From contig JAUQPZ010000005.1 of NCBI GenBank assembly GCA_030550155.1, positions 1 to 62,520 on the forward strand: 62,520 nt of DNA, written 5' to 3'. Positions 1 through 62,520 of this stretch are shown piece by piece. Position numbers and translations under genes: made by a program. A model generated the notes under the pieces. The model made no database searches and was not told the origin of the DNA. It saw nothing but the letters and a program-made list of their open reading frames with translations. Source of the stretch: Thermoproteota archaeon. Lineage in GTDB: Archaea; Thermoproteota; Nitrososphaeria_A; Caldarchaeales; Calditenuaceae. Position 1 is the first letter of the stretch. Every line of letters begins with the position of its first letter.

Positions 1-930
1 TATCATTTTTCCGCTCGAGTAGCTTTCTGTTATGCGTTGGAGCTCGGAGTCGTCCTTTAGGATGAATTGTAGGATTTTATATGGGACGTCCTTTTCTAGG
101 TCCGCGCCGTGTTTTCTCTGCTCCTCAAGTGTGTTTGCTCCGCCTGAGAAGGCCTTGTAGACTTTTCTTTTCAGCTCCTTGTAGTCGTCTTCAGGGAGGA
201 AGATAGCGGCGTGGGGCTCGCTCTTACTCATTTTCCCCTCACCCTTCAGGCTGGGCACGTCTCTGATGTATACGCCTACAGCCTGCTTGAACTGGAAGAA
301 CCTTGAGCGTCTAACGTAGTCTCGGCAGAGCCTGATGTGTGGGTCTTGGTCCAGCCCTACCGGGATTATGCCTATCATAGGCCTTACTAACTGGGGGAAT
401 AGGATGTCGCCTATCTGATAGAGGGAGGATGTAATACGGGAGGGTTCTAGGACGCCATAGACAGCCCTGAATTCTTGGAGAGTAATCTCTCTCGAGGCGT
501 CAGCAGCTATTTTGTGTATATCTCTGTTCTCTGACTGGAAATAGAAGATACATTTGTCAGGGTCAATCCCGAGCGCGAGATAGGTTGGAATATGGAACTC
601 GAGAGCTATCCTTTTAGCCTCGTCCAAACCTATGCCGCGCGTTGCAAGAGACTCTAAGTCAGCCACGAGCAGGATGGTCTGCTTCGCTCTGTCTGCGAAA
701 CATTTGACCGCCTCAACCACAGCCATCGTGCCTAAATGTATCCTGTCGGAGGAGGGCATGATCCCCGTTAATACGTAGAAGTTCCCTGTCTGCATGGCCT
801 CTTTGAGCTCGTCATAGCCTCTGCAGGCGAAGATTATTCCCCTCTTGACGAAGTAGTGGTCAGAGGACAGGTCCTGCTGAGTGATGCCGGTTAGCCCGAA
901 CTCCTGTACCAGCTTGACCTCTCTACTCAT
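1..930 (-). CDS. trpS: Tryptophanyl-tRNA synthetase, partial (C-terminus outside window)
   Basis: Class I aminoacyl-tRNA synthetase that charges tRNA(Trp). Reading leftward from the ATG at 930, the frame stays open to the window edge (310 codons), so the C-terminus is missing. The HIGH-type signature reads GIMPSSDRIHLGT near residue 55, the archaeal/eukaryal TrpRS pattern LDQDPHIRLCRD lies near residue 195, and a KMSKS loop (GEGKMSKSEP) follows near residue 230. The KMSKS form rather than the commoner KMSAS is a small oddity. A T-rich run and TATA-like element at about 968-978 could promote it. TyrRS is the alternative, but the spacing and the DQDP motif favour TrpRS. Confidence 0.88.
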   Translation of the reverse strand, partial: MSREVKLVQEFGLTGITQQDLSSDHYFVKRGIIFACRGYDELKEAMQTGNFYVLTGIMPSSDRIHLGTMAVVEAVKCFADRAKQTILLVADLESLATRGIGLDEAKRIALEFHIPTYLALGIDPDKCIFYFQSENRDIHKIAADASREITLQEFRAVYGVLEPSRITSSLYQIGDILFPQLVRPMIGIIPVGLDQDPHIRLCRDYVRRSRFFQFKQAVGVYIRDVPSLKGEGKMSKSEPHAAIFLPEDDYKELKRKVYKAFSGGANTLEEQRKHGADLEKDVPYKILQFILKDDSELQRITESYSSGKMI

Positions 931-1001
931 CCCCTATTAGGCCGCACCCAGTAAGTCCTCCCAACGGGCTAATAAAAAAGATATTCAGACCTTGCCTAGC
1001 C

Positions 1002-1568
1002 CTAACCTCTGATTAGTGGGAGGCGTCTCACAAATCCTCCGCGCTCCAAGAGCTCGGCGGTCTTGTGGTCTAGAGAAGCGATTGAGCCTACAGGGAAGGG
1101 GCCGCGAGTAATTCCATCAGAGTCAACTATGGCCGGAGCCTCTTTAACAAATACTACAATCACGCTGTCTATTGACTCGACCATTTGTTTGGAGAAGTCG
1201 AGAGAATCGATGCAGTACTGTATATATTCGCGATAAATGGTAAGGGGTTTCGTTAGGGATTCATAGAGCCTTTTCTCCGCCGGGATAAGGTTTCCAATAG
1301 ACTCGCCCCTCATCGCGGCAAGGACAATCTTCTCGAGCCTCAGCTGAAAGATATTTGAGACCAACGTGGTGAGGACATCCAGTTCTTTCTCGCAGAGCTT
1401 GAAGTGGATGCTGCTTCTGTCAGTTGCAAGCTTAATCCTGATTCTCAGCTCCTCAGCATACCCCCTAAGCCTCTTCAGCCAATCATCAGAGATTGGGGCC
1501 GGCTCTCTTGAAGACCTCTCAGAGAGCCAAACATCCACGGTCTCCTCATAGACAGACTTTCCCGACAA
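1002..1568 (-). CDS. GINS complex subunit-like protein (Gins51/Gins15 type)
   Basis: About 188 residues. GINS binds MCM and GAN/RecJ-like proteins in the archaeal replicative helicase. An N-terminal all-alpha region (roughly 1-120) is followed by a small C-terminal beta domain with VFVKEAPAIVDSDG, then GPFPVGS and a closing L-(x)n-LLERGG segment. This matches the A-then-B domain order of archaeal Gins51. I chose a TTG start at 1568. The DUF763 stop lies 4 bases upstream, and GGAGGTG, overlapping that stop, is a well-spaced ribosome-binding site. An upstream GTG at 1601 would give an 11-residue extension overlapping DUF763. The family call rests on the C-terminal domain; the helical part is weakly conserved. 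Confidence 0.66.
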   Translation of the reverse strand: MSGKSVYEETVDVWLSERSSREPAPISDDWLKRLRGYAEELRIRIKLATDRSSIHFKLCEKELDVLTTLVSNIFQLRLEKIVLAAMRGESIGNLIPAEKRLYESLTKPLTIYREYIQYCIDSLDFSKQMVESIDSVIVVFVKEAPAIVDSDGITRGPFPVGSIASLDHKTAELLERGGFVRRLPLIRG

Positions 1569-1572
1569 CTTG

Positions 1573-2676
1573 CTACACCTCCAAAAGCTCCAACAGGCCA
1601 CTCAACCTCCTCAAAGCTAACCTCGACGCCTCAGAACTAGACCCCTCCACCACAATCCTCAAAGTCTCCGCCGCCTCCCGCATCGCACGCCTCTCAACCA
1701 TGAATGGCTTACCAGACTTGGTGCCAAAGGCGAAGGCAAACCTAGCCGGGTCTCTCCAGGACGGCGCGGCACCATAAACCAGCTCAGAGATGTATGCGAG
1801 ACCTCTCAGAGTGGAGGGCCCAACGCCCCCGTGGAGAAGGAGCGACTCGAAATCCTCAGCGTGTTGCTTCGCTTTCCGAATAATCTTCTCATTAAATCTC
1901 TTAGGCGGCCTCAGGTGCGGGGGGATCTTGAAGACTTGGCTCTGAGACTCGGCGTCAAGGGTCGCCTGCCCAGAGAGGATAACCCCAGCTCTCTCCAAGT
2001 CTGACTGAAGCCCCTGGATGGGCGTGTCTCCAAGTATGTCGAGCATGCAGGCCCTACACTGTCTGGACTCTTTGCTGGTCAGGTCGAGGACGACCTGTTC
2101 TTTTTGGGCTGAAGATATCGCGTTGTGGGGCTCCTCTACATCTATTTCAGAGCAGAGCCATTGGTATCTCCTCGCAAGTCTGAGGTCAGTGTTCATTCCC
2201 TGGTTGATCACCGCTGATGAGCCGTCTGCCGAGACCGCTACAGCGTGGAAGTAGACGTTGTATGAGTCTTGAAGCGCGTTGTTATCTATCTTGCAGCTGA
2301 GAGCTGAGGCTCGCTCCAGCGGTTCGGCCATATCTGTTCTGCCGAGTTTTCCCAGCATCTGCCTGATCTCGTCTCTAACCCTTATCATCAGTCTTCCCTT
2401 CCCCCCAGCTATCCCCACGCCCAGTGACCTGTTGGAGAGCGCCTCCTTGAGGGCCATAAGAGTCACCGTCGTCTGGCCAGAGGTGTCCCACTCGAATCCT
2501 AAAACGCAGGAAAGGCAGCTGAGCCAGTAGGGGTCTGCAAGCCTCTCAACGAAGAAGTTGGCCCCGAAATCTTTGACTATGAGCCTCGTAATCTCCCCAC
2601 CCAGCATAACCATCTCACCATAATGTGGGACACCACCCTCAACCAAGTATAGCTCCGCCCTTCCGACCCGCCTCAA
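1573..2676 (-). CDS. DUF763 family protein
   Basis: 367 residues, a widespread archaeal and bacterial family of unknown biochemical role. Recognisable blocks are RRVGRAELYLVEGGVPHY at the N-terminus, DPYWLSCLSCVLGFEWDTSG near residue 50, a GIAGGKG turn, ALQDSYNVYFHAVA near residue 140, and VINQGMN then ARRYQWL near residue 165. Length and start (TTG, just after a GAGAGTGG ribosome-binding site) match the family. It is immediately upstream of, and probably co-transcribed with, the GINS-like gene, whose ribosome-binding site lies in its last codons. DUF763 has been noted near DNA-metabolism genes in archaea, but I assign no activity. Confidence 0.85.
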   Translation of the reverse strand: MRRVGRAELYLVEGGVPHYGEMVMLGGEITRLIVKDFGANFFVERLADPYWLSCLSCVLGFEWDTSGQTTVTLMALKEALSNRSLGVGIAGGKGRLMIRVRDEIRQMLGKLGRTDMAEPLERASALSCKIDNNALQDSYNVYFHAVAVSADGSSAVINQGMNTDLRLARRYQWLCSEIDVEEPHNAISSAQKEQVVLDLTSKESRQCRACMLDILGDTPIQGLQSDLERAGVILSGQATLDAESQSQVFKIPPHLRPPKRFNEKIIRKAKQHAEDFESLLLHGGVGPSTLRGLAYISELVYGAAPSWRDPARFAFAFGTKSGKPFMVERRAMREAAETLRIVVEGSSSEASRLALRRLSGLLELLEV

Positions 2677-2733
2677 CCACTCTCTAACATAGACTACCCA
2701 GCCAAAGCCTTAATCCTTTACCCCACAGGCAAC

Positions 2734-2779
2734 CTGCGGCCAATATCGGGCCGCAGCCTCAGCGGCTCCTCTGCAGGAG
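2734..2779. other. Two adjacent hairpins in the DUF763/rpl44e intergenic region
   Basis: CTGCGGCC (2734-2741) pairs perfectly with GGCCGCAG (2749-2756) around a 7-base loop. CTCCT (2766-2770) pairs with AGGAG (2775-2779) around a 4-base loop. An alternative outer pairing CCTGC/GCAGG would enclose both. They sit between two divergent genes, about 40-90 bases before rpl44e. They could be a 5' leader structure or part of a small RNA; no family is recognised. Confidence 0.4.
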
Positions 2780-2820
2780 ACAAATCCTAAAAAGTAAGTA
2801 ACGGCTCCGTCTCAGATAGC

Positions 2821-3099
2821 ATGAAAGTCCCTTCAAAGATCAACACTTACTGCCCAAAATGCAACGACCACACAGAGCATCAAGTCTCCCTGTATAAGAA
2901 GGGGAAGGAGAGGGGGCTGGCAATAGGTGCGAGGAGGCATGAGAGGGAGCTGAAGGGTTATGGAGGGCAGAAATACCCAATTCAGAGGAACAAGGCTAAG
3001 ACGACTGATAAGAAGACTCTTGTCTTGACGTGCTCGAAGTGCGGTAGGGGGATTATGAGGGAAGGGGTCAGGCTGCGGAAGCTTGAACTGGTGAGGTGA
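2821..3099 (+). CDS. rpl44e: 50S ribosomal protein L44e
   Basis: 92 residues, a zinc-binding protein of the large subunit near the E site. The first Cys pair is YCPKCNDHTEH (residues 10-20) and the second is TCSKCGRG (about residue 71), framing the basic middle GYGGQKYPIQRNKAKTT typical of eL42/L44e. The ATG at 2821 lies about 27-35 bases after an AT-rich CCTAAAAAGT element, suggesting a leaderless transcript. It is followed after 9 bases by rps27e, the usual archaeal pairing. Confidence 0.95.
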   Translation: MKVPSKINTYCPKCNDHTEHQVSLYKKGKERGLAIGARRHERELKGYGGQKYPIQRNKAKTTDKKTLVLTCSKCGRGIMREGVRLRKLELVR

Positions 3100-3108
3100 T
3101 GGGGCGGG

Positions 3109-3318
3109 TTGTCGTCGAGGGAGCAGATAATGGAGAGGCTTATTCCAAAGCCGAGGAGCAGGTTTCTCCTCGTCTCTTGTCTTCAGTGCGGCAATAAGCA
3201 GGTTTTCCCCGACACGGCTACTGTGAAGGTTGTATGTAGCGTTTGCGGAGAGTCATTGGCTATCCCTACTGGGGGGAAGGCCAAGATTTTTGGAAGAGTT
3301 GAGAAGATTCTCGACTAG
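3109..3318 (+). CDS. rps27e: 30S ribosomal protein S27e
   Basis: 69 residues, a zinc-ribbon protein of the small subunit. The four cysteines are in [11 protein letters not shown] and VVCSVCGES, and the C-terminal tract [13 protein letters not shown] is diagnostic. The start is TTG at 3109, with GAGGTGA, overlapping the rpl44e stop, serving as a likely ribosome-binding site; an internal ATG at 3130 would cut off conserved residues. Its last codon and stop overlap the convergent ilvC stop by 4 bases. Confidence 0.93.
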
Positions 3319-4295
3319 ATTAGAGCCATAGCTCTGAGCCGTTTTCCAACCTCTTCTAGCTGGTGCTGCTCGGTCTTTTTCATCAGCTCCTCCAGCATCT
3401 TGTATGCTTCAGGGTTCCCCGTCCACTGTTTCTCAAACTCGCCAGACCTAATCTTACTTAATGCCTCCTGCATCCTCCTCTTGACACTCTCGTCTATTAT
3501 TTGCGGGCCAACAACCAAGCCGCCAAACTTTGCGGTATCTGAGACGGAGCGGAGCATGTGGATAACCCCGCCCGAGTATATCAGGTCCACGATAAGCTTA
3601 AGCTCGTTGCAGACCTCGTAGTACGCCAGCTCAGGCTGATACCCGTTCTCCACCAAGACCTCAAAACCCTTCTTGATCAGCTCCATCACGCCGCCGACCA
3701 ATACCGCCTGCTCACCCAGGAGGTCTGTCTCGGTCTCCTCCTGGAATGTAGTCTCTATCACGCCCGCCCGAGTAGCGCCGATGGCCTTCGCAACAGCTAG
3801 CGCGATCTGCTTCGCGCCTCCCGTGGCGTCTTGGTGGACGGCAATCAAGCTTGGAACACCTCGGCCTTCGACATATTTTTGCCTCAAGAGCGGGCCAGGC
3901 CCCTTCGGCGCAACCAAGACGACGTTAACGTATGGCGGGGGTGTTATTCTCTTGAAGTGTATGTTGTAGCCATGGGCGAAGACGAGTGTTTTGCCCGGCG
4001 TCAAGCAGCTCTCGACGTACTCCTTGTATGTGGTGGGCATGGGGACATCTGGAATCAGCATAAGTATTACATCAGATATCCTCGCAGCCTCCTCTATCGG
4101 CATACATGTAAAACCGTCTCGAGATGCTGCGTCAAACGACCTGCCTTCGCCGCGAAGCCCGATGACGACCTCGACGCCCGAGTCCCGCATATTGAGCGCC
4201 TGAGCCCTTCCTTGGCTCCCATAGCCTATGACCGCTACCCGCTTCCCCTTGAGTGGGTCGAGTGAGACATCCGAGTCATAATATACCTTCGCCAA
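3315..4295 (-). CDS. ilvC: Ketol-acid reductoisomerase
   Basis: 326 residues, class I (short) KARI, converting 2-acetolactate or acetohydroxybutyrate to the dihydroxy acid with NAD(P)H and Mg2+. The N-terminal Rossmann motif is [15 protein letters not shown] (residues 22-36). The metal-binding acids are in [16 protein letters not shown] near residue 188, and the knotted C-terminal domain follows. The TTG start has a strong GGTGAGGT ribosome-binding site that overlaps the stop of the preceding ACT-like gene. It is the last gene of the leuA-ilvB-ACT-ACT-ilvC operon. Confidence 0.96.
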
Positions 4296-4301
4296 ACAAC
4301 C

Positions 4302-4646
4302 TCACCTTAGTCCTTCCCAGCGGAGGCGCGCATCAAAGTCTTCCACAATTGCCTCTACAAATCCATGCTGAGATGATGCGGCATCGAGGAACTTCTCAAT
4401 CAGGGCTCTATCTCCTGTGAACTCGACGATGACCTCGCACATGTCGCCCACTTCTTCTCTCCCGATATATATAGCTCTAACCATATCAGCGCCACCTAGC
4501 TCACCTATGAGCCGCAGAGCGGCGAGGGCATTCCCCATACCCCGATACAAGAGCCTAACTATATCCACACCAGACATGTTTACTATTACTCTATCTTTTT
4601 GCACTCTAAAACGTATGGAGAGCCGCTTGTCTTCAACATAAACCAT
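4302..4646 (-). CDS. ACT-like small protein, putative acetolactate synthase regulatory subunit (second of two)
   Basis: Up to 114 residues, lying where ilvN is expected. The predicted order is strand (RVIVNMSGVD), helix (IVRLLYRGMGNALAALRLIG), strand (MVRAIYIGREE), strand (MCEVIVEFTG), helix (LIEKFLDAAS), strand (FVEAIVEDF), which is the ACT beta-alpha-beta-beta-alpha-beta pattern. The first strand lies upstream of the internal ATG at 4577, so the start must be the ATG at 4646 or the GTG at 4604. Either overlaps the preceding ACT-like gene. The family glycine/proline signature of IlvN (N-PG-L-R) is absent. A role in valine feedback is inferred from position and predicted fold only. Confidence 0.6.
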   Translation of the reverse strand: MVYVEDKRLSIRFRVQKDRVIVNMSGVDIVRLLYRGMGNALAALRLIGELGGADMVRAIYIGREEVGDMCEVIVEFTGDRALIEKFLDAASSQHGFVEAIVEDFDARLRWEGLR

Positions 4647-4816
4647 TGAATTTTTTCAGGAGGACCCTCGAATACGAGGTCTGCTATGATGACGCCGTCG
4701 TTAGCTTTAAGGGAGGCCTCCTTCAGCGTCAACCTCCCCTGCTTAGCGAGGAGGAGAAGCTTCATGACCGACTCGTATGACTCACTTAGCTGGACTACTA
4801 GCCGTTTCCTCAACAT
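4586..4816 (-). CDS. ACT-like small protein, putative acetolactate synthase regulatory subunit (first of two)
   Basis: 76 residues beginning MLRKRLVVQLSES. The predicted pattern is strand, helix (ESVMKLLLLAKQG), strand (LTLKEASLKA), strand (VIIADLVFEG), helix (PEKIQWFMLKTSG), strand (YVLECKKI), which resembles a single ACT domain such as the short IlvM type. It overlaps the 3' end of ilvB by 35 bases and the next ACT-like gene by 61 bases, implying translational coupling. With its downstream neighbour it totals about the length of one ordinary IlvN (about 165-175 residues), so a split or frameshifted ilvN is the alternative. Confidence 0.6.
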   Translation of the reverse strand: MLRKRLVVQLSESYESVMKLLLLAKQGRLTLKEASLKANDGVIIADLVFEGPPEKIQWFMLKTSGSPYVLECKKIE

Positions 4817-6515
4817 TGTTGCTGAACCCCGGTGGTAGAATCACGTCCGCAAGCCACTTGCCTGGCGGAACCATCGGGAACACCTTCTCATCCTTATCGA
4901 TGGGCACATCGATGACGATTGCCTCATCATTCCTGATAGCTCTTCTCAAAGCGATCCTCAGCTCCTCATAGCTATTGACGAACAAGCCCTCCACTCCGAA
5001 GGCCTCGGCCAGCTTTATCAGATTTGTCCTATCCTCTATATCCACATCCTTAAACCTCTTCTTGTAAAAGAGGTCCTGCCACTGCCTCACCATTCCCAGG
5101 GCCCGGTTGTCAAAGACGACAGTGATTACCGGGAAATCGTATTCAACTATCGTTCCGAGGGCTTGGCAAGTCATAAGGAAGCTTCCATCGCCGTCCATGT
5201 TAAGAACAATCCTGTCCGGCGCCGCGGCCTTGGCCCCCATTGCTGCAGGAAGCCCAAAACCCATAGTCCCAAGCCCAGCGCTGGTGATGAATGTGCCGGG
5301 CTCTAAGACCTTGAAGTAGAGCTGCGCCCACATCTGGTGCTGACCGACCCCGGTAGTCACGATGGCGCTTCTCGGAAGCTCGTCCCTAATGACCTTCACA
5401 ATCTTCCATGAAGAGAGCCTACTTCTATCAGCTTGCCCAAACATATACTCGTCAAAGCTTCTTCCAATCTCCTTAAGCCCCAGAACCCATCCCGGGTCTT
5501 TAGGCGAAAACCTCTTCGTAGATAAGATGTCGATTAGCCTACTCAGAGCCAATTTCGCATCACAGCTTATTCCGACGTCCGGTATGACGTTCTTCCCGAT
5601 CTCGCTCGCGTCCACATCTATGTGAATTATTCTGCGACTCTTCTTGAACTCGGACGGAGGCCCTATGGCCCTGTCAGAGAGCCTGGTGCCTAGGCAGAGC
5701 ACTAAGTCGGAGTCTATAACAGCCAGATTCGACTCAAATCGGCCATGCATCCCAACTACACCCAGAACGTTTGGATGACTCTCATCAACGGCGGTCTTCC
5801 CCGGAGTAGTCGTGATTACGGCGGCATTAAGGATCTCAGCCAGCTTCAAAATCTCTTTGGACGCATCACTATAATATGCGCCGCCGCCAACTAGTATGCA
5901 GACACGCTTGGCCTCTACGATGAATTCGGCGGCCTTCTCTAGGAGGATCTCGTCGGGCGGTAGGCTCTGCTTGAGAAACCTCGGCTCTACAGTCTCATCA
6001 ATCCCCTCAAATTCGCCTATATCCTCCTGCTGAACATCTCGAGGCAAGTCTAGAAGGGTAGGGCCGGGCCTACCGCTCATTGCGCACTTGTACGCGCTGA
6101 CAAACTCTTTAACAAGCTTCGACGAGTCCAAAACCACGGTGGCATACTTGACATGAGGGAGCGCTACATCCACTATATCAGCCTCTTGGAAGGCGTCTGT
6201 ACCCATGAATGAGCGGACTACTTGGCCGGTGAGCGCGACGAGCGGCGCACTATCCATCGCGGCGTTGACCAAGCCGGTTACGAGGTTTGTGGCGCCTGGG
6301 CCAGAGGTGGCCAGCGCAATTCCTGGCCGCTTCTTAACCCTCGCGTAGCCCTCCGCAGCGTGAACTGCGTGCTGCTCGTGTTTTGTGAGCACGCTACGAA
6401 TATTAGAGTCGTAAAGTGAGTCGTAAAGCGGTAGATTCGCTCCGCCCGGTATCCCGAAGACGATCTCGACGCCTAAATCCTCCATCTTTCTAACCAGCGC
6501 GTCGCTTGCCTTCAT
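4782..6515 (-). CDS. ilvB: Acetolactate synthase, large (catalytic) subunit
   Basis: 577 residues, a ThDP-dependent enzyme condensing pyruvate with pyruvate or 2-ketobutyrate. The N-terminal domain has GIPGGANLPLYDSL and the catalytic glutamate in TKHEQHAVHAAEGYAR (about residue 47). A central FAD-type domain follows, and the C-terminal ThDP motif is LNMDGDGSFLM near residue 435. I place the start at the ATG at 6515, which overlaps the leuA stop by one base and follows GGAGGGTGG; a TTG one codon earlier is also open. It is translationally coupled to leuA upstream and overlaps the first ACT-like gene downstream. Confidence 0.95.
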   Translation of the reverse strand: MKASDALVRKMEDLGVEIVFGIPGGANLPLYDSLYDSNIRSVLTKHEQHAVHAAEGYARVKKRPGIALATSGPGATNLVTGLVNAAMDSAPLVALTGQVVRSFMGTDAFQEADIVDVALPHVKYATVVLDSSKLVKEFVSAYKCAMSGRPGPTLLDLPRDVQQEDIGEFEGIDETVEPRFLKQSLPPDEILLEKAAEFIVEAKRVCILVGGGAYYSDASKEILKLAEILNAAVITTTPGKTAVDESHPNVLGVVGMHGRFESNLAVIDSDLVLCLGTRLSDRAIGPPSEFKKSRRIIHIDVDASEIGKNVIPDVGISCDAKLALSRLIDILSTKRFSPKDPGWVLGLKEIGRSFDEYMFGQADRSRLSSWKIVKVIRDELPRSAIVTTGVGQHQMWAQLYFKVLEPGTFITSAGLGTMGFGLPAAMGAKAAAPDRIVLNMDGDGSFLMTCQALGTIVEYDFPVITVVFDNRALGMVRQWQDLFYKKRFKDVDIEDRTNLIKLAEAFGVEGLFVNSYEELRIALRRAIRNDEAIVIDVPIDKDEKVFPMVPPGKWLADVILPPGFSNNVEETASSPAK

Positions 6516-8047
6516 CAAACCACCCTCCTTGACACGGCTAACAGGTGTTGATTAACGGCGCTCACCATCGCGTTCAGTATTGCGTGGCTGCTCGTCTTCC
6601 CTGTTCCCTTCCCAATAATAACACCGTCACTTAGCGCTAGCGTGACCTCAGCCTCGTAAGGATGCCTGTCCTCGTAGGGCGAGGCAAACAGAGAGAGATC
6701 TTTGACCTCGACATTCTCGAGAATGTTTTTGAAGGCTTTCAGCGATGCGTCTATAGCAGAGAGTGAAGGGGTTTTACCGATACCCTCAGAATGCATAATC
6801 TCGCCTTGAACCTCAAACTCAGCGATACATCTGTCCTCGCTCTGAGTCGTTATCTGCTGGAAGCCTTTCAACGCAACTGGCCCAGCAGCCTTCGCACCTA
6901 ATAACTCCTTCACAATTTCTAGGAGTTCGTGGTCGCTGAGCTTATGACCCGTATCACCTATCTCTTTCACCCTATCCAACACCATTTTAACCTCGTCACT
7001 ATTCAAGAAGTATCCATACTGCCGTAGGACCGTGTTAATCGAGTGAATACCAGAGTGCTTCCCCACTACTATTCTTCTCCGCATTCCAACCTGTTCAGGC
7101 ATTATGGGCTCGTAAGTAGCGGGATTCTTTATCACGCCGTGAACATGTATTCCGCTCTCGTGGGAAAACGCGTTCTCCCCCACAACAGCCTTATTCTTTG
7201 GTACGGGTATTCCTGTCAGACGCGCTACAAGCTTGGAGACCCTTGCTATCTTCTCGAAGTTAATGTTGCTCTCGATGCCGTAGAGGAATTTGAGAGCAAC
7301 CGCGACTTCTTCGAGGCTTGTATTCCCGGCCCTCTCTCCTATGCCGTTCACAGTCACGTGAACTATCTCCGCGCCGCCCTCGACCCCCGCCAACGTGTTA
7401 GCAGTAGCTAACCCCATGTCGTCATGACAATGAACAGCAACAGGCAGACCTGTAACGCGTCTAGACTTCTCGGCGAGAAGCCGCATAACGTGTGGAAGAG
7501 CCACTCCTACAGTATCAGGTATATCTATGCTATCCGCCCCTGCCTCCTTCACGCTTCTAAAGACACTCATCAGGAAATCTTGATCACTTCTCGTGGCATC
7601 CTCGGCCGAGAAGTGCACGACGACGCCCCTAGACTTGGCGTATTCAACCATTTCTACAGCCCGCTCGACTACCTGCTCACGAGTCAAAGACAGTTTATAC
7701 TTCATGTGTATGTCGGATGTCGCGATAAACACGTGAACCCAGTCACATCCCGCGTCGACGGCGGCATCTATATCCCTCCGATCGCATCTACTCAGCGAGC
7801 ATATCTGAGAACTCAGCCCCATGCCAGAGATCTTCTTTACCGCCTCAAACTCGCCCCGAGAGACCACGGCAAACCCAGCCTCAATCACATCAATCCCCAA
7901 ATCCGCCAAAGCCTCAGCAATCAGCATCTTCTCCTCAACACGTAGCGCCACGCCTGGCGTCTGCTCACCATCCCTAAGCGTCGTATCAAAGAAGTAGACA
8001 CGGCTTGGAAGACTATAGACCCCCTCCAAAAGAGATTTCCAGCTCAT
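6515..8047 (-). CDS. leuA: 2-Isopropylmalate synthase
   Basis: About 510 residues, condensing acetyl-CoA with 2-ketoisovalerate in leucine synthesis. The catalytic TIM barrel shows FFDTTLRDGEQTPGV near residue 18, VHCHDDMGLATAN, the metal site HESGIHVHG, and GKHSGIHS. Residues from about 385 form the LeuA allosteric domain. The start is the ATG at 8047, six bases after GAGGTGGG; an in-frame TTG at 8065 has no ribosome-binding site. It is the first gene of the ilv/leu operon. Citramalate synthase (CimA) is a close relative and cannot be excluded by eye, although leucine synthesis fits the operon. Confidence 0.88.
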   Translation of the reverse strand: MSWKSLLEGVYSLPSRVYFFDTTLRDGEQTPGVALRVEEKMLIAEALADLGIDVIEAGFAVVSRGEFEAVKKISGMGLSSQICSLSRCDRRDIDAAVDAGCDWVHVFIATSDIHMKYKLSLTREQVVERAVEMVEYAKSRGVVVHFSAEDATRSDQDFLMSVFRSVKEAGADSIDIPDTVGVALPHVMRLLAEKSRRVTGLPVAVHCHDDMGLATANTLAGVEGGAEIVHVTVNGIGERAGNTSLEEVAVALKFLYGIESNINFEKIARVSKLVARLTGIPVPKNKAVVGENAFSHESGIHVHGVIKNPATYEPIMPEQVGMRRRIVVGKHSGIHSINTVLRQYGYFLNSDEVKMVLDRVKEIGDTGHKLSDHELLEIVKELLGAKAAGPVALKGFQQITTQSEDRCIAEFEVQGEIMHSEGIGKTPSLSAIDASLKAFKNILENVEVKDLSLFASPYEDRHPYEAEVTLALSDGVIIGKGTGKTSSHAILNAMVSAVNQHLLAVSRRVV

Positions 8048-8100
8048 TCTTCCCACCTCACTCAAGAAGGATGAGAAGGGTGCCGGAAGACTCTAAGGTA

Positions 8101-8143
8101 GGGGGTGCGGCGTCAGAAGCATGAACTTCTAATTTACGCCCCC
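8101..8143 (-). promoter_or_regulatory. Hairpin in the leuA leader
   Basis: Read on the minus strand, GGGGGCGT (8143-8136) faces ACGCC and CCCCC (8113-8101), with an inner stem AGAAG/CTTCT (8130-8126 with 8119-8115) closing a TTCATG loop. The ATG in that loop opens a nine-codon frame (8122 to the stop at 8093) reading MLLTPHPLP, with three Leu codons. The structure lies in the predicted 5' untranslated region of the leu/ilv operon, so attenuation-like or translational control is conceivable. The pairing is seen; the function is speculation. Confidence 0.4.
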
Positions 8144-8187
8144 AAGCAATAACTACCACCCTTCGCGGTATTCATGATAGGTGTTAG

Positions 8188-8199
8188 TTAATATATAAA
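8188..8199 (-). promoter_or_regulatory. TATA box for leuA-ilvB-ilvC operon
   Basis: On the minus strand this reads TTTATATATTAA, a strong archaeal TATA box. It predicts transcription starting near 8167-8170 and thus a leader of about 120 bases before the leuA ATG, unusually long for this window. Confidence 0.65.
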
Positions 8200-8306
8200 C
8201 ATTAGCTTTAAGGATGACCACTACACCACACGACAAAGAAAGCAACATGCACGTCACGAGAGAGTGAAGTATTGATTAACCGCCTCTGCCCTGTCTTTAC
8301 CGGCGG

Positions 8307-8558
8307 ATGAGAAGCCCCCAATATCGCGTGGAAGTGAAGACCAGTCAGAGGCCTCTGAAGGTAGACCGAGCAATTGTAGATGGCTTAAAGAAATCATTGA
8401 GCAACAAGATGATATCTAAAATGAAGAAAGAGTATGTGGAGTGCCCCGTAGCTAAGCAAGTCGTACCATTCCTGCTATGCTATAACTGCGTCTCCTTCAT
8501 CAGGAGATTTCAAGGATTAGTTGATTGCGAAGGAAAAGAATACCAAGTAAAGACGTGA
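8307..8558 (+). CDS. Small four-cysteine protein, conserved-looking, function unknown
   Basis: 83 residues. The C-terminal half carries C-x11-C-x2-C-x12-C (ECPVAKQVVPFLLCYNC ... GLVDC), a plausible zinc or Fe-S site. The N-terminal half is basic (KKSLSNKMISKMKKE). A weak TATA-like ATTGATTAAC at 8271-8280 is about 30 bases before the ATG at 8307, fitting a leaderless message. An internal Met (MISKMKKE) could be an alternative start. No family is assigned; short archaeal proteins with this Cys layout exist, but I cannot name this one. Confidence 0.6.
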   Translation: MRSPQYRVEVKTSQRPLKVDRAIVDGLKKSLSNKMISKMKKEYVECPVAKQVVPFLLCYNCVSFIRRFQGLVDCEGKEYQVKT

Positions 8559-8622
8559 AAAACTAAGACCTAGGAAAATCCGGGTAGCGGGCCTCACAGT
8601 CAGCGAATTATTGCCCTCTTTC

Positions 8623-9114
8623 TTATGGAATTATCGTTACGGGACAGTCTACATTGAGGGGCCTCTGAATACCCAGCGCGTTGAACAGGCTAAACCCCCA
8701 GTCCTTGAAGTCCTTCATCCCTATCACGATGCGGTACGGTTTGACTGCTTTGGCAACTGCCTCGATTCTCTCTTTCTTATCTCCAACCTCGATCTGCACC
8801 TCGTACGGTACTCCCATTGCCTGGAGCCGCTTGGTAAATGGAGCAATTACCGCCTCTCCGACATACCTGTGGTATAGGTATTCCGGCGGGTCTGAGAACC
8901 GCTCGCTGCCTACGAATCTTATAAATTCGTCGGGCAACCTCTTAACCCGCTTAACCACGGTCATAATGACGAGAGATGCACCGCTCTCGATGGCCATTTC
9001 ACCAGCGGCATCAATAAGCCTCTCATCTTCTTTTGAGCCGCTTATATATACCAGTATTTTCCCAGTATTCACGATTTCCTGCATCCTATCCTGAATTATT
9101 GACTGCATTTTCAT
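8623..9114 (-). CDS. Universal stress protein-like (UspA fold) protein
   Basis: About 163 residues with a UspA-like alpha/beta pattern: ILVYISGSKEDERLIDAAGEMA at the first strand/helix, ASLVIMTVVKRVKRLP, and a C-terminal YRIVIGMKDFKDWG followed by LNVDCPVTIIP. The final motif has the usual CPV-V ending of USPs, but the ATP-binding G-2x-G-9x-G-S/T motif is not evident, so this may be a non-nucleotide-binding member. The start is one of several closely spaced codons (GTG 9120, ATG 9114, ATG 9108). A TATA box at 9141-9150 favours 9114-9120 as a near-leaderless start. It is divergent from sufB. Confidence 0.62.
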   Translation of the reverse strand: MKMQSIIQDRMQEIVNTGKILVYISGSKEDERLIDAAGEMAIESGASLVIMTVVKRVKRLPDEFIRFVGSERFSDPPEYLYHRYVGEAVIAPFTKRLQAMGVPYEVQIEVGDKKERIEAVAKAVKPYRIVIGMKDFKDWGFSLFNALGIQRPLNVDCPVTIIP

Positions 9115-9140
9115 CACCACTCATTAGAGTCTCCGATACC

Positions 9141-9150
9141 GATTTAAATG
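9141..9150 (-). promoter_or_regulatory. TATA box for USP-like gene
   Basis: Minus-strand CATTTAAATC centred near 9146, about 30 bases before the GTG/ATG cluster at 9114-9120. Confidence 0.5.
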
Positions 9151-9224
9151 TGTCGTATTAACGGACGGCTATCGCATATATTGTAAATATTTTTGGCTGC
9201 GTTTGTATGGGTGTTGGTCTGGTT

Positions 9225-9237
9225 AATTTATATATTA
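9225..9237 (+). promoter_or_regulatory. TATA box for sufB
   Basis: AATTTATATATTA centred near 9231. It predicts a start of transcription near 9258, a few bases before the sufB ATG at 9265. Confidence 0.65.
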
Positions 9238-9264
9238 GCATAACACCGTTATAACTGGTCATCC

Positions 9265-10659
9265 ATGACGACCGAGATAAGCTTCGACTACAGTAAATAC
9301 AATTTCAGGGACGAGGTCGAGTATCAGCACATTTTCCGCCCCGGAATATCGGAGAAGGTTGTTGAGGAGCTCTCAAGGCTCAAGGATGAGCCCGAGTGGA
9401 TGACGAACACTCGGCTTAAGGCTTATAAACATTTTGTCGAGAGGGGTCTTCCCACGTGGGGTGTCGACTTAAGTAACCTCGACTTCGACAAGATCAGGTA
9501 TTATGTGAGCCCGACTGATAGAAAGTACAGAAGCTGGGAAGAGGTTCCAGAATACATCAAAAAGACATTTGACAGGCTGGGGATCCCTGAGGCGGAGAGA
9601 AAGTTTCTCGCAGGTGTCGGCGCACAGTATGACTCTGAGGTTGTCTATCACAACGTTAGGAAGGAGCTTGAGAAGCAGGGCGTCATCTTCTGCGACATGG
9701 ATACTGCCCTGAGGGAGTATCCGTCGATAGTTAAGAGGTATTTTGGGACGGTTGTTCCCCCGAACGATAACAAGTTCGCAGCCCTAAACACCGCGGTCTG
9801 GAGTGGGGGTAGCTTTGTCTATGTCCCTGAGGGAGTTTACGTTGAGTTCCCGCTCCAAGCCTACTTCAGGATAAACGCGGCCAACGTTGGCCAATTTGAG
9901 AGAACCCTGATAATCGCCGAGCCCGGCAGCAAAGTTCATTACATCGAGGGGTGCACCGCCCCAATCTATAGCTCTGAGAGCCTGCACTCTGCAGTCGTTG
10001 AAATAATAGCCTTGAAGGGGAGCTATGTCAGATATACCACTCTGCAGAACTGGAGCTCGGATGTTTACAACCTCGTGACTAAGAGGGCCTTCGCCTATGA
10101 GGACGCGGTAGTGGAGTGGGTTGACGCAAACATAGGAAGTAAAGCCACGATGAAGTATCCAAGTGTCTATCTTCTTGGCCGCGGCGCTAGGGCGGAGGTG
10201 CTCTCGGTGGCCTTTGCAGGTAGGGGGCAGCACCAAGATACCGGCGCTAAGGCAGTGCACCTAGCGCCAGACACAACCAGCAGAATTACTTCCAAATCGG
10301 TCTGCAAAGATGGCGGAAGGACATCGTACAGAGGCTTGCTCCACGTGGCGAAAGGGGCTAAACGTGTAAGGTCAAGTGTCAGATGCGACGCTCTCATCCT
10401 TGACGACAGGTCGAGGACAGATACCTATCCTTACAACGAGATTCACGAGGACGACGCAACGGTTACTCATGAAGCTACAGTCGGCAGAATTGGTGAGGAC
10501 CAGATCTTCTACCTAATGAGCAGAGGGATACCTGAGCAGGACGCTCTTAACATGATTGTTCTCGGATTCCTTGAGAGCTTCACAAAGACCCTTCCGATGG
10601 AGTATGCCGTGGAGTTTAACAGGCTAATAGAGCTTGAGATGAGTGGGAGCGTGGGCTAG
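9265..10659 (+). CDS. sufB: Fe-S cluster assembly scaffold SufB
   Basis: 464 residues, full length for SufB, the beta-helix scaffold on which SufBCD builds Fe-S clusters. Diagnostic stretches are [23 protein letters not shown] near residue 180, IEGCTAP near residue 235, VRCDALIL (the conserved cluster-building Cys) near residue 375, and [21 protein letters not shown] near residue 405. It stands alone: neither sufC nor sufD is adjacent, which is unusual. The ATG at 9265 lies just after the predicted transcription start. It converges with the PII gene, with one base between the stop codons. Confidence 0.95.
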
Positions 10660-10660
10660 C

Positions 10661-11002
10661 CTACTTAACAGCCTCGGATCCTCTCTCACCTGTCCGTATC
10701 CTGATAGCCTCCTCGACATGAGTTATAAAGATTTTTCCATCGCCTATTTCACCGGTGGACGCGGCTGATCTTATTATCTCTGCAACCCTTTGAGCCTGGT
10801 CGTCCTCTACGACTATCTCTATCTTCAGCTTAGGGAGTAGGTCTATCTTGTAGATGTTGCCCCTGATTCTCCATGAGAAGCTATCCTGTCTTCCACGCCC
10901 CCTCACGTCGTAGACAGTGAGGCCGTGGAATCCCTCATTCTCCAGCGATCTCTTAACCTCATCGAGGACCTCGGGCCTTATGACTGCATGAATCATTTTC
11001 AT
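10661..11002 (-). CDS. glnK: PII-family nitrogen regulatory protein (GlnK/GlnB type)
   Basis: About 113 residues, a trimeric sensor of 2-oxoglutarate and ATP/ADP that gates Amt. The conserved tail TGEIGDGKIF and RIRTGERG (PII C-terminal signatures) are clear. The T-loop region reads GRGRQDSFSWRIRGNIY instead of the usual GRQKGHTE-YRGAEY: the Gln before the loop and the Tyr equivalent to Y51 are kept, but the segment between is divergent. The ATG at 11002 follows GGGTGGGTGGA; a GTG at 11020 overlaps the amt stop. It is coupled downstream of amt, the typical amtB-glnK arrangement. Confidence 0.92.
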   Translation of the reverse strand: MKMIHAVIRPEVLDEVKRSLENEGFHGLTVYDVRGRGRQDSFSWRIRGNIYKIDLLPKLKIEIVVEDDQAQRVAEIIRSAASTGEIGDGKIFITHVEEAIRIRTGERGSEAVK

Positions 11003-11016
11003 TCCACCCACCCCCC

Positions 11017-12237
11017 TCACGTGACAGCGTATTCGCCGTGCTGCGTTATGTCTAGTCCGATCATCTCCTCCATAGGCTTGACCCTTATACCGATCAGCGC
11101 GTCCACTAGTTTCACTATGATGAAGGTCATTATCCCTGCGTAGGCCCAGGTTGCGGCGACTCCTATTAGCTGCACACCGAGCAGCGCGGGGTTTCCTAGA
11201 AGAAGGCCATTGGCTCCGGCCGGGTTAATCGATAAATCAGCAAATATTCCCGTAGCGATGGCGCCCCAGGTTCCTCCCACACCATGCACTCCCCACACAT
11301 CGAGGGAGTCGTCAACGCCTAACAGCGCTCTCAGATTCACTCCGGCGTAACATAGGACGCCTGCAACTCCACCTATTACGAGGGCGGCCTGAGGCCCGAC
11401 GTAGCCCGAGGCCGGTGTTATGGCGACCAGGCCCGCTACCGCTCCGCTTGCTGCGCCTATGCTACTTGGCTTGCCCTTATGTATCCACCCCGTAATCATC
11501 CAGCTTAGAGCGGCTGCAGAGGCAGAGAGGTGTGTGACCATGAAAGCGTTTGAGGCCAGCCCCCCAGAGGCCAGTGCGCTGCCCCCGTTAAAACCAAACC
11601 AGCCGAACCAGAGGAGCCCCGCCCCGAGAATTACGAATGTGGGGTTGCTTGGCTCCATCGCGTAGCTTCCATACCCTATCCGTCTGCCTATCAGTATCGC
11701 GGCCACGAGTGCTGACACTCCTGAGCTAATGTGTACCACCGTCCCCCCTGCAAAGTCTAGGGCGCCTAGGCTCCTCAGCCAGCCGCCTACCCCCCAAACC
11801 CAGTGCGCTATAGGAGCATAGACAATCGTCGACCAGAGGACGAGAAATAGCAGGAATGGGCCGAACTTCACCCTCTCAGCGAAGGCGCCGACTATAAGTG
11901 CGGGTGTTATTATGGCGAACATCGCCTGGAACAGCATAAAGGCTGAGTGGGGTATCGTTGCCGCGTATTCTGGGTTTGGCTCGCCTCCAACACCGGCGAG
12001 TCCGAGCAACTCAAAGCCGCCTATGAACCCGCCGCGGCTGGGGCCGAACGCTAGGCTATACCCCCAGAGCGCCCAGATAATAGAGATCGTCGCCACGGAT
12101 ATGAAGCATTGCATCAGAATCGCCACCACGTTCTTCCTCCTAGATAGGCCTGCATAGAAGAAGCCTAGACCCGGTGTCATCAGCATTACCAGAGCGGCTG
12201 AGACCAAGACCCATGCGGTATCACCCGTGTCCACCAT
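11017..12237 (-). CDS. amt: Ammonium transporter (Amt family)
   Basis: 406 residues, an 11-helix ammonium channel. Signatures are TPGLGFFYAGLSRRKN in the first helix, FAGGTVVHISSGVSALVAA near residue 160 containing the pore His, and DDSLDVWGVHGVGGTWGAI near residue 310 containing the second His. An AT-rich TATA element (12273-12282) precedes the ATG by about 40 bases. It is followed directly by the PII gene, so nitrogen control through PII binding is expected from established Amt-GlnK biology. Confidence 0.96.
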   Translation of the reverse strand: MVDTGDTAWVLVSAALVMLMTPGLGFFYAGLSRRKNVVAILMQCFISVATISIIWALWGYSLAFGPSRGGFIGGFELLGLAGVGGEPNPEYAATIPHSAFMLFQAMFAIITPALIVGAFAERVKFGPFLLFLVLWSTIVYAPIAHWVWGVGGWLRSLGALDFAGGTVVHISSGVSALVAAILIGRRIGYGSYAMEPSNPTFVILGAGLLWFGWFGFNGGSALASGGLASNAFMVTHLSASAAALSWMITGWIHKGKPSSIGAASGAVAGLVAITPASGYVGPQAALVIGGVAGVLCYAGVNLRALLGVDDSLDVWGVHGVGGTWGAIATGIFADLSINPAGANGLLLGNPALLGVQLIGVAATWAYAGIMTFIIVKLVDALIGIRVKPMEEMIGLDITQHGEYAVT

Positions 12238-12424
12238 ACCTGTTCACTTAAATAAACCGGCTCGCCAAATGTCAATATAAGTTTGCCGGCAGATGTTCAT
12301 TTTATAACCTTTGTATTTGTAAAAAGTGTCTAAAAAATTAATATTTTTAATCAATGTGGTGACTAGTAAGCAGGGAAGGGGGATGTAAAAAATAGATGGT
12401 GGCTATTTAAAGAGGATATCTGGT
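12238..12424. other. AT-rich gap between the binding-protein gene and amt
   Basis: 187 bases without a gene. It contains the amt promoter at its right side (12273-12282). A minus-strand T-run (plus-strand AAAAAAT near 12387-12393) lies about 35 bases past the binding-protein stop and may terminate that transcript. The middle (12340-12360) is AT-only repeats with no recognised site. Confidence 0.4.
12273..12282 (-). promoter_or_regulatory. TATA box for amt-PII
   Basis: Minus-strand ACTTATATTG. It predicts transcription from about 12250, giving a leader of about a dozen bases. Confidence 0.5.
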
Positions 12425-15205
12425 TTATGTGGTTGCTGTTACTTTTGGCCGCCTTACTATCGAGACTACTGAGAGGATGATCGCGACTACTGCGAGGGCC
12501 ATGACTATCTGGGCTACTGTGAGGGTGCTTTCAGCAACTCTCTGGAGGTTTCTTATGTCGTTTGTCAGCGTGTTTGTGGCAGCGTCGACCTGCGCCCTAA
12601 CATTATTTACGCTGCTCCTTACTTCGCCTCTGATGTTTTCTGCGGTTGTATCGAGCTTTCTATCCACGTTTGTGACGGCTGTTCCGAGGCCTGCGATAGC
12701 GCTTGCAAGGTCCTCAGAGACGCTCCTTAGCCTGTCGGTGAGCTCTTTCGACACCGCCTCTATCTCCCGCTCGACTGGGGCTAGGCTTAGGACATCGAAG
12801 AAGTCTCTCGTTACTGAGATTGTCGCCGCATCCTCGCTGTATGTAGCTACTATAAGCTCATAGAGGGCGCCGGGCGTGAGTTTAGACGTGAAGTCGGGGG
12901 ATAGCCTGATCAGCATCCTCTTCGGTGTTACTGACTCGGAGTCACCGACAGTCAGTATCTGCCCCGTTGCAACGTCCCTTACGATGTATCTCGACTTCAA
13001 GACACCTTCTCCCTCCGCATCTATGAGGAACTGGGCGGATGAGCCTGGGACCACAGTCCCCTTGCCTATTCTCAGTATCTGGACTGGTGAGATGAATGGG
13101 TAGAAGTTATCGCCAGGCTTGAATGGGTAGGCTGGGTCTCTGAAGGCTCTTAGGACCGAGGTTTGGGCTGCTGAGTCGAAGCTATCGAGGTAGAATGGGC
13201 CGTTGCTTATCCACATGTGTTTATGCTCGTTACCCCATTCTATCGCAGTTGTGTACCTCTCTAGCGCGCCCTCAAATGTCTCTAAGGTTATGCCGCCCAT
13301 GGTGAAGTAGGCTTCGGGGAAGAAGCTCTCGGACCTCATCTTCTCAAGTTCTGCAACTACATCCGCTGCATGGTCTGCGAGGACTAGGTTTATCCATGTA
13401 ACCCCTCTTGCGCTGGCGGAGGCTCCGCCATAGGCATATTTCTTTTCAACATAGTTAAGCCTATCGGTGGCAGCTATGACTTCCCAAGGCACCATTAATG
13501 TGGGCCAGAGATCTGCGAACTGCGCTATGTATGCATTATCGAAGAACCAGTAGTCTATGTATACCTCGACCCTGTTGTCTGGCAAAATCCTAATACCTCT
13601 AATGATCTCTAGCGACGGAGCTAATGTACCCGAGATTGCGGGTTCCAAGGCTGATTTCTCCTCGTCGAATGCCACCTCGAATCGTGTCGCTACATGATAG
13701 AGTAGGTCAGCCAGTGATATCTGGATGCCATGGTGCCACATGCTCTGGAGGTACCTCGAATAATCAAAGGTTACGACGCTCTTCGCGGTTTTGCCGCCTG
13801 CCGAAACCCATCTATCGTTTTTGGCATCCCAGATGTAAGCGTCTGCCGGAACGCTGATTGAGCCTGTTGGCCCCGCTGTTCTCACCTCCCAGCTGGAGCG
13901 GAACGGTATTGGAATCCCGGTGTATGGGTGAATCCAAGTACTCGGGTCAGCAGTCAGATACGCCTCATCAACCGAATATACGTCGACGAATCCGCCCACC
14001 AGCCCAACCTGCATCGGGTTCCACACGGTTCTAGTAGTCCAAACCCAAAGATGCCCAAGCGTTAAGTCAGATTTTCCAGACACATACGCGTTCCTCCAGA
14101 CAAGAAGTGATCGCAGACCAGCGCCAATGTCCTGAGATATCCCAGCGAGGTCTTCTCTAGCTATATAGCTGTCAAGTCTCGTCGCAATCCAGAGTCTAAC
14201 GGAGTCTTCTAGGGCCAGCTCCAGTACTCTCTTCATCATAGTGTCCCTCTCCTCCTTGGATGCGAACTCGCCCTTGTAGAGCTTCAGAGTCAGCTCATCT
14301 ATCTCGTCATTCTTATACTGCCACCAGCCCTCCACTCCCCACCCAGGCATGTTACCCTCCCAAGGCGCTGTAAAGGCGCCGGGGTCACTATCATACCTCA
14401 GAATACCTGTCCTGCCCCATCCCTCAGTATAGATCTGCCACCTCAACTCTCCAGGATCTGTGTTGTATGCTGTCTCGATCGCTGGCCCGAACTCCATATA
14501 CATCCTGTCAATGGTGAATCCTGCTTTTTCGAGGTCAGAGGCTACTGCGTCGCCTATCTGTCTCCTCTCATCCTCGACTCTGATGATGAACTTTATCGTC
14601 ACTGGCTTGCCCTGATAAAACCATTTACCGCCGATCTTCTCCGCACCCAGAGCCCTCATCCTCTCATCAATTATCTGTATAGCGTAGGCAGGGTCGTAGC
14701 GGAAGTCATATCTAAGTATCACATCGATGTTAGAGATGTAGTCATAGTCCCACGGCGTCAGATACACAACCATAGGTGCGCCAAATCCTGCGAAGAGCTC
14801 TCTGACTATAAAGTCCCTGTTTATAAGATAGTTTAGCGCGAAGCGTATCCCTTTATCAGAAAGCGGGTTTAATTCGCCGGCCGGAGCGGGCGCAGGGTTT
14901 AGAACCAAGGAATAGAGGCCGCTAGGCGCCGGATACAGCCGAATACCCGGCCTGCCAGCCACAGCCTTTGCCTGCGAAGGCCTTAACCCGAATATGTAGG
15001 CATCAACCTCCTTACCCTCAACCGCGGCCGCGGCTAAGTCCAACGGCACCCGTTTAAAAGTAATCGAGTCGGCAGCTGGGCCTGGATTGGTGTGGGGCGC
15101 CACGTACTGCGCATATACTGGAACAGCCGTGCCCGACAGCAGTAAGAGGACACCGATAGTCGCTGCTAAAGCGCTCAAAAAGAGACTATTCCGCAAAGTT
15201 TTCAT
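12425..15205 (-). CDS. ABC transporter substrate-binding protein, family 5, membrane-anchored with coiled-coil stalk
   Basis: 926 residues. The secreted N-terminus has a signal sequence (LSALAATIGVLLLLSG, cleavage probably after PVYA). A DppA/OppA-type binding domain of about 750 residues follows, with the family-typical RFALNYLINRDFIV near residue 125. Residues about 800-895 form a long heptad-rich region (repeats of SVSEDLASAIAGL, NVRAQVDAATNTL), then a transmembrane segment (VMALAVVAIILSVVSIV) and a short basic tail. It is thus held off the membrane by a stalk at the C-terminus. A TATA box at 15228-15239 makes the ATG at 15205 leaderless. It is divergent from the matching permease/ATPase genes; peptides or oligosaccharides are possible substrates. 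Confidence 0.85.
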   Translation of the reverse strand: MKTLRNSLFLSALAATIGVLLLLSGTAVPVYAQYVAPHTNPGPAADSITFKRVPLDLAAAAVEGKEVDAYIFGLRPSQAKAVAGRPGIRLYPAPSGLYSLVLNPAPAPAGELNPLSDKGIRFALNYLINRDFIVRELFAGFGAPMVVYLTPWDYDYISNIDVILRYDFRYDPAYAIQIIDERMRALGAEKIGGKWFYQGKPVTIKFIIRVEDERRQIGDAVASDLEKAGFTIDRMYMEFGPAIETAYNTDPGELRWQIYTEGWGRTGILRYDSDPGAFTAPWEGNMPGWGVEGWWQYKNDEIDELTLKLYKGEFASKEERDTMMKRVLELALEDSVRLWIATRLDSYIAREDLAGISQDIGAGLRSLLVWRNAYVSGKSDLTLGHLWVWTTRTVWNPMQVGLVGGFVDVYSVDEAYLTADPSTWIHPYTGIPIPFRSSWEVRTAGPTGSISVPADAYIWDAKNDRWVSAGGKTAKSVVTFDYSRYLQSMWHHGIQISLADLLYHVATRFEVAFDEEKSALEPAISGTLAPSLEIIRGIRILPDNRVEVYIDYWFFDNAYIAQFADLWPTLMVPWEVIAATDRLNYVEKKYAYGGASASARGVTWINLVLADHAADVVAELEKMRSESFFPEAYFTMGGITLETFEGALERYTTAIEWGNEHKHMWISNGPFYLDSFDSAAQTSVLRAFRDPAYPFKPGDNFYPFISPVQILRIGKGTVVPGSSAQFLIDAEGEGVLKSRYIVRDVATGQILTVGDSESVTPKRMLIRLSPDFTSKLTPGALYELIVATYSEDAATISVTRDFFDVLSLAPVEREIEAVSKELTDRLRSVSEDLASAIAGLGTAVTNVDRKLDTTAENIRGEVRSSVNNVRAQVDAATNTLTNDIRNLQRVAESTLTVAQIVMALAVVAIILSVVSIVRRPKVTATT

Positions 15206-15227
15206 AGCAAAATTACCGATGTTTGGT

Positions 15228-15239
15228 AGATATAAATTT
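15228..15239 (-). promoter_or_regulatory. TATA box for the binding-protein gene
   Basis: Minus-strand AAATTTATATCT, centred about 28 bases from the ATG at 15205, so the message is predicted to start at or next to the start codon. Confidence 0.62.
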
Positions 15240-15292
15240 TTATCATGGACCGTTAAGTATGGCTTTCAAACCCTAAAGTTATCGAGCTAAGG

Positions 15293-15302
15293 AATTAATA
15301 TC
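15293..15302 (+). promoter_or_regulatory. TATA box for the permease-ATPase operon
   Basis: AATTAATATC centred near 15297 predicts transcription near 15324. That would exclude the ATG at 15312 and favour the in-frame TTG at 15327; a weaker AT element at 15271-15284 would allow the ATG. Confidence 0.42.
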
Positions 15303-15311
15303 GCCACCAGC

Positions 15312-16373
15312 ATGTGTTTTTTCAGCTTGGGTATATATTCGAGGCTCGCGGTAAAGGCTGCCTCCCTAGTGATCGTGCTGTTAGGAGTACTTCTCTTCGT
15401 TGTAGTGATTTTCGGAGCGACAGGGCTCTCAGACAGGGTGCTCACGGCGATAGTTAACGAGGAGGTCAGGCTTTATAGACAGGCTGTCGCGGGTCAGATA
15501 CGCGACCCACAGGCGCTGGAGGAAGCGATTACTAAGTATAGGGATGAGCTGACGCGAAGCTACGGCCTAGACAGGCCCTGGTATGAGCGGCTGCCAAACA
15601 TGCTACTAAGGGTTATTACACTTGACCTAGGGAGAGCAAGGCTCGCTCAGACATTCAAGGGGAGCAACCTTATCTCAGACATTATCATGGAGAGGTTGCC
15701 TAACACGGTAATCCTCGTCTCAACAGCCATCGCGATCAACTTCTTGATAGGAATATTCCTCGGAGTGAGGATCGCGACAAGGCCCGGCTCGAGGCTTGAC
15801 AGGTCTACATCTTTCCTCTCAGCTATCAGCTACGCCGTTCCCACATGGTGGCTTGGAATACTTTTCATTCTCATATTCTCGTTCTATCTCAAGCTTTTCC
15901 CTTATGGCGGGCTCTACAGCTCACCGCCGCCTCAAGACCCGTTCATGCGAGCGCTTGACGTTGTCTGGCACGCGACGCTTCCGGTGTCTGTGCTGGTGTT
16001 GGTGAATGTGGGTCTCACGATATACGTGACGAGAACCATTGTTCTGAATATTGCCCAAGAGGACTTCGTGCAGGTGGCTCGTGTTAAGGGGCTTCCTGAA
16101 GGCTTAGTGAATAGGCGATACATAATGAGGGTAGCGGCGCCACCGATATTGACGAATGTTATTCTTGGGCTCGCGGGCTCTATCGGCGGCGCAATACTTA
16201 CTGAGGCCGTCTTCTCTTGGCCAGGTATGGGGACTCTATTCTTCGAAGCGATAGTCCAGTCCGACGAGGCCTTGATACTGTCTCTCGTCTACATGTTCAC
16301 TCTCGTTTACGTCGTGGCTAGGTTCGTCCTTGAGGTACTCTATGCAGTGGTGGATCCGAGGGTGAGGATATGA
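15312..16373 (+). CDS. ABC transporter permease, DppB/OppB type
   Basis: 353 residues (348 if the TTG at 15327 is used). It has an N-terminal transmembrane helix (SLVIVLLGVLLFVVVIFG), an extracytoplasmic loop to about residue 110, then the five-helix BPD_transp_1 core. The ATPase-contacting EAA-type loop is VQVARVKGLPEGLVNRRYIMR near residue 255, split here as usual for the family. It is the first gene of a four-gene operon with a 4-base overlap to the next permease. It forms the translocation pore with the following permease for the anchored binding protein encoded divergently. Confidence 0.92.
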   Translation: MCFFSLGIYSRLAVKAASLVIVLLGVLLFVVVIFGATGLSDRVLTAIVNEEVRLYRQAVAGQIRDPQALEEAITKYRDELTRSYGLDRPWYERLPNMLLRVITLDLGRARLAQTFKGSNLISDIIMERLPNTVILVSTAIAINFLIGIFLGVRIATRPGSRLDRSTSFLSAISYAVPTWWLGILFILIFSFYLKLFPYGGLYSSPPPQDPFMRALDVVWHATLPVSVLVLVNVGLTIYVTRTIVLNIAQEDFVQVARVKGLPEGLVNRRYIMRVAAPPILTNVILGLAGSIGGAILTEAVFSWPGMGTLFFEAIVQSDEALILSLVYMFTLVYVVARFVLEVLYAVVDPRVRI

Positions 16374-17794
16374 GCGCCGGATTTAGAGGGGGTTTCAGGA
16401 TTTATTGGTCAACCTGGACAGGCAGGGCTGGCCTCGCCTTCCTGATACTTCTGACCGCGGTCTCCATATATACTATCACAGTCCTCCCTGTGGCCGAGAT
16501 ATCGAGGCAGTGGAACGACCCGCAGCACTGGGTGGACTATCCAAAGAGCTCTCCACCAACCTGGGTCAACCTCTTCTCAGAGAAGAAGCTTCTCGAGACC
16601 ACAACCCTAAACTTCGGCAACACCCAGTTTTCAGGAAGCTCGAAGTCCACCTACCTGACACTCAACTATCAAGCCGACTCTTACCCCTCATACATCAGCC
16701 TCTCCATCGAGAAGCTCAGATACACTGGCACGCCACCTGTTTTAGTTCTGAGCATTGTGAGGCCAGATGGCTACTCTGTCGAGGCCTCAAGAATCATTGT
16801 CCCGCCTCCACGCCCCGGAGAGAACCCTCCTATAACGAGGTTTGAGCAGGCGCCGGAGAGGGTGCTGATAACTTCGAGCGACGACCTTGCGAGGAATCTG
16901 GCGCAGCTCTACGAGGACAGGTTTGACGTTATTGTCTCTCCCATCAAAGTTCTGCAGGATGGTGTTCAGCGATACCTCATGAGCACTCCCAAGGATGGTG
17001 CTTTAACGCCTCTGAAGGGCGTCTACAGGTTCACTTTAACCGCGATTCAGAGTTCGGGTGAGACTTCCATCGAGAATGGCAGGATACTGATGGGCGGAGA
17101 GGCCTACGGCCTCATGGGCACAGACGTGATTGGGCGTGATTTAGCAGTGGGGCTTCTCCTCGGCTTCCCCATCTCGCTTTTCATCGGGTTGATTACGTCG
17201 ATCATAGTTACGGGGTTAGGCGCCTCCCTAGGCCTAGTTAGCGGATACTTCGGCGGGAAGGTCGATAACGTAATTCAGAGGCTCGCGGACTTTATGAACA
17301 ATATTCCTCTGCTCCCGATATTAATATTCTTGGTATTCAGCTTTGGAGCCAAGCTCTGGGTGATTATCTTGGTCTTCGTGGCATTCGGTTGGCCTGGTCT
17401 AACTATTTTGACGAGGTCTATCGTTTTACAGCTCAGGGAGTCACAGTTCATCGAGTCTGCCCGCGCCGTCGGAGCCTCTTCACTCAGAATCGTGGCTCGC
17501 CACATCTTCCCACACATAGCTCCTTTCATAATTGCGCAAATAATCTTCTTCACCCCGAGCTTCATACTCTTAGAGGCTGCGCTTAGCTTTCTAGGTCTTG
17601 GCGACCCCTCGCTACCGACTTGGGGGCAGATACTTGAGCTCGGATTCCGCAGCGCGGCCGTCTATCTAGGTTATTGGTGGTGGATTCTCCCACCCGGGAT
17701 ACTCATAATAATTACGTCGCTAACTTTTGTTATGATCTCTCTGGGCCTTGAGCCTGTCATAAATCCGAGAGTTAGGGTGAGGAGCAGGGGTTGA
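16370..17794 (+). CDS. ABC transporter permease, DppC/OppC type, with large external insertion
   Basis: 474 residues, against about 300 for ordinary DppC. TM1 (AGLAFLILLTAVSIYTITVL) is followed by about 220 residues of soluble, beta-rich sequence (about 45-250) before the usual core that begins GTDVIGRDLAVGLLLG near residue 250. The core has the EAA loop ESARAVGASSLRIVARHIFPH near residue 365. The insertion should face outside the membrane, perhaps docking the stalked binding protein. It overlaps dppB-like and dppD-like genes by 4 bases each. Confidence 0.9.
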   Translation: MSAGFRGGFRIYWSTWTGRAGLAFLILLTAVSIYTITVLPVAEISRQWNDPQHWVDYPKSSPPTWVNLFSEKKLLETTTLNFGNTQFSGSSKSTYLTLNYQADSYPSYISLSIEKLRYTGTPPVLVLSIVRPDGYSVEASRIIVPPPRPGENPPITRFEQAPERVLITSSDDLARNLAQLYEDRFDVIVSPIKVLQDGVQRYLMSTPKDGALTPLKGVYRFTLTAIQSSGETSIENGRILMGGEAYGLMGTDVIGRDLAVGLLLGFPISLFIGLITSIIVTGLGASLGLVSGYFGGKVDNVIQRLADFMNNIPLLPILIFLVFSFGAKLWVIILVFVAFGWPGLTILTRSIVLQLRESQFIESARAVGASSLRIVARHIFPHIAPFIIAQIIFFTPSFILLEAALSFLGLGDPSLPTWGQILELGFRSAAVYLGYWWWILPPGILIIITSLTFVMISLGLEPVINPRVRVRSRG

Positions 17795-18759
17795 GTAGGG
17801 AAGAGGCGCTGCGTGTCGAAGACCTAAAGGTCTACTATATGACCGAGAAGGGATATGTTAGAGCTGTTGACGAGGTTTCCTTCAATCTATCCAAGGGGGA
17901 GAGCCTAGCAATCGTCGGCGAGTCTGGCAGCGGCAAGTCAACCCTCGGGATGACGCTTATACGAGCCCTGCCAAAGAACGCCTCGATAGTCTCTGGGAGA
18001 GCATACATCTTCGGCGACGAAATTCTCTCTATAAGCCTGCAGGATTTCAGGAGAAAATTCAGCTGGCGACTGATCTCCATGGTCTTCCAAGGGGCGATGA
18101 ACTCCCTTAACCCCGTGCTAAAGGTTGGAGACCAAGTAGCGGAGCCCCTCATATACAGCGGCGGTCTTCCAAAGGAGGAGGCACGGAGACGAGCAACAGA
18201 GACCATAGAGACCGTCGGCCTGCCACGCGAGTTCTATAACCGATATCCACACGAGCTAAGCGGAGGAATGAAGCAGAGAATAGTGATAGCGATGGCTCTG
18301 GTCATGAATCCACAGATACTCATACTGGATGAGCCCACATCTGCGCTCGACGTGACTATACAGGCGCAGATAATCAACCTGATTAAGGACCTCATAGACA
18401 AGTTAGGTCTGAGCGTGATATTCATTACACATGACCTTGCTTTAGCGAGCGACATAGCTGACAGGATAATGGTGATGTATGGCGGCCAGATAATGGAGTT
18501 AGGGTCCACGGACAGAGTTCTTGGAGAGGGGCCTAAGCATCCTTACACGGAGAAGCTCCTCTCAAGCATTCCAAGGCTGCGGGGGGAGGGGATGCCTGAC
18601 TTCATTCCAGGTCGGCCGCCAGACCTTTCATCCCCTCCGCCTGGCTGCAGATTTCATCCAAGATGCCCATACGTATTCGACAGATGCATGAAGGAGGAGC
18701 CTCCTCTGTTTAACATTAATTCAACACATCTGGTGAAGTGCTGGCTTCGAGGTGATTAA
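17791..18759 (+). CDS. ABC transporter ATP-binding protein, DppD/OppD type
   Basis: 322 residues. Walker A is VGESGSGKSTLG (about residue 40), the signature is LSGGMKQRIVIAMAL (about 152), Walker B is ILILDEPTSALD (about 172), and the switch His is in FITHDLALA. The C-terminus carries the oligopeptide-ABC extension with the cysteines in PGCRFHPRCPYVFDRCM. In several Dpp/Opp ATPases this region binds an Fe-S cluster; that is known for relatives and not shown here. TTG start, coupled to the upstream permease. Confidence 0.93.
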   Translation: MSREEALRVEDLKVYYMTEKGYVRAVDEVSFNLSKGESLAIVGESGSGKSTLGMTLIRALPKNASIVSGRAYIFGDEILSISLQDFRRKFSWRLISMVFQGAMNSLNPVLKVGDQVAEPLIYSGGLPKEEARRRATETIETVGLPREFYNRYPHELSGGMKQRIVIAMALVMNPQILILDEPTSALDVTIQAQIINLIKDLIDKLGLSVIFITHDLALASDIADRIMVMYGGQIMELGSTDRVLGEGPKHPYTEKLLSSIPRLRGEGMPDFIPGRPPDLSSPPPGCRFHPRCPYVFDRCMKEEPPLFNINSTHLVKCWLRGD

Positions 18760-18763
18760 AGCC

Positions 18764-19765
18764 ATGGAGGAGGTCATAAGGTTAGAGAATGTTAAGAAGT
18801 ATTATGAGGTTAGAAGGGGATTTCTGGGGTCTCAAAGCCTGAAGGCGCTTGACGGCGTCTCGCTCAACATAAAGAAGAAGGAGACCTTGGCGGTCGTTGG
18901 AGAGTCGGGATGTGGAAAGTCGACTCTTGGGCGCGTCTCGCTCCGCCTTTTAGACGCAACAGATGGGAGAGTGTTTTTCAAAGGCCAAGACATAACGATG
19001 CTTTCCGAGAAAGAGCTCCGAGACAAGAGCTTCAGGAAGAAGATGCAGATTGTTTTTCAAGACCCTTACTCCAGTTTAAACCCGTTCATGAGAATAGGCA
19101 ACATAATCTCTGAGCCCTTAGAGATTCACGGATATGCGAGAGAGGAGACACGTGAGGCTGTCCTCAAGGCATTGGAGGACGTGAAGCTTGTCCCTCCGGA
19201 GGATTTTCTGAATAGGTATCCGCACGAGCTGAGCGGTGGACAGCGGCAAAGGGTCAATATTGCTAGGGCGCTTGTCCTGGGGCCCGAGTACATAGTTGCT
19301 GATGAGCCGGTGTCAATGATAGATGCCTCAAGTAGGGCTGAGATTCTGTTGCTGCTGAAAAGTATTAGAGACAGTAGGGAGATGGGTGTGATGTATATCA
19401 CTCATGATATTGCTACGGCTCGCTATGTATCTGAAAAAATAGCAGTCATGTATATGGGCGAGGTTGCCGAGACAGGCCCGTCGTCGAGCGTCTTAAGAAA
19501 TCCCATACATCCTTACACGATTCTCCTACTAAACAGTGTCCCTGAACCTAACCCCGCCAACAGAAGAACTCGGAGGCTCGTCATCAAAGGCGAGCCACCC
19601 AGCCCAATAAACCCGCCAAGCGGGTGCAAGTTTCATACAAGGTGCCCAATTGCCACAGAGAGGTGCCGCACAGAAAGGCCATCACTAGTCGAGTATGCTC
19701 CTGGGCAGCTGGTAGCCTGTCACAGGGCCGAGGAAGTAATCAAGGGCAGCGTAACAGTTGCTTAA
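18764..19765 (+). CDS. ABC transporter ATP-binding protein, DppF/OppF type
   Basis: About 333 residues. Walker A is VGESGCGKSTLG, the signature is LSGGQRQRVNIARAL and Walker B is YIVADEPVSMID, with Met in place of the usual Ala or Leu after the Ser. The C-terminal Cys region is PSGCKFHTRCPIATERC. I place the start at the ATG at 18764, eight bases after GAGGTGA; a GTG at 18752 overlaps the preceding stop. It ends with a 4-base overlap of the convergent DUF420 gene. Confidence 0.92.
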   Translation: MEEVIRLENVKKYYEVRRGFLGSQSLKALDGVSLNIKKKETLAVVGESGCGKSTLGRVSLRLLDATDGRVFFKGQDITMLSEKELRDKSFRKKMQIVFQDPYSSLNPFMRIGNIISEPLEIHGYAREETREAVLKALEDVKLVPPEDFLNRYPHELSGGQRQRVNIARALVLGPEYIVADEPVSMIDASSRAEILLLLKSIRDSREMGVMYITHDIATARYVSEKIAVMYMGEVAETGPSSSVLRNPIHPYTILLLNSVPEPNPANRRTRRLVIKGEPPSPINPPSGCKFHTRCPIATERCRTERPSLVEYAPGQLVACHRAEEVIKGSVTVA

Positions 19766-20304
19766 ACGGGATGAAGCCTCAGAAGCGCGTATACGAGGAG
19801 GCCCAGCGCCAAGCTAATGGACCAGGCCGGGTAGGCTATTCTCCCGCTCCTCCGGTGTTGAGACCTCCCCGCACGCTCTTTTAGAGTGACACCAGTCAGG
19901 GCGTTATAGACCACGAGTGGGACAGAGACGATGGATAGAGCCAGATGGACCGTTAGAGCTGGGAGATATACAAAATTCCTTATCCATTCAGGCCCCTCAT
20001 AGATCTCCGCCCCCAGCGTAGCCACCTTAAGAACATATAGTATGAGGAAGACGGTTATCAGGATGAAGGCTGAGCCCATCATGATTGCGTGACTCCGAAT
20101 TCTCCCCTTCTTGACGTACCTGTATCCCAGCTGAAGCAAAACCACGGTGACCAGGTTAACGACCGCGATGACGTGAGGAAAGGTCTCTGCCGTCTCGGTT
20201 GGAACGAGTTGTAGGCGCCCAAATCCCCCACCCATCGTAAGGGCTAGATATAAGACCATGTATGCTGAGAGAGTTATAGTCGCAGTTATTACGCCGTAGC
20301 GCAT
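19762..20304 (-). CDS. DUF420 family membrane protein
   Basis: 180 residues with four to five predicted transmembrane helices. The central block VVLLQLGYRYVKKGRIRSHA then MMGSAFILITVFLILYVLKV resembles DUF420 (YozB-like), found near heme-copper oxidase genes in other prokaryotes. Conserved His residues (PHVIAV, SHAIM, VHLALS) could bind metal or heme. No oxidase genes are adjacent here. The ATG at 20304 is the first start in the frame. Confidence 0.7.
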   Translation of the reverse strand: MRYGVITATITLSAYMVLYLALTMGGGFGRLQLVPTETAETFPHVIAVVNLVTVVLLQLGYRYVKKGRIRSHAIMMGSAFILITVFLILYVLKVATLGAEIYEGPEWIRNFVYLPALTVHLALSIVSVPLVVYNALTGVTLKERAGRSQHRRSGRIAYPAWSISLALGLLVYALLRLHPV

Positions 20305-20377
20305 TGCAGAGCATACTTGGCAACCTAAACAAATATGTGATCCATTAACCTCACATATTATTCGATGGTGGTCAGTA

Positions 20378-21178
20378 TTGCCCAGTAGTAGACCCGAGTT
20401 AGGCAGCTGTTTGAAAGGACGCGTTGCGCTGGTAACGGGAGCTTCTCGAGGAATCGGCAGGGCTGTTGCCTTGAAGCTGGGGCTCTATGGGGCCAAGGTT
20501 GTTTGCAACTACAACCGGTCTGAGGAAGAGGCGAGAGAGCTGGTTTCACAGCTCAGGGATTTTGGCGGGGAAGCAGTGGCCTTCAAGGCAGACGTCTCAG
20601 TGAGAGGCGAGGTGGAGAGAATGGTGGAGAGTGCTGTGGAGGTTTTCAGCCGACTCGACATACTGGTTAACAATGCAGGGATATTTGCGCGGGGCGGTCT
20701 GCTGGATGATGTGAGCATATTCGACAGGCTCTTCGAGGTCAACGTCAAGGGAGTCATACATTGCACGTCAGCTAGTCTTAGGTACATGATTCCGCAGAAA
20801 TATGGAAGGATAGTGAACATAGCTTCAATCGCGGCTTTCGGCACCACCTCACGAAACACTACCTACTACGCGATAACCAAGGGATCAATCATAACGCTGA
20901 CTAAGAGACTCGCATTTGAGCTAGGGAGTTATGGAATCACGGTAAATGCCGTTGCACCGGGCTTCACGCGCACAGACATGACGATGACCAGGCCGGCTGA
21001 CGAGCTCCAAGAGACCATCAGACACCTAGAGAGCATAACGGCACTGAGAAGGATAGGTGAGCCGGAGGATATAGCGGAGGTTGTCGCATTTCTCGCCTCG
21101 GACCGTGCAGGATTCATAACCGGCCAGGTGATAGCGGTGGATGGGGGAAGGATGGACTTCTTCTCTAGGTCTGGCTGA
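20378..21178 (+). CDS. Short-chain dehydrogenase/reductase (FabG-like)
   Basis: 266 residues, classical SDR. The cofactor motif is VTGASRGIGRAVALKLG (TGxxxGxG), followed by NNAG, catalytic Ser in VNIASIAAFG, and YxxxK in YYAITKGS. The C-terminal GEPEDIAEVVAFLASDRAGFITGQ is family standard. Asn/Arg after the second strand (YNRSEEE) suggests NADP(H) use. The substrate is unknown. TTG start at 20378; a TTG at 20411 nearer the fold start is an alternative. Confidence 0.9.
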   Translation: MPSSRPELGSCLKGRVALVTGASRGIGRAVALKLGLYGAKVVCNYNRSEEEARELVSQLRDFGGEAVAFKADVSVRGEVERMVESAVEVFSRLDILVNNAGIFARGGLLDDVSIFDRLFEVNVKGVIHCTSASLRYMIPQKYGRIVNIASIAAFGTTSRNTTYYAITKGSIITLTKRLAFELGSYGITVNAVAPGFTRTDMTMTRPADELQETIRHLESITALRRIGEPEDIAEVVAFLASDRAGFITGQVIAVDGGRMDFFSRSG

Positions 21179-21224
21179 GTAGATGGTAACCATAAATTCC
21201 AGTCTTTAATGAGATGTGTCCAGC

Positions 21225-22688
21225 ATGATTGAGCCGATTTCAGGCATCATTACCTTGCCGATTCTGAGCCTGCTTATTGGCGCCACCCTATTATCACCCG
21301 TACTGGTCGCCATCGCCAGAGGCATAAAGAATCCCCGGGTAATGGGCGTGTATGTTATCCTTGTCCTCGGATATGCCCTCTGGGAGAGCATTAGAGCCGC
21401 GGCACTCTCCGAGCAGTTCTCCGTCCAGTTCGGCCAATCCACAGGCTCAATCATATTCGCCGACGGCCTCACATTCTTCTTCACATCGATTATCCTGGGC
21501 ATAGGCTTAGCATCCGCGATCTACTCAATGGGTTACGTTAAGCAGAGGATAGCGGAGTTCTATGCATTGTTACTCGTTATGGTTCTTGGGATGGTGGGCG
21601 TCTTCTTCTCTGGAGACTTTGTCACGTTCTTTATTTTCTGGGAGGTTATGAGTATATCCTCCTACCTTCTCGTGGCGTTCAACTATAGGGAGTGGGAGGC
21701 GGTGGAGGCCTCCCTGAAATACCTCATTATGAGCTCGACGGGTTCTGCTGCGATTCTCTTCGGACTCTCGCTACTCTATGGGCTAACAGGCACTCTAGAG
21801 TTTGATGGGCTGAGCCGTATCCTTAGTATGCAGGACATGAGGTTTGAGCTCTGGAACTTGGCTGCCTTAGTCCTTATTGTAGGCGGCCTCGGAGTGAATA
21901 TAGCGATGTCGCCTTTCCATTACTGGCTCCCCGACGCTCACCCTGCGGCTCCCAGCCCAATTAGCGCCATGCTTTCAGGAGTAGTTATTAAGACTGGCGT
22001 GTTTGCGATGATTCGCGTCTTCACACTTCTTTACCCCGCTTCGGCCTATGGGTGGGGTGGCGGGTTGATGGCCCTCGCAATACTGACGATGACTATAGGC
22101 AATCTATTGGCCTCGCTCCAGAGCGACATTAAGAGGCTTCTGGCCTTCAGCAGCATCGCCAACATAGGCTACATAGTCTTGGGCTTAAGCATTGGAACAC
22201 CACTCGCGCTAGCTGGCGCCCTGCTGCACGTCCTCAACCATGCAATAGCTAAGTCCCTACTCTTCCTTTCGGCCGGAAGCCTTATAGAGTCCTCAGGGAC
22301 AAGGAATCTTGACGAGCTCTCCGGCATCGGGCGCAGAATGCCGCTCTCAGCCACAACCTACTCTATCGGAGCCTTCAGCCTGGCAGGAATACCTGGGCTA
22401 AACTCCTTTGTCAGCGAATACACGATCATTCTCGCCGCATTCTCGGCCGGATATTTCGTCCCCGGAGCTGTTATGCTCTTAAACGTAATCGTGGGTGCCT
22501 TGTATCATCTTAGAGTGGTCCAGATACTCTTCTTGAAGCCCGAGACCGAGAAGTCAGCTCAGAGCCGCGAGACAGGACTTCTGCTGCTTTTCCCGACCTT
22601 GGTCCTTGCAGCCCTCTGCGTCATTATAGGCGTTTATGCCTCGCCGTTCCTCTCAGCGGTCTTCCGCCTTTCCGGCATCCCAGCCTAA
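21225..22688 (+). CDS. Orphan complex I / Mrp-antiporter-like membrane subunit (NuoN/MrpD family)
   Basis: About 487 residues, roughly 14 transmembrane helices, a proton_antipo_M family core. Typical landmarks are FFIFWEVMSISSYLLVAF with the key Glu near residue 140, MSPFHYWLPDAHPAAPSPISA near residue 230, and SDIKRLLAFSSIANIGYI with conserved Lys near residue 300. It stands alone, with no other nuo or mrp genes here. It may serve a hydrogenase-like or Mrp-like complex encoded elsewhere. An ATG at 21225 fits a TATA-like CATAAATT at 21191-21198; a GTG at 21216 is in frame. Confidence 0.88.
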   Translation: MIEPISGIITLPILSLLIGATLLSPVLVAIARGIKNPRVMGVYVILVLGYALWESIRAAALSEQFSVQFGQSTGSIIFADGLTFFFTSIILGIGLASAIYSMGYVKQRIAEFYALLLVMVLGMVGVFFSGDFVTFFIFWEVMSISSYLLVAFNYREWEAVEASLKYLIMSSTGSAAILFGLSLLYGLTGTLEFDGLSRILSMQDMRFELWNLAALVLIVGGLGVNIAMSPFHYWLPDAHPAAPSPISAMLSGVVIKTGVFAMIRVFTLLYPASAYGWGGGLMALAILTMTIGNLLASLQSDIKRLLAFSSIANIGYIVLGLSIGTPLALAGALLHVLNHAIAKSLLFLSAGSLIESSGTRNLDELSGIGRRMPLSATTYSIGAFSLAGIPGLNSFVSEYTIILAAFSAGYFVPGAVMLLNVIVGALYHLRVVQILFLKPETEKSAQSRETGLLLLFPTLVLAALCVIIGVYASPFLSAVFRLSGIPA

Positions 22689-22714
22689 CATCTCGTGCGG
22701 CCTCTCCATTGTTG

Positions 22715-22722
22715 TTAATTAA
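22715..22722 (+). promoter_or_regulatory. TATA box for top6A
   Basis: TTAATTAA centred about 27 bases before the GTG at 22745, so the mRNA is probably leaderless. Confidence 0.55.
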
Positions 22723-22744
22723 GTCCCCCCTACATTGAATATTC

Positions 22745-23866
22745 GTGGTCAAGACGGGGGCTAAGGAGGGCTCTTATGAAAAAGTTCAATACAGGTCGGA
22801 CGAGGTTAAGCGAGCCGTATTAGCTAAGCTGAAAAAGATTGGAGAAGAGGTGGTTGAGAGGCTGGGCAAGAGTGAGTGGCCCACGCTCTACCTGCCCGTC
22901 AGAACCACTAAGAACATCGTGTATGACGCCTCGCTCCGTCAGTATGTTCTTGGCCCGAAGAAGGCGGAGAGGACGGTGTCCAATATCAGGCATCTGCGAC
23001 CCTTCGCCCAGCTTATCTGGGTGGCCAAGTTTGGTAAACAGCTTCTAACAAACGGGAAGACATCAACTCTCAGAGACACCTACTATGTGGCGATCGGCGA
23101 GGGAATCGACTTCGAGTCTCAAGACGAGAGCGACGATATAATCATGGAGCTCGAGAGCCTAATCAGTCATCCACGAGAGGACATGAACATATTTCCAGAG
23201 GAGAGGGCCTCAATCTACGGTGACCTAGTAATAGAATACAGCATCCCAGGATTTAGGGGGCAGAGAGTTGACCTTTCAGCCCATCCAGACGGCTATTCTA
23301 TCGGGCCCGCCCTGACGACGGCGGAGTTTGTGAGATGCGGCGCGGAGCAGGTCTTCGTCATCGAGAAGGGCGCGGTCTTTAGCAGATTCGTCGAAGAGAG
23401 AGCCGACAAGAGGTTTAAGGCACTGCTCATACACACGGCCGGCCAATCTCCGAGAAACTGCAGGAAGCTGATACGGAGGCTTAGGGAGGAGCTAAACCTC
23501 CCAGTATACATATTCACGGACGCCGACCCCTATGGAGTGCACATAGCCAGCGTGCTCATACATGGCTCAGCCCTCTCAGCTCACATCAGACAGATAAATG
23601 TCCCGGACGCGGTTTGGGCCGGCGTATATGCGACCGACATCACGAAGTATAAGCTCCCCGCACTTAAGCTCACAGAGCAGGATTTCAAAAGGCTGAAGGA
23701 GCTGGAGCAGGACCCGCGGTACACTGATGATCCTTGGCGAAGAGAGGTCCAGTACTTTGGTAAAATAAAGAGGAAGGCTGAGCTTGAGGCTTTTTCGCGG
23801 TACGGTTTAGAGTTCATAGTCAGGGACTTTCTCCCCGCTAGATTGGCTGAGCTCCAGAAGCGCTAG
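22745..23866 (+). CDS. top6A: DNA topoisomerase VI subunit A
   Basis: 373 residues, the DNA-cleaving subunit of the type IIB topoisomerase (Spo11 relative). The winged-helix CAP domain carries the catalytic tyrosine in TLRDTYYVA near residue 118. The Toprim domain has the metal acids in FVIEKGAVFSRF (about 210) and FTDADPYGVHIA (about 260). The GTG start fits the TATA box at 22715-22722. The partner top6B is not next to it, whereas in many archaea the two are linked. It is followed by a phosphoesterase and a SWIM protein. Confidence 0.96.
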   Translation: MVKTGAKEGSYEKVQYRSDEVKRAVLAKLKKIGEEVVERLGKSEWPTLYLPVRTTKNIVYDASLRQYVLGPKKAERTVSNIRHLRPFAQLIWVAKFGKQLLTNGKTSTLRDTYYVAIGEGIDFESQDESDDIIMELESLISHPREDMNIFPEERASIYGDLVIEYSIPGFRGQRVDLSAHPDGYSIGPALTTAEFVRCGAEQVFVIEKGAVFSRFVEERADKRFKALLIHTAGQSPRNCRKLIRRLREELNLPVYIFTDADPYGVHIASVLIHGSALSAHIRQINVPDAVWAGVYATDITKYKLPALKLTEQDFKRLKELEQDPRYTDDPWRREVQYFGKIKRKAELEAFSRYGLEFIVRDFLPARLAELQKR

Positions 23867-23894
23867 GGATAAACACTCCCATGCAGACCGTTTA

Positions 23895-24713
23895 TTGGCG
23901 GTGAAGATTTACTTCGGGGGCGACGACGCGGCTCTCGTTTTGGAGACAGGTGATAGGAGATACCTTATAGTCTCTGACACGCATCTGGGCTACGAGGTTG
24001 AACTAGCACGTGAGGGAATCTTCTTTCCGAGCCAGCTCCCCTCAATACTCGAAAGAATACTTAGGCTGGTCGAACGGTTTAATGCAGACACACTTGTCCT
24101 TCTCGGAGACGTTAAGCATAGAGTATCGGGTGTTAGCTGGAGGGAGTCCAGGCAGGTCATCGACTTGCTTGAAGGCATCAGGAGCTCCGTTGATCGCGTC
24201 TTGATAACCCCCGGGAACCACGACGCAGGGATAATGACGCTGGCCCAAGGCGCTGCAGAGGTTATGTCAGGCCGCGGCCTCATGATAGGGGATGCCTGGC
24301 TACTTCACGGCCACTGCTGGCCGCCTCCCCGGGCGGCCCAAGCGAGGCTCATCGTTATCGGCCACACCCACCCGGTGATTTCCTTGGCTCGCGGTGTGGG
24401 CTCTCGGCGCAAAATATTCCTATTGTTAAGGGCTCCGAGGCACAGACTCTTGAAAGTTCTCGCAGCCAAGACCAGCAAATCACCTACGCGAGAGAGTGGC
24501 TACGGCCATGGCTATGTAAAACTCCTCGTGCTACCCCACTTCAATAACGCTCTCCAAGGTTTAGACCTCTCCAACCTCCTGTCCGGGGGCAGAAGTATCA
24601 GCCCACTGCTTAGAGGTGATATCTTCAACCTCGGTGCGGCTAACATATTGATGCTTGATGGGGCGAGGCTAGGGAGTGTGAAGTGGTATGTCGAGTCGGG
24701 AGGACAGTGGTAG
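23895..24713 (+). CDS. Archaeal metallophosphoesterase
   Basis: 272 residues, calcineurin-like fold. The metal ligands are all visible: SDTHLG (about 27), LGDVKH (about 72), GNHDAG (about 107), LHGHCW (about 137) and GHTHPV (about 156). This set resembles the DNA-ligase-associated or YvnB-like archaeal phosphoesterases. The C-terminal third has no recognised domain. TTG start at 23895, with GTG at 23901 equally possible. It overlaps the SWIM gene by 26 bases, so the two are translationally linked. Confidence 0.86.
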   Translation: MAVKIYFGGDDAALVLETGDRRYLIVSDTHLGYEVELAREGIFFPSQLPSILERILRLVERFNADTLVLLGDVKHRVSGVSWRESRQVIDLLEGIRSSVDRVLITPGNHDAGIMTLAQGAAEVMSGRGLMIGDAWLLHGHCWPPPRAAQARLIVIGHTHPVISLARGVGSRRKIFLLLRAPRHRLLKVLAAKTSKSPTRESGYGHGYVKLLVLPHFNNALQGLDLSNLLSGGRSISPLLRGDIFNLGAANILMLDGARLGSVKWYVESGGQW

Positions 24714-25008
24714 TGGGCAAGAGACACCCAGGATTCTTGCTGAGAGCGGGAGGGTGAAGAGATATGTCTTTGTGCCTAGCGGGAGGGTCAGATGGGTAGT
24801 CGTCGGCAGAGGGAGGGACTACTTGATCCTGCCCGAGGCGCCTTACTGTAGCTGTGAAGACTTCTACTTCAGAGTACTGCACAATCAGAAGCCTCGTTGC
24901 TATCACTTGGAGGCCCTAGAGATTGCGGTGAGGGAGAAGCTATACGATGAGATCGAGGAGGAAGACTCTTGGTATGATAAACTTATGAGCGAGTGGTTGA
25001 GCGAGTAA
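24688..25008 (+). CDS. SWIM zinc-finger protein
   Basis: 106 residues. The SWIM signature CxCx(n)CxH is seen as YCSCEDFYFRVLHNQ followed by PRCYHLEAL (residues about 53-77), preceded by a beta region (YVFVPSGRVRWVVVGRGRDYLI). SWIM domains bind DNA or proteins; the Shu2/Sws1 family with a SWIM motif promotes Rad51 filaments, and archaeal SWIM proteins are related. The overlap with the phosphoesterase and the position after top6A suggest a DNA-processing role, which is inference. Confidence 0.78.
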   Translation: MSSREDSGSGQETPRILAESGRVKRYVFVPSGRVRWVVVGRGRDYLILPEAPYCSCEDFYFRVLHNQKPRCYHLEALEIAVREKLYDEIEEEDSWYDKLMSEWLSE

Positions 25009-25016
25009 CTTCGATT

Positions 25017-26486
25017 TTAGGGCATACTGGTACGCGGCGGCTCAACCATGTTCTCAAACTCCTCAGGTATCGCCTTCTGCCTCGCAATCTCTCTGAACAC
25101 GAGGGAGCTCGGCCTAAAGTAGCGTTTCTTGGATGTCATGTCCACCTCGAAGAGGCCGAACCTCATGCTGTATCCTCTCGCCCACTCAAGGTTATCAGTG
25201 AGGTTCCAGTGGAAATAGCCCCTGACATCCACGCCGCTCTCTATCGCCCTGTAAATCTGGTATAGATGCGAGACTATGAACCTGGGGCGCAGTCGGTCGT
25301 CAGCATCCGCGATACCGTTTTCAGTTACGTATATCGGCAGCCTGTATCGCTCGTAAAGCTTTGTCAAGACGCTGTAGATGCCCTCGGGGTATATCTCCCA
25401 TCCGAAGTCGCTGGTCGGCCTGCCGTCTCGTGAGAGGCTGCGCGGGCTGCAGCTATACCCGAAATCGTCGACCACTCTCAAGCCCGAGGGAACTCTGTTG
25501 TCAGCAGCCACAACTATTCTAGAGTAGTAGTTTAATCCGATCCAGTCAAGCCTGTTCCTCAGCTCGTCAATCTGCGAACCCATTATCATACCCCTGACCG
25601 CGGCGTCATATATCGAGACATTATATTCAAACCCCCTTTCAGCCGCCTCTTTATCGTTGGGAGTCAACGGCGTCCAGTGAGCGACGGACTCTACCACCCC
25701 GACTGGTTTTTTGGAGAGGCTTTTTACCGCCTCATATGCGACGTAGTGGGCCTGTGCAAGGTTCTTGCCAACCTGCATGTATGATGAGAGGTCGAGATAC
25801 CCGGGTGGGAAGCCAGACTTCACGCTCATGTATCCAGCGTTGGCGACGACTGAAGGCTCATTCATGGTATACCACATGTCTACGACATCATCTAGCTTTT
25901 CGGCGGCGAGCGCGGAGAATTTCGCGAACTCTGTGACGCATCTCTCTTCCAGCCATCCGGATGGCGCTCTGTCAGGACCCACCTTCCTGAGCTTTATCGG
26001 GTCATGTAGCCAGAGGGGCAGGGACCAGTGGAAGAGGTTCGCTATAACGAGCCCACCGCGCTCCTTCCAGTCAGAGAGAATCCTGCGATAGTGGTTGAGA
26101 GCTTCCATGTCGGCAATCATCTCCAGCTCCTTCAGGTGGCTCCCCTCTACCAGGACCCTGGAAAGTAAGCCGCCGCTTCTCTCGACGGGGACCTTAACGT
26201 CGAAGGTCGGCCGCGGAAAAATCCGGGCCCACTCAATAGTTATCCAAGCCGCATCCATGCCTATGCTAACAGCCCTCTCATGGTCCTCCCTGAAGAGACC
26301 CCAGTATCCCGGACCATTTTCCGGCAGGTCTCCACTAACTATTCCAGCCATGATGTTTTCAGGGTCATGCAGCCACATCACCCAGTCGGAGGAGAACTCG
26401 GAGCCTGGAACACCCATCTCGTGCTGGACGCCGACGGTCGAGAACCCGAACCTGAAGTTTTTCCCGAGCGAGAATTTGGGGCTCAC
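25017..26486 (-). CDS. Glycoside hydrolase family 1 (beta-glycosidase, LacS-like)
   Basis: 489 residues, matching the length of Sulfolobus LacS-type beta-glycosidases. The acid/base Glu is in WYTMNEPSVV (about residue 207) and the nucleophile Glu in YVTENGIADADDRL (about 388). The N-terminal FRFGFSTVGVQHEMG and the WARIFPRP block are typical of the archaeal subgroup. No signal peptide, so it is cytosolic and would act on imported oligosaccharides. The GTG at 26486 has a TATA-like region at 26509-26522. Confidence 0.93.
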   Translation of the reverse strand: MSPKFSLGKNFRFGFSTVGVQHEMGVPGSEFSSDWVMWLHDPENIMAGIVSGDLPENGPGYWGLFREDHERAVSIGMDAAWITIEWARIFPRPTFDVKVPVERSGGLLSRVLVEGSHLKELEMIADMEALNHYRRILSDWKERGGLVIANLFHWSLPLWLHDPIKLRKVGPDRAPSGWLEERCVTEFAKFSALAAEKLDDVVDMWYTMNEPSVVANAGYMSVKSGFPPGYLDLSSYMQVGKNLAQAHYVAYEAVKSLSKKPVGVVESVAHWTPLTPNDKEAAERGFEYNVSIYDAAVRGMIMGSQIDELRNRLDWIGLNYYSRIVVAADNRVPSGLRVVDDFGYSCSPRSLSRDGRPTSDFGWEIYPEGIYSVLTKLYERYRLPIYVTENGIADADDRLRPRFIVSHLYQIYRAIESGVDVRGYFHWNLTDNLEWARGYSMRFGLFEVDMTSKKRYFRPSSLVFREIARQKAIPEEFENMVEPPRTSMP

Positions 26487-26508
26487 GGTTATAGGGGCTG
26501 CTTGGCGG

Positions 26509-26522
26509 GGATATAGGATTAT
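26509..26522 (-). promoter_or_regulatory. TATA region for the GH1 gene
   Basis: Minus-strand TAATCCTATATCC about 27 bases before the GTG at 26486, suggesting a leaderless message. Confidence 0.5.
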
Positions 26523-26555
26523 CTATTAGGCCCCGTCCCCTGAGTCTCTGTGAAC

Positions 26556-26565
26556 AGATATAAGA
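26556..26565 (+). promoter_or_regulatory. TATA box for the eL33-like gene
   Basis: AGATATAAGA centred near 26560, about 29 bases before the ATG at 26590; divergent from the GH1 promoter. Confidence 0.52.
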
Positions 26566-26589
26566 GAGGGCTGGAGAGCTTTCGCATGT

Positions 26590-26874
26590 ATGTCGGATGA
26601 GGAGTTCGAGTCAATCGACGCGATAGTTGTCGGCTTTGACGAGGCGGAGAGGATTCTGGCTTCTCCCACCTCGCCGCTAGAGCTTGAGAAGCTTGCTTCA
26701 TTCATCGGCTTAGATGCTCTTTACGAGGACTACAATGGCAATATCTGGCGGGGAAAAGTAGTAGACACGTATGGCGACACGCTGGTGGTGGTTTTCGAGG
26801 AGCTGAGCCAGCTTCCCCCCGGCCTCGGGCAGGGAAGCCTCCTGAAACTCCCGGCCAAAGCGCTTAGACAGTGA
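26590..26874 (+). CDS. Small beta-barrel protein, possibly ribosomal protein eL33 (L35Ae)-like
   Basis: 94 residues. The segment LEKLASFIGLDALYEDYNG then NIWRGKVVDTYGDTLVVVFEE and LPPGLGQGSLLKLP lines up by eye with archaeal L35Ae, where EEASKLIG-x(4)-W, GK.GKIVRVHG, and LP.ALG occur in the same order and spacing. The identity is modest and the acidic N-terminus is unlike ordinary L35Ae. It lies directly upstream of cdc6. I regard the family call as tentative. Confidence 0.45.
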   Translation: MSDEEFESIDAIVVGFDEAERILASPTSPLELEKLASFIGLDALYEDYNGNIWRGKVVDTYGDTLVVVFEELSQLPPGLGQGSLLKLPAKALRQ

Positions 26875-26953
26875 CTAAAGCCAGTCCGCAGGGGGGACAT
26901 GTGGTCGAACCCTTTAATACTATTCTGTGTTTTTGACCTGTCAGGGCTTAAGA

Positions 26954-28105
26954 TTGAGAATTTTTAAGAACGAGGAGAAGCTCTCGCCCGAATACGTCCC
27001 GCCGAGGCTTCCTCACAGAGAGAGGGAGCTCAGCCTACTCGAGACATTCTTTTCAAGCCACATCACAGGCCAGCCCGCCGTATCCGTGAGAGCCCTGATC
27101 GTCGGCGCAGTCGGGACAGGCAAGACGGCGCTTAGCAAGCTCTTCGGGAGCAGGCTGGAAAAAGCCAACTCGGCCATCCGGTACGTACACGTCAATTGCA
27201 AGATTCACGCGACTCTTAGCTCGATTCTGAAAAAGGCCGTGGAGGCCGTCGGGGCACCTATACCTGTGCGCGGCCTCTCGTCCGAGGAGCTGGGAGGGAG
27301 GCTGATGAGCTTGCTGGACCGCAAGAAGATGCTGCTAGTAATCGGGCTCGACGAGTTCGATGGATTCCTGCACTCAGACCCGCAGGGAATCTACACGCTT
27401 CTCAGACTAGGCGAGGAGCGGAGCGGAGAGACAAGAATATCTGTCATAGCAATCACGAGAAATGTGGAGATACTTGAGGACATGGACGAGAGTCTGAGGG
27501 GCATGTTTCAGGCCGGAGTCATATACTTGGAGGAATATAGCTATCGACAGCTCGCAGACATCGTCGAATTCAGGTGCTCAGAGGCGTTCTACCCCGGAGT
27601 CATGACGGAGGAGGCCAAGGGACTCGTGGTAGACATGGCCTCCGAGAGGGGTGACGCGAGATATGCAGTTGAGCTCCTCTGGAGGGGAGGGAAGTATGCT
27701 GAGAATGAGGGGGCGCCACGCGTCACACCCGAGCACATCAGGAAGGCCGCCGCGAGCATTTACCCGTCTGTCAGACGCGAGGTCCTCACATACATCTCGA
27801 GGCACGAGAAACTTCTCCTGTTGGCGGCCGCCCGCCTCCTCCTCAGCAGCGAGAGGTCCCGCATCTCCTCCTCCGAGCTATACCAAGCATACCGCGTCAC
27901 ATGCGAGGAGTTAGGGTCGGCCCCCAAGGCCTATACTCGTTTCTGGGAGCATATGCAGCGGCTTGAGGACCTGGGACTTATCAGGATTAAGATTGAGAGC
28001 GGGGGGTCACGTGGAAGAAGGAGCTTTGTAACTCTCCCAGGCATACCTGCCTCCATAATGGTCAGAGAGATCTCCGCGCTCCTCGAGGCCTCTGAGCGCG
28101 AGTAA
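26954..28105 (+). CDS. cdc6: Orc1/Cdc6 family replication initiator
   Basis: About 383 residues. The family N-terminus is FKNEEKLSPEYVPPRLPHRE. The AAA+ core has Walker A VGAVGTGKTALS (about residue 60), Walker B VIGLDEFDGF (about 140), sensor 1 VIAITRN (about 175) and sensor 2 Arg in RGDARYAVELL (about 240). A winged-helix C-terminus from about 290 binds DNA. The TTG at 26954 follows a TATA-like CCTTTAATAC (26911-26920); the upstream GTG at 26927 lies before the likely transcript start. Its 3' end overlaps the convergent rfcL by 44 bases. No origin repeats were recognised beside it. Confidence 0.92.
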   Translation: MRIFKNEEKLSPEYVPPRLPHRERELSLLETFFSSHITGQPAVSVRALIVGAVGTGKTALSKLFGSRLEKANSAIRYVHVNCKIHATLSSILKKAVEAVGAPIPVRGLSSEELGGRLMSLLDRKKMLLVIGLDEFDGFLHSDPQGIYTLLRLGEERSGETRISVIAITRNVEILEDMDESLRGMFQAGVIYLEEYSYRQLADIVEFRCSEAFYPGVMTEEAKGLVVDMASERGDARYAVELLWRGGKYAENEGAPRVTPEHIRKAAASIYPSVRREVLTYISRHEKLLLLAAARLLLSSERSRISSSELYQAYRVTCEELGSAPKAYTRFWEHMQRLEDLGLIRIKIESGGSRGRRSFVTLPGIPASIMVREISALLEASERE

Positions 28106-29378
28106 CCCTTTTCTGAGCCGCTGGCGCGGCCTTGGCTGCAGGCCTGGCCTGCGGGGCTACGCTCCTCTCAGGACCTATGATAGCCGCAACCTCCTCTTCG
28201 GTGAGGCTGAAGTATTTTATGATCCCAGTCTCACCTTTCCTAATCATGGCCCTGATAAAGGGCAGAACCTCTGTAGCCGCCTTAACTCGAGACAGCCCGC
28301 ACTTCACAGATATCTTTGCCAACCCTGACTGAATATTTTGCCTCTGCTCCCTAGTCTGCTGCATGAATCTAATATGGGTGGGAAACTCGAACCTCGCACC
28401 CTTCTCCCCATACAGGTTCTTCACGATGCCGGGAGCGGCTCCCAAGACGGGGGCGACGTATCGTAGGAGTTCCCATCTCTGGAACTTTTTGACCCTGGAA
28501 TAGTTCAGGTCTGCGTCTGCTAGAAGCTTAAGGACTTCTGCGAGGGCAGATGGAGTGTGAATCTGGTTGAAGATGTTGTCGTAAACCCATAGCATGATGT
28601 CTTCAATCTCCATGTCCGCGCCTTGCACCGCATTTCTGCCCATGGCCGCGCTTGTTGAGCTGAATATCTCGCCTAAAACCGTGAAAGAGGACTTCTGCCT
28701 ATCCCTCTGACCAACGATCTCGAGGAGAGCCTCTGGCTCAACCCTCGAAGATACGAGTAGCTGGGCATCGTTAATCGCACTTCTCATATCGCCCTCAGAC
28801 CTCCTAGCTATCTCTTCCAGGACGCCCTCATCCAGCGAGATCTTTTCAGCAGATAGAATCTTTTTCAGGTGATTTACTATCTCGCGCTGCCGGAGCTTGT
28901 TGAACTTTATCATAAGTGCGCCCTCTCTGAGGGGGGCAAGGCGCTGGCTCCAAGGGTCGTTCGCAACCATTATTATGGGAATCTTTGTGGACTTTAGCAG
29001 CGAGGAGATCGTGGCCACGCCGCCCGAGGCCTCTCTCCCAGCTATACCGTCAACCTCGTCCAGCAGAATCATCCTTCTCCTAGTTCCACCCAGGGTTGAC
29101 TGTCTAACAGACTCGCCCACTATACTCTTTAGTCTTTCCCCACTCCGCTCATCACTCGCATTAACCTCAACCACATCGTACCCGGTCTCGTTCGCGTAGG
29201 CTAGCACGAGAGAGGTCTTACCCGTCCCCGGAGGCCCTACCAGCAGCGCGGCCTTGTGCGTGGGGCTGCCCCTCTCCCAACCCCTTATCCATTCCTCGAA
29301 CTGTTTCTTAGCCTCCTCGTTACCAACCACCTCCGAGACGCGCCTCGGCCTATACTTCTCAGTCCACGGGAGGCTCAA
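28062..29378 (-). CDS. rfcL: Replication factor C large subunit
   Basis: 438 residues, the clamp-loader large subunit. WTEKYRPRRVSEVVGN at the start, Walker A VGPPGTGKTSLV (about 47), Walker B LLDEVDGIA (about 100), and sensor/lid helices follow; the C-terminal tail is rich in Ala, Lys and Arg (QKRVTRAQRPRGARRSL). No clear QxxL/IxxFF PCNA-binding box was seen in that tail, which ends unusually basic. It follows rfcS by 3 bases and overlaps the convergent cdc6 by 44 bases. Confidence 0.94.
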   Translation of the reverse strand: MSLPWTEKYRPRRVSEVVGNEEAKKQFEEWIRGWERGSPTHKAALLVGPPGTGKTSLVLAYANETGYDVVEVNASDERSGERLKSIVGESVRQSTLGGTRRRMILLDEVDGIAGREASGGVATISSLLKSTKIPIIMVANDPWSQRLAPLREGALMIKFNKLRQREIVNHLKKILSAEKISLDEGVLEEIARRSEGDMRSAINDAQLLVSSRVEPEALLEIVGQRDRQKSSFTVLGEIFSSTSAAMGRNAVQGADMEIEDIMLWVYDNIFNQIHTPSALAEVLKLLADADLNYSRVKKFQRWELLRYVAPVLGAAPGIVKNLYGEKGARFEFPTHIRFMQQTREQRQNIQSGLAKISVKCGLSRVKAATEVLPFIRAMIRKGETGIIKYFSLTEEEVAAIIGPERSVAPQARPAAKAAPAAQKRVTRAQRPRGARRSL

Positions 29379-29381
29379 GGC

Positions 29382-30371
29382 CTATTTACCGGGCTTCGAG
29401 GCCGAGTATAGATGCGCCAAAAACATCATCAACTGTATCTCGGGATTTGCGCCCTGAGAGATCCTGAAGTCAACCTCGCCGAGAAGCGACAAGAGTTCTA
29501 GCTTGTTTTTCTCCGGAATTGAGAGGTAGAAGATATCTCGGTAGATCTGAGAAATGAGGTCTCTCTCCGATGCGCCATTTACGTATAGAATTGTTCTTAA
29601 ACTATTCCTCACCTCCTCCATCTTGCCTGCGATAGCCTGCTCCAGCAACCTTCTAACCTCTCCCGCCCAGACTACTCCCGCAACCTGATAAACTAGGGCC
29701 TCGTCAATCTTCCTACTATATGTGGAGGCCGCTTGAAGAAGGTTGATGCATTTTCTGAGGTCTCCCTCAGTAACCTTGTAGAGCGCCTCTACGGCCGATC
29801 CCGCTATCTGCAGGCCCTCTCCGCGGGCTATCCTTTCCACCGCCTTGCTGATATGCTCTAGCTCGATTGGCCTGAACCTGAAGACAGCGCACCTTGACTG
29901 TATGGGCTCTATTATCCTGTTGGAATAATTGGCTGCGAGTATGAATCTGCACGTGGCTGAGAACTGCTCCATCACGCGTCTGAAAGCGTGTTGGGCCTCG
30001 GCAGTGAGCTGGTCTGCCTCGTCAAGCAAGAGTATTTTGAACCCAACCCCGCCTATGGGTATCGTTCGCGCAAAACCCTTAACCTTCTCCCTAATCACAT
30101 CTATACCCCTCTCATCACTGGCGTTGATCTCCATGAAGTGCCCGTCCTCGACATACCTCTCCCCGAAGAGGTCTGATGCGAAGGCGTGTGCCGTCGCCGT
30201 TTTGCCTACTCCCGGAGGACCCGTGAAGAGCATGTGTGGCACTGAGCGGGTTGAGACTATCGTCTTGAGACTATTTACAACGGCTTCCTGATCGATTATT
30301 TGGGCGAGGGCCCGCGGCCTATATTTCTCAATCCACGGAATAGTCTCCTGAAGCGCCAAGCCACTCTTCAA
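29382..30371 (-). CDS. rfcS: Replication factor C small subunit
   Basis: 329 residues. WIEKYRPRALAQIIDQE, Walker A FTGPPGVGKTATA (about 47), Walker B LLDEADQLT (about 112) and the SRC motif in IEPIQSRCAVFRF (about 150) are all present. Four copies with one RfcL make the clamp loader. TTG start at 30371; a second TTG at 30359 is in frame. It is the upstream gene of the rfcS-rfcL pair. Confidence 0.95.
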   Translation of the reverse strand: MKSGLALQETIPWIEKYRPRALAQIIDQEAVVNSLKTIVSTRSVPHMLFTGPPGVGKTATAHAFASDLFGERYVEDGHFMEINASDERGIDVIREKVKGFARTIPIGGVGFKILLLDEADQLTAEAQHAFRRVMEQFSATCRFILAANYSNRIIEPIQSRCAVFRFRPIELEHISKAVERIARGEGLQIAGSAVEALYKVTEGDLRKCINLLQAASTYSRKIDEALVYQVAGVVWAGEVRRLLEQAIAGKMEEVRNSLRTILYVNGASERDLISQIYRDIFYLSIPEKNKLELLSLLGEVDFRISQGANPEIQLMMFLAHLYSASKPGK

Positions 30372-30442
30372 TGCTGAAGGACCTATTGATTAGGTTTCCC
30401 TCCAGGGGCCTCTTTCGCGTTACGGCAGCTATGAACCCGTGT

Positions 30443-30456
30443 GTTATTATTATATA
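30443..30456 (+). promoter_or_regulatory. TATA box for the metallo-hydrolase gene
   Basis: TTATTATTATATAC. Its centre is about 30 bases before the ATG at 30481. It lies inside the longer open frame starting at 30439, which argues that the true start is 30481. Confidence 0.58.
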
Positions 30457-30480
30457 CGGGCGGGCGACTCTGCATGCTTG

Positions 30481-31149
30481 ATGCTACAGTATAGGGGTTT
30501 AGAGATCAGGTGGTTGGGCCACGCGGGTTTCAGTATCCGTGGTGAGGGGAAAGAAGTGGTTATCGACCCTTATCAGCTCAAAAGTAAGGCTCGCAGGGCC
30601 GTAGATGTAATCTTCATCACTCATGACCACTTCGACCACCTATCGATGAACGATTTAGCGATTTTATCATCCGCCGAGAAGACCGCAATAGTTGCATCCA
30701 AAAACTGCGCTAAGTCACTCGGCGCACTACCCTGCAAATCTAAGACGTTCGTCACTCCCATGGATAAGGGCGAAGTTGAGGGCATCAAATACAGCGTCGT
30801 CCCCGCATATAATGTCAACAAGTTTAGAGCACCGGGAGCTGTGTTCCACCCGAGAGAGTATGGCGGGGTAGGATTTCTGATCGAGCTGGCAGGCGTTAGA
30901 ATCTACCACCCCGGAGACACCGACGTGATACCTGAGATGAAGAATTTGGGGAAAGTGGATGTCGCATTCCTCCCAGTCAGCGGGGTATATGTCATGACGG
31001 CCGGAGAGGCTGTGGAGGCCGCAAGCATAATTGCGCCCGACATAGCTATTCCGATGCACTATGGGGCAATAGCTGGATCCAAGAGTGATGCAGAGGAGTT
31101 CAAGAGGAATGCTAAGTGCAGAGTCGAGATACTTCCACAAGAGAGTTAA
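30481..31149 (+). CDS. Metallo-beta-lactamase fold metal-dependent hydrolase (UPF0173-like)
   Basis: 222 residues. The fold signatures are WLGHAGFSI, HDHFDHLS (HxHxDH variant, with Asp-His first), YHPGDTDVIPEM and a final PMHYG. It resembles the cytosolic UPF0173/YtkL-like family, whose substrate is generally unknown. An upstream in-frame GTG at 30439 is open, but the TATA box at 30443-30456 falls inside that extension, so the ATG at 30481 is preferred. Confidence 0.85.
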   Translation: MLQYRGLEIRWLGHAGFSIRGEGKEVVIDPYQLKSKARRAVDVIFITHDHFDHLSMNDLAILSSAEKTAIVASKNCAKSLGALPCKSKTFVTPMDKGEVEGIKYSVVPAYNVNKFRAPGAVFHPREYGGVGFLIELAGVRIYHPGDTDVIPEMKNLGKVDVAFLPVSGVYVMTAGEAVEAASIIAPDIAIPMHYGAIAGSKSDAEEFKRNAKCRVEILPQES

Positions 31150-31161
31150 GAGTGGTATTCG

Positions 31162-31626
31162 ATGTCGTCGGAGAGATGCGTCCATGACCTGAAATATGCT
31201 GGACTCGTCAACATAGCTCTCGGAGAAGAGATGGTGAAGGTTATTGAGGCGTGGAGATGTAGGAGATGTGGCGCCACCAAAGTAGGACTCCGCGGGCCGG
31301 GAACCCTAACCTCAACGGACGGCCTACTCGAGTTGCTGGAGCCTGGTGATGCTCGGTGGATTGTGGTGATATGGCGTGGTAAGGGGGCCATACCTCCAGG
31401 GGTCTTGGCCGTCGCCGCTAAGCCAGGAGACATAGTCAACGTCGAGACTCCTCATGAGGCTGAGAGCGAGTTTCTCGTGAGCAGCGACTACAGGCTGTTG
31501 AGGAGGAGCGACGTCGGAGAGGCGGACTATATGAGGAGCTATCTGCTCGACGATGTGCTGACTGGGTGGATTGACCTGGCTGAGTGGCCTCCAAAAATAA
31601 TCTCTCTTAGACGTCAATCAGGATAG
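31162..31626 (+). CDS. Unrecognised protein with a possible zinc knuckle
   Basis: 154 residues. The N-terminal region has RCVHDLKYAGL and then WRCRRCGATKVG, so a site using Cys, His and a CxxC pair (C6, H8, C33, C36) may bind zinc. The remainder is mixed alpha/beta, ending in DVLTGWIDLAEWPPKI. I do not recognise the family. The gene follows the metallo-hydrolase by 12 bases and overlaps RNase Z by 13 bases at its 3' end, tail to tail. Confidence 0.62.
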   Translation: MSSERCVHDLKYAGLVNIALGEEMVKVIEAWRCRRCGATKVGLRGPGTLTSTDGLLELLEPGDARWIVVIWRGKGAIPPGVLAVAAKPGDIVNVETPHEAESEFLVSSDYRLLRRSDVGEADYMRSYLLDDVLTGWIDLAEWPPKIISLRRQSG

Positions 31627-32534
31627 GAGACCTCGATCCTCTCCAAGTCCCGTGGCAGGAATGTGTTGGGGAAGATTTTTTTAGCCTCGCTCAATAATAC
31701 CTCTTCTTTACCGTGGTATCTTGGGCTTATGTGGAAGAGCGCCAGCACTCTTACTTGGGCCCTAAGAGCTGCTTCGGCGGCTTGAGAGGCCGTGGAGTGG
31801 CCCTCCTCCCGCGCGCGGTCTTTCAGGCTCTCATCGAACGTGGAGTCATGTATCAAGAGGTCAGCTCCTCGCGCAAACTCGACGATGTCTTGGGAGGGCC
31901 TTGTATCTCCGGTATACACTATTCTCCTCCCACTCCTCGGCGGCCCCACTGCGTCTTCAGGCTTGATGATCTTTCCCTGGAAATTCACGGCCTCTCCCCT
32001 CTGCAGCCTACCCCAGAGAGGGCCGCGTGGTAAGCCAAGATTCTCCAAGTACTCCACCTTCATTTTTCCGGGGCGTTCCTCCTCCACAAGTCTATAACAG
32101 AGGGACTCGGTCGAGTGGTCAGATCTAACAGCCTCAACTCTATAACCTCTGCCATGATAGACCTCGCCCTCAGCGGCTCGGTATATCTCCACCTCAAATC
32201 CTATCTCTGTCTTAAGGGATCCCAGTAGATCCTTGACGACTTCACATGCTGATGGGGGGCCATAGACGGGGACAGGGTCCTCTCTGCCAAGCATGCTGAG
32301 CGTGTAAAACACTCCCGGAATTCCTAACAGGTGGTCGGCGTGTCTATGCGTAATGAATATTTTGAATTCCTGCGGGAGGCCGAGGCCCGAGGCGAGGAGC
32401 TGTCTCTGTGTTGATTCTCCGCAGTCAAACAGTATGAGTGAGCCTGAAAATCGAACTGCTACTGAGGGCAGGGCTCTCTCTGGAGTTGGCATACCGCCGC
32501 TTGTCCCCAAAAAGCACACAAGCATCTGGGTCAT
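31614..32534 (-). CDS. rnz: Ribonuclease Z (tRNA 3' processing)
   Basis: 306 residues, short-form tRNase Z that removes the 3' trailer of pre-tRNA. FLGTSGGMPTPERALPS at the start, the metal site ITHRHADHLLGIPG (about 63), YTGDTRPSQDIVEFA with the metal Asp, and HDSTFDESLKDRAREEGHST are diagnostic. A substrate arm equivalent lies in between (about 160-200). The ATG at 32534 has a GGAAGTGG ribosome-binding site. Confidence 0.94.
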   Translation of the reverse strand: MTQMLVCFLGTSGGMPTPERALPSVAVRFSGSLILFDCGESTQRQLLASGLGLPQEFKIFITHRHADHLLGIPGVFYTLSMLGREDPVPVYGPPSACEVVKDLLGSLKTEIGFEVEIYRAAEGEVYHGRGYRVEAVRSDHSTESLCYRLVEEERPGKMKVEYLENLGLPRGPLWGRLQRGEAVNFQGKIIKPEDAVGPPRSGRRIVYTGDTRPSQDIVEFARGADLLIHDSTFDESLKDRAREEGHSTASQAAEAALRAQVRVLALFHISPRYHGKEEVLLSEAKKIFPNTFLPRDLERIEVSYPD

Positions 32535-32586
32535 CCACTTCCTACCAGCATGGACTATGAGGGGAGGTAATAGCCCTCACTTCGCC

Positions 32587-33960
32587 CTAAGAGTAGACAT
32601 ATCTGACGCCCAATCTTTCAGCTATGTCTCTATCCAGACATCCCAGATCCTCAGGAGACAGATCATTAATCGAGTATTTCCCCAGCGCCGAGACAAGCAT
32701 TTTGGCCTCAACCTCCACGGTCCTCAGATAGTTCTCGACTCCTCGCGCTCCTCCCGCCCAAGCGGCAACAGCCAAGGGCCTACCAAAGGCGACACCGTCA
32801 AGCCCAAGGCAGAGGCATTTAACCAAGTGGCCCCCGTCAAAAAGCCTGCCCGAGGCCAGTATTGACGTGAGGCGCCCGCGAGACTTTAGAAACTCTGAGA
32901 CACTACAGAGAGCCGCGACCAGTGGCAAGCCCAAATGCCTCATCGAGGCGTAGGGGCTCATACCAGTCCCGCCCTCCTTACCATCTATCCACACTGCGTC
33001 GACACCCTCGTCCAGAAGAGTGTTCAAGACGTCGGGAAGGTCCCGGAAAGGCCCTAGCTTCACCCATACCCTGCACCTCGGATAGTTATTCCTCATCATC
33101 CTAACCATGCTTCTCAAAATCTCAGGAACATATGTGCCGGGAGCCGAGTGCCTCTCTATAACTCCTCTTGACACCTCCCGAGGGTCTTCAGAGAAGTGAT
33201 ACTTGTCCCTCAGCCTCTCGGCGTCTTCCTTCGTTAGACGGGCCTCGCCCCCGAGACCGGGCTTTGACCCCTGCCCTATCTTGATCTCGAATCCAATCAT
33301 CCCTTTCTTCAGGTACGGCTCGATGTCTGGGTCGGAGTAGACCCTATTCCAGAGCTCGTTGTAAGCGTCCTCTACGCTCTGCTGGATAGCGACACCTCCG
33401 TACCCCTCCTCGAGGCCCTCAAGATATGTCATGACCCTCTCCTTGAAGCAGGGCTGGTTTGCCTTCACTCTGCGCGAGTAGCCCCACGTTGTAGCGACGT
33501 TCTCGCCGACCCCCATCGGTATGCCCAGCTTCGCAGCCCCTCTCGCAACCTCCAGAGAGATCTTGTTCGCGACGTGAACAGAGCCCATGGACGCAGCCAT
33601 GACGGGCATCGCCGCGTTGAAGCCCCCTATTTTGTGTCTCAGGTCAACGTCGCTGAACAATGGCTCCCGCAGAAGCTCAGACATCTTCTTGAGGCGCAGG
33701 GGCGTGAATGCGGGGGGGAGGAGTAATAGCTCATCCAGCGTGGCGAACTGTTTTGCCCTACTATAGATGTCCGCGCCCTTGAGAGTCATGATGGACGGCT
33801 TCAAGACATCGGCGGGGTAAATCGCCTCCACCCCTCTTCGCGCACGGTCAATAATTTCGCGGAATGGGTAAGCCCTCCAGATCTGATGCAAGTCGCCGAA
33901 AATAGAGTAGAGGCGATGGAGGGAAAGGAAAAGCCGGAGAGTGACTCTGGAAACTTGCAT
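32587..33960 (-). CDS. Glutamate synthase-like FMN-binding domain protein
   Basis: 457 residues, corresponding to the central FMN barrel of glutamate synthase without the amidotransferase or GltD modules. PVMAASMGSVHVANKI, AIQQSVEDAYNELW, GFEIKIGQGSKPGLGG, then VWIDGKEGGTGMSPYAS and LCLGLDGVAFGRPLA mark the flavin/substrate barrel. The Cys cluster that binds the 3Fe-4S centre in GltS is not evident. In other archaea similar proteins stand alone with uncertain donors. ATG at 33960. Confidence 0.84.
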   Translation of the reverse strand: MQVSRVTLRLFLSLHRLYSIFGDLHQIWRAYPFREIIDRARRGVEAIYPADVLKPSIMTLKGADIYSRAKQFATLDELLLLPPAFTPLRLKKMSELLREPLFSDVDLRHKIGGFNAAMPVMAASMGSVHVANKISLEVARGAAKLGIPMGVGENVATTWGYSRRVKANQPCFKERVMTYLEGLEEGYGGVAIQQSVEDAYNELWNRVYSDPDIEPYLKKGMIGFEIKIGQGSKPGLGGEARLTKEDAERLRDKYHFSEDPREVSRGVIERHSAPGTYVPEILRSMVRMMRNNYPRCRVWVKLGPFRDLPDVLNTLLDEGVDAVWIDGKEGGTGMSPYASMRHLGLPLVAALCSVSEFLKSRGRLTSILASGRLFDGGHLVKCLCLGLDGVAFGRPLAVAAWAGGARGVENYLRTVEVEAKMLVSALGKYSINDLSPEDLGCLDRDIAERLGVRYVYS

Positions 33961-33992
33961 ATTAGGTTCTTTACCACCTCTGAAGAGAGCTT

Positions 33993-34994
33993 TTAGGGAG
34001 AGTATACTCCGGCGACCTTAGGGCAGAGCCTAGCTTCCCAAACAGCGTTAAGGCCGCAGAGATACCTTGTAAGCCTCTCAACGCCTATTCCAAACCCAGC
34101 GCTGGGGGGAATCCCCTCCCTCAGCATCTCAAGATACCAGGCATATTTTCTCGGATCCTCACCCGTCTCCCTCATCCTCGCCATCACTCTATCGTATCTG
34201 TACTCTCTCTCAGCGCCCGATGCGCCCTCACCGTAGCCCTCCGGGTAGATGAGGTCAAAGTCCCTCAGAATACCCGGCCTATTCTCGTCCTCCCTATCAT
34301 AGAATCCCCTAGCACCTCTCGGATAGTCGATTATGAAGAAAGGCTCGTCCATAATCTTTGAGATAAGGTACTCCGCGTCCCACGGTATCTCAACCCCGTA
34401 GCGGACCTTCATTCCATTCTTTCTCAGAAGCTCAAGGACCTCGTCATACGTAAATTTCTTAAATGGTGGTGAAAAAGTCGGTAGCTCGCGCCCCAGTAAC
34501 TCGAGCTCCCTCTTACACTCGTCCTTAACGGTGTTCATGGCTGCGCAGAGGAGGTTCTCGGCGACGGACATGGCGTCAAAGTAGGTCGCGTTAGCTATCT
34601 CTAAGTCAAGCTGGACAAACTCGACCAGATGCCTCCCGCTCGAGGCTGAGTCTATTGGCTCAAGTCTGATGTTTGGTGACATGAAGAAGATTTTTCCCAA
34701 CCCGCTCATCGCGGCCTGCTTATAGAGGATGGCGCTGCTCATCACCTTATACTCCCTCCCATAGTAATCGAACGTAACCTGTTTAGCGCCCCTGATCCCC
34801 GGGTCGGTGACGGGCCCGATTATTGGGGGTAGGAGCTCCATGAAGCCGACGGATTTCAGATAGGATCTCATCGCATCGCAGGCCGCTTGCTGAATCTTGA
34901 GAGTGGCCTTCATCCTCTCGGTCCTTATATGTCTCCAACTTTGCTGAAGAATCTGTGTGAGCTGTTGGAGATGCGTGTCAACCTTGAGCTCCAT
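33993..34994 (-). CDS. Archaeal asparagine synthetase (AspRS-like, AS-AR type)
   Basis: About 333 residues. It has a class II aminoacyl-tRNA synthetase core without an anticodon-binding domain: motif 2 around SPNIRLEPIDSASSGRHLVEF (residues about 120-140) and motif 3 GFGIGVERLTRYLCGL near the C-terminus. This architecture is the archaeal asparagine synthetase that amidates aspartate with ammonia. I use the ATG at 34994, because a TATA box at 35019-35029 makes it leaderless; the upstream Met at 35021 lies within the TATA box. A paralogous AspRS/LysRS-like role cannot be fully excluded. Confidence 0.84.
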   Translation of the reverse strand: MELKVDTHLQQLTQILQQSWRHIRTERMKATLKIQQAACDAMRSYLKSVGFMELLPPIIGPVTDPGIRGAKQVTFDYYGREYKVMSSAILYKQAAMSGLGKIFFMSPNIRLEPIDSASSGRHLVEFVQLDLEIANATYFDAMSVAENLLCAAMNTVKDECKRELELLGRELPTFSPPFKKFTYDEVLELLRKNGMKVRYGVEIPWDAEYLISKIMDEPFFIIDYPRGARGFYDREDENRPGILRDFDLIYPEGYGEGASGAEREYRYDRVMARMRETGEDPRKYAWYLEMLREGIPPSAGFGIGVERLTRYLCGLNAVWEARLCPKVAGVYSP

Positions 34995-35018
34995 TTTTCG
35001 TATATTGTAACCAAGACT

Positions 35019-35029
35019 CATTAATAAGC
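35019..35029 (-). promoter_or_regulatory. TATA box for asparagine synthetase
   Basis: Minus-strand GCTTATTAATG, centre about 30 bases before the ATG at 34994. Confidence 0.55.
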
Positions 35030-35163
35030 ATTTTTACGAGATAAATGTGTCGAATGCGTAATATTAACTGTGTACCGCGCATAGACACGGTATAAAGACG
35101 TTAAATTTTTATTTCCTCCGTCAAAAAGTCAACAAATATACTCAGCTAAATGACGGTGAAAAC

Positions 35164-36195
35164 CTACGAGCCCAGAGAATAGACACAGACTACGCGAGTC
35201 AGGCTTGAATGAACACGTATGGGGTGTTGCTCTAGAAGCCTCAGCCCAATCTCTTCCAAAAGTGAAGGCTCAACCTGTTGTTGCGGAATAGCTGTCACAA
35301 CCCTCGAGTGCCTTTCAAGAATCTCGGCAATAGCTGAGAACGCGTTGAGATATAGTCGCCGTAGGTTTCTGTCGCTCAGCTTAGTGGAGCGGCCGTAGGG
35401 CGGGTCTGTGGCTACTCCTTGATAAAATCCTCTGAGCGGTAGAGAAGTGGCATCCCCACATATCACGTCTACTTTGCCGCGCAGTCCAACCCACCCAAGG
35501 TTTTGAAGGCAGCCGCGCGCAATCCACCTCTTAAGTTCTATGGGTATGACGCGATAACCCAGAAAGGCCGCCTCTATCGGTATCGACCCTGTCCCTGCAA
35601 ACGGGTCTATGATCCATCCGCCGGGTCTGACCCTCGTCAGATTAACCATGCATCTCGCAAGTCTCGGCATCAGCGATGACGGGTGGCGAAACACTCTTCT
35701 CCCCGGCCTTCTAGCCTCAAGCTCTCTATAGCTCGACTGCGACAGTAGCGGCCCCGCCACCACGCCTTTTTCGGATATGTAGGCATGAACAGTCAAGTCC
35801 GGAGTTGAAAGGTCAACCCTCAATCCGGGATAGTTATCGATGAGTAAGTTTCCGAGCCACCTCTCACCCGCGACTCTGTCACACCTTACTCCGCCAAGCC
35901 TTAAGGCCCTGACAGCGAAGCTCTTTGCCTTAAGCAGTAGCTCAGATACCTCCACTTCAACTCTTGAAGAAATGTCTGTTTTCGGAGCGTATATTATGGG
36001 TGCGATTATAGACTTCGTGTATGCGGAGCGGGAGGTAATTTTTTCTGCGTCTCGGATGTCGGCGTCTATATAGGCGAGCCTGTCTGTGAGACTCTCTACA
36101 GGCTCCCACCCGTAGAGTATACATAGTATTGATTTGAGCTCACTAAGAGCTAGACTTGTAAACTCTCCTGACAAAAGGGCTAAAAGACGTGTCAA
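35164..36195 (-). CDS. THUMP-domain tRNA methyltransferase (Trm-G10 / Trm11-like)
   Basis: 343 residues. The N-terminal half fits a THUMP module (about 40-145). The C-terminal methylase has motif I as DPFAGTGSIPIEAAFLG (about 199-215) and the catalytic motif IV as TDPPYG (about 271-276). This arrangement matches arTrmG10, which makes N2-methylguanosine at position 10 of tRNA. Its start overlaps the PRPP synthetase stop by 4 bases, so it is the second gene of that operon. N2-G26 methylase is less likely from domain order. Confidence 0.85.
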   Translation of the reverse strand: MTRLLALLSGEFTSLALSELKSILCILYGWEPVESLTDRLAYIDADIRDAEKITSRSAYTKSIIAPIIYAPKTDISSRVEVEVSELLLKAKSFAVRALRLGGVRCDRVAGERWLGNLLIDNYPGLRVDLSTPDLTVHAYISEKGVVAGPLLSQSSYRELEARRPGRRVFRHPSSLMPRLARCMVNLTRVRPGGWIIDPFAGTGSIPIEAAFLGYRVIPIELKRWIARGCLQNLGWVGLRGKVDVICGDATSLPLRGFYQGVATDPPYGRSTKLSDRNLRRLYLNAFSAIAEILERHSRVVTAIPQQQVEPSLLEEIGLRLLEQHPIRVHSSLTRVVCVYSLGS

Positions 36196-37091
36196 GGAAT
36201 CAGCTGCGTAAGATAGCTGGCTATCTCGGAGGAGACATCAACATCTGCGTACTTGCATGGGACAGTATTCGTTGATATGATTACGGTCGCTCCAGCATCG
36301 AGTATCCGTCTGTCAGAGTCCCCCATAAAGAGGCCGTGAATACAAGAGGCGTATACCGTGGCCGCGCCCGCTAATTTCAACTTCCTGACGAGGCCGCTCA
36401 TCGTGCCCCCCGAGCTGACCACATCATCGATCACCAGCACATCTTCACCCTGAAATCTCCCCCCATCCTCTATCGTGACCCTCACCTGTCCCGTGTCTGG
36501 GTCTCTCCAGCTCTCTGCTTTAAGCGGCTCTGCGTCAAGCTCTCTGGACACCTCCGTGGCTAGCTCCATTCCTTTCTTACCGGGTGAGACTACATAGGAG
36601 ACCCTCCACCCGCGCATCTTCAAATTTGAGGCTAAGGCCCTTGCCACGCTGAGTGAGTGAGTTCTTAGCTGAGACTCCTTCAGAGCCCAAGGGGCATGAG
36701 GATTGACTGTCAACAGCTCGTCGACTCCGGCCGACCTAATCAGGCGTAGAATCACTTTCAGGCTTACGACTTCCCCTTCTAAGAAAGCCTTATCCTGTCT
36801 AGCATAAGCTAGGTAAGGCACTACGGCGAGGATTCTTGAGGCGCCCAAATCTTTCAGCCCAGCCGCCATCAAGAGGAGCTGGTTAAGATGCTTATCTTGA
36901 GGTGGATGTGTCCCCTGCACCAGTATGACCGTGGGCTTGGGCCTCTCGAGGAAACGAAAATATGACTCGCCGTCAGGAAAAATCTTATGCTGACTCTTCA
37001 GAGGTGTGAGACTTAAGGCCGAGGCTAATTTGTCGCCTAGCTCGCTTGAAGCAGGGCCAGCCACTATCGAGACATTCAGCCTCATCCGCAT
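36192..37091 (-). CDS. prs: Ribose-phosphate pyrophosphokinase (PRPP synthetase)
   Basis: 299 residues. It has the PRPP synthetase N-terminus (KIFPDGESYFRFLERP), the catalytic PYLAYARQDKAF block (about 93-104), and the PRPP-binding loop DVLVIDDVVSSGGTM (about 222). It makes PRPP for nucleotides, His, Trp and NAD. A TATA-like box (37107-37118) lies before ATG codons at 37091 and 37085; GGAGG precedes 37091. Divergent from the phosphatase gene. Confidence 0.94.
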   Translation of the reverse strand: MRMRLNVSIVAGPASSELGDKLASALSLTPLKSQHKIFPDGESYFRFLERPKPTVILVQGTHPPQDKHLNQLLLMAAGLKDLGASRILAVVPYLAYARQDKAFLEGEVVSLKVILRLIRSAGVDELLTVNPHAPWALKESQLRTHSLSVARALASNLKMRGWRVSYVVSPGKKGMELATEVSRELDAEPLKAESWRDPDTGQVRVTIEDGGRFQGEDVLVIDDVVSSGGTMSGLVRKLKLAGAATVYASCIHGLFMGDSDRRILDAGATVIISTNTVPCKYADVDVSSEIASYLTQLIP

Positions 37092-37106
37092 GTATCCTCC
37101 AACTAC

Positions 37107-37145
37107 GGATTTATATCCCCTACTTACTTAACAGTCTTATATCAC
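37107..37145. promoter_or_regulatory. Divergent promoters for prs and the phosphatase
   Basis: Minus strand: GGGGATATAAATCC (37107-37120) for prs. Plus strand: CTTATATCAC (37136-37145) about 25 bases before the GTG at 37165. The two core promoters are less than 30 bases apart, so they may compete. Confidence 0.5.
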
Positions 37146-37164
37146 CATTAACAATATCTAACTC

Positions 37165-37677
37165 GTGGGTAATTTGGGAGACCTTTCAAGACGAATCAAG
37201 GCTCTATTCTCTGACACACCCTTCAACTTCGGATGGGTTGAGAGGGATATAGCTGTCTCCGGCCGCCCCGTGACCCAGAGCCAAGTCCGCTGGCTACACG
37301 AGAACGGGATACGCTCAATCCTCTCCCTCACAGAGGACAGAATTCCGCCCATCTTTCTGGAGGGCCTCGACATAGTCTACGAACATATCCCAATACCAGA
37401 TCACGAGCCTCCCCTAATCGAGACAATCGTGAAGTCAATAACTTTTATCGACAGGATGAGGAGGGAGGGGCGGCCCATCTTAATCCACTGTGCAGCCGGT
37501 CAGGGTAGGTCAGGCTCGATAGCCGCAGCCTACATGATGTACAGTAAAGGTTTAAACAGCAAAGAAGCGATCGACTGGATCAGAAGTGCTAGGCCAGGTT
37601 CGATCGACCCCGTTCAGGAAGAGTCCCTCAGGGCTTTCGAAGCCTATTTGAGGGCGGAGAAAAAGCGCGCCAAATAG
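37165..37677 (+). CDS. Dual-specificity protein phosphatase-like
   Basis: 170 residues. The cysteine-phosphatase loop HCAAGQGRSG (HCx5R, catalytic Cys about residue 109) with an upstream general acid region (HIPIPDHEPP) is typical of archaeal dual-specificity phosphatases. The N-terminal NFGWVERDIAVSGRP resembles archaeal PTPs. It may dephosphorylate proteins or nucleotides; the substrate is unknown. The GTG at 37165 is leaderless if the TATA box at 37136-37145 is used. Confidence 0.88.
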   Translation: MGNLGDLSRRIKALFSDTPFNFGWVERDIAVSGRPVTQSQVRWLHENGIRSILSLTEDRIPPIFLEGLDIVYEHIPIPDHEPPLIETIVKSITFIDRMRREGRPILIHCAAGQGRSGSIAAAYMMYSKGLNSKEAIDWIRSARPGSIDPVQEESLRAFEAYLRAEKKRAK

Positions 37678-37746
37678 GCCGGACTCAGGCAAGATTTAGC
37701 GTTTAGGAAATGTTAAATGGTGTTTGGGCGAGTAGGTCATATACAA

Positions 37747-37759
37747 GGGTTTAAATCAC
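37747..37759 (+). promoter_or_regulatory. TATA box for rps26e
   Basis: GGGTTTAAATCAC. It predicts transcription near 37780, supporting the ATG at 37789 over the longer frame starting at 37717. Confidence 0.55.
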
Positions 37760-37788
37760 CCCCTGATGTAGAATATCTTTGGAAATCT

Positions 37789-38073
37789 ATGACTGTGAAG
37801 AGAAAGAATAGGGGGAGGGCGAAGGGGCAGAAGGGCTCTGAGCCGATGATTCAATGTGATAACTGCGGCGCGATGGTTCCACGGAGCAAGATTCAGCGCG
37901 TCACGAGGCGTGTGTCTCTTGTTCGCGGAGACCTCTTCAGGGAATTGAAGAAGGCGGGGGCTTATATCTCGCAGAATGTTATCACTGAGAATCTATGTAT
38001 CTCTTGTGCCATACACTATGGCGTCCTGAAGGTTAGGCCAAGAGAGGAGAGGAAGGTTAGAGAGATAATTTAA
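37789..38073 (+). CDS. rps26e: 30S ribosomal protein S26e
   Basis: 94 residues, zinc-binding protein of the small subunit near the mRNA exit. The basic start MTVKRKNRGRAKGQKG, CDNCGAMVPRSKI and ENLCISCAIHYGVLKVRP are diagnostic. S26e is absent from most Euryarchaeota and typical of TACK/Asgard archaea and eukaryotes, so it is a useful lineage marker. A longer frame begins at 37717, but the TATA box at 37747-37759 places the start at 37789. Confidence 0.94.
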   Translation: MTVKRKNRGRAKGQKGSEPMIQCDNCGAMVPRSKIQRVTRRVSLVRGDLFRELKKAGAYISQNVITENLCISCAIHYGVLKVRPREERKVREII

Positions 38074-38142
38074 AGCAAAAACTTTTAGTCGAATTAAGTT
38101 TAATACTTGCTACTTTAAATTTTAACTCTTAGGGAGAAAGTT

Positions 38143-39093
38143 ATGGTGGTTCAACCAAGGCTCTCTCTACTGGGGCTACGAATCGGTATGGTAGGCGTTT
38201 GGTTAGCGGTCGTTGGCACAGCGGCCCTCCTCCTGACAGCGCTGATACTCTATCTGGGGTTACCGACATTCTACATCTATGGCGTCATAGGTTTCGTGGT
38301 ATTACTCAATGTTATTCAGTGGCTCTTTGGCCCTTATCTGATAAACGCCTTCTACAGAGTCACAGAAGCAGACCCATCCGCGTATTCCTGGCTGCATCAG
38401 ATAGTTGACGAGGTAGCGATGAGAAGCGGTATGAGAGGGAAGCCGAAAGTGATGATAGCGAACATCGATATCCCCAATGCATTCGCTTATGGAAGCCCGC
38501 TTACAGGGCCGATGGTTGCCGTGACCAGCGGCCTTCTGAACCGTCTGCCTAAGGATGAGCTGGAGGCCGTGATAGCCCATGAGGTCGGGCATCTTAAGCA
38601 CCGAGACGTGGTTGTCATGCTTATGATAAGCCTCATTCCAGCCATAATCTATTACATTGGATACTCGCTCTACATATCCGGTTTGTTGGGTGGCTCCCGT
38701 AGAAACGGTGGAGGGGCGCCTATTCTCATCGGCATAGGCCTCATAGTGTTGAGCTTTGTATTCAACCTCTTCGTCTTCCTCATGAGCAGGCTACGAGAAT
38801 ACTATGCTGACAGCCATGCCGCCACCGTTGTGAGTGATGGTGCGAGAAAGCTTCAGAGGGCTTTGGTTAGAATTATGGCCCTCTCAGGCAGGATTAGGCC
38901 TCAGGCTAGGGCGTCCGCGGAACAGTTGAAGATGTTCTTTATCTCCGATCCTGAGCACGCGATAGACCCATACGTCGATGTAGAGAGGGCGGTCGAGGAG
39001 TTGAGAAGAACAAAGCCCAGCCCGCTCAGCGACATTTTCAGCACTCACCCGCACCCCGCTAAGCGCATCAAACACTTAGACAGATTCATCTGA
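38143..39093 (+). CDS. htpX: HtpX-like membrane metalloprotease
   Basis: 316 residues, M48 family. There are two N-terminal membrane helices (about 12-65). The zinc motif HEVGH is in AVIAHEVGHLKHRD (about residue 146), two further helices follow (about 160-225), and the third ligand Glu is in REYYADSHAA (about 225). It degrades misfolded membrane proteins. Both a GGGAGA ribosome-binding site and TATA-like AT-rich stretches (38098-38124) precede the ATG at 38143. Confidence 0.94.
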   Translation: MVVQPRLSLLGLRIGMVGVWLAVVGTAALLLTALILYLGLPTFYIYGVIGFVVLLNVIQWLFGPYLINAFYRVTEADPSAYSWLHQIVDEVAMRSGMRGKPKVMIANIDIPNAFAYGSPLTGPMVAVTSGLLNRLPKDELEAVIAHEVGHLKHRDVVVMLMISLIPAIIYYIGYSLYISGLLGGSRRNGGGAPILIGIGLIVLSFVFNLFVFLMSRLREYYADSHAATVVSDGARKLQRALVRIMALSGRIRPQARASAEQLKMFFISDPEHAIDPYVDVERAVEELRRTKPSPLSDIFSTHPHPAKRIKHLDRFI

Positions 39094-39122
39094 GTCCCCT
39101 GCTGTTTAGGGAGCTAGCGCGC

Positions 39123-39545
39123 CTACTTGATAAACCATCTATAGCTCCCCCTGCTTCCAACCCTGATTATTTTCTTCGACTTGAAGAGTATTCCGAGGGC
39201 CTGACTTACCTTTCTACTCTGAAGCTTAAGCCCCGCAAGCTCGAGGATTTTCTGGCGCACTTCCGACGTAGTCTTCGGGGTTGAGAAGAAATCTGTCTTC
39301 AAAAGATGCCTTTCAATCGCATCCAGGGCAAGCGTGGCCTCCGAACGGCCCCTCCTCCTCTTAGCGACATCCTCGCGCTGAATCTGATGCTCCTGAGGAA
39401 CAACACCCGGGGCTAGAATCTTCTTATCTAAGAGGCTGGAGGCATCTGTAAGCCTCTCGATCGATGAGAGTAACTCCTCGATATTCTCCGCCTCAACCCC
39501 TATGACGCCATACGGTTTCTTCAGAACTACTCGGAACCTCGGCAT
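39123..39545 (-). CDS. Small basic protein with winged-helix-like C-terminus, unknown
   Basis: 140 residues. The N-terminal RFRVVLKKPYGVIGVEAENIEEL resembles a small alpha/beta motif. The C-terminal half (KTTSEVRQKILELAGLKLQS then GILFKSKKIIRVGSRGSYRW) looks like a winged helix with a beta hairpin. Basic linker KRRRGRSE lies between. It may be a nucleic-acid-binding protein; no family is recognised. Confidence 0.6.
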   Translation of the reverse strand: MPRFRVVLKKPYGVIGVEAENIEELLSSIERLTDASSLLDKKILAPGVVPQEHQIQREDVAKRRRGRSEATLALDAIERHLLKTDFFSTPKTTSEVRQKILELAGLKLQSRKVSQALGILFKSKKIIRVGSRGSYRWFIK

Positions 39546-39664
39546 TCTCTACTACCTTTCTCAACAAGGAGTTTATAAGCCCTTTGCGGCGGACCGGAAG
39601 AATCTTCTGGGCCTCTTAGAGGATAGAGCCGGTGTTTAGGGTTTTTATCGCGCCGGCTTAGTGG

Positions 39665-40888
39665 ATGCCGTGGTGTGTTTTGAAGAGGCCACAGATATAT
39701 GCCGCGTCAGTTGAGCAGGTGAGAGACGGCAGAGTCACCGACGTCTATTTCGTGAGGACGCTTGAGACTTTGTCTTCGAGGACGCTCTCGGAGAGGAACG
39801 TCGTAGCAGATATTCATGCATATAGTTTGCCTCCGGGTTATGATTGGGCCGCCCTGGTGGGTGTTGAGGAGGTCGCGGCCCTCTTAGAGGGTAGGCGTGT
39901 AGATGTATACTCTATGCGGGAGGGCGAGGTATTCAGGGCCTTAGAGCCTGTGATGGAGGTATCCGGCCCCTATGGAGAGTTTAGCGTATACGAGCCCTCG
40001 ATGCTCGGCATGCTGAGGCATGGGACAAGTGTAGCAACCAAGACAGCCAGAATAAGGATGAAGTGTTGGGAGAAGACTCTTGTCTTCTTCGGGATTAGAT
40101 GCGTCCACCCCTCAGTGGCCCCTGCCGTGGATAGGGCGGCCTTCATAGGTGGCTGTGACGCCGTTTCCGGGGTCTTGGGTGCCTCGCTGATGGGTGAGAG
40201 GCCTGTGGGGACTATGCCTCATGCGCTCATAATTGTCATGGGAAGCCAGACTGAGGCGTGGAAGGCCTTCGATGAGGCGGTCCCTGCCGACGTTCCCAGA
40301 ATCGCGCTCTGCGACACTTTTCTCGACGAGAGGGAGGAGGCACTTCTCGCGGCTAAGACGCTGGGGAGGAGACTTTATGGAGTGAGACTCGACACGCCGT
40401 CATCTAGGAGGGGGAATATGAGGAGAATAGTGGAGGAGGTAAGGTGGACGCTCAATGTAAACGGGTATAGAGATGTAAAGATATTCGTGAGCGGCGGTAT
40501 AGATGAGGATGATGTGGGAGAGCTTCTTGACGTCGTGGACGGCTTCGGCGTGGGGACGTCCATAGCCTTCCCACAGTCGATTGACTTGGCTCTGGATATT
40601 GTGGAGGTTGAGGGGCGGCCCATCTCGAAGCGAGGCAAACTCCCGTCAGCCAAGCAGGTTTACCGGTGTGAGGCCTTTCACGACACCATAGTTCCGCGGC
40701 GAAAAAGCTTGGAGAGGTGCCCGAAATGCGGCAGGGCTGTTGAAGAGTTGCTTAAACCATTAATCCGAGACGGCGAGATCGTCGCAGACCTGCCCAGTAG
40801 TAGAGAGTCGCGCGACTACCTACTAGCGAGGCTAGAGTCGCTGGGGAGGGTCGAGGGCTTTGACCCAAAGCCGCTTCTCCTACCCTGA
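39665..40888 (+). CDS. pncB: Nicotinate phosphoribosyltransferase
   Basis: 407 residues, converting nicotinate and PRPP to nicotinate mononucleotide in NAD salvage. The core has the type II PRTase layout with SMLGMLRHGTSVATK, GTMPHALII near residue 181 and IFVSGGIDEDDV near residue 275, then VGTSIAFPQ near residue 295. A C-terminal Cys pair (LERCPKCGRAVEE, about 352) with an upstream CEAFHD may form a zinc ribbon, as in other archaeal forms. Nicotinamide PRTase is less likely. Confidence 0.9.
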   Translation: MPWCVLKRPQIYAASVEQVRDGRVTDVYFVRTLETLSSRTLSERNVVADIHAYSLPPGYDWAALVGVEEVAALLEGRRVDVYSMREGEVFRALEPVMEVSGPYGEFSVYEPSMLGMLRHGTSVATKTARIRMKCWEKTLVFFGIRCVHPSVAPAVDRAAFIGGCDAVSGVLGASLMGERPVGTMPHALIIVMGSQTEAWKAFDEAVPADVPRIALCDTFLDEREEALLAAKTLGRRLYGVRLDTPSSRRGNMRRIVEEVRWTLNVNGYRDVKIFVSGGIDEDDVGELLDVVDGFGVGTSIAFPQSIDLALDIVEVEGRPISKRGKLPSAKQVYRCEAFHDTIVPRRKSLERCPKCGRAVEELLKPLIRDGEIVADLPSSRESRDYLLARLESLGRVEGFDPKPLLLP

Positions 40889-40900
40889 ATACGCCACCCA

Positions 40901-42328
40901 CTATTTTCTCGAGGTTAATAATCCCCCCTCAGCCATCCGTCGGACATCAAACACCTTCTCTATCTCCTCTCTACTCATAATCCCCATCTCCACCACGATC
41001 TCTTTTATCGGGCGCCTCTCTTTCAGCGCCCTTTTTGCAATTTCAGCCGCCCTATCATATCCCACTATCGGCGCCAGCACTGTTATTGTGGAGGGGCTGC
41101 TCTCGGCGTAAAGCCTGCATCTTTCCTCGTTGGCGGTTATCCCCGGAATCACTTTGTCCGCAAGGGAGGCCGCTATTCGCGTTAAGAGATCTATGGAGGT
41201 CAGTAGGCAATAGGCTATGAGTGGTAGGCCCATGTTGAGTTCAAGCTCTCCGACCCGCGAAGCCTCAAAGATCGCCGCGTCATAGCCCACGATCATGCAC
41301 GCCGCGAGCATGGATGCCTCCACGATCACGGGGTTCACTTTCCCGGGCATGATCGAGGAGCCTGGCTGAACAGCCGGGATCTCTATCTCCCCGAAACCTG
41401 TCACAGGCCCCGATGAGAGCAGTCTCAGATCGTTACAGATTTTAAGAATGCTGCCTGCAACGCCCCTCAGCGCACCGCTGACTTCGACGCAGGCATCCTG
41501 AGCCCCCATCGCCTCAAACCTGCTCCTCGAAGTGACGAACGGTATTCCGAGTGTGTCGGACAGATATCTCACAACCCTCGGCGCGAATTCTGGATGAGCG
41601 TTCAAGCCTGTCCCGACGGCCGTCCCACCTATTGGGAGTTCTAGAAGCGCCTCCGAGGCCTTCCTAACCCTGTAAACAGCTTTCCTCATCATCTCCGCGT
41701 AGCCGTTAAACTCCTGTCCCAGAGTCATGGGGACAGCGTCCTGAAGATGGGTCCGCCCGCTTTTCACAACGTCTCTAAACTCCTGCGACTTCAGCTCTAG
41801 GGTGCTGGCTAGCAAGTCCAGCCTCTTTAGCAGAGACTCATGAATCATAGACGCGGCTGCAACTCTGATGGCGGTAGGTATAACATCGTTCGTAGACTGC
41901 CCCATATTTACGTGATCGTTGGGATGAACTAGGGTCTTGTCTCCTCTCCTCCCTCCGATAAGCTCAGCGGCCCTGCTGGCTATCACTTCATTCGCATTCA
42001 TGTTCGTAGAGGTCCCAGACCCTGTCTGAAATACATCTACAACGAATTGGTCATCATGAAGTCCGTCAGCCACCTCAAGGGCCGCGGCGTAGATAGCTTC
42101 CCCTAGGCTTCGCGGAATAAGCCCCAGCTCCATGTTAGCCTTGGCCGCGCCCGCCTTTATCAGACCTAGGGCCCTTATGAACGGTCGGGGGAAGCGAAGA
42201 TCTGAGAACTTGAAGTTCTCAGCCGCCCGCGCGGTCTGAGCACCATAGTAAGCGTTTATTGGGACACGCATCTCACCCAACGTATCTTTCTCAATCCTAT
42301 ACTCAGGGTCGAGGCCTATTCTCTCCAC
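40901..42328 (-). CDS. fumC: Class II fumarate hydratase
   Basis: 475 residues, TCA-cycle hydration of fumarate. The signature GSSIMPGKVNPV (about residue 326) is clear, with FQTGSGTSTNMNANEVI (about 105), VHPNDHVNMGQSTND and SGRTHLQDAVPMTLGQ. The HPNDHVN and QTGSGT forms fit fumarase better than aspartase. The palindromic CTTTATAAAG box (42351-42360) lies about 27 bases before the GTG at 42328, which is therefore probably leaderless. Confidence 0.94.
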   Translation of the reverse strand: MERIGLDPEYRIEKDTLGEMRVPINAYYGAQTARAAENFKFSDLRFPRPFIRALGLIKAGAAKANMELGLIPRSLGEAIYAAALEVADGLHDDQFVVDVFQTGSGTSTNMNANEVIASRAAELIGGRRGDKTLVHPNDHVNMGQSTNDVIPTAIRVAAASMIHESLLKRLDLLASTLELKSQEFRDVVKSGRTHLQDAVPMTLGQEFNGYAEMMRKAVYRVRKASEALLELPIGGTAVGTGLNAHPEFAPRVVRYLSDTLGIPFVTSRSRFEAMGAQDACVEVSGALRGVAGSILKICNDLRLLSSGPVTGFGEIEIPAVQPGSSIMPGKVNPVIVEASMLAACMIVGYDAAIFEASRVGELELNMGLPLIAYCLLTSIDLLTRIAASLADKVIPGITANEERCRLYAESSPSTITVLAPIVGYDRAAEIAKRALKERRPIKEIVVEMGIMSREEIEKVFDVRRMAEGGLLTSRK

Positions 42329-42350
42329 ACCTTACCTATTGTGGTTACGC

Positions 42351-42360
42351 CTTTATAAAG
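42351..42360 (-). promoter_or_regulatory. TATA box for fumC
   Basis: CTTTATAAAG, a perfect palindrome centred about 27 bases before the GTG at 42328. Confidence 0.6.
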
Positions 42361-42419
42361 AGTAGCCCCCCATTCTTTAGCAATTAAGATTGATTGAGAG
42401 GTGAAAAAGAAATTACTGC

Positions 42420-43730
42420 TTAACTCCCTGCAACTATTATTGCTCCGCGATTCATCCAGAGCGGAACAGACACAGTCACTTTCTCACCAACCTCGACGAC
42501 CGCCTTATGGGGCGGAACCTCAACATACCCATGTGAGAACGATATTGATGAGATGTTTGATGCGTCAGCAACATTTGGTTTCGCAACAAAACCCAGTCCA
42601 AGAACCTTCTTCAACGTAACCCAGACGATACGTCTGAAATCGAGCCAGCGATAGAATTCGACGCGTTCACCCATTACTGCCTCGATTCTCAGTATTAACT
42701 GTTCTAGGCTCATCTGAAGCATGTGCGCTATTATTGGAGCGGCTAGATAGTTGAATACGTTTACTGTCGAATGTATTAGTCCAGGAAGCATTATGACCGG
42801 TTTGCCCTCTATCACAGCCGCGCCTCCAACTCTCCCGGGCTGTAGCTTGAGGCCCTGCAGGAAGACCTCGGCCATCCTCCGCATCTCCGCGCCCACGAGG
42901 TCTATATCTCCAACACTCGACCCACCAATCGTTATGACGAGGTCAGACTCCCCGATGGCTGCCGAGAGAGAATCATGAACAGCCTCACGCCTGTCTGGAA
43001 CAATCTGCATCTTGACAGGCTCGCAGCAAAGGCCTCTCAGCATCTCAGATATGAGGGCTGCGTGAGTGTTGAGCACCTTGCCGCGCCCGGCCTCGGCTGG
43101 GTCGTCTGTTAGCTCGTCCCCAAAGGAGAGAACGGATACGCGTAGTGGGGCGCAGACCTTCACCTCATATTTCCCTAGAGATTCCAGCAGAGATGCTTTG
43201 GCCGGCATTAAAACCTCTCCGCTCCTCGCAACCAGTTCTCCGCGCCTGACGTCGCTTCCAGCGGGTACAACGTTTTCAAGGGCGCTGTAGGGCCTCGAGG
43301 CTAAGATCTTGGAGCCGTCCGTCCTGACGTCTTCCTGCGGGATAACGGTGTCGGCGCCTAATGGGAGATAGCCGCCCGTGTGGATTCTATAAACGTAGCC
43401 TTGCGGCAGTTTCAAGCCTGACTCGCCCGGACCGATGCTTCCCAAAACGATTAGACTTACGGGAGCGTCCTGAGAAGCTCTTTGAAGATCATCACTCCGC
43501 GCGGCAAAGCCATCTACATGAGACATGTGGAGAGGAGGAGAGTCGCGGAGAGCGTAGATATCCTCGGCTAGGACGTGCCACATAGCTTGGCGCGTCCTTT
43601 TTCCGACCACTTTTCTATCCACGGTAATTCTTGGTATGAGTTGAGAAAGGGCTTCTTCTACGTCTATGAATGCTTCTATCCGCCTATACCGCCCATCTTG
43701 AGACCTGTTGCCTGGCAAGTGTTTCACCAC
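42420..43730 (-). CDS. moeA: Molybdopterin molybdenumtransferase (MoeA-like)
   Basis: 436 residues. The MoeA landmarks are DSPPLHMSHVDGFAARSDD (about 63-81), HTGGYLPLGADTVIPQEDV (about 117-135), TIGGSSVGDIDLVG (about 270-283) and LPGLIHSTVNVFNYL (about 318). It inserts Mo into molybdopterin. The start lies among GTG codons at 43730 and 43727 or TTG 43718, each overlapping the preceding VWA gene (34-47 bases), so translation is coupled. It completes a MoxR-VWA-MoeA operon typical of molybdenum hydroxylase maturation. Confidence 0.92.
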   Translation of the reverse strand: MVKHLPGNRSQDGRYRRIEAFIDVEEALSQLIPRITVDRKVVGKRTRQAMWHVLAEDIYALRDSPPLHMSHVDGFAARSDDLQRASQDAPVSLIVLGSIGPGESGLKLPQGYVYRIHTGGYLPLGADTVIPQEDVRTDGSKILASRPYSALENVVPAGSDVRRGELVARSGEVLMPAKASLLESLGKYEVKVCAPLRVSVLSFGDELTDDPAEAGRGKVLNTHAALISEMLRGLCCEPVKMQIVPDRREAVHDSLSAAIGESDLVITIGGSSVGDIDLVGAEMRRMAEVFLQGLKLQPGRVGGAAVIEGKPVIMLPGLIHSTVNVFNYLAAPIIAHMLQMSLEQLILRIEAVMGERVEFYRWLDFRRIVWVTLKKVLGLGFVAKPNVADASNISSISFSHGYVEVPPHKAVVEVGEKVTVSVPLWMNRGAIIVAGS

Positions 43731-44844
43731 GTTTCAGAGGCTTGATGGACTTTCCAAACGATCGCAGGAAGGCTTGATAGTCCTCGAGAATGCTGGTCCC
43801 CGCTAAGACATCTATGAAGGGCAAGGCCGTCAGCATGCCTATTGTGATTGGCTTGAAGTTGGGCTTATCAGCGTGAGGGTTTATCCATATTATCCTCCCA
43901 GCCCTCTGCCTGAGGGCGGCCATACTCCATCTCAGAAGCTCAGGCTCACCAGTATCCCAGCCGTCGCTCACAATCACAACGACCCACGTCCTATCCACCA
44001 TGTTGCCATGGTTGTCCAGAAAGGACTTCAGACTGTACCCAATCCTTGTCCCACTACCCCACAGGTCAAGCTCGCTGGAAAGGCGCCTCCTAATCTCGCC
44101 CAGGTCTGTGACCTCTAAGATATCTGTTATACGCCTTAGCCTCGTGCTAAACACGAAGACCTCGACGCGCCGAGTGAACCTGCTAAAGAGGTACATGGCG
44201 CGGACAAGCCAGTCGGTATAAGTGTCCATAGAACCGCTGATGTCGATGAGGGCCACAAGCCTTGCACGTGAAAGGATTTTTATAGACCGTCTCAGCCGCA
44301 TGAGCTCGCCGAAAGTCTTTAAACTATGCCTAATCGTCTTCGCAAACTCGATGTCGCCTCTCTTGGAATAGGTTGAGCGCCTACCGGGAAGGACTGCGAG
44401 CCTTCTACGCATCCTCCTAATGATTCTCTTGCCAGTCTTCAGTGATGAGATATCAATCGGCTTAAGATTTCTGCGGTGAAGCGACTCGGCAGGGCTATAC
44501 ATGACATACCGCGTGGAGACGCTGTTCTGCTCCTGCCCGGAGCCCTTGGACATGCCCGTTGGCTGCATGGACATCTCGGACCCCTGTCCGTCGCTCTCAC
44601 CCTCCCCCTCACCTCCTCCACCTCCTCCCTCCGCTGCTACCTCACTAACAACCTCCTCTACCATGTGATACTTTGACGGGTCCTTAATCATTGTGACGCG
44701 TATGGCGGTGAACACGTCCTCTAAACTCCGCCCCCTTACAAGCTGAATTGCCTCGCAGGCGTCGATGGATTCGGAGACTCCGACCTTCAGCCCCCGCTTT
44801 CTAAAGCCTCTCGCCAGCTCGATGACAAACTCGTATAAATCCAT
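43684..44844 (-). CDS. VWA domain protein, CoxE-like
   Basis: 386 residues. A Gly/Glu/Ser-rich linker (about 75-90) separates the N-terminal half from a CoxE-type VWA domain. The MIDAS motif DISGSMDTYTDW (about 207-218) and VSDGWDTG (about 290) are clear. CoxE/VWA pairs with a MoxR AAA+ ATPase in maturing the active site of CO dehydrogenase-like enzymes. It overlaps moeA by 47 bases and follows moxR by 2 bases. Confidence 0.88.
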   Translation of the reverse strand: MDLYEFVIELARGFRKRGLKVGVSESIDACEAIQLVRGRSLEDVFTAIRVTMIKDPSKYHMVEEVVSEVAAEGGGGGGEGEGESDGQGSEMSMQPTGMSKGSGQEQNSVSTRYVMYSPAESLHRRNLKPIDISSLKTGKRIIRRMRRRLAVLPGRRSTYSKRGDIEFAKTIRHSLKTFGELMRLRRSIKILSRARLVALIDISGSMDTYTDWLVRAMYLFSRFTRRVEVFVFSTRLRRITDILEVTDLGEIRRRLSSELDLWGSGTRIGYSLKSFLDNHGNMVDRTWVVVIVSDGWDTGEPELLRWSMAALRQRAGRIIWINPHADKPNFKPITIGMLTALPFIDVLAGTSILEDYQAFLRSFGKSIKPLKRGETLARQQVSRWAV

Positions 44845-44846
44845 AC

Positions 44847-45752
44847 TTAACTGCTTTTACCTCCGAGCATAGACAGCATCGAGTCTATGTCCAGCCTGAC
44901 GAGGTCCTCCTGAGTCTTCACAATACATGAAAGGGTCGCCCTCACGACATCCCGGTTAAAATCCTTGGCGGAGAGCTTAGCCAAGGCGTTAGCCCAGTCA
45001 AGCGATTCAGAGATCCCCGGCTTCTTGGAGATGTCAGGCCTCTGCCTCACAAGATTTACAAAGTCTACTATCTTTTCCATGACAGCGGGGTCTAACCCCT
45101 TAACCTTCAGCCTCAATATCTTTAACTCCTTCTCCCTGCTGGGATAGGACTGGTAATAATATAGGCAACGCCTCTTAAGCCCATCACCTATTTCACGGGT
45201 TCGATTAGAAGTGAGAATCACTAACGGCTGTTTCTTGCACTTGATCGTGCCGATCTCGGGGATAGTCACCTGAAACTCGGCTAAAAACTCGAGGAGAAAA
45301 CCTTCAAACTCCTCATCAGCCCTGTCAATCTCGTCTATCAGAAGGACGGGCGGAGCCTTTCCATCATGCAAGACCGCGGCTAAAAGAGGGCGCTTAAGAA
45401 GGAATTTCTCGCTGAAAATCTCTGACTCAATCCCCTTCACGTCTCCCCTATTTTCCAGCATCCTGATGTATAGAAGCTGCTTGGGATAATTCCACTCATA
45501 TATAGCGTCAGAAGCGTCAAGCCCCTCATAACACTGGAGCCTTATCAGGTCTGTCTCAAGTATCTCGGCTAGGACTTTCGCAATCTCAGTCTTACCACAG
45601 CCAGGCTCACCCTCAATCAGTAAGGGCTTATTCATTTTAATCGCGAGATAAAGTGCCGTGGCTAGGCTCCTATCAGCTACGTAGAGATGCTCCTCAAGCT
45701 TTTCAATCAAAACATCAATATTTAATTTCTCGAAGACAACGTCTTCAGCCAA
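44847..45752 (-). CDS. MoxR-family AAA+ ATPase (CoxD-like)
   Basis: 301 residues. Walker A is LIEGEPGCGKTEIAK (about 45), Walker B is VLLIDEIDRADEEF (about 133), and ILTSNRTREIGDGLKRRCLYYY (about 175) contains sensor 1 and the arginine finger. This matches CoxD/MoxR proteins that act with CoxE in cofactor maturation. TTG start at 45752. The upstream TATA-like TTTATTAGGT (45793-45802) would give a leader of about 18 bases. Divergent from coxG. Confidence 0.92.
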   Translation of the reverse strand: MAEDVVFEKLNIDVLIEKLEEHLYVADRSLATALYLAIKMNKPLLIEGEPGCGKTEIAKVLAEILETDLIRLQCYEGLDASDAIYEWNYPKQLLYIRMLENRGDVKGIESEIFSEKFLLKRPLLAAVLHDGKAPPVLLIDEIDRADEEFEGFLLEFLAEFQVTIPEIGTIKCKKQPLVILTSNRTREIGDGLKRRCLYYYQSYPSREKELKILRLKVKGLDPAVMEKIVDFVNLVRQRPDISKKPGISESLDWANALAKLSAKDFNRDVVRATLSCIVKTQEDLVRLDIDSMLSMLGGKSS

Positions 45753-45792
45753 CCTAAGGTTGCACCATCCAATTCATTTTCAGCCTTTTGAC

Positions 45793-45839
45793 CTAATAAA
45801 ACTTTACCCATACCTTGAATCCTCTGTAGATTTATTAAG
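45793..45839. promoter_or_regulatory. Divergent promoters for moxR and coxG
   Basis: Minus strand TTTATTAGGT (45793-45802) for moxR; plus strand TTTATTAAG (45831-45839) about 27 bases before the coxG ATG at 45861, which would be leaderless. Confidence 0.5.
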
Positions 45840-45860
45840 AGTAAAGCCCATCTAACAGCG

Positions 45861-46304
45861 ATGAGGCTAGAAGGGTCTTTTGAGGCCCCAGCCCCACCTC
45901 AGAAAATCTGGGGCATCATTACAGACCCGCGAAAGATAGGTAAAGCGATACCCGACTTAAAGAGGCTTGACACAAAGGACGAGAATAACTTCGAGGCTGA
46001 GTTCAAGGTTAAGCTCGGAATACTCAGCGGCACCATGAAGATGGATTTCAAGTATGTTGATTTGAGAGAGCCGAGCCACCTAACACTAGTCGGGAAAGGC
46101 TCTGGGATGCAGTCTACAGTGGATTTGAAAATAGACTTGGATATTGTTGGGAAGGGTGATGCGGGATCTGAGGTTAAGTGGGTCTCGGATATTAGCCTGG
46201 GGGGGATGGCGGCGAGCCTCGGCTCTAGGGTCATCCAAGACCTAGCTAGGACCAAGGTCAAGGAGCTTGTAGCTAATTTAAAGAAGATAACTGCCTCAGC
46301 CTAA
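45861..46304 (+). CDS. coxG: CoxG-like protein (SRPBCC superfamily)
   Basis: 147 residues, a CO dehydrogenase subunit G/SRPBCC fold: LEGSFEAPAPPQKIWGIITDP at the N-terminus, FEAEFKVKLGILSGTMKMDF in the middle, and LGSRVIQDLARTKVKEL at the end. CoxG helps recruit CoxDE to the enzyme at the membrane in bacteria. Placed back-to-back with moxR-vwa-moeA, it points to a Mo-hydroxylase whose structural genes (coxLMS) are not in this window. Confidence 0.84.
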   Translation: MRLEGSFEAPAPPQKIWGIITDPRKIGKAIPDLKRLDTKDENNFEAEFKVKLGILSGTMKMDFKYVDLREPSHLTLVGKGSGMQSTVDLKIDLDIVGKGDAGSEVKWVSDISLGGMAASLGSRVIQDLARTKVKELVANLKKITASA

Positions 46305-46570
46305 GCGGGGGTGCGCGGGTCAGGCTGGCCTCTGCCAGCCTTACGGTAGAGAATAGAGCCCCTCTCCAGCTCCTGCAACTCGCTTGTTAAACGCACGACG
46401 ATGTAGAATCCATTTATTGGGCCGAAGACATCTGATACGTAGCCTATGCTTCTGCCATCTTTGGTGTAGACCTCTTCTCCGAGTTCAGGCATCTTGTTCC
46501 CCCTGAGGACACCTGTTCTTGGCAGTAGTCTAAATAATTCGCCGAGCGGCTCTAACTCTTCACGCTTCAA
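46301..46570 (-). CDS. gar1: H/ACA RNP protein Gar1 homologue
   Basis: 89 residues. The beta-barrel pattern with MPELGEEVYTKDGRSIGYVSDVFGP then GFYIVVRL fits archaeal Gar1, which joins Cbf5 in H/ACA guide RNA complexes for pseudouridylation. Its start overlaps srp19 by 4 bases, and the tail overlaps the convergent coxG by 4 bases. The usual archaeal gar1-srp19 linkage is kept here. Confidence 0.85.
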   Translation of the reverse strand: MKREELEPLGELFRLLPRTGVLRGNKMPELGEEVYTKDGRSIGYVSDVFGPINGFYIVVRLTSELQELERGSILYRKAGRGQPDPRTPA

Positions 46571-46851
46571 GATCTCTCCCGCATGTTCTGCGCCAATTGC
46601 TTTATCGCCTGAGCCTTCCTGACACCCTTAGGGGGCTTTACGAGCACTGAGGCACCTCTCTTCCACCATGTTGATGGGTGTCTCTTGTCAAGTGGCTCCG
46701 CAGGCCAGCCGAGCTTCTGGGATGATTTGAGCAACAGCTCTAAAGTCGGATTCTTGACCGCCAGCCTCACCGGCACACGCCTGCCCTCGGATCTGCTGAG
46801 GCCCGCGTCAAAATACTCTAACCAGATGATGTATCCCTCTCTCCGAATCAT
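46567..46851 (-). CDS. srp19: Signal recognition particle 19 kDa protein
   Basis: 94 residues, organising SRP RNA for SRP54 binding. IIWLEYFDAGLSRSEGRRVP at the start, then KHPSTW-type segment KRHPSTWWKRGASVLVKPP (with Trp-Trp), and a helical end (AQAIKQLAQNM) are typical. It overlaps rps8e by 4 bases and gar1 by 4 bases, forming a tight translation/RNA operon. Confidence 0.92.
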   Translation of the reverse strand: MIRREGYIIWLEYFDAGLSRSEGRRVPVRLAVKNPTLELLLKSSQKLGWPAEPLDKRHPSTWWKRGASVLVKPPKGVRKAQAIKQLAQNMRERS

Positions 46852-47252
46852 GCTAAGCTGGTTTCCGCCTGCTTAATCAGGACCGCGTTGATTACTCCGT
46901 CAGCTCCGGGCTTGCTTGTGACACGCGCCTCGCCCAGCTCAGTCTCTATTACTGCACCCCTCGTTATTACGCCTCTCCTCTCCAAGTCTCTATTGGCTGG
47001 GTTCGACTTCACTCCGAGGATCGTCGTCCGGATAACCCGTTTCTTGGATGGGTCATATAAGTTGACAAACTTGCTGGATTTCAGGAGTTGTTTTTCATTC
47101 CCGCCCCGAGTCCTAAGTATTATTCTCTCCTCCTCGCCCACAAGGCAGAATATTGGATCTCTGCCGCGCTCATTCCGCCTTTTCTTCCTGTGGACGCCCT
47201 TCTTCCCACCAGTTTTCTTCCTCTTATGTGCGTCTCCATGCCATTGAGTCAT
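46848..47252 (-). CDS. rps8e: 30S ribosomal protein S8e
   Basis: 134 residues. The basic start TQWHGDAHKRKKTGGKKGVH and the downstream LRTRGGNEKQLLKSSKFVNL and NPANRDLERRGVITRGAVIE motifs are those of archaeal S8e. A TATA box at 47275-47285 makes the ATG leaderless; it contains the stop codon of the upstream RIO1 gene. First gene of rps8e-srp19-gar1. Confidence 0.95.
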   Translation of the reverse strand: MTQWHGDAHKRKKTGGKKGVHRKKRRNERGRDPIFCLVGEEERIILRTRGGNEKQLLKSSKFVNLYDPSKKRVIRTTILGVKSNPANRDLERRGVITRGAVIETELGEARVTSKPGADGVINAVLIKQAETSLA

Positions 47253-47274
47253 GCTGAAGAGATAGTTGGAGCTG

Positions 47275-47285
47275 AACTATATAGG
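47275..47285 (-). promoter_or_regulatory. TATA box for rps8e operon, overlapping the RIO1 stop codon
   Basis: Minus-strand ACCTATATAGT. The last four bases of the box region include the TAG that ends the RIO1 frame at 47277. Its centre is about 28 bases before the rps8e ATG at 47252. Confidence 0.58.
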
Positions 47286-48107
47286 TGTGAGGTCGGGCGG
47301 AGGCTCCTTCCCTGTAAGCTCCCTGAAGATAGCTTTCTCGCCGGTTGTTTCAACCCCGACGGATGAGAAGAAGCGGTTAACATTTCTCAGATCCCTCATC
47401 AAGAAAATTTCTGCATAGCTGTTCGTGAGGGGGACGGCTTGGGATAGGTCTATGAAGTAAACCGTCTCAGGTTCAGGGGCCATTATGTTGAACTCGCTCA
47501 GGTCGCTGTGGATGATTCCTGCACTCCGGTATAGCCTCGCGATATAATCCACTACCTTTTCATAGGTCACCGAGTACTCCTCCTTGCTGTATTTTGTCTC
47601 GCGGAGCAATGGGTATCGCAGACCATCTGAGCCGAGAAAAGACATGACGAGAATGTTTCCGTGAACTGTGTAGGGCTTAGGGACCGGTATTCCAGCGTCG
47701 AAAGCCGCTTCTAAGTTCCTAAACTCCCTTCTCGCCCAAGCGTCTATGAACTTCCTCAGGCTCATCCCGGGTTTCTCAAAATTATGGTCTCCAGCAACGT
47801 ACAACATACGCGTCTTCCTGAACTCCGTGTTGTTTACTAAGTATATCTTGACAGCAAGCTCTACGCCATCCCGACTCCTCGCATAGTAGATTCTGGACTC
47901 TTTCCCTGCGCTGACCACGCCGTAAAAGTCCTCGAATACCCCATGCCGCATCAGCTCATATACTGACTGGAGGGTTGCCCTGTCGAAGACCTCCTCGAAA
48001 GCGGAGGCGTCTAGTGACCGGTCCTTCTCGAGCATTCTATTCTTTATATCGGCCAGGGCCTCCGCCCTGCTTAATTTCCTGTATAGTCTCCCTCCTTCTC
48101 CACTCAA
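47277..48107 (-). CDS. rio1: RIO1-type serine kinase/ATPase
   Basis: 276 residues. The Rio ATP-binding loop is VVSAGKESRIYYARSRDG (about 66-83), the catalytic HSDLSEFNIM (about 200), and the metal loop YFIDLSQAVPL (about 217). Rio1 acts in 40S/30S subunit maturation. Start overlaps the nitrilase stop by 4 bases. The stop codon is inside the TATA box of rps8e. Confidence 0.93.
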   Translation of the reverse strand: MSGEGGRLYRKLSRAEALADIKNRMLEKDRSLDASAFEEVFDRATLQSVYELMRHGVFEDFYGVVSAGKESRIYYARSRDGVELAVKIYLVNNTEFRKTRMLYVAGDHNFEKPGMSLRKFIDAWARREFRNLEAAFDAGIPVPKPYTVHGNILVMSFLGSDGLRYPLLRETKYSKEEYSVTYEKVVDYIARLYRSAGIIHSDLSEFNIMAPEPETVYFIDLSQAVPLTNSYAEIFLMRDLRNVNRFFSSVGVETTGEKAIFRELTGKEPPPDLTPI

Positions 48108-48925
48108 GATTGATCACCATCCAAGTTTCCGCGGTATGATTCTAGATAGGCGCGAGGTGTCCTCCCAATCAGCCTCTCACGCCTAGCACCGCTTAAAGCC
48201 TCTATATCCGTCTCGTCGACGACAGCTGATAACCCATGCCTGGCCCTTATTAACTCGGGGAGATATACCTCGTCGGGGTATTTGACCGGCTTCACAGCGC
48301 ACGATCCTCCGGCATACTTTGGAGGTGACCAGATGTTTGCCGCGTAGATGGGTATCCTGTTCTCGAGACTCCTAACCTTGAGGTATAGCTGCCATGCCTC
48401 TATTCCATGAGAGACTATTCTAGCAGGATTGAAGAGTATCTGAGCGCCGGACAGGACCAGTGTTCTAGCCGCTTCGGGGTAGACTATGTCGTGGCAGATA
48501 GCTACTCCTATCTCAGCGCCCTTCACCTTGAAGGTTCTAAAAGACTCTCCTTTCTGCAGAACTTTGTGCTCGCCCCTGAAGAGATGCACCTTCTCCTGCG
48601 AGCCAACAATCTCCCCCCTATTGTCTATCACTGGGCATGAGACGCGGACCTTCCCTTCCCTAAGGATGTATAGACCCCCGCCAAGTATAACGACCCCATG
48701 CTCAGCGGCCAGTCTGCAAAGACTTTCTAACACCGCCTCGCTCTGGGCGACAGCCTTATCGAAGTTACTGAGTGGGTCTCGGCTAATCCAGGCCTCAGGC
48801 AGCAAAACTATGTCCGGCTCGCGTCTATTAACAAAATTGAGTAACCTCTCCAAGTCTCCAAGAGCCTCCTCCGCCTCCTCCCTCAGTTGTAATTGGAGCA
48901 CCGCAATCTTCAAGACGAACGCCAC
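48104..48925 (-). CDS. Carbon-nitrogen hydrolase (nitrilase superfamily)
   Basis: 273 residues. The Glu-Lys-Cys triad is seen in LLPEAWIS (about 41), QEKVHLFRGEHK (about 113) and VAICHDIVYPEAART (Cys about 144). The GTG at 48925 could be leaderless, since minus-strand GACTTATTAG (48945-48954) is about 25 bases upstream; a TTG at 48913 is an alternative. The substrate (amide or N-carbamoyl) is unknown. Coupled to rio1 by a 4-base overlap. Confidence 0.9.
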   Translation of the reverse strand: MAFVLKIAVLQLQLREEAEEALGDLERLLNFVNRREPDIVLLPEAWISRDPLSNFDKAVAQSEAVLESLCRLAAEHGVVILGGGLYILREGKVRVSCPVIDNRGEIVGSQEKVHLFRGEHKVLQKGESFRTFKVKGAEIGVAICHDIVYPEAARTLVLSGAQILFNPARIVSHGIEAWQLYLKVRSLENRIPIYAANIWSPPKYAGGSCAVKPVKYPDEVYLPELIRARHGLSAVVDETDIEALSGARRERLIGRTPRAYLESYRGNLDGDQS

Positions 48926-49020
48926 TAGCCACAGTAGGCTCCCCTGCTAATAAGTCATCATCACTTAGATGGGAGGGTCTAGGAAGAGTAAAAGGGTGGT
49001 ATCAAGGTAAAAATCTCGGA

Positions 49021-50178
49021 ATGGTCGAGGAGAGGATGCTTGGCGAGGACGATTCCTGGATAATAAGATATTTCGAAAATATTAGTGATCCGCGAGATTT
49101 GATAAACTTGGGGATCGGCGAGCCTGACTTTGACCTGTTTGAGCCGCTCAAGGCCGAGGCTGAGCGCGTAATTAGGCAGGGGCTGAACAAGTATACTCAG
49201 ACAGCGGGGGTGCCTGAGCTGAGAGAGGCCATAGCAGAATATCATGACAGGAGGACGAGTGCCAGCATAAACCCTGACGATGTGGTCGTGACGCCCGGAG
49301 CCTCAAACGCCCTCTTCATGAGTCTGGCCACTATAATCCATCCCGGGGATGTGGTGGTTATTCCTACACCCTCCTTCCCGCCCTTCATGTCGCTCACGAA
49401 GATTTTGCGAGGCAGAGTAGTTGAGGTGGGGCCTCTCCCGGGGAGCAACTTCCAGATCGACGTGAGGGGCATAGAGGCAGCGCTTAGGGAGGGCGCGAGG
49501 GCAGTTATAGTTAATAGCCCTACAAACCCTACAGGAACTGTTATTGACGAGAGCAGCTTCTCAAGGGTGGTGGAGCTGTGCAGGGGGAGTGGCGCCTACC
49601 TAATATCTGACGAGGTTTATGAGAGGTTTGTCTACGGCGTCGACTACATCAGCGCGGCGAAGTATTGGAGAGACGACGATAGGGTGATTATAATTGGCAG
49701 CTTCTCAAAAACCCTAGCGATGACTGGGTGGAGACTGGGCTACATGATAGTGCCAGAGCACCTGAGACCCAGCATCATCAGGCTTCAGGCATACATCAAC
49801 GCCTGCGCTCCGAGCGTCGCCCAGTATGTTGCTCTATACGCACTCAGGTCCAGCGAGGTGCAAAGGATGATTGACGAGAAGGTGGCGGAATATCAAAGCA
49901 GGAGAGATGTATTCCACAAGGCCCTCACCACTCAGGGAATATCTACACATCTCCCCAGAGGCGGAATCTATCTGTTCCCGCGCATACCCATGGACCTAGA
50001 TTCCGAGACATTCTGCAATAGGCTCGCAAAGGAGGAGGGGGTTGTGACTGTTCCTGGTAGAGCTTTTGGGAAGAGTGGCGAGGGGCATTTCAGAGCTACT
50101 CTCTCGGCGAGTCCTGATAGGCTCGTGAAGGCTGCTGAGAAGATAGCTGCTTTTACGGCGAGGGTCAGGTCTAGGTGA
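49021..50178 (+). CDS. Class I/II PLP-dependent aminotransferase
   Basis: 385 residues, fold type I. VVTPGASNALFMSLATI (about 91), VNSPTNPTGTV (about 164), the PLP-linked Lys in GSFSKTLAMTGWRLGYM (about 230), and a C-terminal FRATLSAS with the substrate Arg are diagnostic. It most resembles the archaeal aspartate aminotransferase family. Substrate not assignable by eye. ATG at 49021. Confidence 0.93.
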   Translation: MVEERMLGEDDSWIIRYFENISDPRDLINLGIGEPDFDLFEPLKAEAERVIRQGLNKYTQTAGVPELREAIAEYHDRRTSASINPDDVVVTPGASNALFMSLATIIHPGDVVVIPTPSFPPFMSLTKILRGRVVEVGPLPGSNFQIDVRGIEAALREGARAVIVNSPTNPTGTVIDESSFSRVVELCRGSGAYLISDEVYERFVYGVDYISAAKYWRDDDRVIIIGSFSKTLAMTGWRLGYMIVPEHLRPSIIRLQAYINACAPSVAQYVALYALRSSEVQRMIDEKVAEYQSRRDVFHKALTTQGISTHLPRGGIYLFPRIPMDLDSETFCNRLAKEEGVVTVPGRAFGKSGEGHFRATLSASPDRLVKAAEKIAAFTARVRSR

Positions 50179-50189
50179 CAGTAGACTGG

Positions 50190-50744
50190 CTAGGCGCGCT
50201 CTTCTTGACGCCCAACTCCGAAGGCTCTGAGCCTCACCAGGTTGGTTCTACCGGCGCGCTCCACCTCTACTACGTTTCGACTCCGCAGGGATAAGACTAT
50301 TCTGTAAGTTTGAAGCCTCGTGAACCCAAGCTCCTTGGCTATCTCCCTCTGCTCCGCCACTCCTCCACGCCTAATCAGATATTCGACAACCCTGCTCTCC
50401 CTATCATTTAGCCCCACCACATTGCCTTCTCCAAGGCTTCCATGCACCAGAAGGATTGCTATGCCGCCCGAGACGAGTATGAGGGATGCCGCAATTGCCG
50501 GGATTATCATCCAGAACATCGCAGACTCGTGCATAGGCATACCTGTTATACTCCTCATTGCCTCGCTCATGATGTTGTTGTGCTGCCAGAGGCTGAGGAG
50601 CGAGATCAGGAGAAGAGAGGCTCCAGATATGGTCATTGCATAGCCAAAAACTCTGCCGTGGCCGCCAAGAGACAATCTGGCTAGACCCTCAGGCAGGCCT
50701 ATATATTTATTCCGTGGACTTTGGTCAGGCAAGATATCAAGCAT
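50190..50744 (-). CDS. Membrane-anchored winged-helix transcription regulator
   Basis: About 184 residues. Two transmembrane segments (FGYAMTISGASLLLISLLSL and MFWMIIPAIAASLILVSGGI) flank a short external loop rich in Met and His (NNIMSEAMRSITGMPMHES). The C-terminal half is a MarR/ArsR-like winged helix (LIRRGGVAEQREIAKELG then RLQTYRIVLSLRSRNVVEVE). I place the start at the ATG at 50744, about 33 bases from the TATA region at 50770-50782; a longer frame starts at 50792. The DNA-binding domain faces the cytosol and the Met/His loop faces outside. It is divergent from the PepSY/Met-rich/DUF411 genes and probably senses the metal they handle. Confidence 0.78.
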   Translation of the reverse strand: MLDILPDQSPRNKYIGLPEGLARLSLGGHGRVFGYAMTISGASLLLISLLSLWQHNNIMSEAMRSITGMPMHESAMFWMIIPAIAASLILVSGGIAILLVHGSLGEGNVVGLNDRESRVVEYLIRRGGVAEQREIAKELGFTRLQTYRIVLSLRSRNVVEVERAGRTNLVRLRAFGVGRQEERA

Positions 50745-50769
50745 TCCATTGTTTCGCCAGCGTTTCAGG

Positions 50770-50782
50770 AAATTATTATAAT
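50770..50782. promoter_or_regulatory. Near-symmetrical AT promoter shared by the regulator and the metal cluster
   Basis: AATTATTATAATG. The core ATTATAAT is a near-palindrome, so it reads as TATA-like on both strands. It lies about 33 bases before the regulator's ATG (50744) and about 40 before the ATG at 50819. A second plus-strand box CATTAATAC (50792-50800) is closer to 50819. One site may set both directions. Confidence 0.5.
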
Positions 50783-50818
50783 GCCGCTCCACATTAATAC
50801 TATCAGTGTGACGAGGAG

Positions 50819-51550
50819 ATGGACAGGTCTGTTTTAATGTCTGTAGCTTTGGCTACCGTGATTGTGGGCGCGGCGGTTGGCGCCATTATCCTGTATGAAT
50901 TGTGGGCTAGAGGGCCTCCAACTAATTACACCGCAGTTGGGAGTGTGGCGTCCCCAAATTATGACCAAGGCCCATGGATGATGAGTGGATGCCCCTGCCA
51001 AGGATGGGTGGGGGGCCAAGCTCCAGCACCTAGAGGAACTAGAATAACCATTGAACAGGCCCGTGATTTGGTTGAGAATTATGTCTCCTCTAGAATAGGC
51101 CAAGGATTTAAGATACATGAGATAATGGAGTTTGAGAATAACTTCTACGCCATCGTTATTGAGAGTGATTCTAATGTCGGTGCGTTTGAGCTGATTGTAG
51201 ACCCATATACTGGCGTGGTTTCTGCGGAGCCTGGGCCGAACATGATGTGGAACAGGAAATATGGGATGCATTACGCCATGATGGGGTGGAGCACCGAGCC
51301 CTCCATCGACATGCCTATTGGGCCAGAGGACGCTGTGGAGCTGGCGCGGAGATACTTGGCCCAGAGGTTCGGTGAGGAGGTAGTAGTATTGGAGCCCATG
51401 AGGTTTTATGGCTACTACACTCTGGACTATATGATTGGTGGGGAGGTGCATGGAATGCTCAGCGTAAACGGCTACACAGGAGACATTTGGTACCACTCGT
51501 GGCACGGCGGATTCATTAAAGAGCTAGAACTTGAGGGCGAGGAGCATTGA
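50819..51550 (+). CDS. Anchored extracytoplasmic protein with two PepSY-like repeats, Met/Cys/His-rich
   Basis: 243 residues. A single N-terminal helix (ALATVIVGAAVGAIILYELW) exports and anchors it. Two repeats of about 65 residues (ITIEQARDLVENYV ... VDPYTGVVSAEPG and IGPEDAVELARRYLAQ ... VNGYTGDIWYHSWHG) resemble the PepSY domain. Clusters MMSGCPCQGW and MMWNRKYGMHYAMMGW, and WYHSWHG, could coordinate soft metals. ATG at 50819 with GAGGAG immediately before it. It overlaps the next gene by 4 bases. Confidence 0.78.
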   Translation: MDRSVLMSVALATVIVGAAVGAIILYELWARGPPTNYTAVGSVASPNYDQGPWMMSGCPCQGWVGGQAPAPRGTRITIEQARDLVENYVSSRIGQGFKIHEIMEFENNFYAIVIESDSNVGAFELIVDPYTGVVSAEPGPNMMWNRKYGMHYAMMGWSTEPSIDMPIGPEDAVELARRYLAQRFGEEVVVLEPMRFYGYYTLDYMIGGEVHGMLSVNGYTGDIWYHSWHGGFIKELELEGEEH

Positions 51551-51933
51551 GCCAAGTAGAGAAGCCTTTGGCGGCCTTCATACTCTCCCTAGCCGCTGGG
51601 GCGCTGGTGCTGGTTGGAGGCGTGGCCTCACTCTTGTGGATGTATTATCCAGGCTGGATGAGTTGGCGGGGCATGATGATGCCGATGATGATGTGGTGGG
51701 CGGCGTGGGTCTGGTGGATCCCGTCGATCATAGGCATAGCTTCAGGAGCAGTCATAATCGTAGGTGCCCTATCAATGTATAGCAACCCACAGCTCTCCCA
51801 GCTCTGGGGAGCCCTGATACTCATATTCTCGCTGGTGAGCCTCTTAGGGCTGGGTGGATTCATCGTAGGAGCACTAATGGGGATAGTGGGCGGCATCTTG
51901 GCGATAGGCTGGAGACCGGTTGCGAGGGGCTGA
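51547..51933 (+). CDS. Met- and Trp-rich small membrane protein
   Basis: 128 residues with three to four transmembrane segments (FILSLAAGALVLVGGVASLL, IPSIIGIASGAVIIVGAL, LWGALILIFSLVSLLGLGG, IVGALMGIVGGILAIGW). The loop and start of helix 2 read SWRGMMMPMMMWWAAWVWW, an extreme Met/Trp run. Met-rich segments of this kind are used by copper transporters, which fits its DUF411 neighbour. No family is recognised. Confidence 0.74.
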   Translation: MSQVEKPLAAFILSLAAGALVLVGGVASLLWMYYPGWMSWRGMMMPMMMWWAAWVWWIPSIIGIASGAVIIVGALSMYSNPQLSQLWGALILIFSLVSLLGLGGFIVGALMGIVGGILAIGWRPVARG

Positions 51934-51936
51934 GAT

Positions 51937-52443
51937 ATGAGGAAAAGAAGAAAGCGACTACTGATTAATGTCTCCATCGCGGTCTCAATAACACTACTGC
52001 TAGTAGTACTCGCCATCCTGAGCCAAGGAGAAAACAACACTCAACCTGAGGGAAAAACCGTCACAACCCATCCGTTGGTAATTACCCTGTACAAGGATCC
52101 GACCTGCGGCTGCTGTGGCGAGTACGAGAAATATCTGAGGAGCATGGGCGTAGAGCTGGAGACAAGGATAGTTGAGCAGGGGGAGCTGCTGGCTCTAAAG
52201 CAGAGGCTTGGAATACCGGGCACGTTCTTCAGCTGCCACACATCCATCGTGGCTGGCTATTTTGTTGAAGGGCACGTACCGTTGGAGGCCATCTATAAGC
52301 TGCTTGGGGAGAGGCCGGATATAGATGGCATAGCTCTTCCAGGCATGCCTGAGGGGGCGCCTGGGATGGGAGACCATCGGGCCGGCCCGCTACGAATTTA
52401 TGCAAAAGACGGCGACTCGATAAAACTCTTCCTCGAGCTCTAG
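51937..52443 (+). CDS. DUF411 domain protein, membrane-anchored, putative copper-binding
   Basis: 168 residues. One N-terminal helix (LINVSIAVSITLLLVVLAIL), then the DUF411 domain with YKDPTCGCCGEYEKYLRSMG (residues about 52-71), FFSCHTSIVAGYFVEGHVP (about 97-115) and ALPGMPEGAPGMG (about 137-149). These motifs match DUF411 proteins, which occur near copper-resistance genes in bacteria. The Cys-rich loop CGCC and the CHT motif are plausible metal ligands. It ends the three-gene unit opposite the membrane regulator. Confidence 0.88.
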   Translation: MRKRRKRLLINVSIAVSITLLLVVLAILSQGENNTQPEGKTVTTHPLVITLYKDPTCGCCGEYEKYLRSMGVELETRIVEQGELLALKQRLGIPGTFFSCHTSIVAGYFVEGHVPLEAIYKLLGERPDIDGIALPGMPEGAPGMGDHRAGPLRIYAKDGDSIKLFLEL

Positions 52444-52468
52444 GCCTGGGCGCCGACTCCCTTGATAG

Positions 52469-52479
52469 CGTTTAAATTA
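52469..52479 (+). promoter_or_regulatory. TATA box for the YciI-like gene
   Basis: CGTTTAAATTA, about 35 bases before the ATG at 52511; GGAGG at 52498-52502 gives a ribosome-binding site in a short leader. Confidence 0.5.
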
Positions 52480-52510
52480 GACCAACCCATTCGTCTTGGA
52501 GGCTGAGAAG

Positions 52511-52774
52511 ATGCCGTACTTCGTGGTTCTTCTCGAGGCCAAACCGGGCGTGGAGGCTACTCAGGAGCAGAGGCAGGCGCACCTCGACCACCTAGCATCT
52601 CTGAAGGAGAAAGGCGCCCTCTTTATGGCTGGAAGATTCAAGGACGGTAGCGGAGGCCTCTACATCTTGGAGGCTAAAGACCCCGGAGAGGCTAGGTCTT
52701 ACGCCGACGCCGACCCATATGTTAAGTCAGGGATTAGGAGATGCATCGTGAAGGAATGGGACAGAGTCTACTAA
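52511..52774 (+). CDS. YciI-like (YCII) protein
   Basis: 87 residues, dimeric alpha/beta barrel fold. PYFVVLLEAKPG, HLDHLASLKEKGALFMAGRF with the conserved His-Leu, then GGLYILEAKDPGEARSYADADPYVKSG match YCII. The reaction is unknown in most members. The ATG at 52511 follows GGAGG by 8 bases; a TTG at 52496 is in frame. Confidence 0.86.
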   Translation: MPYFVVLLEAKPGVEATQEQRQAHLDHLASLKEKGALFMAGRFKDGSGGLYILEAKDPGEARSYADADPYVKSGIRRCIVKEWDRVY

Positions 52775-52797
52775 GCGCCCAGCACTTGGCAAACCTC

Positions 52798-52808
52798 TAA
52801 ATATATTA
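52798..52808 (+). promoter_or_regulatory. TATA box for the BP74-like gene
   Basis: TAAATATATTA centred about 28 bases before the TTG at 52831, so the message would begin at the start codon. Confidence 0.58.
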
Positions 52809-52830
52809 GCTGTGTGTTTGGGGCCAGGAT

Positions 52831-53286
52831 TTGCGTCGAAAAGCCCTAATCCTATTAGCCGTCGCCGCGGCCGCGGTCGCCGCTCTAACATTGCTCTCCA
52901 CTCAGCTGCTAGAGGTCGGAGAAAGGGGTCCCAGATATTTTCTCGTAGATGTTGGGGGTGAGCGTTTTGTGATCTACGTTGTGGACCCTGAGACGATTAG
53001 GCTTGCTGAGGATAATATGAGGGGGTTGAATAGCCTCTTCCCGATAGGTGAGCTTGAGCGGGGTGACGGCGGATTCAATAAGCCATGGAGCTGGCATCTC
53101 CGGCCGAGTTCTGTCAGGATGGTCGAGGTGGCCATAGAGCTTTGCGATGGTTTACCAAGCCATGTGGAGAGGGACCTAGACTATTGGGTTGAGACCGTTG
53201 GCCGCTATTGTCCATGGAGCGGCAGAATAGTCGCATCCTCTAGTAATCCAGGCGAGCTTCAAGGCTCGGCATCTCCGATTAAATAG
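52831..53286 (+). CDS. Secreted BP74-like small protein
   Basis: 151 residues with an N-terminal signal or anchor (ALILLAVAAAAVAALTLL). The body contains PRYFLVDVGGERFVIYVVDP, then NKPWSWHLRPSSVRMVEVAI, LCDGLPSHVERDLDYWV, and GRYCPWSGRIVAS. The order PWSWHL-ELCDG-CPWS is that of the BP74 N-terminal domain family, whose role is unclear. Two Cys may bridge outside the cell. TTG start fits the leaderless promoter at 52798-52808. Confidence 0.72.
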   Translation: MRRKALILLAVAAAAVAALTLLSTQLLEVGERGPRYFLVDVGGERFVIYVVDPETIRLAEDNMRGLNSLFPIGELERGDGGFNKPWSWHLRPSSVRMVEVAIELCDGLPSHVERDLDYWVETVGRYCPWSGRIVASSSNPGELQGSASPIK

Positions 53287-53312
53287 AGCCCCCTGAAACA
53301 TCAATCCCGGAG

Positions 53313-54323
53313 TTGTCCACACTCTTACTGGCTCAGGCAACCCACAGGCTCCTCAAGCTGTTACCGCCCGAGGAGGCGCACTCGGTAGGTCTCAGGCTGC
53401 TAAGGTATGCACGTCCAAGCCGACTCGGGCCTCCAGATAGCTTGGCTTTGAAGACTTGGCTAGGCGAGCTTCAGCCACCCATAGGACTTGCCGCGGGGTT
53501 TGACAAGACGGGCGCGTGTGTGGCGGAGCTCGCGTCGCTTGGGTTCGGATACATCGTAGCTGGTTCTGTCACGCTAAGGCCGCGGAGCGGGAACAGGAAG
53601 CCCCGAATAGTGAGGCGGAGAGGAGAGGCTTTGGTAAACGCTATGGGTCTGCCAAACCCGGGGGTCGAGGCCTTCTCTACGAATTTGGTAGGCACGGCGC
53701 CTAGTGCGGGAGTCCCGGTGGTTGCCAGCATCGCGGGCTCAAACCCGGAGGAGATCTTGAGATGCTATGAGAGGCTGAGAGGTGTTGTTTCGGCTGTAGA
53801 GGTGAATCTGAGCTCCCCAAGCCTTGAGGACGCCCAAAGGATCTGGTCTGAGCCAGAGTTTAAAATATTGGTGGACTGGCTTGATTCGAGCAAGTGGTGT
53901 CCACTCGCCCTGAAGATCCCTCCCCTTGCGCGGGAGGATTTGAGAAAGCTTGTCCTCAGGGCTGTAGAGGTCTGGGCAGATAATGGAATGGATTGCATCA
54001 CGGCGGTGAATACGCTGCCCGTCAAGGAGGAGAGGCTCTCGACAGGGTTTGGAGGACTCAGCGGCAGACCGCTAAACCCCTACATGGTTGAGACGCTTAA
54101 AGAGGTTAGAAGAATAGTTGATGGAGGCTGTGCGATAAACGCCGTGGGCGGAATATTCACGGGCGATGACGCTATACGCGCATTCAGGCTCGGAGCCTCC
54201 ACGGTACAAATCTACACTGCATTAGCATACCGCGGACCCCTAGCAGCCAGGAAGATAGTTACCGAGATGAGCCGCGCTTTAGCTAGGATGGGAGCCCATA
54301 GACTTGAGGAGATACTACCTTAG
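53313..54323 (+). CDS. pyrD: Dihydroorotate dehydrogenase, class 2-like
   Basis: 336 residues, FMN enzyme of pyrimidine synthesis. The N-terminal helices (ATHRLLKLLPPEEAHSVGLR) resemble the membrane-docking part of class 2 (quinone-linked) enzymes. GLAAGFDKTGACVAELASLGF, GNRKPRIVRR, VEVNLSSPSLED (Ser in the class 2 catalytic position) and GGIFTGDDAIRAFRLGAS follow. TTG start at 53313; no partner pyrK gene is near, consistent with class 2. Confidence 0.9.
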   Translation: MSTLLLAQATHRLLKLLPPEEAHSVGLRLLRYARPSRLGPPDSLALKTWLGELQPPIGLAAGFDKTGACVAELASLGFGYIVAGSVTLRPRSGNRKPRIVRRRGEALVNAMGLPNPGVEAFSTNLVGTAPSAGVPVVASIAGSNPEEILRCYERLRGVVSAVEVNLSSPSLEDAQRIWSEPEFKILVDWLDSSKWCPLALKIPPLAREDLRKLVLRAVEVWADNGMDCITAVNTLPVKEERLSTGFGGLSGRPLNPYMVETLKEVRRIVDGGCAINAVGGIFTGDDAIRAFRLGASTVQIYTALAYRGPLAARKIVTEMSRALARMGAHRLEEILP

Positions 54324-54370
54324 GGGAGGGCCCCGCATCACAATATTTATGGAGCCGCACCTCATTCAAC

Positions 54371-56125
54371 TTGAATAAAGTCATGGAGGACCCAGCCGAC
54401 TATCTCGCCTCAAAATACAAATATCTTATCCGGGTCCCCGGAAGCCGTTACTCGATACTCTTAATCCTTAGCACAGCCGCCATCATAGGTCTCTTCGCTG
54501 GCCAACTCAGCGGGAAGCCGGCCTCCTCCATGTTATACAGCATGGCTGGGTTTTCAGCAGTACCCCTCACGCTGGCGGTGCTGTCTAAGAAGATATTCCG
54601 TGGGGCGCCGCTTCACTCAAACTTCAGGAGGACATGCCAGCTTACACTGCTCTCAAACTACATCCTAGTAGCTGTGTTAATAGTGAGCTACATTTACGAG
54701 CTCATAGGCTCGCGAATATTCGCGCCCGCCGTCTCCGCTACCCTAGCCAGCATAGTCTTCATTAGACTCACCCTGACCTCGGCAATAGATGGAGAGAAGG
54801 GGTTAAGGATAGTCTCATGGTCGGCGCTTGAGCCGATATCTGCGGCGTTTTTCATCTCTATTGCGACCGGTTTGCCTGTCCCCAACGTTGTTCTTGCGGC
54901 TCCCTTTGTAGGAGCGGCCCCCGCCTCTTTCGTGCTGCTCTATCTGAGTCGACCGGATAGGGACGGGATTTCGTCCCTGAGACTTGCCAGGGGATTCACC
55001 AGCCTAATGCTGGAGGGAAATCCGGCACAGCTTGAGGAGACGCTTAAAGTACTGGGCTCGATGGAGAGGCGCGTCACAGATGCCTTCATCTTCAAGGGAA
55101 AAACTAGCGGGAGGCTGTCAGCTATTATAATCCTGCCATTCCACATGGGGCCTTTTAGGAGGATGGGGAGCTCTCTGCTTAACTGGCTCATAGAGTCTAA
55201 GGCAGAGTCAAAGGGGATGAGGATAGTCGCCCTGAAAGGTTGCACGACCCATAGGTCTGACATGATATCGAGCAACGACGCTGCAAGGGTTGCGGATGAG
55301 GTGGTATCCCATGTTTCCAATATCGGTGACGGCTGGGGTGCGGAGGCAGCTTTATTCGGGGAGGAACAGTTTGGCGAGGCACGGGCGATAGCGCTGGAGC
55401 TGTCTGGTAGAAGACTTGCGTTCGTATCTTTGCATCCGAGCCCGATGGAGGATATACCGGAGGAAACTGCGGATTTTGCCGGCGAGTACAACGTCTCCGT
55501 CATTGATACGCATAACTCCTTCTCTCCTGACTTTAAGAGGCTCACACCCAAGAACCTTGAGGACATCCAGAACCTTCTTAGGAGCATAGGCGGGTTAGGC
55601 GAGGGCCTGCGGGGGCCCCTAAAGTTCTCCATTAGCAGGGCCGGGTTTGGAGGCTTTGACCCGAAGAGGGAGGTGGGGCCGTGCGGCTACTCTCTTTTAG
55701 CCTTCGAGGTTTGTGGAAAGAGTATAGCTCTGGCAGTGATAGACGGTAACAACGCGCATCCGTGGGTTGCCGAGGCCCTTAAAGATGGTCTCAGGAGATT
55801 GGGGTGGCATCAGGCGGAGGTCCTCACAACTGATACTCACTCCATTAACGGAGTTGTGCTGGGAGGCCGAGGATACTACCCAGTAGGGGAGCATACCAGC
55901 CGTGAAGAGCTTTTGCACATCTTTGAAAGGCTGTCACGGGAGGCGGCCTCATCGCTAGAGGAGACCGAGGCTAGCTTCACAAGGATAAGACACTCGGAGG
56001 TGAGGCTCTTTACCGCGGAGACCCTCGAGCGCCTAGCAAACAGGGTGAGAAAACATGTCACCATCTATCTGGCACACATGGTCGCCGCCACCGTTTTAGC
56101 TTATCTGGCGGCGCTCCTCATATAG
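54371..56125 (+). CDS. DUF2070 family archaeal membrane protein
   Basis: 584 residues. About six transmembrane helices occupy the N-terminal 190 residues, a large soluble domain follows, and a last helix ends the protein (MVAATVLAYLAALLI). Soluble blocks KGCTTHRSDMISSNDAA, VSLHPSPMEDIPEE and LTTDTHSINGVV with His and Asp residues look like a metal site. DUF2070 is restricted to archaea and has no known function. TTG at 54371 and ATG at 54383 both fit the AATATTTAT box at 54342-54350. Confidence 0.88.
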   Translation: MNKVMEDPADYLASKYKYLIRVPGSRYSILLILSTAAIIGLFAGQLSGKPASSMLYSMAGFSAVPLTLAVLSKKIFRGAPLHSNFRRTCQLTLLSNYILVAVLIVSYIYELIGSRIFAPAVSATLASIVFIRLTLTSAIDGEKGLRIVSWSALEPISAAFFISIATGLPVPNVVLAAPFVGAAPASFVLLYLSRPDRDGISSLRLARGFTSLMLEGNPAQLEETLKVLGSMERRVTDAFIFKGKTSGRLSAIIILPFHMGPFRRMGSSLLNWLIESKAESKGMRIVALKGCTTHRSDMISSNDAARVADEVVSHVSNIGDGWGAEAALFGEEQFGEARAIALELSGRRLAFVSLHPSPMEDIPEETADFAGEYNVSVIDTHNSFSPDFKRLTPKNLEDIQNLLRSIGGLGEGLRGPLKFSISRAGFGGFDPKREVGPCGYSLLAFEVCGKSIALAVIDGNNAHPWVAEALKDGLRRLGWHQAEVLTTDTHSINGVVLGGRGYYPVGEHTSREELLHIFERLSREAASSLEETEASFTRIRHSEVRLFTAETLERLANRVRKHVTIYLAHMVAATVLAYLAALLI

Positions 56126-56187
56126 ACCCCTTACTTGGAGCGAAATATTATATTCTTGACGCCTAAAGCAATCTATTAGCACGGCGG

Positions 56188-56451
56188 TTGATTCCGCAGA
56201 TAATAATCGGGAAAAAGCCACTACTTAGATACGTGACAGCCTGCCTAACCACTTTTAATAGCGGTAGCAACAGGGTTGTTCTGAGGGCTCGAGGCCGGAG
56301 AATTAGCTCTTGCGTCGATGTAGTCAACATGCTCAGGAAAGGGTTTCTCGTCGATATCACAATCGAGAGGATAAGCATCGGAACCGAGAAGATTAGTATA
56401 GATAATAAGGAGAAAAACATCAGTTATATAGAGATCGTTCTTAGACGGTAG
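56188..56451 (+). CDS. albA: Alba family chromatin protein
   Basis: 87 residues. IGKKPLLRYVTACLTTFNSG, VVLRARGRRISSCVDVVNMLR, VDITIERISIGTE and ISYIEIVL reproduce the Alba fold order. The Lys pair of IGKK binds DNA and is acetylated in Sulfolobus. TTG start at 56188; the AT-rich ATATTATATTC near 56144-56154 is a possible TATA box. Confidence 0.9.
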   Translation: MIPQIIIGKKPLLRYVTACLTTFNSGSNRVVLRARGRRISSCVDVVNMLRKGFLVDITIERISIGTEKISIDNKEKNISYIEIVLRR

Positions 56452-56460
56452 TGTAAAGAT

Positions 56461-57822
56461 ATGCGAAAACTCCTCAGAGAAATGTATAGGCCCACCACAC
56501 TCGTAATCATACTTGCGGCCATATACCTGGTCCTTAAGTTGTCGATAATCAACGTGCCCTCACCGGAGCGGCCTCCGCAGGAGTGTATAGACCAAGCCGC
56601 CGGCTGCGGATTTGTCTTCGATGAGGCGCATTATGTCCGCGCGGTCCGAAAGATGTTGGGCGGAGAGGCGGCAAACAATGAGCATCCGCCTCTCGCGAAG
56701 TACCTGATCATGTACTCTATTCTGGCGTTTGGCGACACCCCCTTCGCTTGGAGGTTACCCTCTGTGATTGCAGGCACCTTGTCCCTTCCTCTTCTCTTCC
56801 TTCTGGGGCGTAGACTGGTTGGCGATGACAAGGCTGCATTGTTGGCCACCTTACTGTTCGCTCTCGATGTGACAGGATTCAACATATCTTCGATAGCGAT
56901 CCTCGATGCGCTTTCACTCTTCTTCGCACTTCTGGGCGCCTACTTGTTCGTCTCTGGTAGGAGGTATCTCGGAGTATTGGCCCTCTCCCTCTCCGCCCTC
57001 TCCAAAACCTCCGCGATACTGACAGCCATCGGAGTCATAGTCTATGACGCACTTGCCTCGAGAAAGGGTGTGGAGGGCTCGGCTGAGAGGGTTGCCTCAG
57101 CCACGAGGCACATAGTGATGTATGGGCTGATTCTTCTCGCAGCGCTGGTCGCGGGGCTCGCTGTTTATGACATCCAGTTCAGGGCCTTTCCTCACCCCTT
57201 AGCACACATAGACTTCATACTAAGCTATCACTCCATCCTAAGGTTCAACTGCTCTGAGCCACATCTCCCGCTCTACTGCATCCACAGGGATGACGGTGGG
57301 GCGGGAACGGTCGTAGACCTGCCCCTCAACTGGGTTTTACCGATATGGGGGTACCAACCCATGGGCTATTATGTTGTGACGGTGTTAGTGGATGGGAGAG
57401 AACAGCACCCAATCCTGTATTACGGGATTCAGAGCCCCGTCTGGTGGCTCTTCTGGATTGCTGTAATCTACTCGATGCCCAGGGGCTTCAAGACGCTGGT
57501 AGACGTGATTAGGGGTAGAGAGGTTCTCCAGAAGAGCGGAAGCAAGACGGTGGACACCTACTTCACTATCTGGACGGTCTTCAACTATCTTGTTTATTTT
57601 CCACTAGCCTATCTTCTGAGCCGCTGGGTCTACCCCTTCTACTTCTACTTCACTGTGCCGGTCCTGTCAATCGCGCTCGCTGATATCCTCCAGAACAGGG
57701 ACCTTCCAGCATACGTTAAATGGCTTGTGATCGGCGCACAGTTCATGTGGCTCTTCATCTACTATCCTGTGAGGAGTGAGGAGCATCTGGCGCTTCTCCG
57801 GCTACTCGGCCTCCCCGCCTAA
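56461..57822 (+). CDS. PMT-family (GT39-like) glycosyltransferase
   Basis: 453 residues with about ten transmembrane helices. The N-terminal external loop has FDEAHYVRAVRKML (DE motif, about 55) and NNEHPPLAKYLIMYS (about 78-92), the typical PMT-type acceptor site. It should transfer mannose (or a related sugar) from a lipid carrier to exported proteins. It starts 9 bases after alba. Confidence 0.88.
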   Translation: MRKLLREMYRPTTLVIILAAIYLVLKLSIINVPSPERPPQECIDQAAGCGFVFDEAHYVRAVRKMLGGEAANNEHPPLAKYLIMYSILAFGDTPFAWRLPSVIAGTLSLPLLFLLGRRLVGDDKAALLATLLFALDVTGFNISSIAILDALSLFFALLGAYLFVSGRRYLGVLALSLSALSKTSAILTAIGVIVYDALASRKGVEGSAERVASATRHIVMYGLILLAALVAGLAVYDIQFRAFPHPLAHIDFILSYHSILRFNCSEPHLPLYCIHRDDGGAGTVVDLPLNWVLPIWGYQPMGYYVVTVLVDGREQHPILYYGIQSPVWWLFWIAVIYSMPRGFKTLVDVIRGREVLQKSGSKTVDTYFTIWTVFNYLVYFPLAYLLSRWVYPFYFYFTVPVLSIALADILQNRDLPAYVKWLVIGAQFMWLFIYYPVRSEEHLALLRLLGLPA

Positions 57823-57882
57823 CACGTCTGTCCACGGTTTATAGCGTCTCGCACCTAGATACCTCATGGACGAGAAGGGGCG

Positions 57883-58953
57883 ATGGTTAAGGAGATTGAC
57901 GGCTCCATCGGCGAGGGAGGGGGGCAGGTTCTCAGATTCGCCGTCTCGGCAGCCGCGCTTCTAGGTGAGGAGATTAAGGTTTACAATGTGAGGGCTAAGC
58001 GGAAGCCACCAGGTCTCCGGCCACAGCACATAGCTGCGATAAGGGCTGTGGCTGAGGTTTGTGGAGGTGTTGTTGAGGGGCTTGAGGTGGGCTCCTCCAA
58101 GATCTCCTTAAGGCCCTCCCGTCCGCGCGCAGGCAGGTACCTCTTTGACACTGGGACAGCTGGGAGCACATCTCTCGTCCTCCAATCCCTCCTCCCAGTA
58201 CTGTGCTTTGCTGACGGAGTATGCGATGTTGAGATTCGAGGAGGCACGAACAACCCTCTCGCGCCGCCCGTCGACTACATTCAAGAAGTGCTGATTCCGG
58301 CACTCAGGAGAATGGGTGTGGAGGTCGAGCTCACGCTGGTGAGGAGGGGGTTCTATCCGCGTGGTCAAGGGGTGATCAAGGTTAGGACACAGCCAGTCAG
58401 GGAGATTAGACCGATTGAGGCGGTAGGCGCAGAGGTAAGAGAGGTTGAGATCTTCGCTTACAGTTGCAATCTCCCAGACCACATAGTTAGGCGGATGGCT
58501 GCGACAGCCGAGTCGGAGCTGAAGAGGGCTGGGTATAGTGAGATAGTTGTGAAGACCGAGGTTTTGGGCCTAGGCGACTCCAAAGCCTCACCCGACCCGG
58601 GAACAGGGATTCTGATAGTCGCCCGGCTAGATAACGGCCTAGCTATGGGTTTCGACGCTCTCGGAGAGAAGGGTGTCCCCGCGGAGGTGGTCGCAGAGAG
58701 AGCTGTGGAAGACGCCCTGTCACAACTTTCAACAGGCGCACCAATAGACAAGCACCTCGCCGACCAGCTGGTTATATGGATGGCCCTAGCTAAAGGCGAG
58801 TCTAGGATAGGTGTTGGCTCGTTGACAAGCCATACAGAGACGGGGATTGAGGTTCTGAGCCGGCTTACCTCCGCCAAATTTAGGGTGGAGAGGAGAGTAA
58901 AGGGCGGTGTTGAGATCTTCTGTCGGGGTATCGGTTTTGGTCGCGGGAGTTGA
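57883..58953 (+). CDS. rtcA: RNA 3'-terminal phosphate cyclase
   Basis: 356 residues. EIDGSIGEGGGQVLRFAVSA at the start, RPQHIAAIRAVAEVC near residue 47, RGGTNNPLAPPVDYIQ, RRGFYPRGQG and LTSHTETGIEVL with the catalytic His near residue 318 match RtcA. It converts a 3'-phosphate to a 2',3'-cyclic phosphate using ATP. RtcB is not in the window. Confidence 0.93.
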   Translation: MVKEIDGSIGEGGGQVLRFAVSAAALLGEEIKVYNVRAKRKPPGLRPQHIAAIRAVAEVCGGVVEGLEVGSSKISLRPSRPRAGRYLFDTGTAGSTSLVLQSLLPVLCFADGVCDVEIRGGTNNPLAPPVDYIQEVLIPALRRMGVEVELTLVRRGFYPRGQGVIKVRTQPVREIRPIEAVGAEVREVEIFAYSCNLPDHIVRRMAATAESELKRAGYSEIVVKTEVLGLGDSKASPDPGTGILIVARLDNGLAMGFDALGEKGVPAEVVAERAVEDALSQLSTGAPIDKHLADQLVIWMALAKGESRIGVGSLTSHTETGIEVLSRLTSAKFRVERRVKGGVEIFCRGIGFGRGS

Positions 58954-58965
58954 TTGAATTAAGGT

Positions 58966-59003
58966 AAATATATCACGTAGATTCACGATATATCGAGATA
59001 TAT
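58966..59003 (+). promoter_or_regulatory. Promoter and operator repeats of the PadR-ABC-2 operon
   Basis: ATATATC (58968-58974) and GATATAT (58987-58993) form an inverted repeat with a 12-base spacer. ATATATC (58988-58994) and GATATAT (58997-59003) form a second inverted repeat with a 2-base spacer. The two GATATAT copies are 10 bases apart, one helical turn. The upstream element acts as a TATA box, about 31 bases before the ATG at 59002, which overlaps the downstream repeat. This is the expected site of PadR autoregulation. Confidence 0.55.
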
Positions 59004-59496
59004 GAGGGGCTGGGCTAGACTACCCCCTCCAATCTTAATGGGGCTCAGGCTAATGGGTCGCGGCGACATAAGACTCATAGTTCTAGAGGCTTTAAGGGAT
59101 GGCCCGAAGCGCGGCTACGAAGTTATCAAAAATATCAGAGACCTTTTTGGAGGTTGGTACACTCCGAGCCCAGGCGCGGTCTATCCCACACTTCAGTGGC
59201 TAGAGGATGAAGGACTGGTTGAGTCCGGGGTAACGAGTGATGGAAAGAGAGTCTACAAGATAACTGAGGCCGGCCTCAAATTCCTCAGCGAAAAGGAGGA
59301 GCAGCTCAACGCTTTCCGCGAAAAATGTAGAAGAGCAACATCGGTCGAGGGCCTGGACCTGCTGGACTCGGCGAAGAAGCTCGGCTACACCATCATCCAA
59401 GCCTACATCCACTACCCTTCAGAGAAGCTCGTTGAAGTCACTAAGATCTTAGACGAGGCGAGAAGGAAGATTCTGAGTCTTCAGGGGAAGGCATGA
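59002..59496 (+). CDS. PadR-family transcription regulator
   Basis: 164 residues. The winged helix reads LIVLEALRDGPKRGYEVI then PSPGAVYPTLQWLEDEGLVESG and KRVYKITEAGLKFL; a C-terminal dimerisation helix follows. PadR proteins often control a drug or toxin exporter next to them. The ATG at 59002 is leaderless given the operator/promoter above; an internal ATG at 59053 would remove 17 residues. It overlaps the ABC ATPase by 4 bases. Confidence 0.9.
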   Translation: MRGWARLPPPILMGLRLMGRGDIRLIVLEALRDGPKRGYEVIKNIRDLFGGWYTPSPGAVYPTLQWLEDEGLVESGVTSDGKRVYKITEAGLKFLSEKEEQLNAFREKCRRATSVEGLDLLDSAKKLGYTIIQAYIHYPSEKLVEVTKILDEARRKILSLQGKA

Positions 59497-60494
59497 ATTT
59501 GAAGGCTATTGTGGCCCAAGGATTAAGGAAAGTGTTCGGCGGGGTTGTGGCAGTCGACAACGTCTCTTTCGCAGTAGAGGAGAAGGAGATTTTCGGATTT
59601 CTTGGTCCGAATGGGGCGGGAAAAACCACTACTATCAACATACTCACCACCTTAACCAGGCCTTCGGCGGGTCGTGCAGAGGTGGGTGGGTACGATGTGG
59701 TCGAGAGCCCTGACAGGGTCAGGGAGATAATAGGCTTAGCGCCACAGGAGCTCACCGTAGATGACGAGTTGACAGGGCTTGAAAATATAATGCTTCAAGC
59801 AGCGCTATACCATGTCCCGAGGGAAGAGGCTAGGCGTAGGGCGAGAGAGATACTTGAGTTATTCGAGCTCGAGAGATTTGCAAACAAGAAGGTCGAGACG
59901 TATTCTGGAGGAATGAAAAAGAGGCTTGAGCTGGGGTGCACACTAATCCACGACCCTAAGATACTCTTTCTCGACGAGCCGACCCTCGGGCTTGATGTCC
60001 AGACCCGAGCAGCCATCTGGAGCTACATCAAAAGACTCGTAGAGGAGAGAGACGTCACCGTGTTCATGACCACACACTACATGGACGAGGCAGACTCCCT
60101 CTGCGACAGAATAGCGATAATCGACAGGGGCATGATACGCGCGATAGACTCGCCCTACAACCTCAAATCCGCCTTGAACGGTGACATTATTGAGCTTGAG
60201 ATCTCGGGGCCCGACGGCTTCTCTGCTCAAAGCCTTAAGGCACTTCCAGGGGTCGTCGACATAGTTCCCAGAAAGGATCTGTTGGTTGTGAAGGCTTTAA
60301 GGGGGGAGGAGACACTTCCAACGATAGTCTCGGAGTTGGTGAAGCAGGGTGTCGGTGTTCGCAGAGTTGAGATGAAGAGGCCGACGCTGGACGAGGTCTT
60401 CTTGGAGCTCACAGGGAAGAAGCTGAGGGACATTGAGGAGAGCAGGGAGGATGCGATGAGGCGGAGGATGACAATAAGGAGGATGAGGTCATGA
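59493..60494 (+). CDS. ABC-2 exporter ATP-binding protein (DrrA-like)
   Basis: 333 residues. Walker A is LGPNGAGKTTTIN (about residue 36), the signature is YSGGMKKRLELGCTLI (about 137), Walker B is ILFLDEPTLGLD (about 157), and the switch His is in TTHYMDEAD. The C-terminal domain (about 225-315) is of the DrrA type. It is in an operon with the PadR regulator and an ABC-2 permease. Confidence 0.94.
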   Translation: MNLKAIVAQGLRKVFGGVVAVDNVSFAVEEKEIFGFLGPNGAGKTTTINILTTLTRPSAGRAEVGGYDVVESPDRVREIIGLAPQELTVDDELTGLENIMLQAALYHVPREEARRRAREILELFELERFANKKVETYSGGMKKRLELGCTLIHDPKILFLDEPTLGLDVQTRAAIWSYIKRLVEERDVTVFMTTHYMDEADSLCDRIAIIDRGMIRAIDSPYNLKSALNGDIIELEISGPDGFSAQSLKALPGVVDIVPRKDLLVVKALRGEETLPTIVSELVKQGVGVRRVEMKRPTLDEVFLELTGKKLRDIEESREDAMRRRMTIRRMRS

Positions 60495-61366
60495 TTAGTG
60501 TGAGGATATCCGAGATAGTCGCGATAACTTCACGAGAGATCAAGAAATGGTATAGGTCGCCTATACTACTCTTCATGGCGATAGTCCAGCCGTTCCTGTG
60601 GATGAGCCTTTACGGCAAAGCCTTTAACTTGACAGGCCTATTCAGGATACCTAGCGACATCCTTGAACAGCTTCCGCCGGAGACGACGTCAAAGTTCGCC
60701 GCGATAGCCAATGAGATTCTTGCAAAATTCTTCGGCGCAAGCGACATCGACTTCTTCTCCTACATTGCTGTGGGGATGATGGGCGTGGTCCTACTGTTCA
60801 CCTCCATGTTTAGCGGAATGTCTGTCGCGTGGGATAGGAGGTTGGGATTCCTGAACAGGCTTCTCATAGCTCCCATCGACAGAAGCTCAATCATTTTGGG
60901 CAAGGTTGCGTCCTCGGTCATACGTGGGGTGGCACAATCTCTCCTGGTCATGCTGATAGGTCTGGCGCTAGGTATGAAGTTGAGGGTTGCGGGCCCCGTA
61001 GAATTCGCAATAGCTTTACTTGCCATGACTCTTCTGGGAGCCTCACTCTCCGCACTGATAATCTCTGTCACCATTAGGCTCAAGTCCTGGGAGAGCCATA
61101 TAGCGATGAGCAACCTCCTGAATCTCCCCCTCATGTTCACGAGCAGCGCGCTATACCCCATCACGCTCATGCCAGAGTGGCTGAGAGCAGTCGCTATCGT
61201 GAACCCGCTCACCCACGGCATAGAGCTAATGAGGCAGACACTCATCCTCGGCGCAACATACACCAGCGCAGAAGTGCTATGGCACCTATCCTTGCTATCG
61301 GGGTTCGCCTTAGCCTCCTCGGTCCTCGGCATATATCTCTCAGACAGCGCCCTTCGAAAGACATAG
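60491..61366 (+). CDS. ABC-2 type permease (DrrB-like)
   Basis: 291 residues with six transmembrane helices after an N-terminal amphipathic segment (REIKKWYRSPILLFMAIVQP). The conserved ABC-2 block MFTSSALYPITLMPEWLRAVAIVNPLTH (about 216-243) is split here around NPLTHGIELMRQTL. It pairs with the preceding ATPase to export lipids or drugs. Overlaps the ATPase gene by 4 bases and abuts the convergent permease. Confidence 0.92.
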   Translation: MISVRISEIVAITSREIKKWYRSPILLFMAIVQPFLWMSLYGKAFNLTGLFRIPSDILEQLPPETTSKFAAIANEILAKFFGASDIDFFSYIAVGMMGVVLLFTSMFSGMSVAWDRRLGFLNRLLIAPIDRSSIILGKVASSVIRGVAQSLLVMLIGLALGMKLRVAGPVEFAIALLAMTLLGASLSALIISVTIRLKSWESHIAMSNLLNLPLMFTSSALYPITLMPEWLRAVAIVNPLTHGIELMRQTLILGATYTSAEVLWHLSLLSGFALASSVLGIYLSDSALRKT

Positions 61367-62134
61367 CTAGAAGAAGGTGAATCTCCCCAGTCTCAGCGCC
61401 CTCTTCAGCAGCAGGTTCTCTAGCACCCGGCTCAGAAAATAGAGCGAGAGAGTCAGCAGCCCTCCTATGAGGAAAATCGTCTCTGGCGGCAGGTAGTAAA
61501 CACCTGTTGCGGATGCGATGATTGGGTGAACTATGTAGAAGAAAGGAGAGTAGATGATGGCTTGCTGAATTTCAGGCGGCAGAACCTCTATGGGTATGGC
61601 CCCGCTTGTGAATGGCACTAGAAACTGCGCCACATTAATGACAACCCAAGGAGACCTAAGTGAAACGAGGAGCGAAGCCAGTATCGATGAGAATAGGTAG
61701 AAGAAGGCTGCGGCTTGGATGAGCGCTAAGGCCATGAGGAGAGGAGATGCTATGCTTAATCTTGTGCCGAAGCCGAGGGCTGAGATGAGGAGAAGCACGC
61801 TACCCCCCACGGCAAGATCCAGAAAGGAGATCACCATCCTGCCCAGTAGGTGTTGCCTGATACTGCTACCTGTAAGGAGAACGTATTCAAGTATACCTTC
61901 CTGAGCGGAAGTTGCGAGGGATGTCGAAGACCACATAAATGACGAGACGAACACGAAGACGAAGAAGCACCATGTAAAGGCGTTCATGTGATACTGGGAT
62001 GATAGCAGCGTGGGTGAATACACGAGAAATGAGAGAAAGAAGAAGAGCGTCCAGAAAGGCCACGATATCAGGTCTGTCAGGAGCCAGACCCTGTATCTCG
62101 AGTAGGTGGTTAAGCCTCTCTCCAGCTCAGACAT
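61367..62134 (-). CDS. ABC-2 type permease
   Basis: About 255 residues with six transmembrane helices. LEYVLLTGSSIRQHLLGRMV (about 90-109) and the terminal block TSGAIPIEVLPPEIQQAII then FFYIVHPIIASATGVYY are the ABC-2 pattern. I use the ATG at 62134, with GGTAGG upstream; a longer frame to 62167 overlaps the preceding gene by 29 bases. No ATPase is seen for this pair in the window. Confidence 0.85.
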   Translation of the reverse strand: MSELERGLTTYSRYRVWLLTDLISWPFWTLFFFLSFLVYSPTLLSSQYHMNAFTWCFFVFVFVSSFMWSSTSLATSAQEGILEYVLLTGSSIRQHLLGRMVISFLDLAVGGSVLLLISALGFGTRLSIASPLLMALALIQAAAFFYLFSSILASLLVSLRSPWVVINVAQFLVPFTSGAIPIEVLPPEIQQAIIYSPFFYIVHPIIASATGVYYLPPETIFLIGGLLTLSLYFLSRVLENLLLKRALRLGRFTFF

Positions 62135-62138
62135 AGCC

Positions 62139-62520
62139 CTACCAATGAACCCCTCTTTTCCGCGCATAGTTCACCTCACCCAGCCTATAGACCAAGACCC
62201 CCAGGATGAGATAGCCAACCATGAAGGGGAATGGGTAGATGGATGCTGGCTGGAATGCGCCTGAGAGAATATCCCTCGCCGTGTTGACTATGTGAGAGTA
62301 TGGAAGCACCGTCCCCACTACTTGGAGAAACCTTGGCAGGAGGACGAGAGGATAGGTGAATCCTGAGACCGAGGAGATGATGGAGTTTATCACGTTCGAG
62401 ACAGGCTCAGGCTCCCTGAATATGATTGTTACGACGCCGACTATCAGGTTAAAGCCCACAACGGGTATGAGGGCCAGTCCTAGAAATAATATGACTGCGA
62501 GGACGTTTAGAAGATATTGC
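62139..62520 (-). CDS. ABC-2 type permease, partial (N-terminus outside window)
   Basis: About 127 residues are visible; the frame is open through the window edge (the first residues read QYLLNVLAVILFLGLALIPV). The block SSVSGFTYPLVLLPRFLQVVGTVLPYSHIVNT is the usual ABC-2 motif, split here across residues about 50-80. Probably the partner of the next permease downstream in one exporter. Confidence 0.82.
   Translation of the reverse strand, partial: QYLLNVLAVILFLGLALIPVVGFNLIVGVVTIIFREPEPVSNVINSIISSVSGFTYPLVLLPRFLQVVGTVLPYSHIVNTARDILSGAFQPASIYPFPFMVGYLILGVLVYRLGEVNYARKRGVHW

Follow-up and report, generated by a model that had tools for sequence, protein, structure and literature searches.

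A putative copper-responsive envelope operon and its membrane-integrated regulator in Caldarchaeales

A gene for a membrane-tethered regulator that diverges from three genes for envelope proteins, in the 62,520-nucleotide stretch of a Calditenuaceae archaeon analyzed here (contig JAUQPZ010000005.1; the window), raises the questions of what this cluster responds to and how a signal from outside the cell might reach the DNA. An earlier note, made from the sequence, had read it as a candidate copper-handling system. Our analysis favors a copper-responsive cell-envelope operon under a membrane-integrated one-component regulator, a reading to which we assign a probability of about three in four on the strength of gene linkage, homology to CopG, conserved ligand-type residues and GTTTCA sites common to the copG and mcoP promoters.

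The genes and their predicted products

The four genes named in the earlier note are present in the list of open reading frames, and the MMMPMMMWW run and the CGCC and CHT motifs were all found in the translations; the exception is the start of the regulator (REG), which we moved from GTG 50792 to TTG 50675 (Table 1). Translation of REG most likely begins at this TTG and yields 161 residues, because the relatives are mostly 149 to 163 residues long, the additional N terminus is not conserved and the TATA-like box is appropriately placed; on the same three grounds we rejected GTG 50792. A counterpart of the box TAAATATATAGG, namely, ATTTAAGCATTCC, is kept in most members of the genus. Counted from TTG 50675, the REG-PepSY intergenic region is 143 bp long. 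The PepSY and Met-rich reading frames overlap by 4 bp and a gap of 3 bp separates the latter from the DUF411 gene, so that these three genes probably constitute one operon. Scans for sigma-70 promoters and terminators found nothing over shuffled sequences, as expected for an archaeon. Beyond the operon (52831-53286 of the window) lies a gene for a secreted or anchored protein with an N-terminal BP74 domain (PF23621, E 2e-30), which adjoins a YCII protein gene and is kept across the genus.

Table 1. Positions of features at the locus, in the numbering of the window
Feature	Position	Strand	Remarks
REG (regulator)	50190..50675	-	161 aa from TTG 50675; predicted two-TM hairpin and C-terminal DUF7343/TrmB-like winged helix (wHTH)
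Longer ORF of REG	50190-50792	-	Start GTG 50792; probably a mis-start
Predicted extracytoplasmic loop of REG, WQHNNIMSEAMRSITGMPMHESAMFW	50511..50591	-	From the alignment of regulators
TATA-like box of REG, TAAATATATAGG	50698-50709	-	At a leaderless distance to TTG 50675; inside the longer ORF
Operator, GTTTCG-CCAGC-GTTTCA	50751..50767	none	GTTTCA-type half-sites in an 11-bp direct repeat
Candidate TATA box of the PepSY operon, AAATTATTATAA	50770..50781	+	Immediately 3' of the operator
PEPSY	50819..51550	+	Predicted membrane-anchored, outside-facing; two PepSY domains
Met-rich membrane protein	51547..51933	+	DUF6114/DUF4064 type
CopG (DUF411)	51937..52443	+	Predicted membrane-anchored, thioredoxin-like

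The only Pfam families matched by REG are DUF7343 (43.7 bits, cutoff 27.6) and TrmB (27.4 bits, cutoff 25.6), both above threshold and neither accompanied by a TRASH domain; a search of PDB sequences with the REG profile gave no match. Its AlphaFold model, of modest confidence (pLDDT 76.8, pTM 0.43), contains long helices at residues 5-42 and 50-81 followed by the winged helix, and hydropathy and model together place two TM-like segments and a DNA-binding-type domain in a single protein. In an alignment of 19 regulators drawn from three families, the sole invariant residues of the loop are His-x3-Met, which the predicted topology locates just outside the first membrane helix; in alignment A3 Met35 and Met39 are invariant and WQH nearly so. 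The additional loop residues are Met in Caldarchaeales and Cys in Thermoproteaceae (MCPFCPFPSPM). Given the presumed topology and the putative binding of metal and DNA, an external-loop sensor signaling through the membrane to DNA fits the predicted anatomy of two TM segments and a winged helix as well as the conserved GTTTCA sites described below.

Of the envelope proteins, the DUF411 product is the clearest: it matches PF04214 with 79.7 bits (E 1.3e-22, gathering cutoff 27) and, by phmmer, the CopG structures 6wis and 6wje over residues 46-146 (E 8.6e-25), with CGCC and GMPEGAPGM aligned. Judged by sequence, it is homologous to CopG, a protein with a tetranuclear copper cluster, and keeps CxCC and both methionines. 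According to a review (PMC7558416), the cluster of CopG is bound by CxCC together with two methionines, and the protein has links to copA and cusCBA; PA4714, a DUF411 protein, rises 16-fold under copper stress (PMC6444534). The likeness to CopG/CutG extends over the whole domain and includes CGCC (C57, C59 and C60), C100-H101-T and the GMPxGxPGM segment, the last of which is missing from Thermoproteaceae copies; unlike that family, the form at this locus is archaeal, shares its operon with the PepSY and Met-rich genes under a membrane regulator and is apparently membrane anchored, with one N-terminal TM-like segment (residues 9-27) after RKRRKR that would orient the domain to the outside.

The PEPSY protein scores 21.6 bits against PF03413 (E 2.8e-4), below the gathering cutoff of 24, and its AlphaFold model comprises one anchor and two PepSY domains (pLDDT 84.7). 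A PDB sequence search with the PepSY profile found no match, and the best structural match of the model is YpeB (5boi, E 9e-4), which likewise has two tandem PepSY domains and a membrane anchor; the match is weak, however (TM 0.32), and the residues that never vary among 51 archaeal and bacterial homologues (M143, W144, M213, W224, H226, W228 and H229) are a Met/Trp/His set outside the PepSY definition. The Met-rich protein belongs with DUF6114 (PF19609, 37.7 bits, E 3.4e-9, above the cutoff of 27.9); its GMMMPMMMWW sits between hydrophobic segments 1 and 2, and the Met-rich loop is kept in homologues from several archaea.

Linkage and genomic neighbors

Among named genomes the closest are Candidatus Calditenuaceae MAGs and archaeon HR02, which places the window in a Calditenuaceae-like member of the former Aigarchaeota. 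The four genes, in the order REG-PepSY-Met-rich-DUF411, were found in all six Calditenuaceae genomes of the genus that we examined (in G003, split over two contigs) and in four genomes of a second family (Caldarchaeum and HR01-like), where the genes on either side differ, so that the conserved linkage anticipated by the earlier note is borne out in 6 genus and 4 other-family genomes with unrelated flanks. The whole 13-kb neighborhood is conserved within the genus, as would be expected if the genes were adjacent merely through regional conservation, but the recurrence of the block in other families refutes such an account, and conservation of the intergenic footprint greatly exceeds that of the DNA around it; we regard chance synteny as extremely improbable.

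Farther afield, two genera (L170-L172) lack copG beside their REG, PepSY and Met-rich genes; in one of them copG is found at another site, with only a few genes between it and a CopA ATPase (L026, L028). In eight genomes that we label Thermoproteaceae (this name and Pyrobaculum being assigned to compared genomes from the mcoP match and gene content), REG is divergent to PepSY at 7 of 8 loci and lies beside CopG at 5 and beside CopA at 6. Unrelated archaea show PepSY-Met-rich-CopA (L050) and Met-rich/CopA/PepSY (L053) arrangements, both with CopA above the TIGR01511 cutoff, and in L241 a REG homologue is flanked by two copper ATPases. In Caldarchaeum-like genomes REG adjoins a NosL-thioredoxin fusion and a two-domain multicopper oxidase. 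The fusion (L030 3432-4376, L029 8752-9696), a NosL domain joined to a TlpA/ResA-like thioredoxin, resembles a copper chaperone and a thiol reductase in one protein. The copper assignment made in the earlier note is strengthened by these CopA, NosL and multicopper-oxidase neighbors, by CopG homology and by an operator common with mcoP.

PepSY homologues were rejected as a copper marker by themselves, since many have other neighbors. One sub-lineage without REG (L168, L169, L174) lies among TusA, sulfite/nitrite-reductase-like and cysteine-desulfurase genes, and many bacterial homologues neighbor ArsR regulators, two-component systems and CPH-type (Zn/Co-like) ATPases; the family is therefore not copper specific. 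Such contexts raise the alternative of a thiol, redox or reactive-sulfur stress response at the envelope, in which the copper-type residues would serve redox chemistry and CopG would be a thiol oxidoreductase. The thioredoxin-like fold and CxCC motif of CopG agree with this proposal, as does the occurrence, in other lineages, of PepSY homologues beside TusA, DsrE-like, rhodanese and glutaredoxin-like genes, but the sulfur-linked PepSY genes come without REG and CopG, and the distinctive neighbors of REG are always CopG, CopA, NosL or a multicopper oxidase. We consider a thiol or sulfur response improbable.

The statement that the usual copper genes are missing stands in part. CopA and CsoR are absent from the vicinity of the locus, and CsoR, the four-helix regulator (PF02583), was found in none of 44 genomes of relatives and nowhere in the window genome, but the window genome does encode CopA, on contig 36 (TIGR01511, 591 bits), with SCO1 on the same contig. 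No TRASH-type copper regulator was detected in this genome, which is about 90% complete, a limit that applies to the absence of both regulators. A TusA-like gene, like SCO1, is close to this CopA (L166 8500-10548), which carries an N-terminal DPVCGM (YHS-like) segment in place of HMA domains.

A haem-copper oxidase is encoded on contig 27 of the window genome, and a second alternative is that the three envelope proteins insert copper into haem-copper or multicopper oxidases while REG senses shortage or the state of assembly, not excess. Among members of the order, COX1 is above the cutoff in 17 of 18 genomes with a strong PepSY match versus 7 of 26 without one, an association confounded by phylogeny; the block adjoins the NosL fusion and a multicopper oxidase in Caldarchaeum-like genomes, and in Rhodobacter a link between CutG/CopG and CutO is described (PMC7558416). 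Against a role in assembly, the Thermoproteaceae, L050 and L241 loci pair these genes with CopA, an exporter, and the window genome has no NosL. Oxidase assembly is a possible but unlikely function of the cluster.

A candidate GTTTCA operator shared among copper genes

GTTTCA is present in 22 of 23 REG-PepSY intergenic regions, with 51 copies in 2661 nt compared with about 1.6, summed over four groups, in mono-nucleotide composition shuffles that take no account of shared ancestry within groups. The agreement across distant families is independent of a correction for such ancestry; in an unbiased count GTTTCA/TGAAAC ranks as the first hexamer, alone or tied with an overlapping neighbor, in each of three lineages separately. 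The genus and the second family share GTTTCA-n5-GTTTCA at the center of otherwise diverged intergenic DNA. In Caldarchaeales and others the half-sites are arranged as a direct repeat of 11 bp, and Thermoproteaceae often have them as a palindrome of 18 bp, GTTTCA-n6-TGAAAC. A search of the operator of the Caldarchaeales genus for an inverted repeat found none, its repeats being direct. The pattern GTTTCN6GTTTCA occurs once in the window genome, at 50751-50767, where the left half-site is degenerate (GTTTCG).

The order of GTTTCA followed by TATA recurs in Thermoproteaceae, in which copG is preceded by GTTTCA sites and the copG and mcoP sites are found even when the genes are elsewhere in the genome. 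A search of nine whole genomes of Thermoproteaceae found six copies of the exact palindrome and none of a control pattern; five of the six are at the REG locus and one is 46-63 bp upstream of mcoP. Four copies of GTTTCA lie in the mcoP promoter (L247 1629-3062, a Pyrobaculum genome), and we therefore predict copper-dependent expression of mcoP. The encoded multicopper oxidase is Tat-exported and agrees over all 448 residues (1038 bits) with PDB 3aw5, McoP of Pyrobaculum aerophilum. This enzyme is described as oxidizing cuprous ions efficiently (PMC11111587).

When 13 additional genomes were searched, the direct repeat was mostly upstream of REG, PepSY or genes for small secreted Cys/Met-rich proteins. 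Three small secreted proteins, paralogues of one another (L239 3316-3684, L240 2559-2909, L242 2865-3227), are rich in Cys, Asn and Tyr and have a C-terminal part rich in Gly and Met; each has GTTTCAn5GTTTCA upstream and is a candidate secreted metal-binding member of the same regulon. Other operator matches, at a phosphate-transporter gene (G021), a polymerase-like gene (G239 C59) and a helicase-like gene (G190 C34), were taken as chance because they fall inside coding DNA.

The copA promoter of the window genome has no GTTTCA pair, only a single GTTTC upstream, so that the regulon in this genome may consist of this operon alone. With the operator confined to this locus, we dropped the idea of REG as a global regulator there.

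Proposed mechanism and significance

We infer the identity of the metal, its binding, the topology, the contact between REG and DNA and the direction of control as follows. REG would be embedded in the membrane by its helical hairpin, the winged helix facing the cytoplasm, and the short loop on the outside (H-x3-M with further Met, or with Cys in Thermoproteaceae) would bind Cu(I), and perhaps Ag(I), when copper outside the cell rises. The resulting change in the loop would be relayed to a winged-helix dimer, which would bind the GTTTCA repeats just upstream of the TATA box and activate transcription; activation is preferred to repression solely because the sites, like those of archaeal activators, immediately precede TATA-like boxes. 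The products of the operon would act outside the membrane, where CopG may hold copper in a Cys-bridged cluster and oxidize it or hand it on, and the double-PepSY and Met/Trp-loop membrane proteins may buffer or pass on Cu(I), thereby protecting the surface, and perhaps feed a haem-copper oxidase.

Each part is of a kind already known; what appears to be undescribed, in the open-licence literature that we searched, is the combination, the REG family and the operator. In Escherichia coli, CusRS and CusCFBA provide envelope copper sensing beside a cytoplasmic sensor, with Met-rich extracytoplasmic buffers, and CusS is a histidine kinase. The proposed system would parallel the CusS arm in sensing at the envelope and in its Met-rich buffers, but at this locus sensing and DNA binding would be combined in a single protein, and there is no RND pump. 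Like the TRASH regulators CopR and CopT (Pyrococcus CopR, PMC7830388), REG would be an archaeal regulator of the copper type, encoded divergently from the operon that it is proposed to control; whereas CopR is a soluble HTH protein with TRASH, REG lacks TRASH and has a predicted two-TM sensor hairpin, an HTH of another family and a different operator. A TRASH protein adjoins copA in Caldarchaeum-like genomes, with REG elsewhere. ArnR and ArnR1 of Sulfolobus (cited in PMC13286277) are likewise archaeal membrane-bound one-component regulators with an HTH, two TM helices and no kinase, but the HTH of ArnR is N terminal, whereas that of REG is C terminal, and ArnR targets archaellum genes.

More broadly, we lean towards the view that REG represents a phylum-wide family of membrane-integrated one-component copper sensors of about 160 residues with a His-x3-Met/Cys loop, activating GTTTCA-marked genes that include copG, the double-PepSY operon, mcoP and, in places, copA. 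A search of open-licence papers found no described archaeal regulator that senses extracytoplasmic copper, and we know of none.

Archaeal copper control is known mainly through the cytoplasmic TRASH-type CopR. If the proposal is correct, it would add an outside-facing archaeal copper sensor that works without a kinase, and two protein families that lack a name, that of the double-PepSY WYHxWHG protein and that of the Met-loop DUF6114 protein, would gain a function. Because Pyrobaculum aerophilum is culturable, the hypothesis is open to immediate testing, and if it holds, the GTTTCA sites would supply a DNA code by which the copper regulon could be read directly from genomes, including that of this species.
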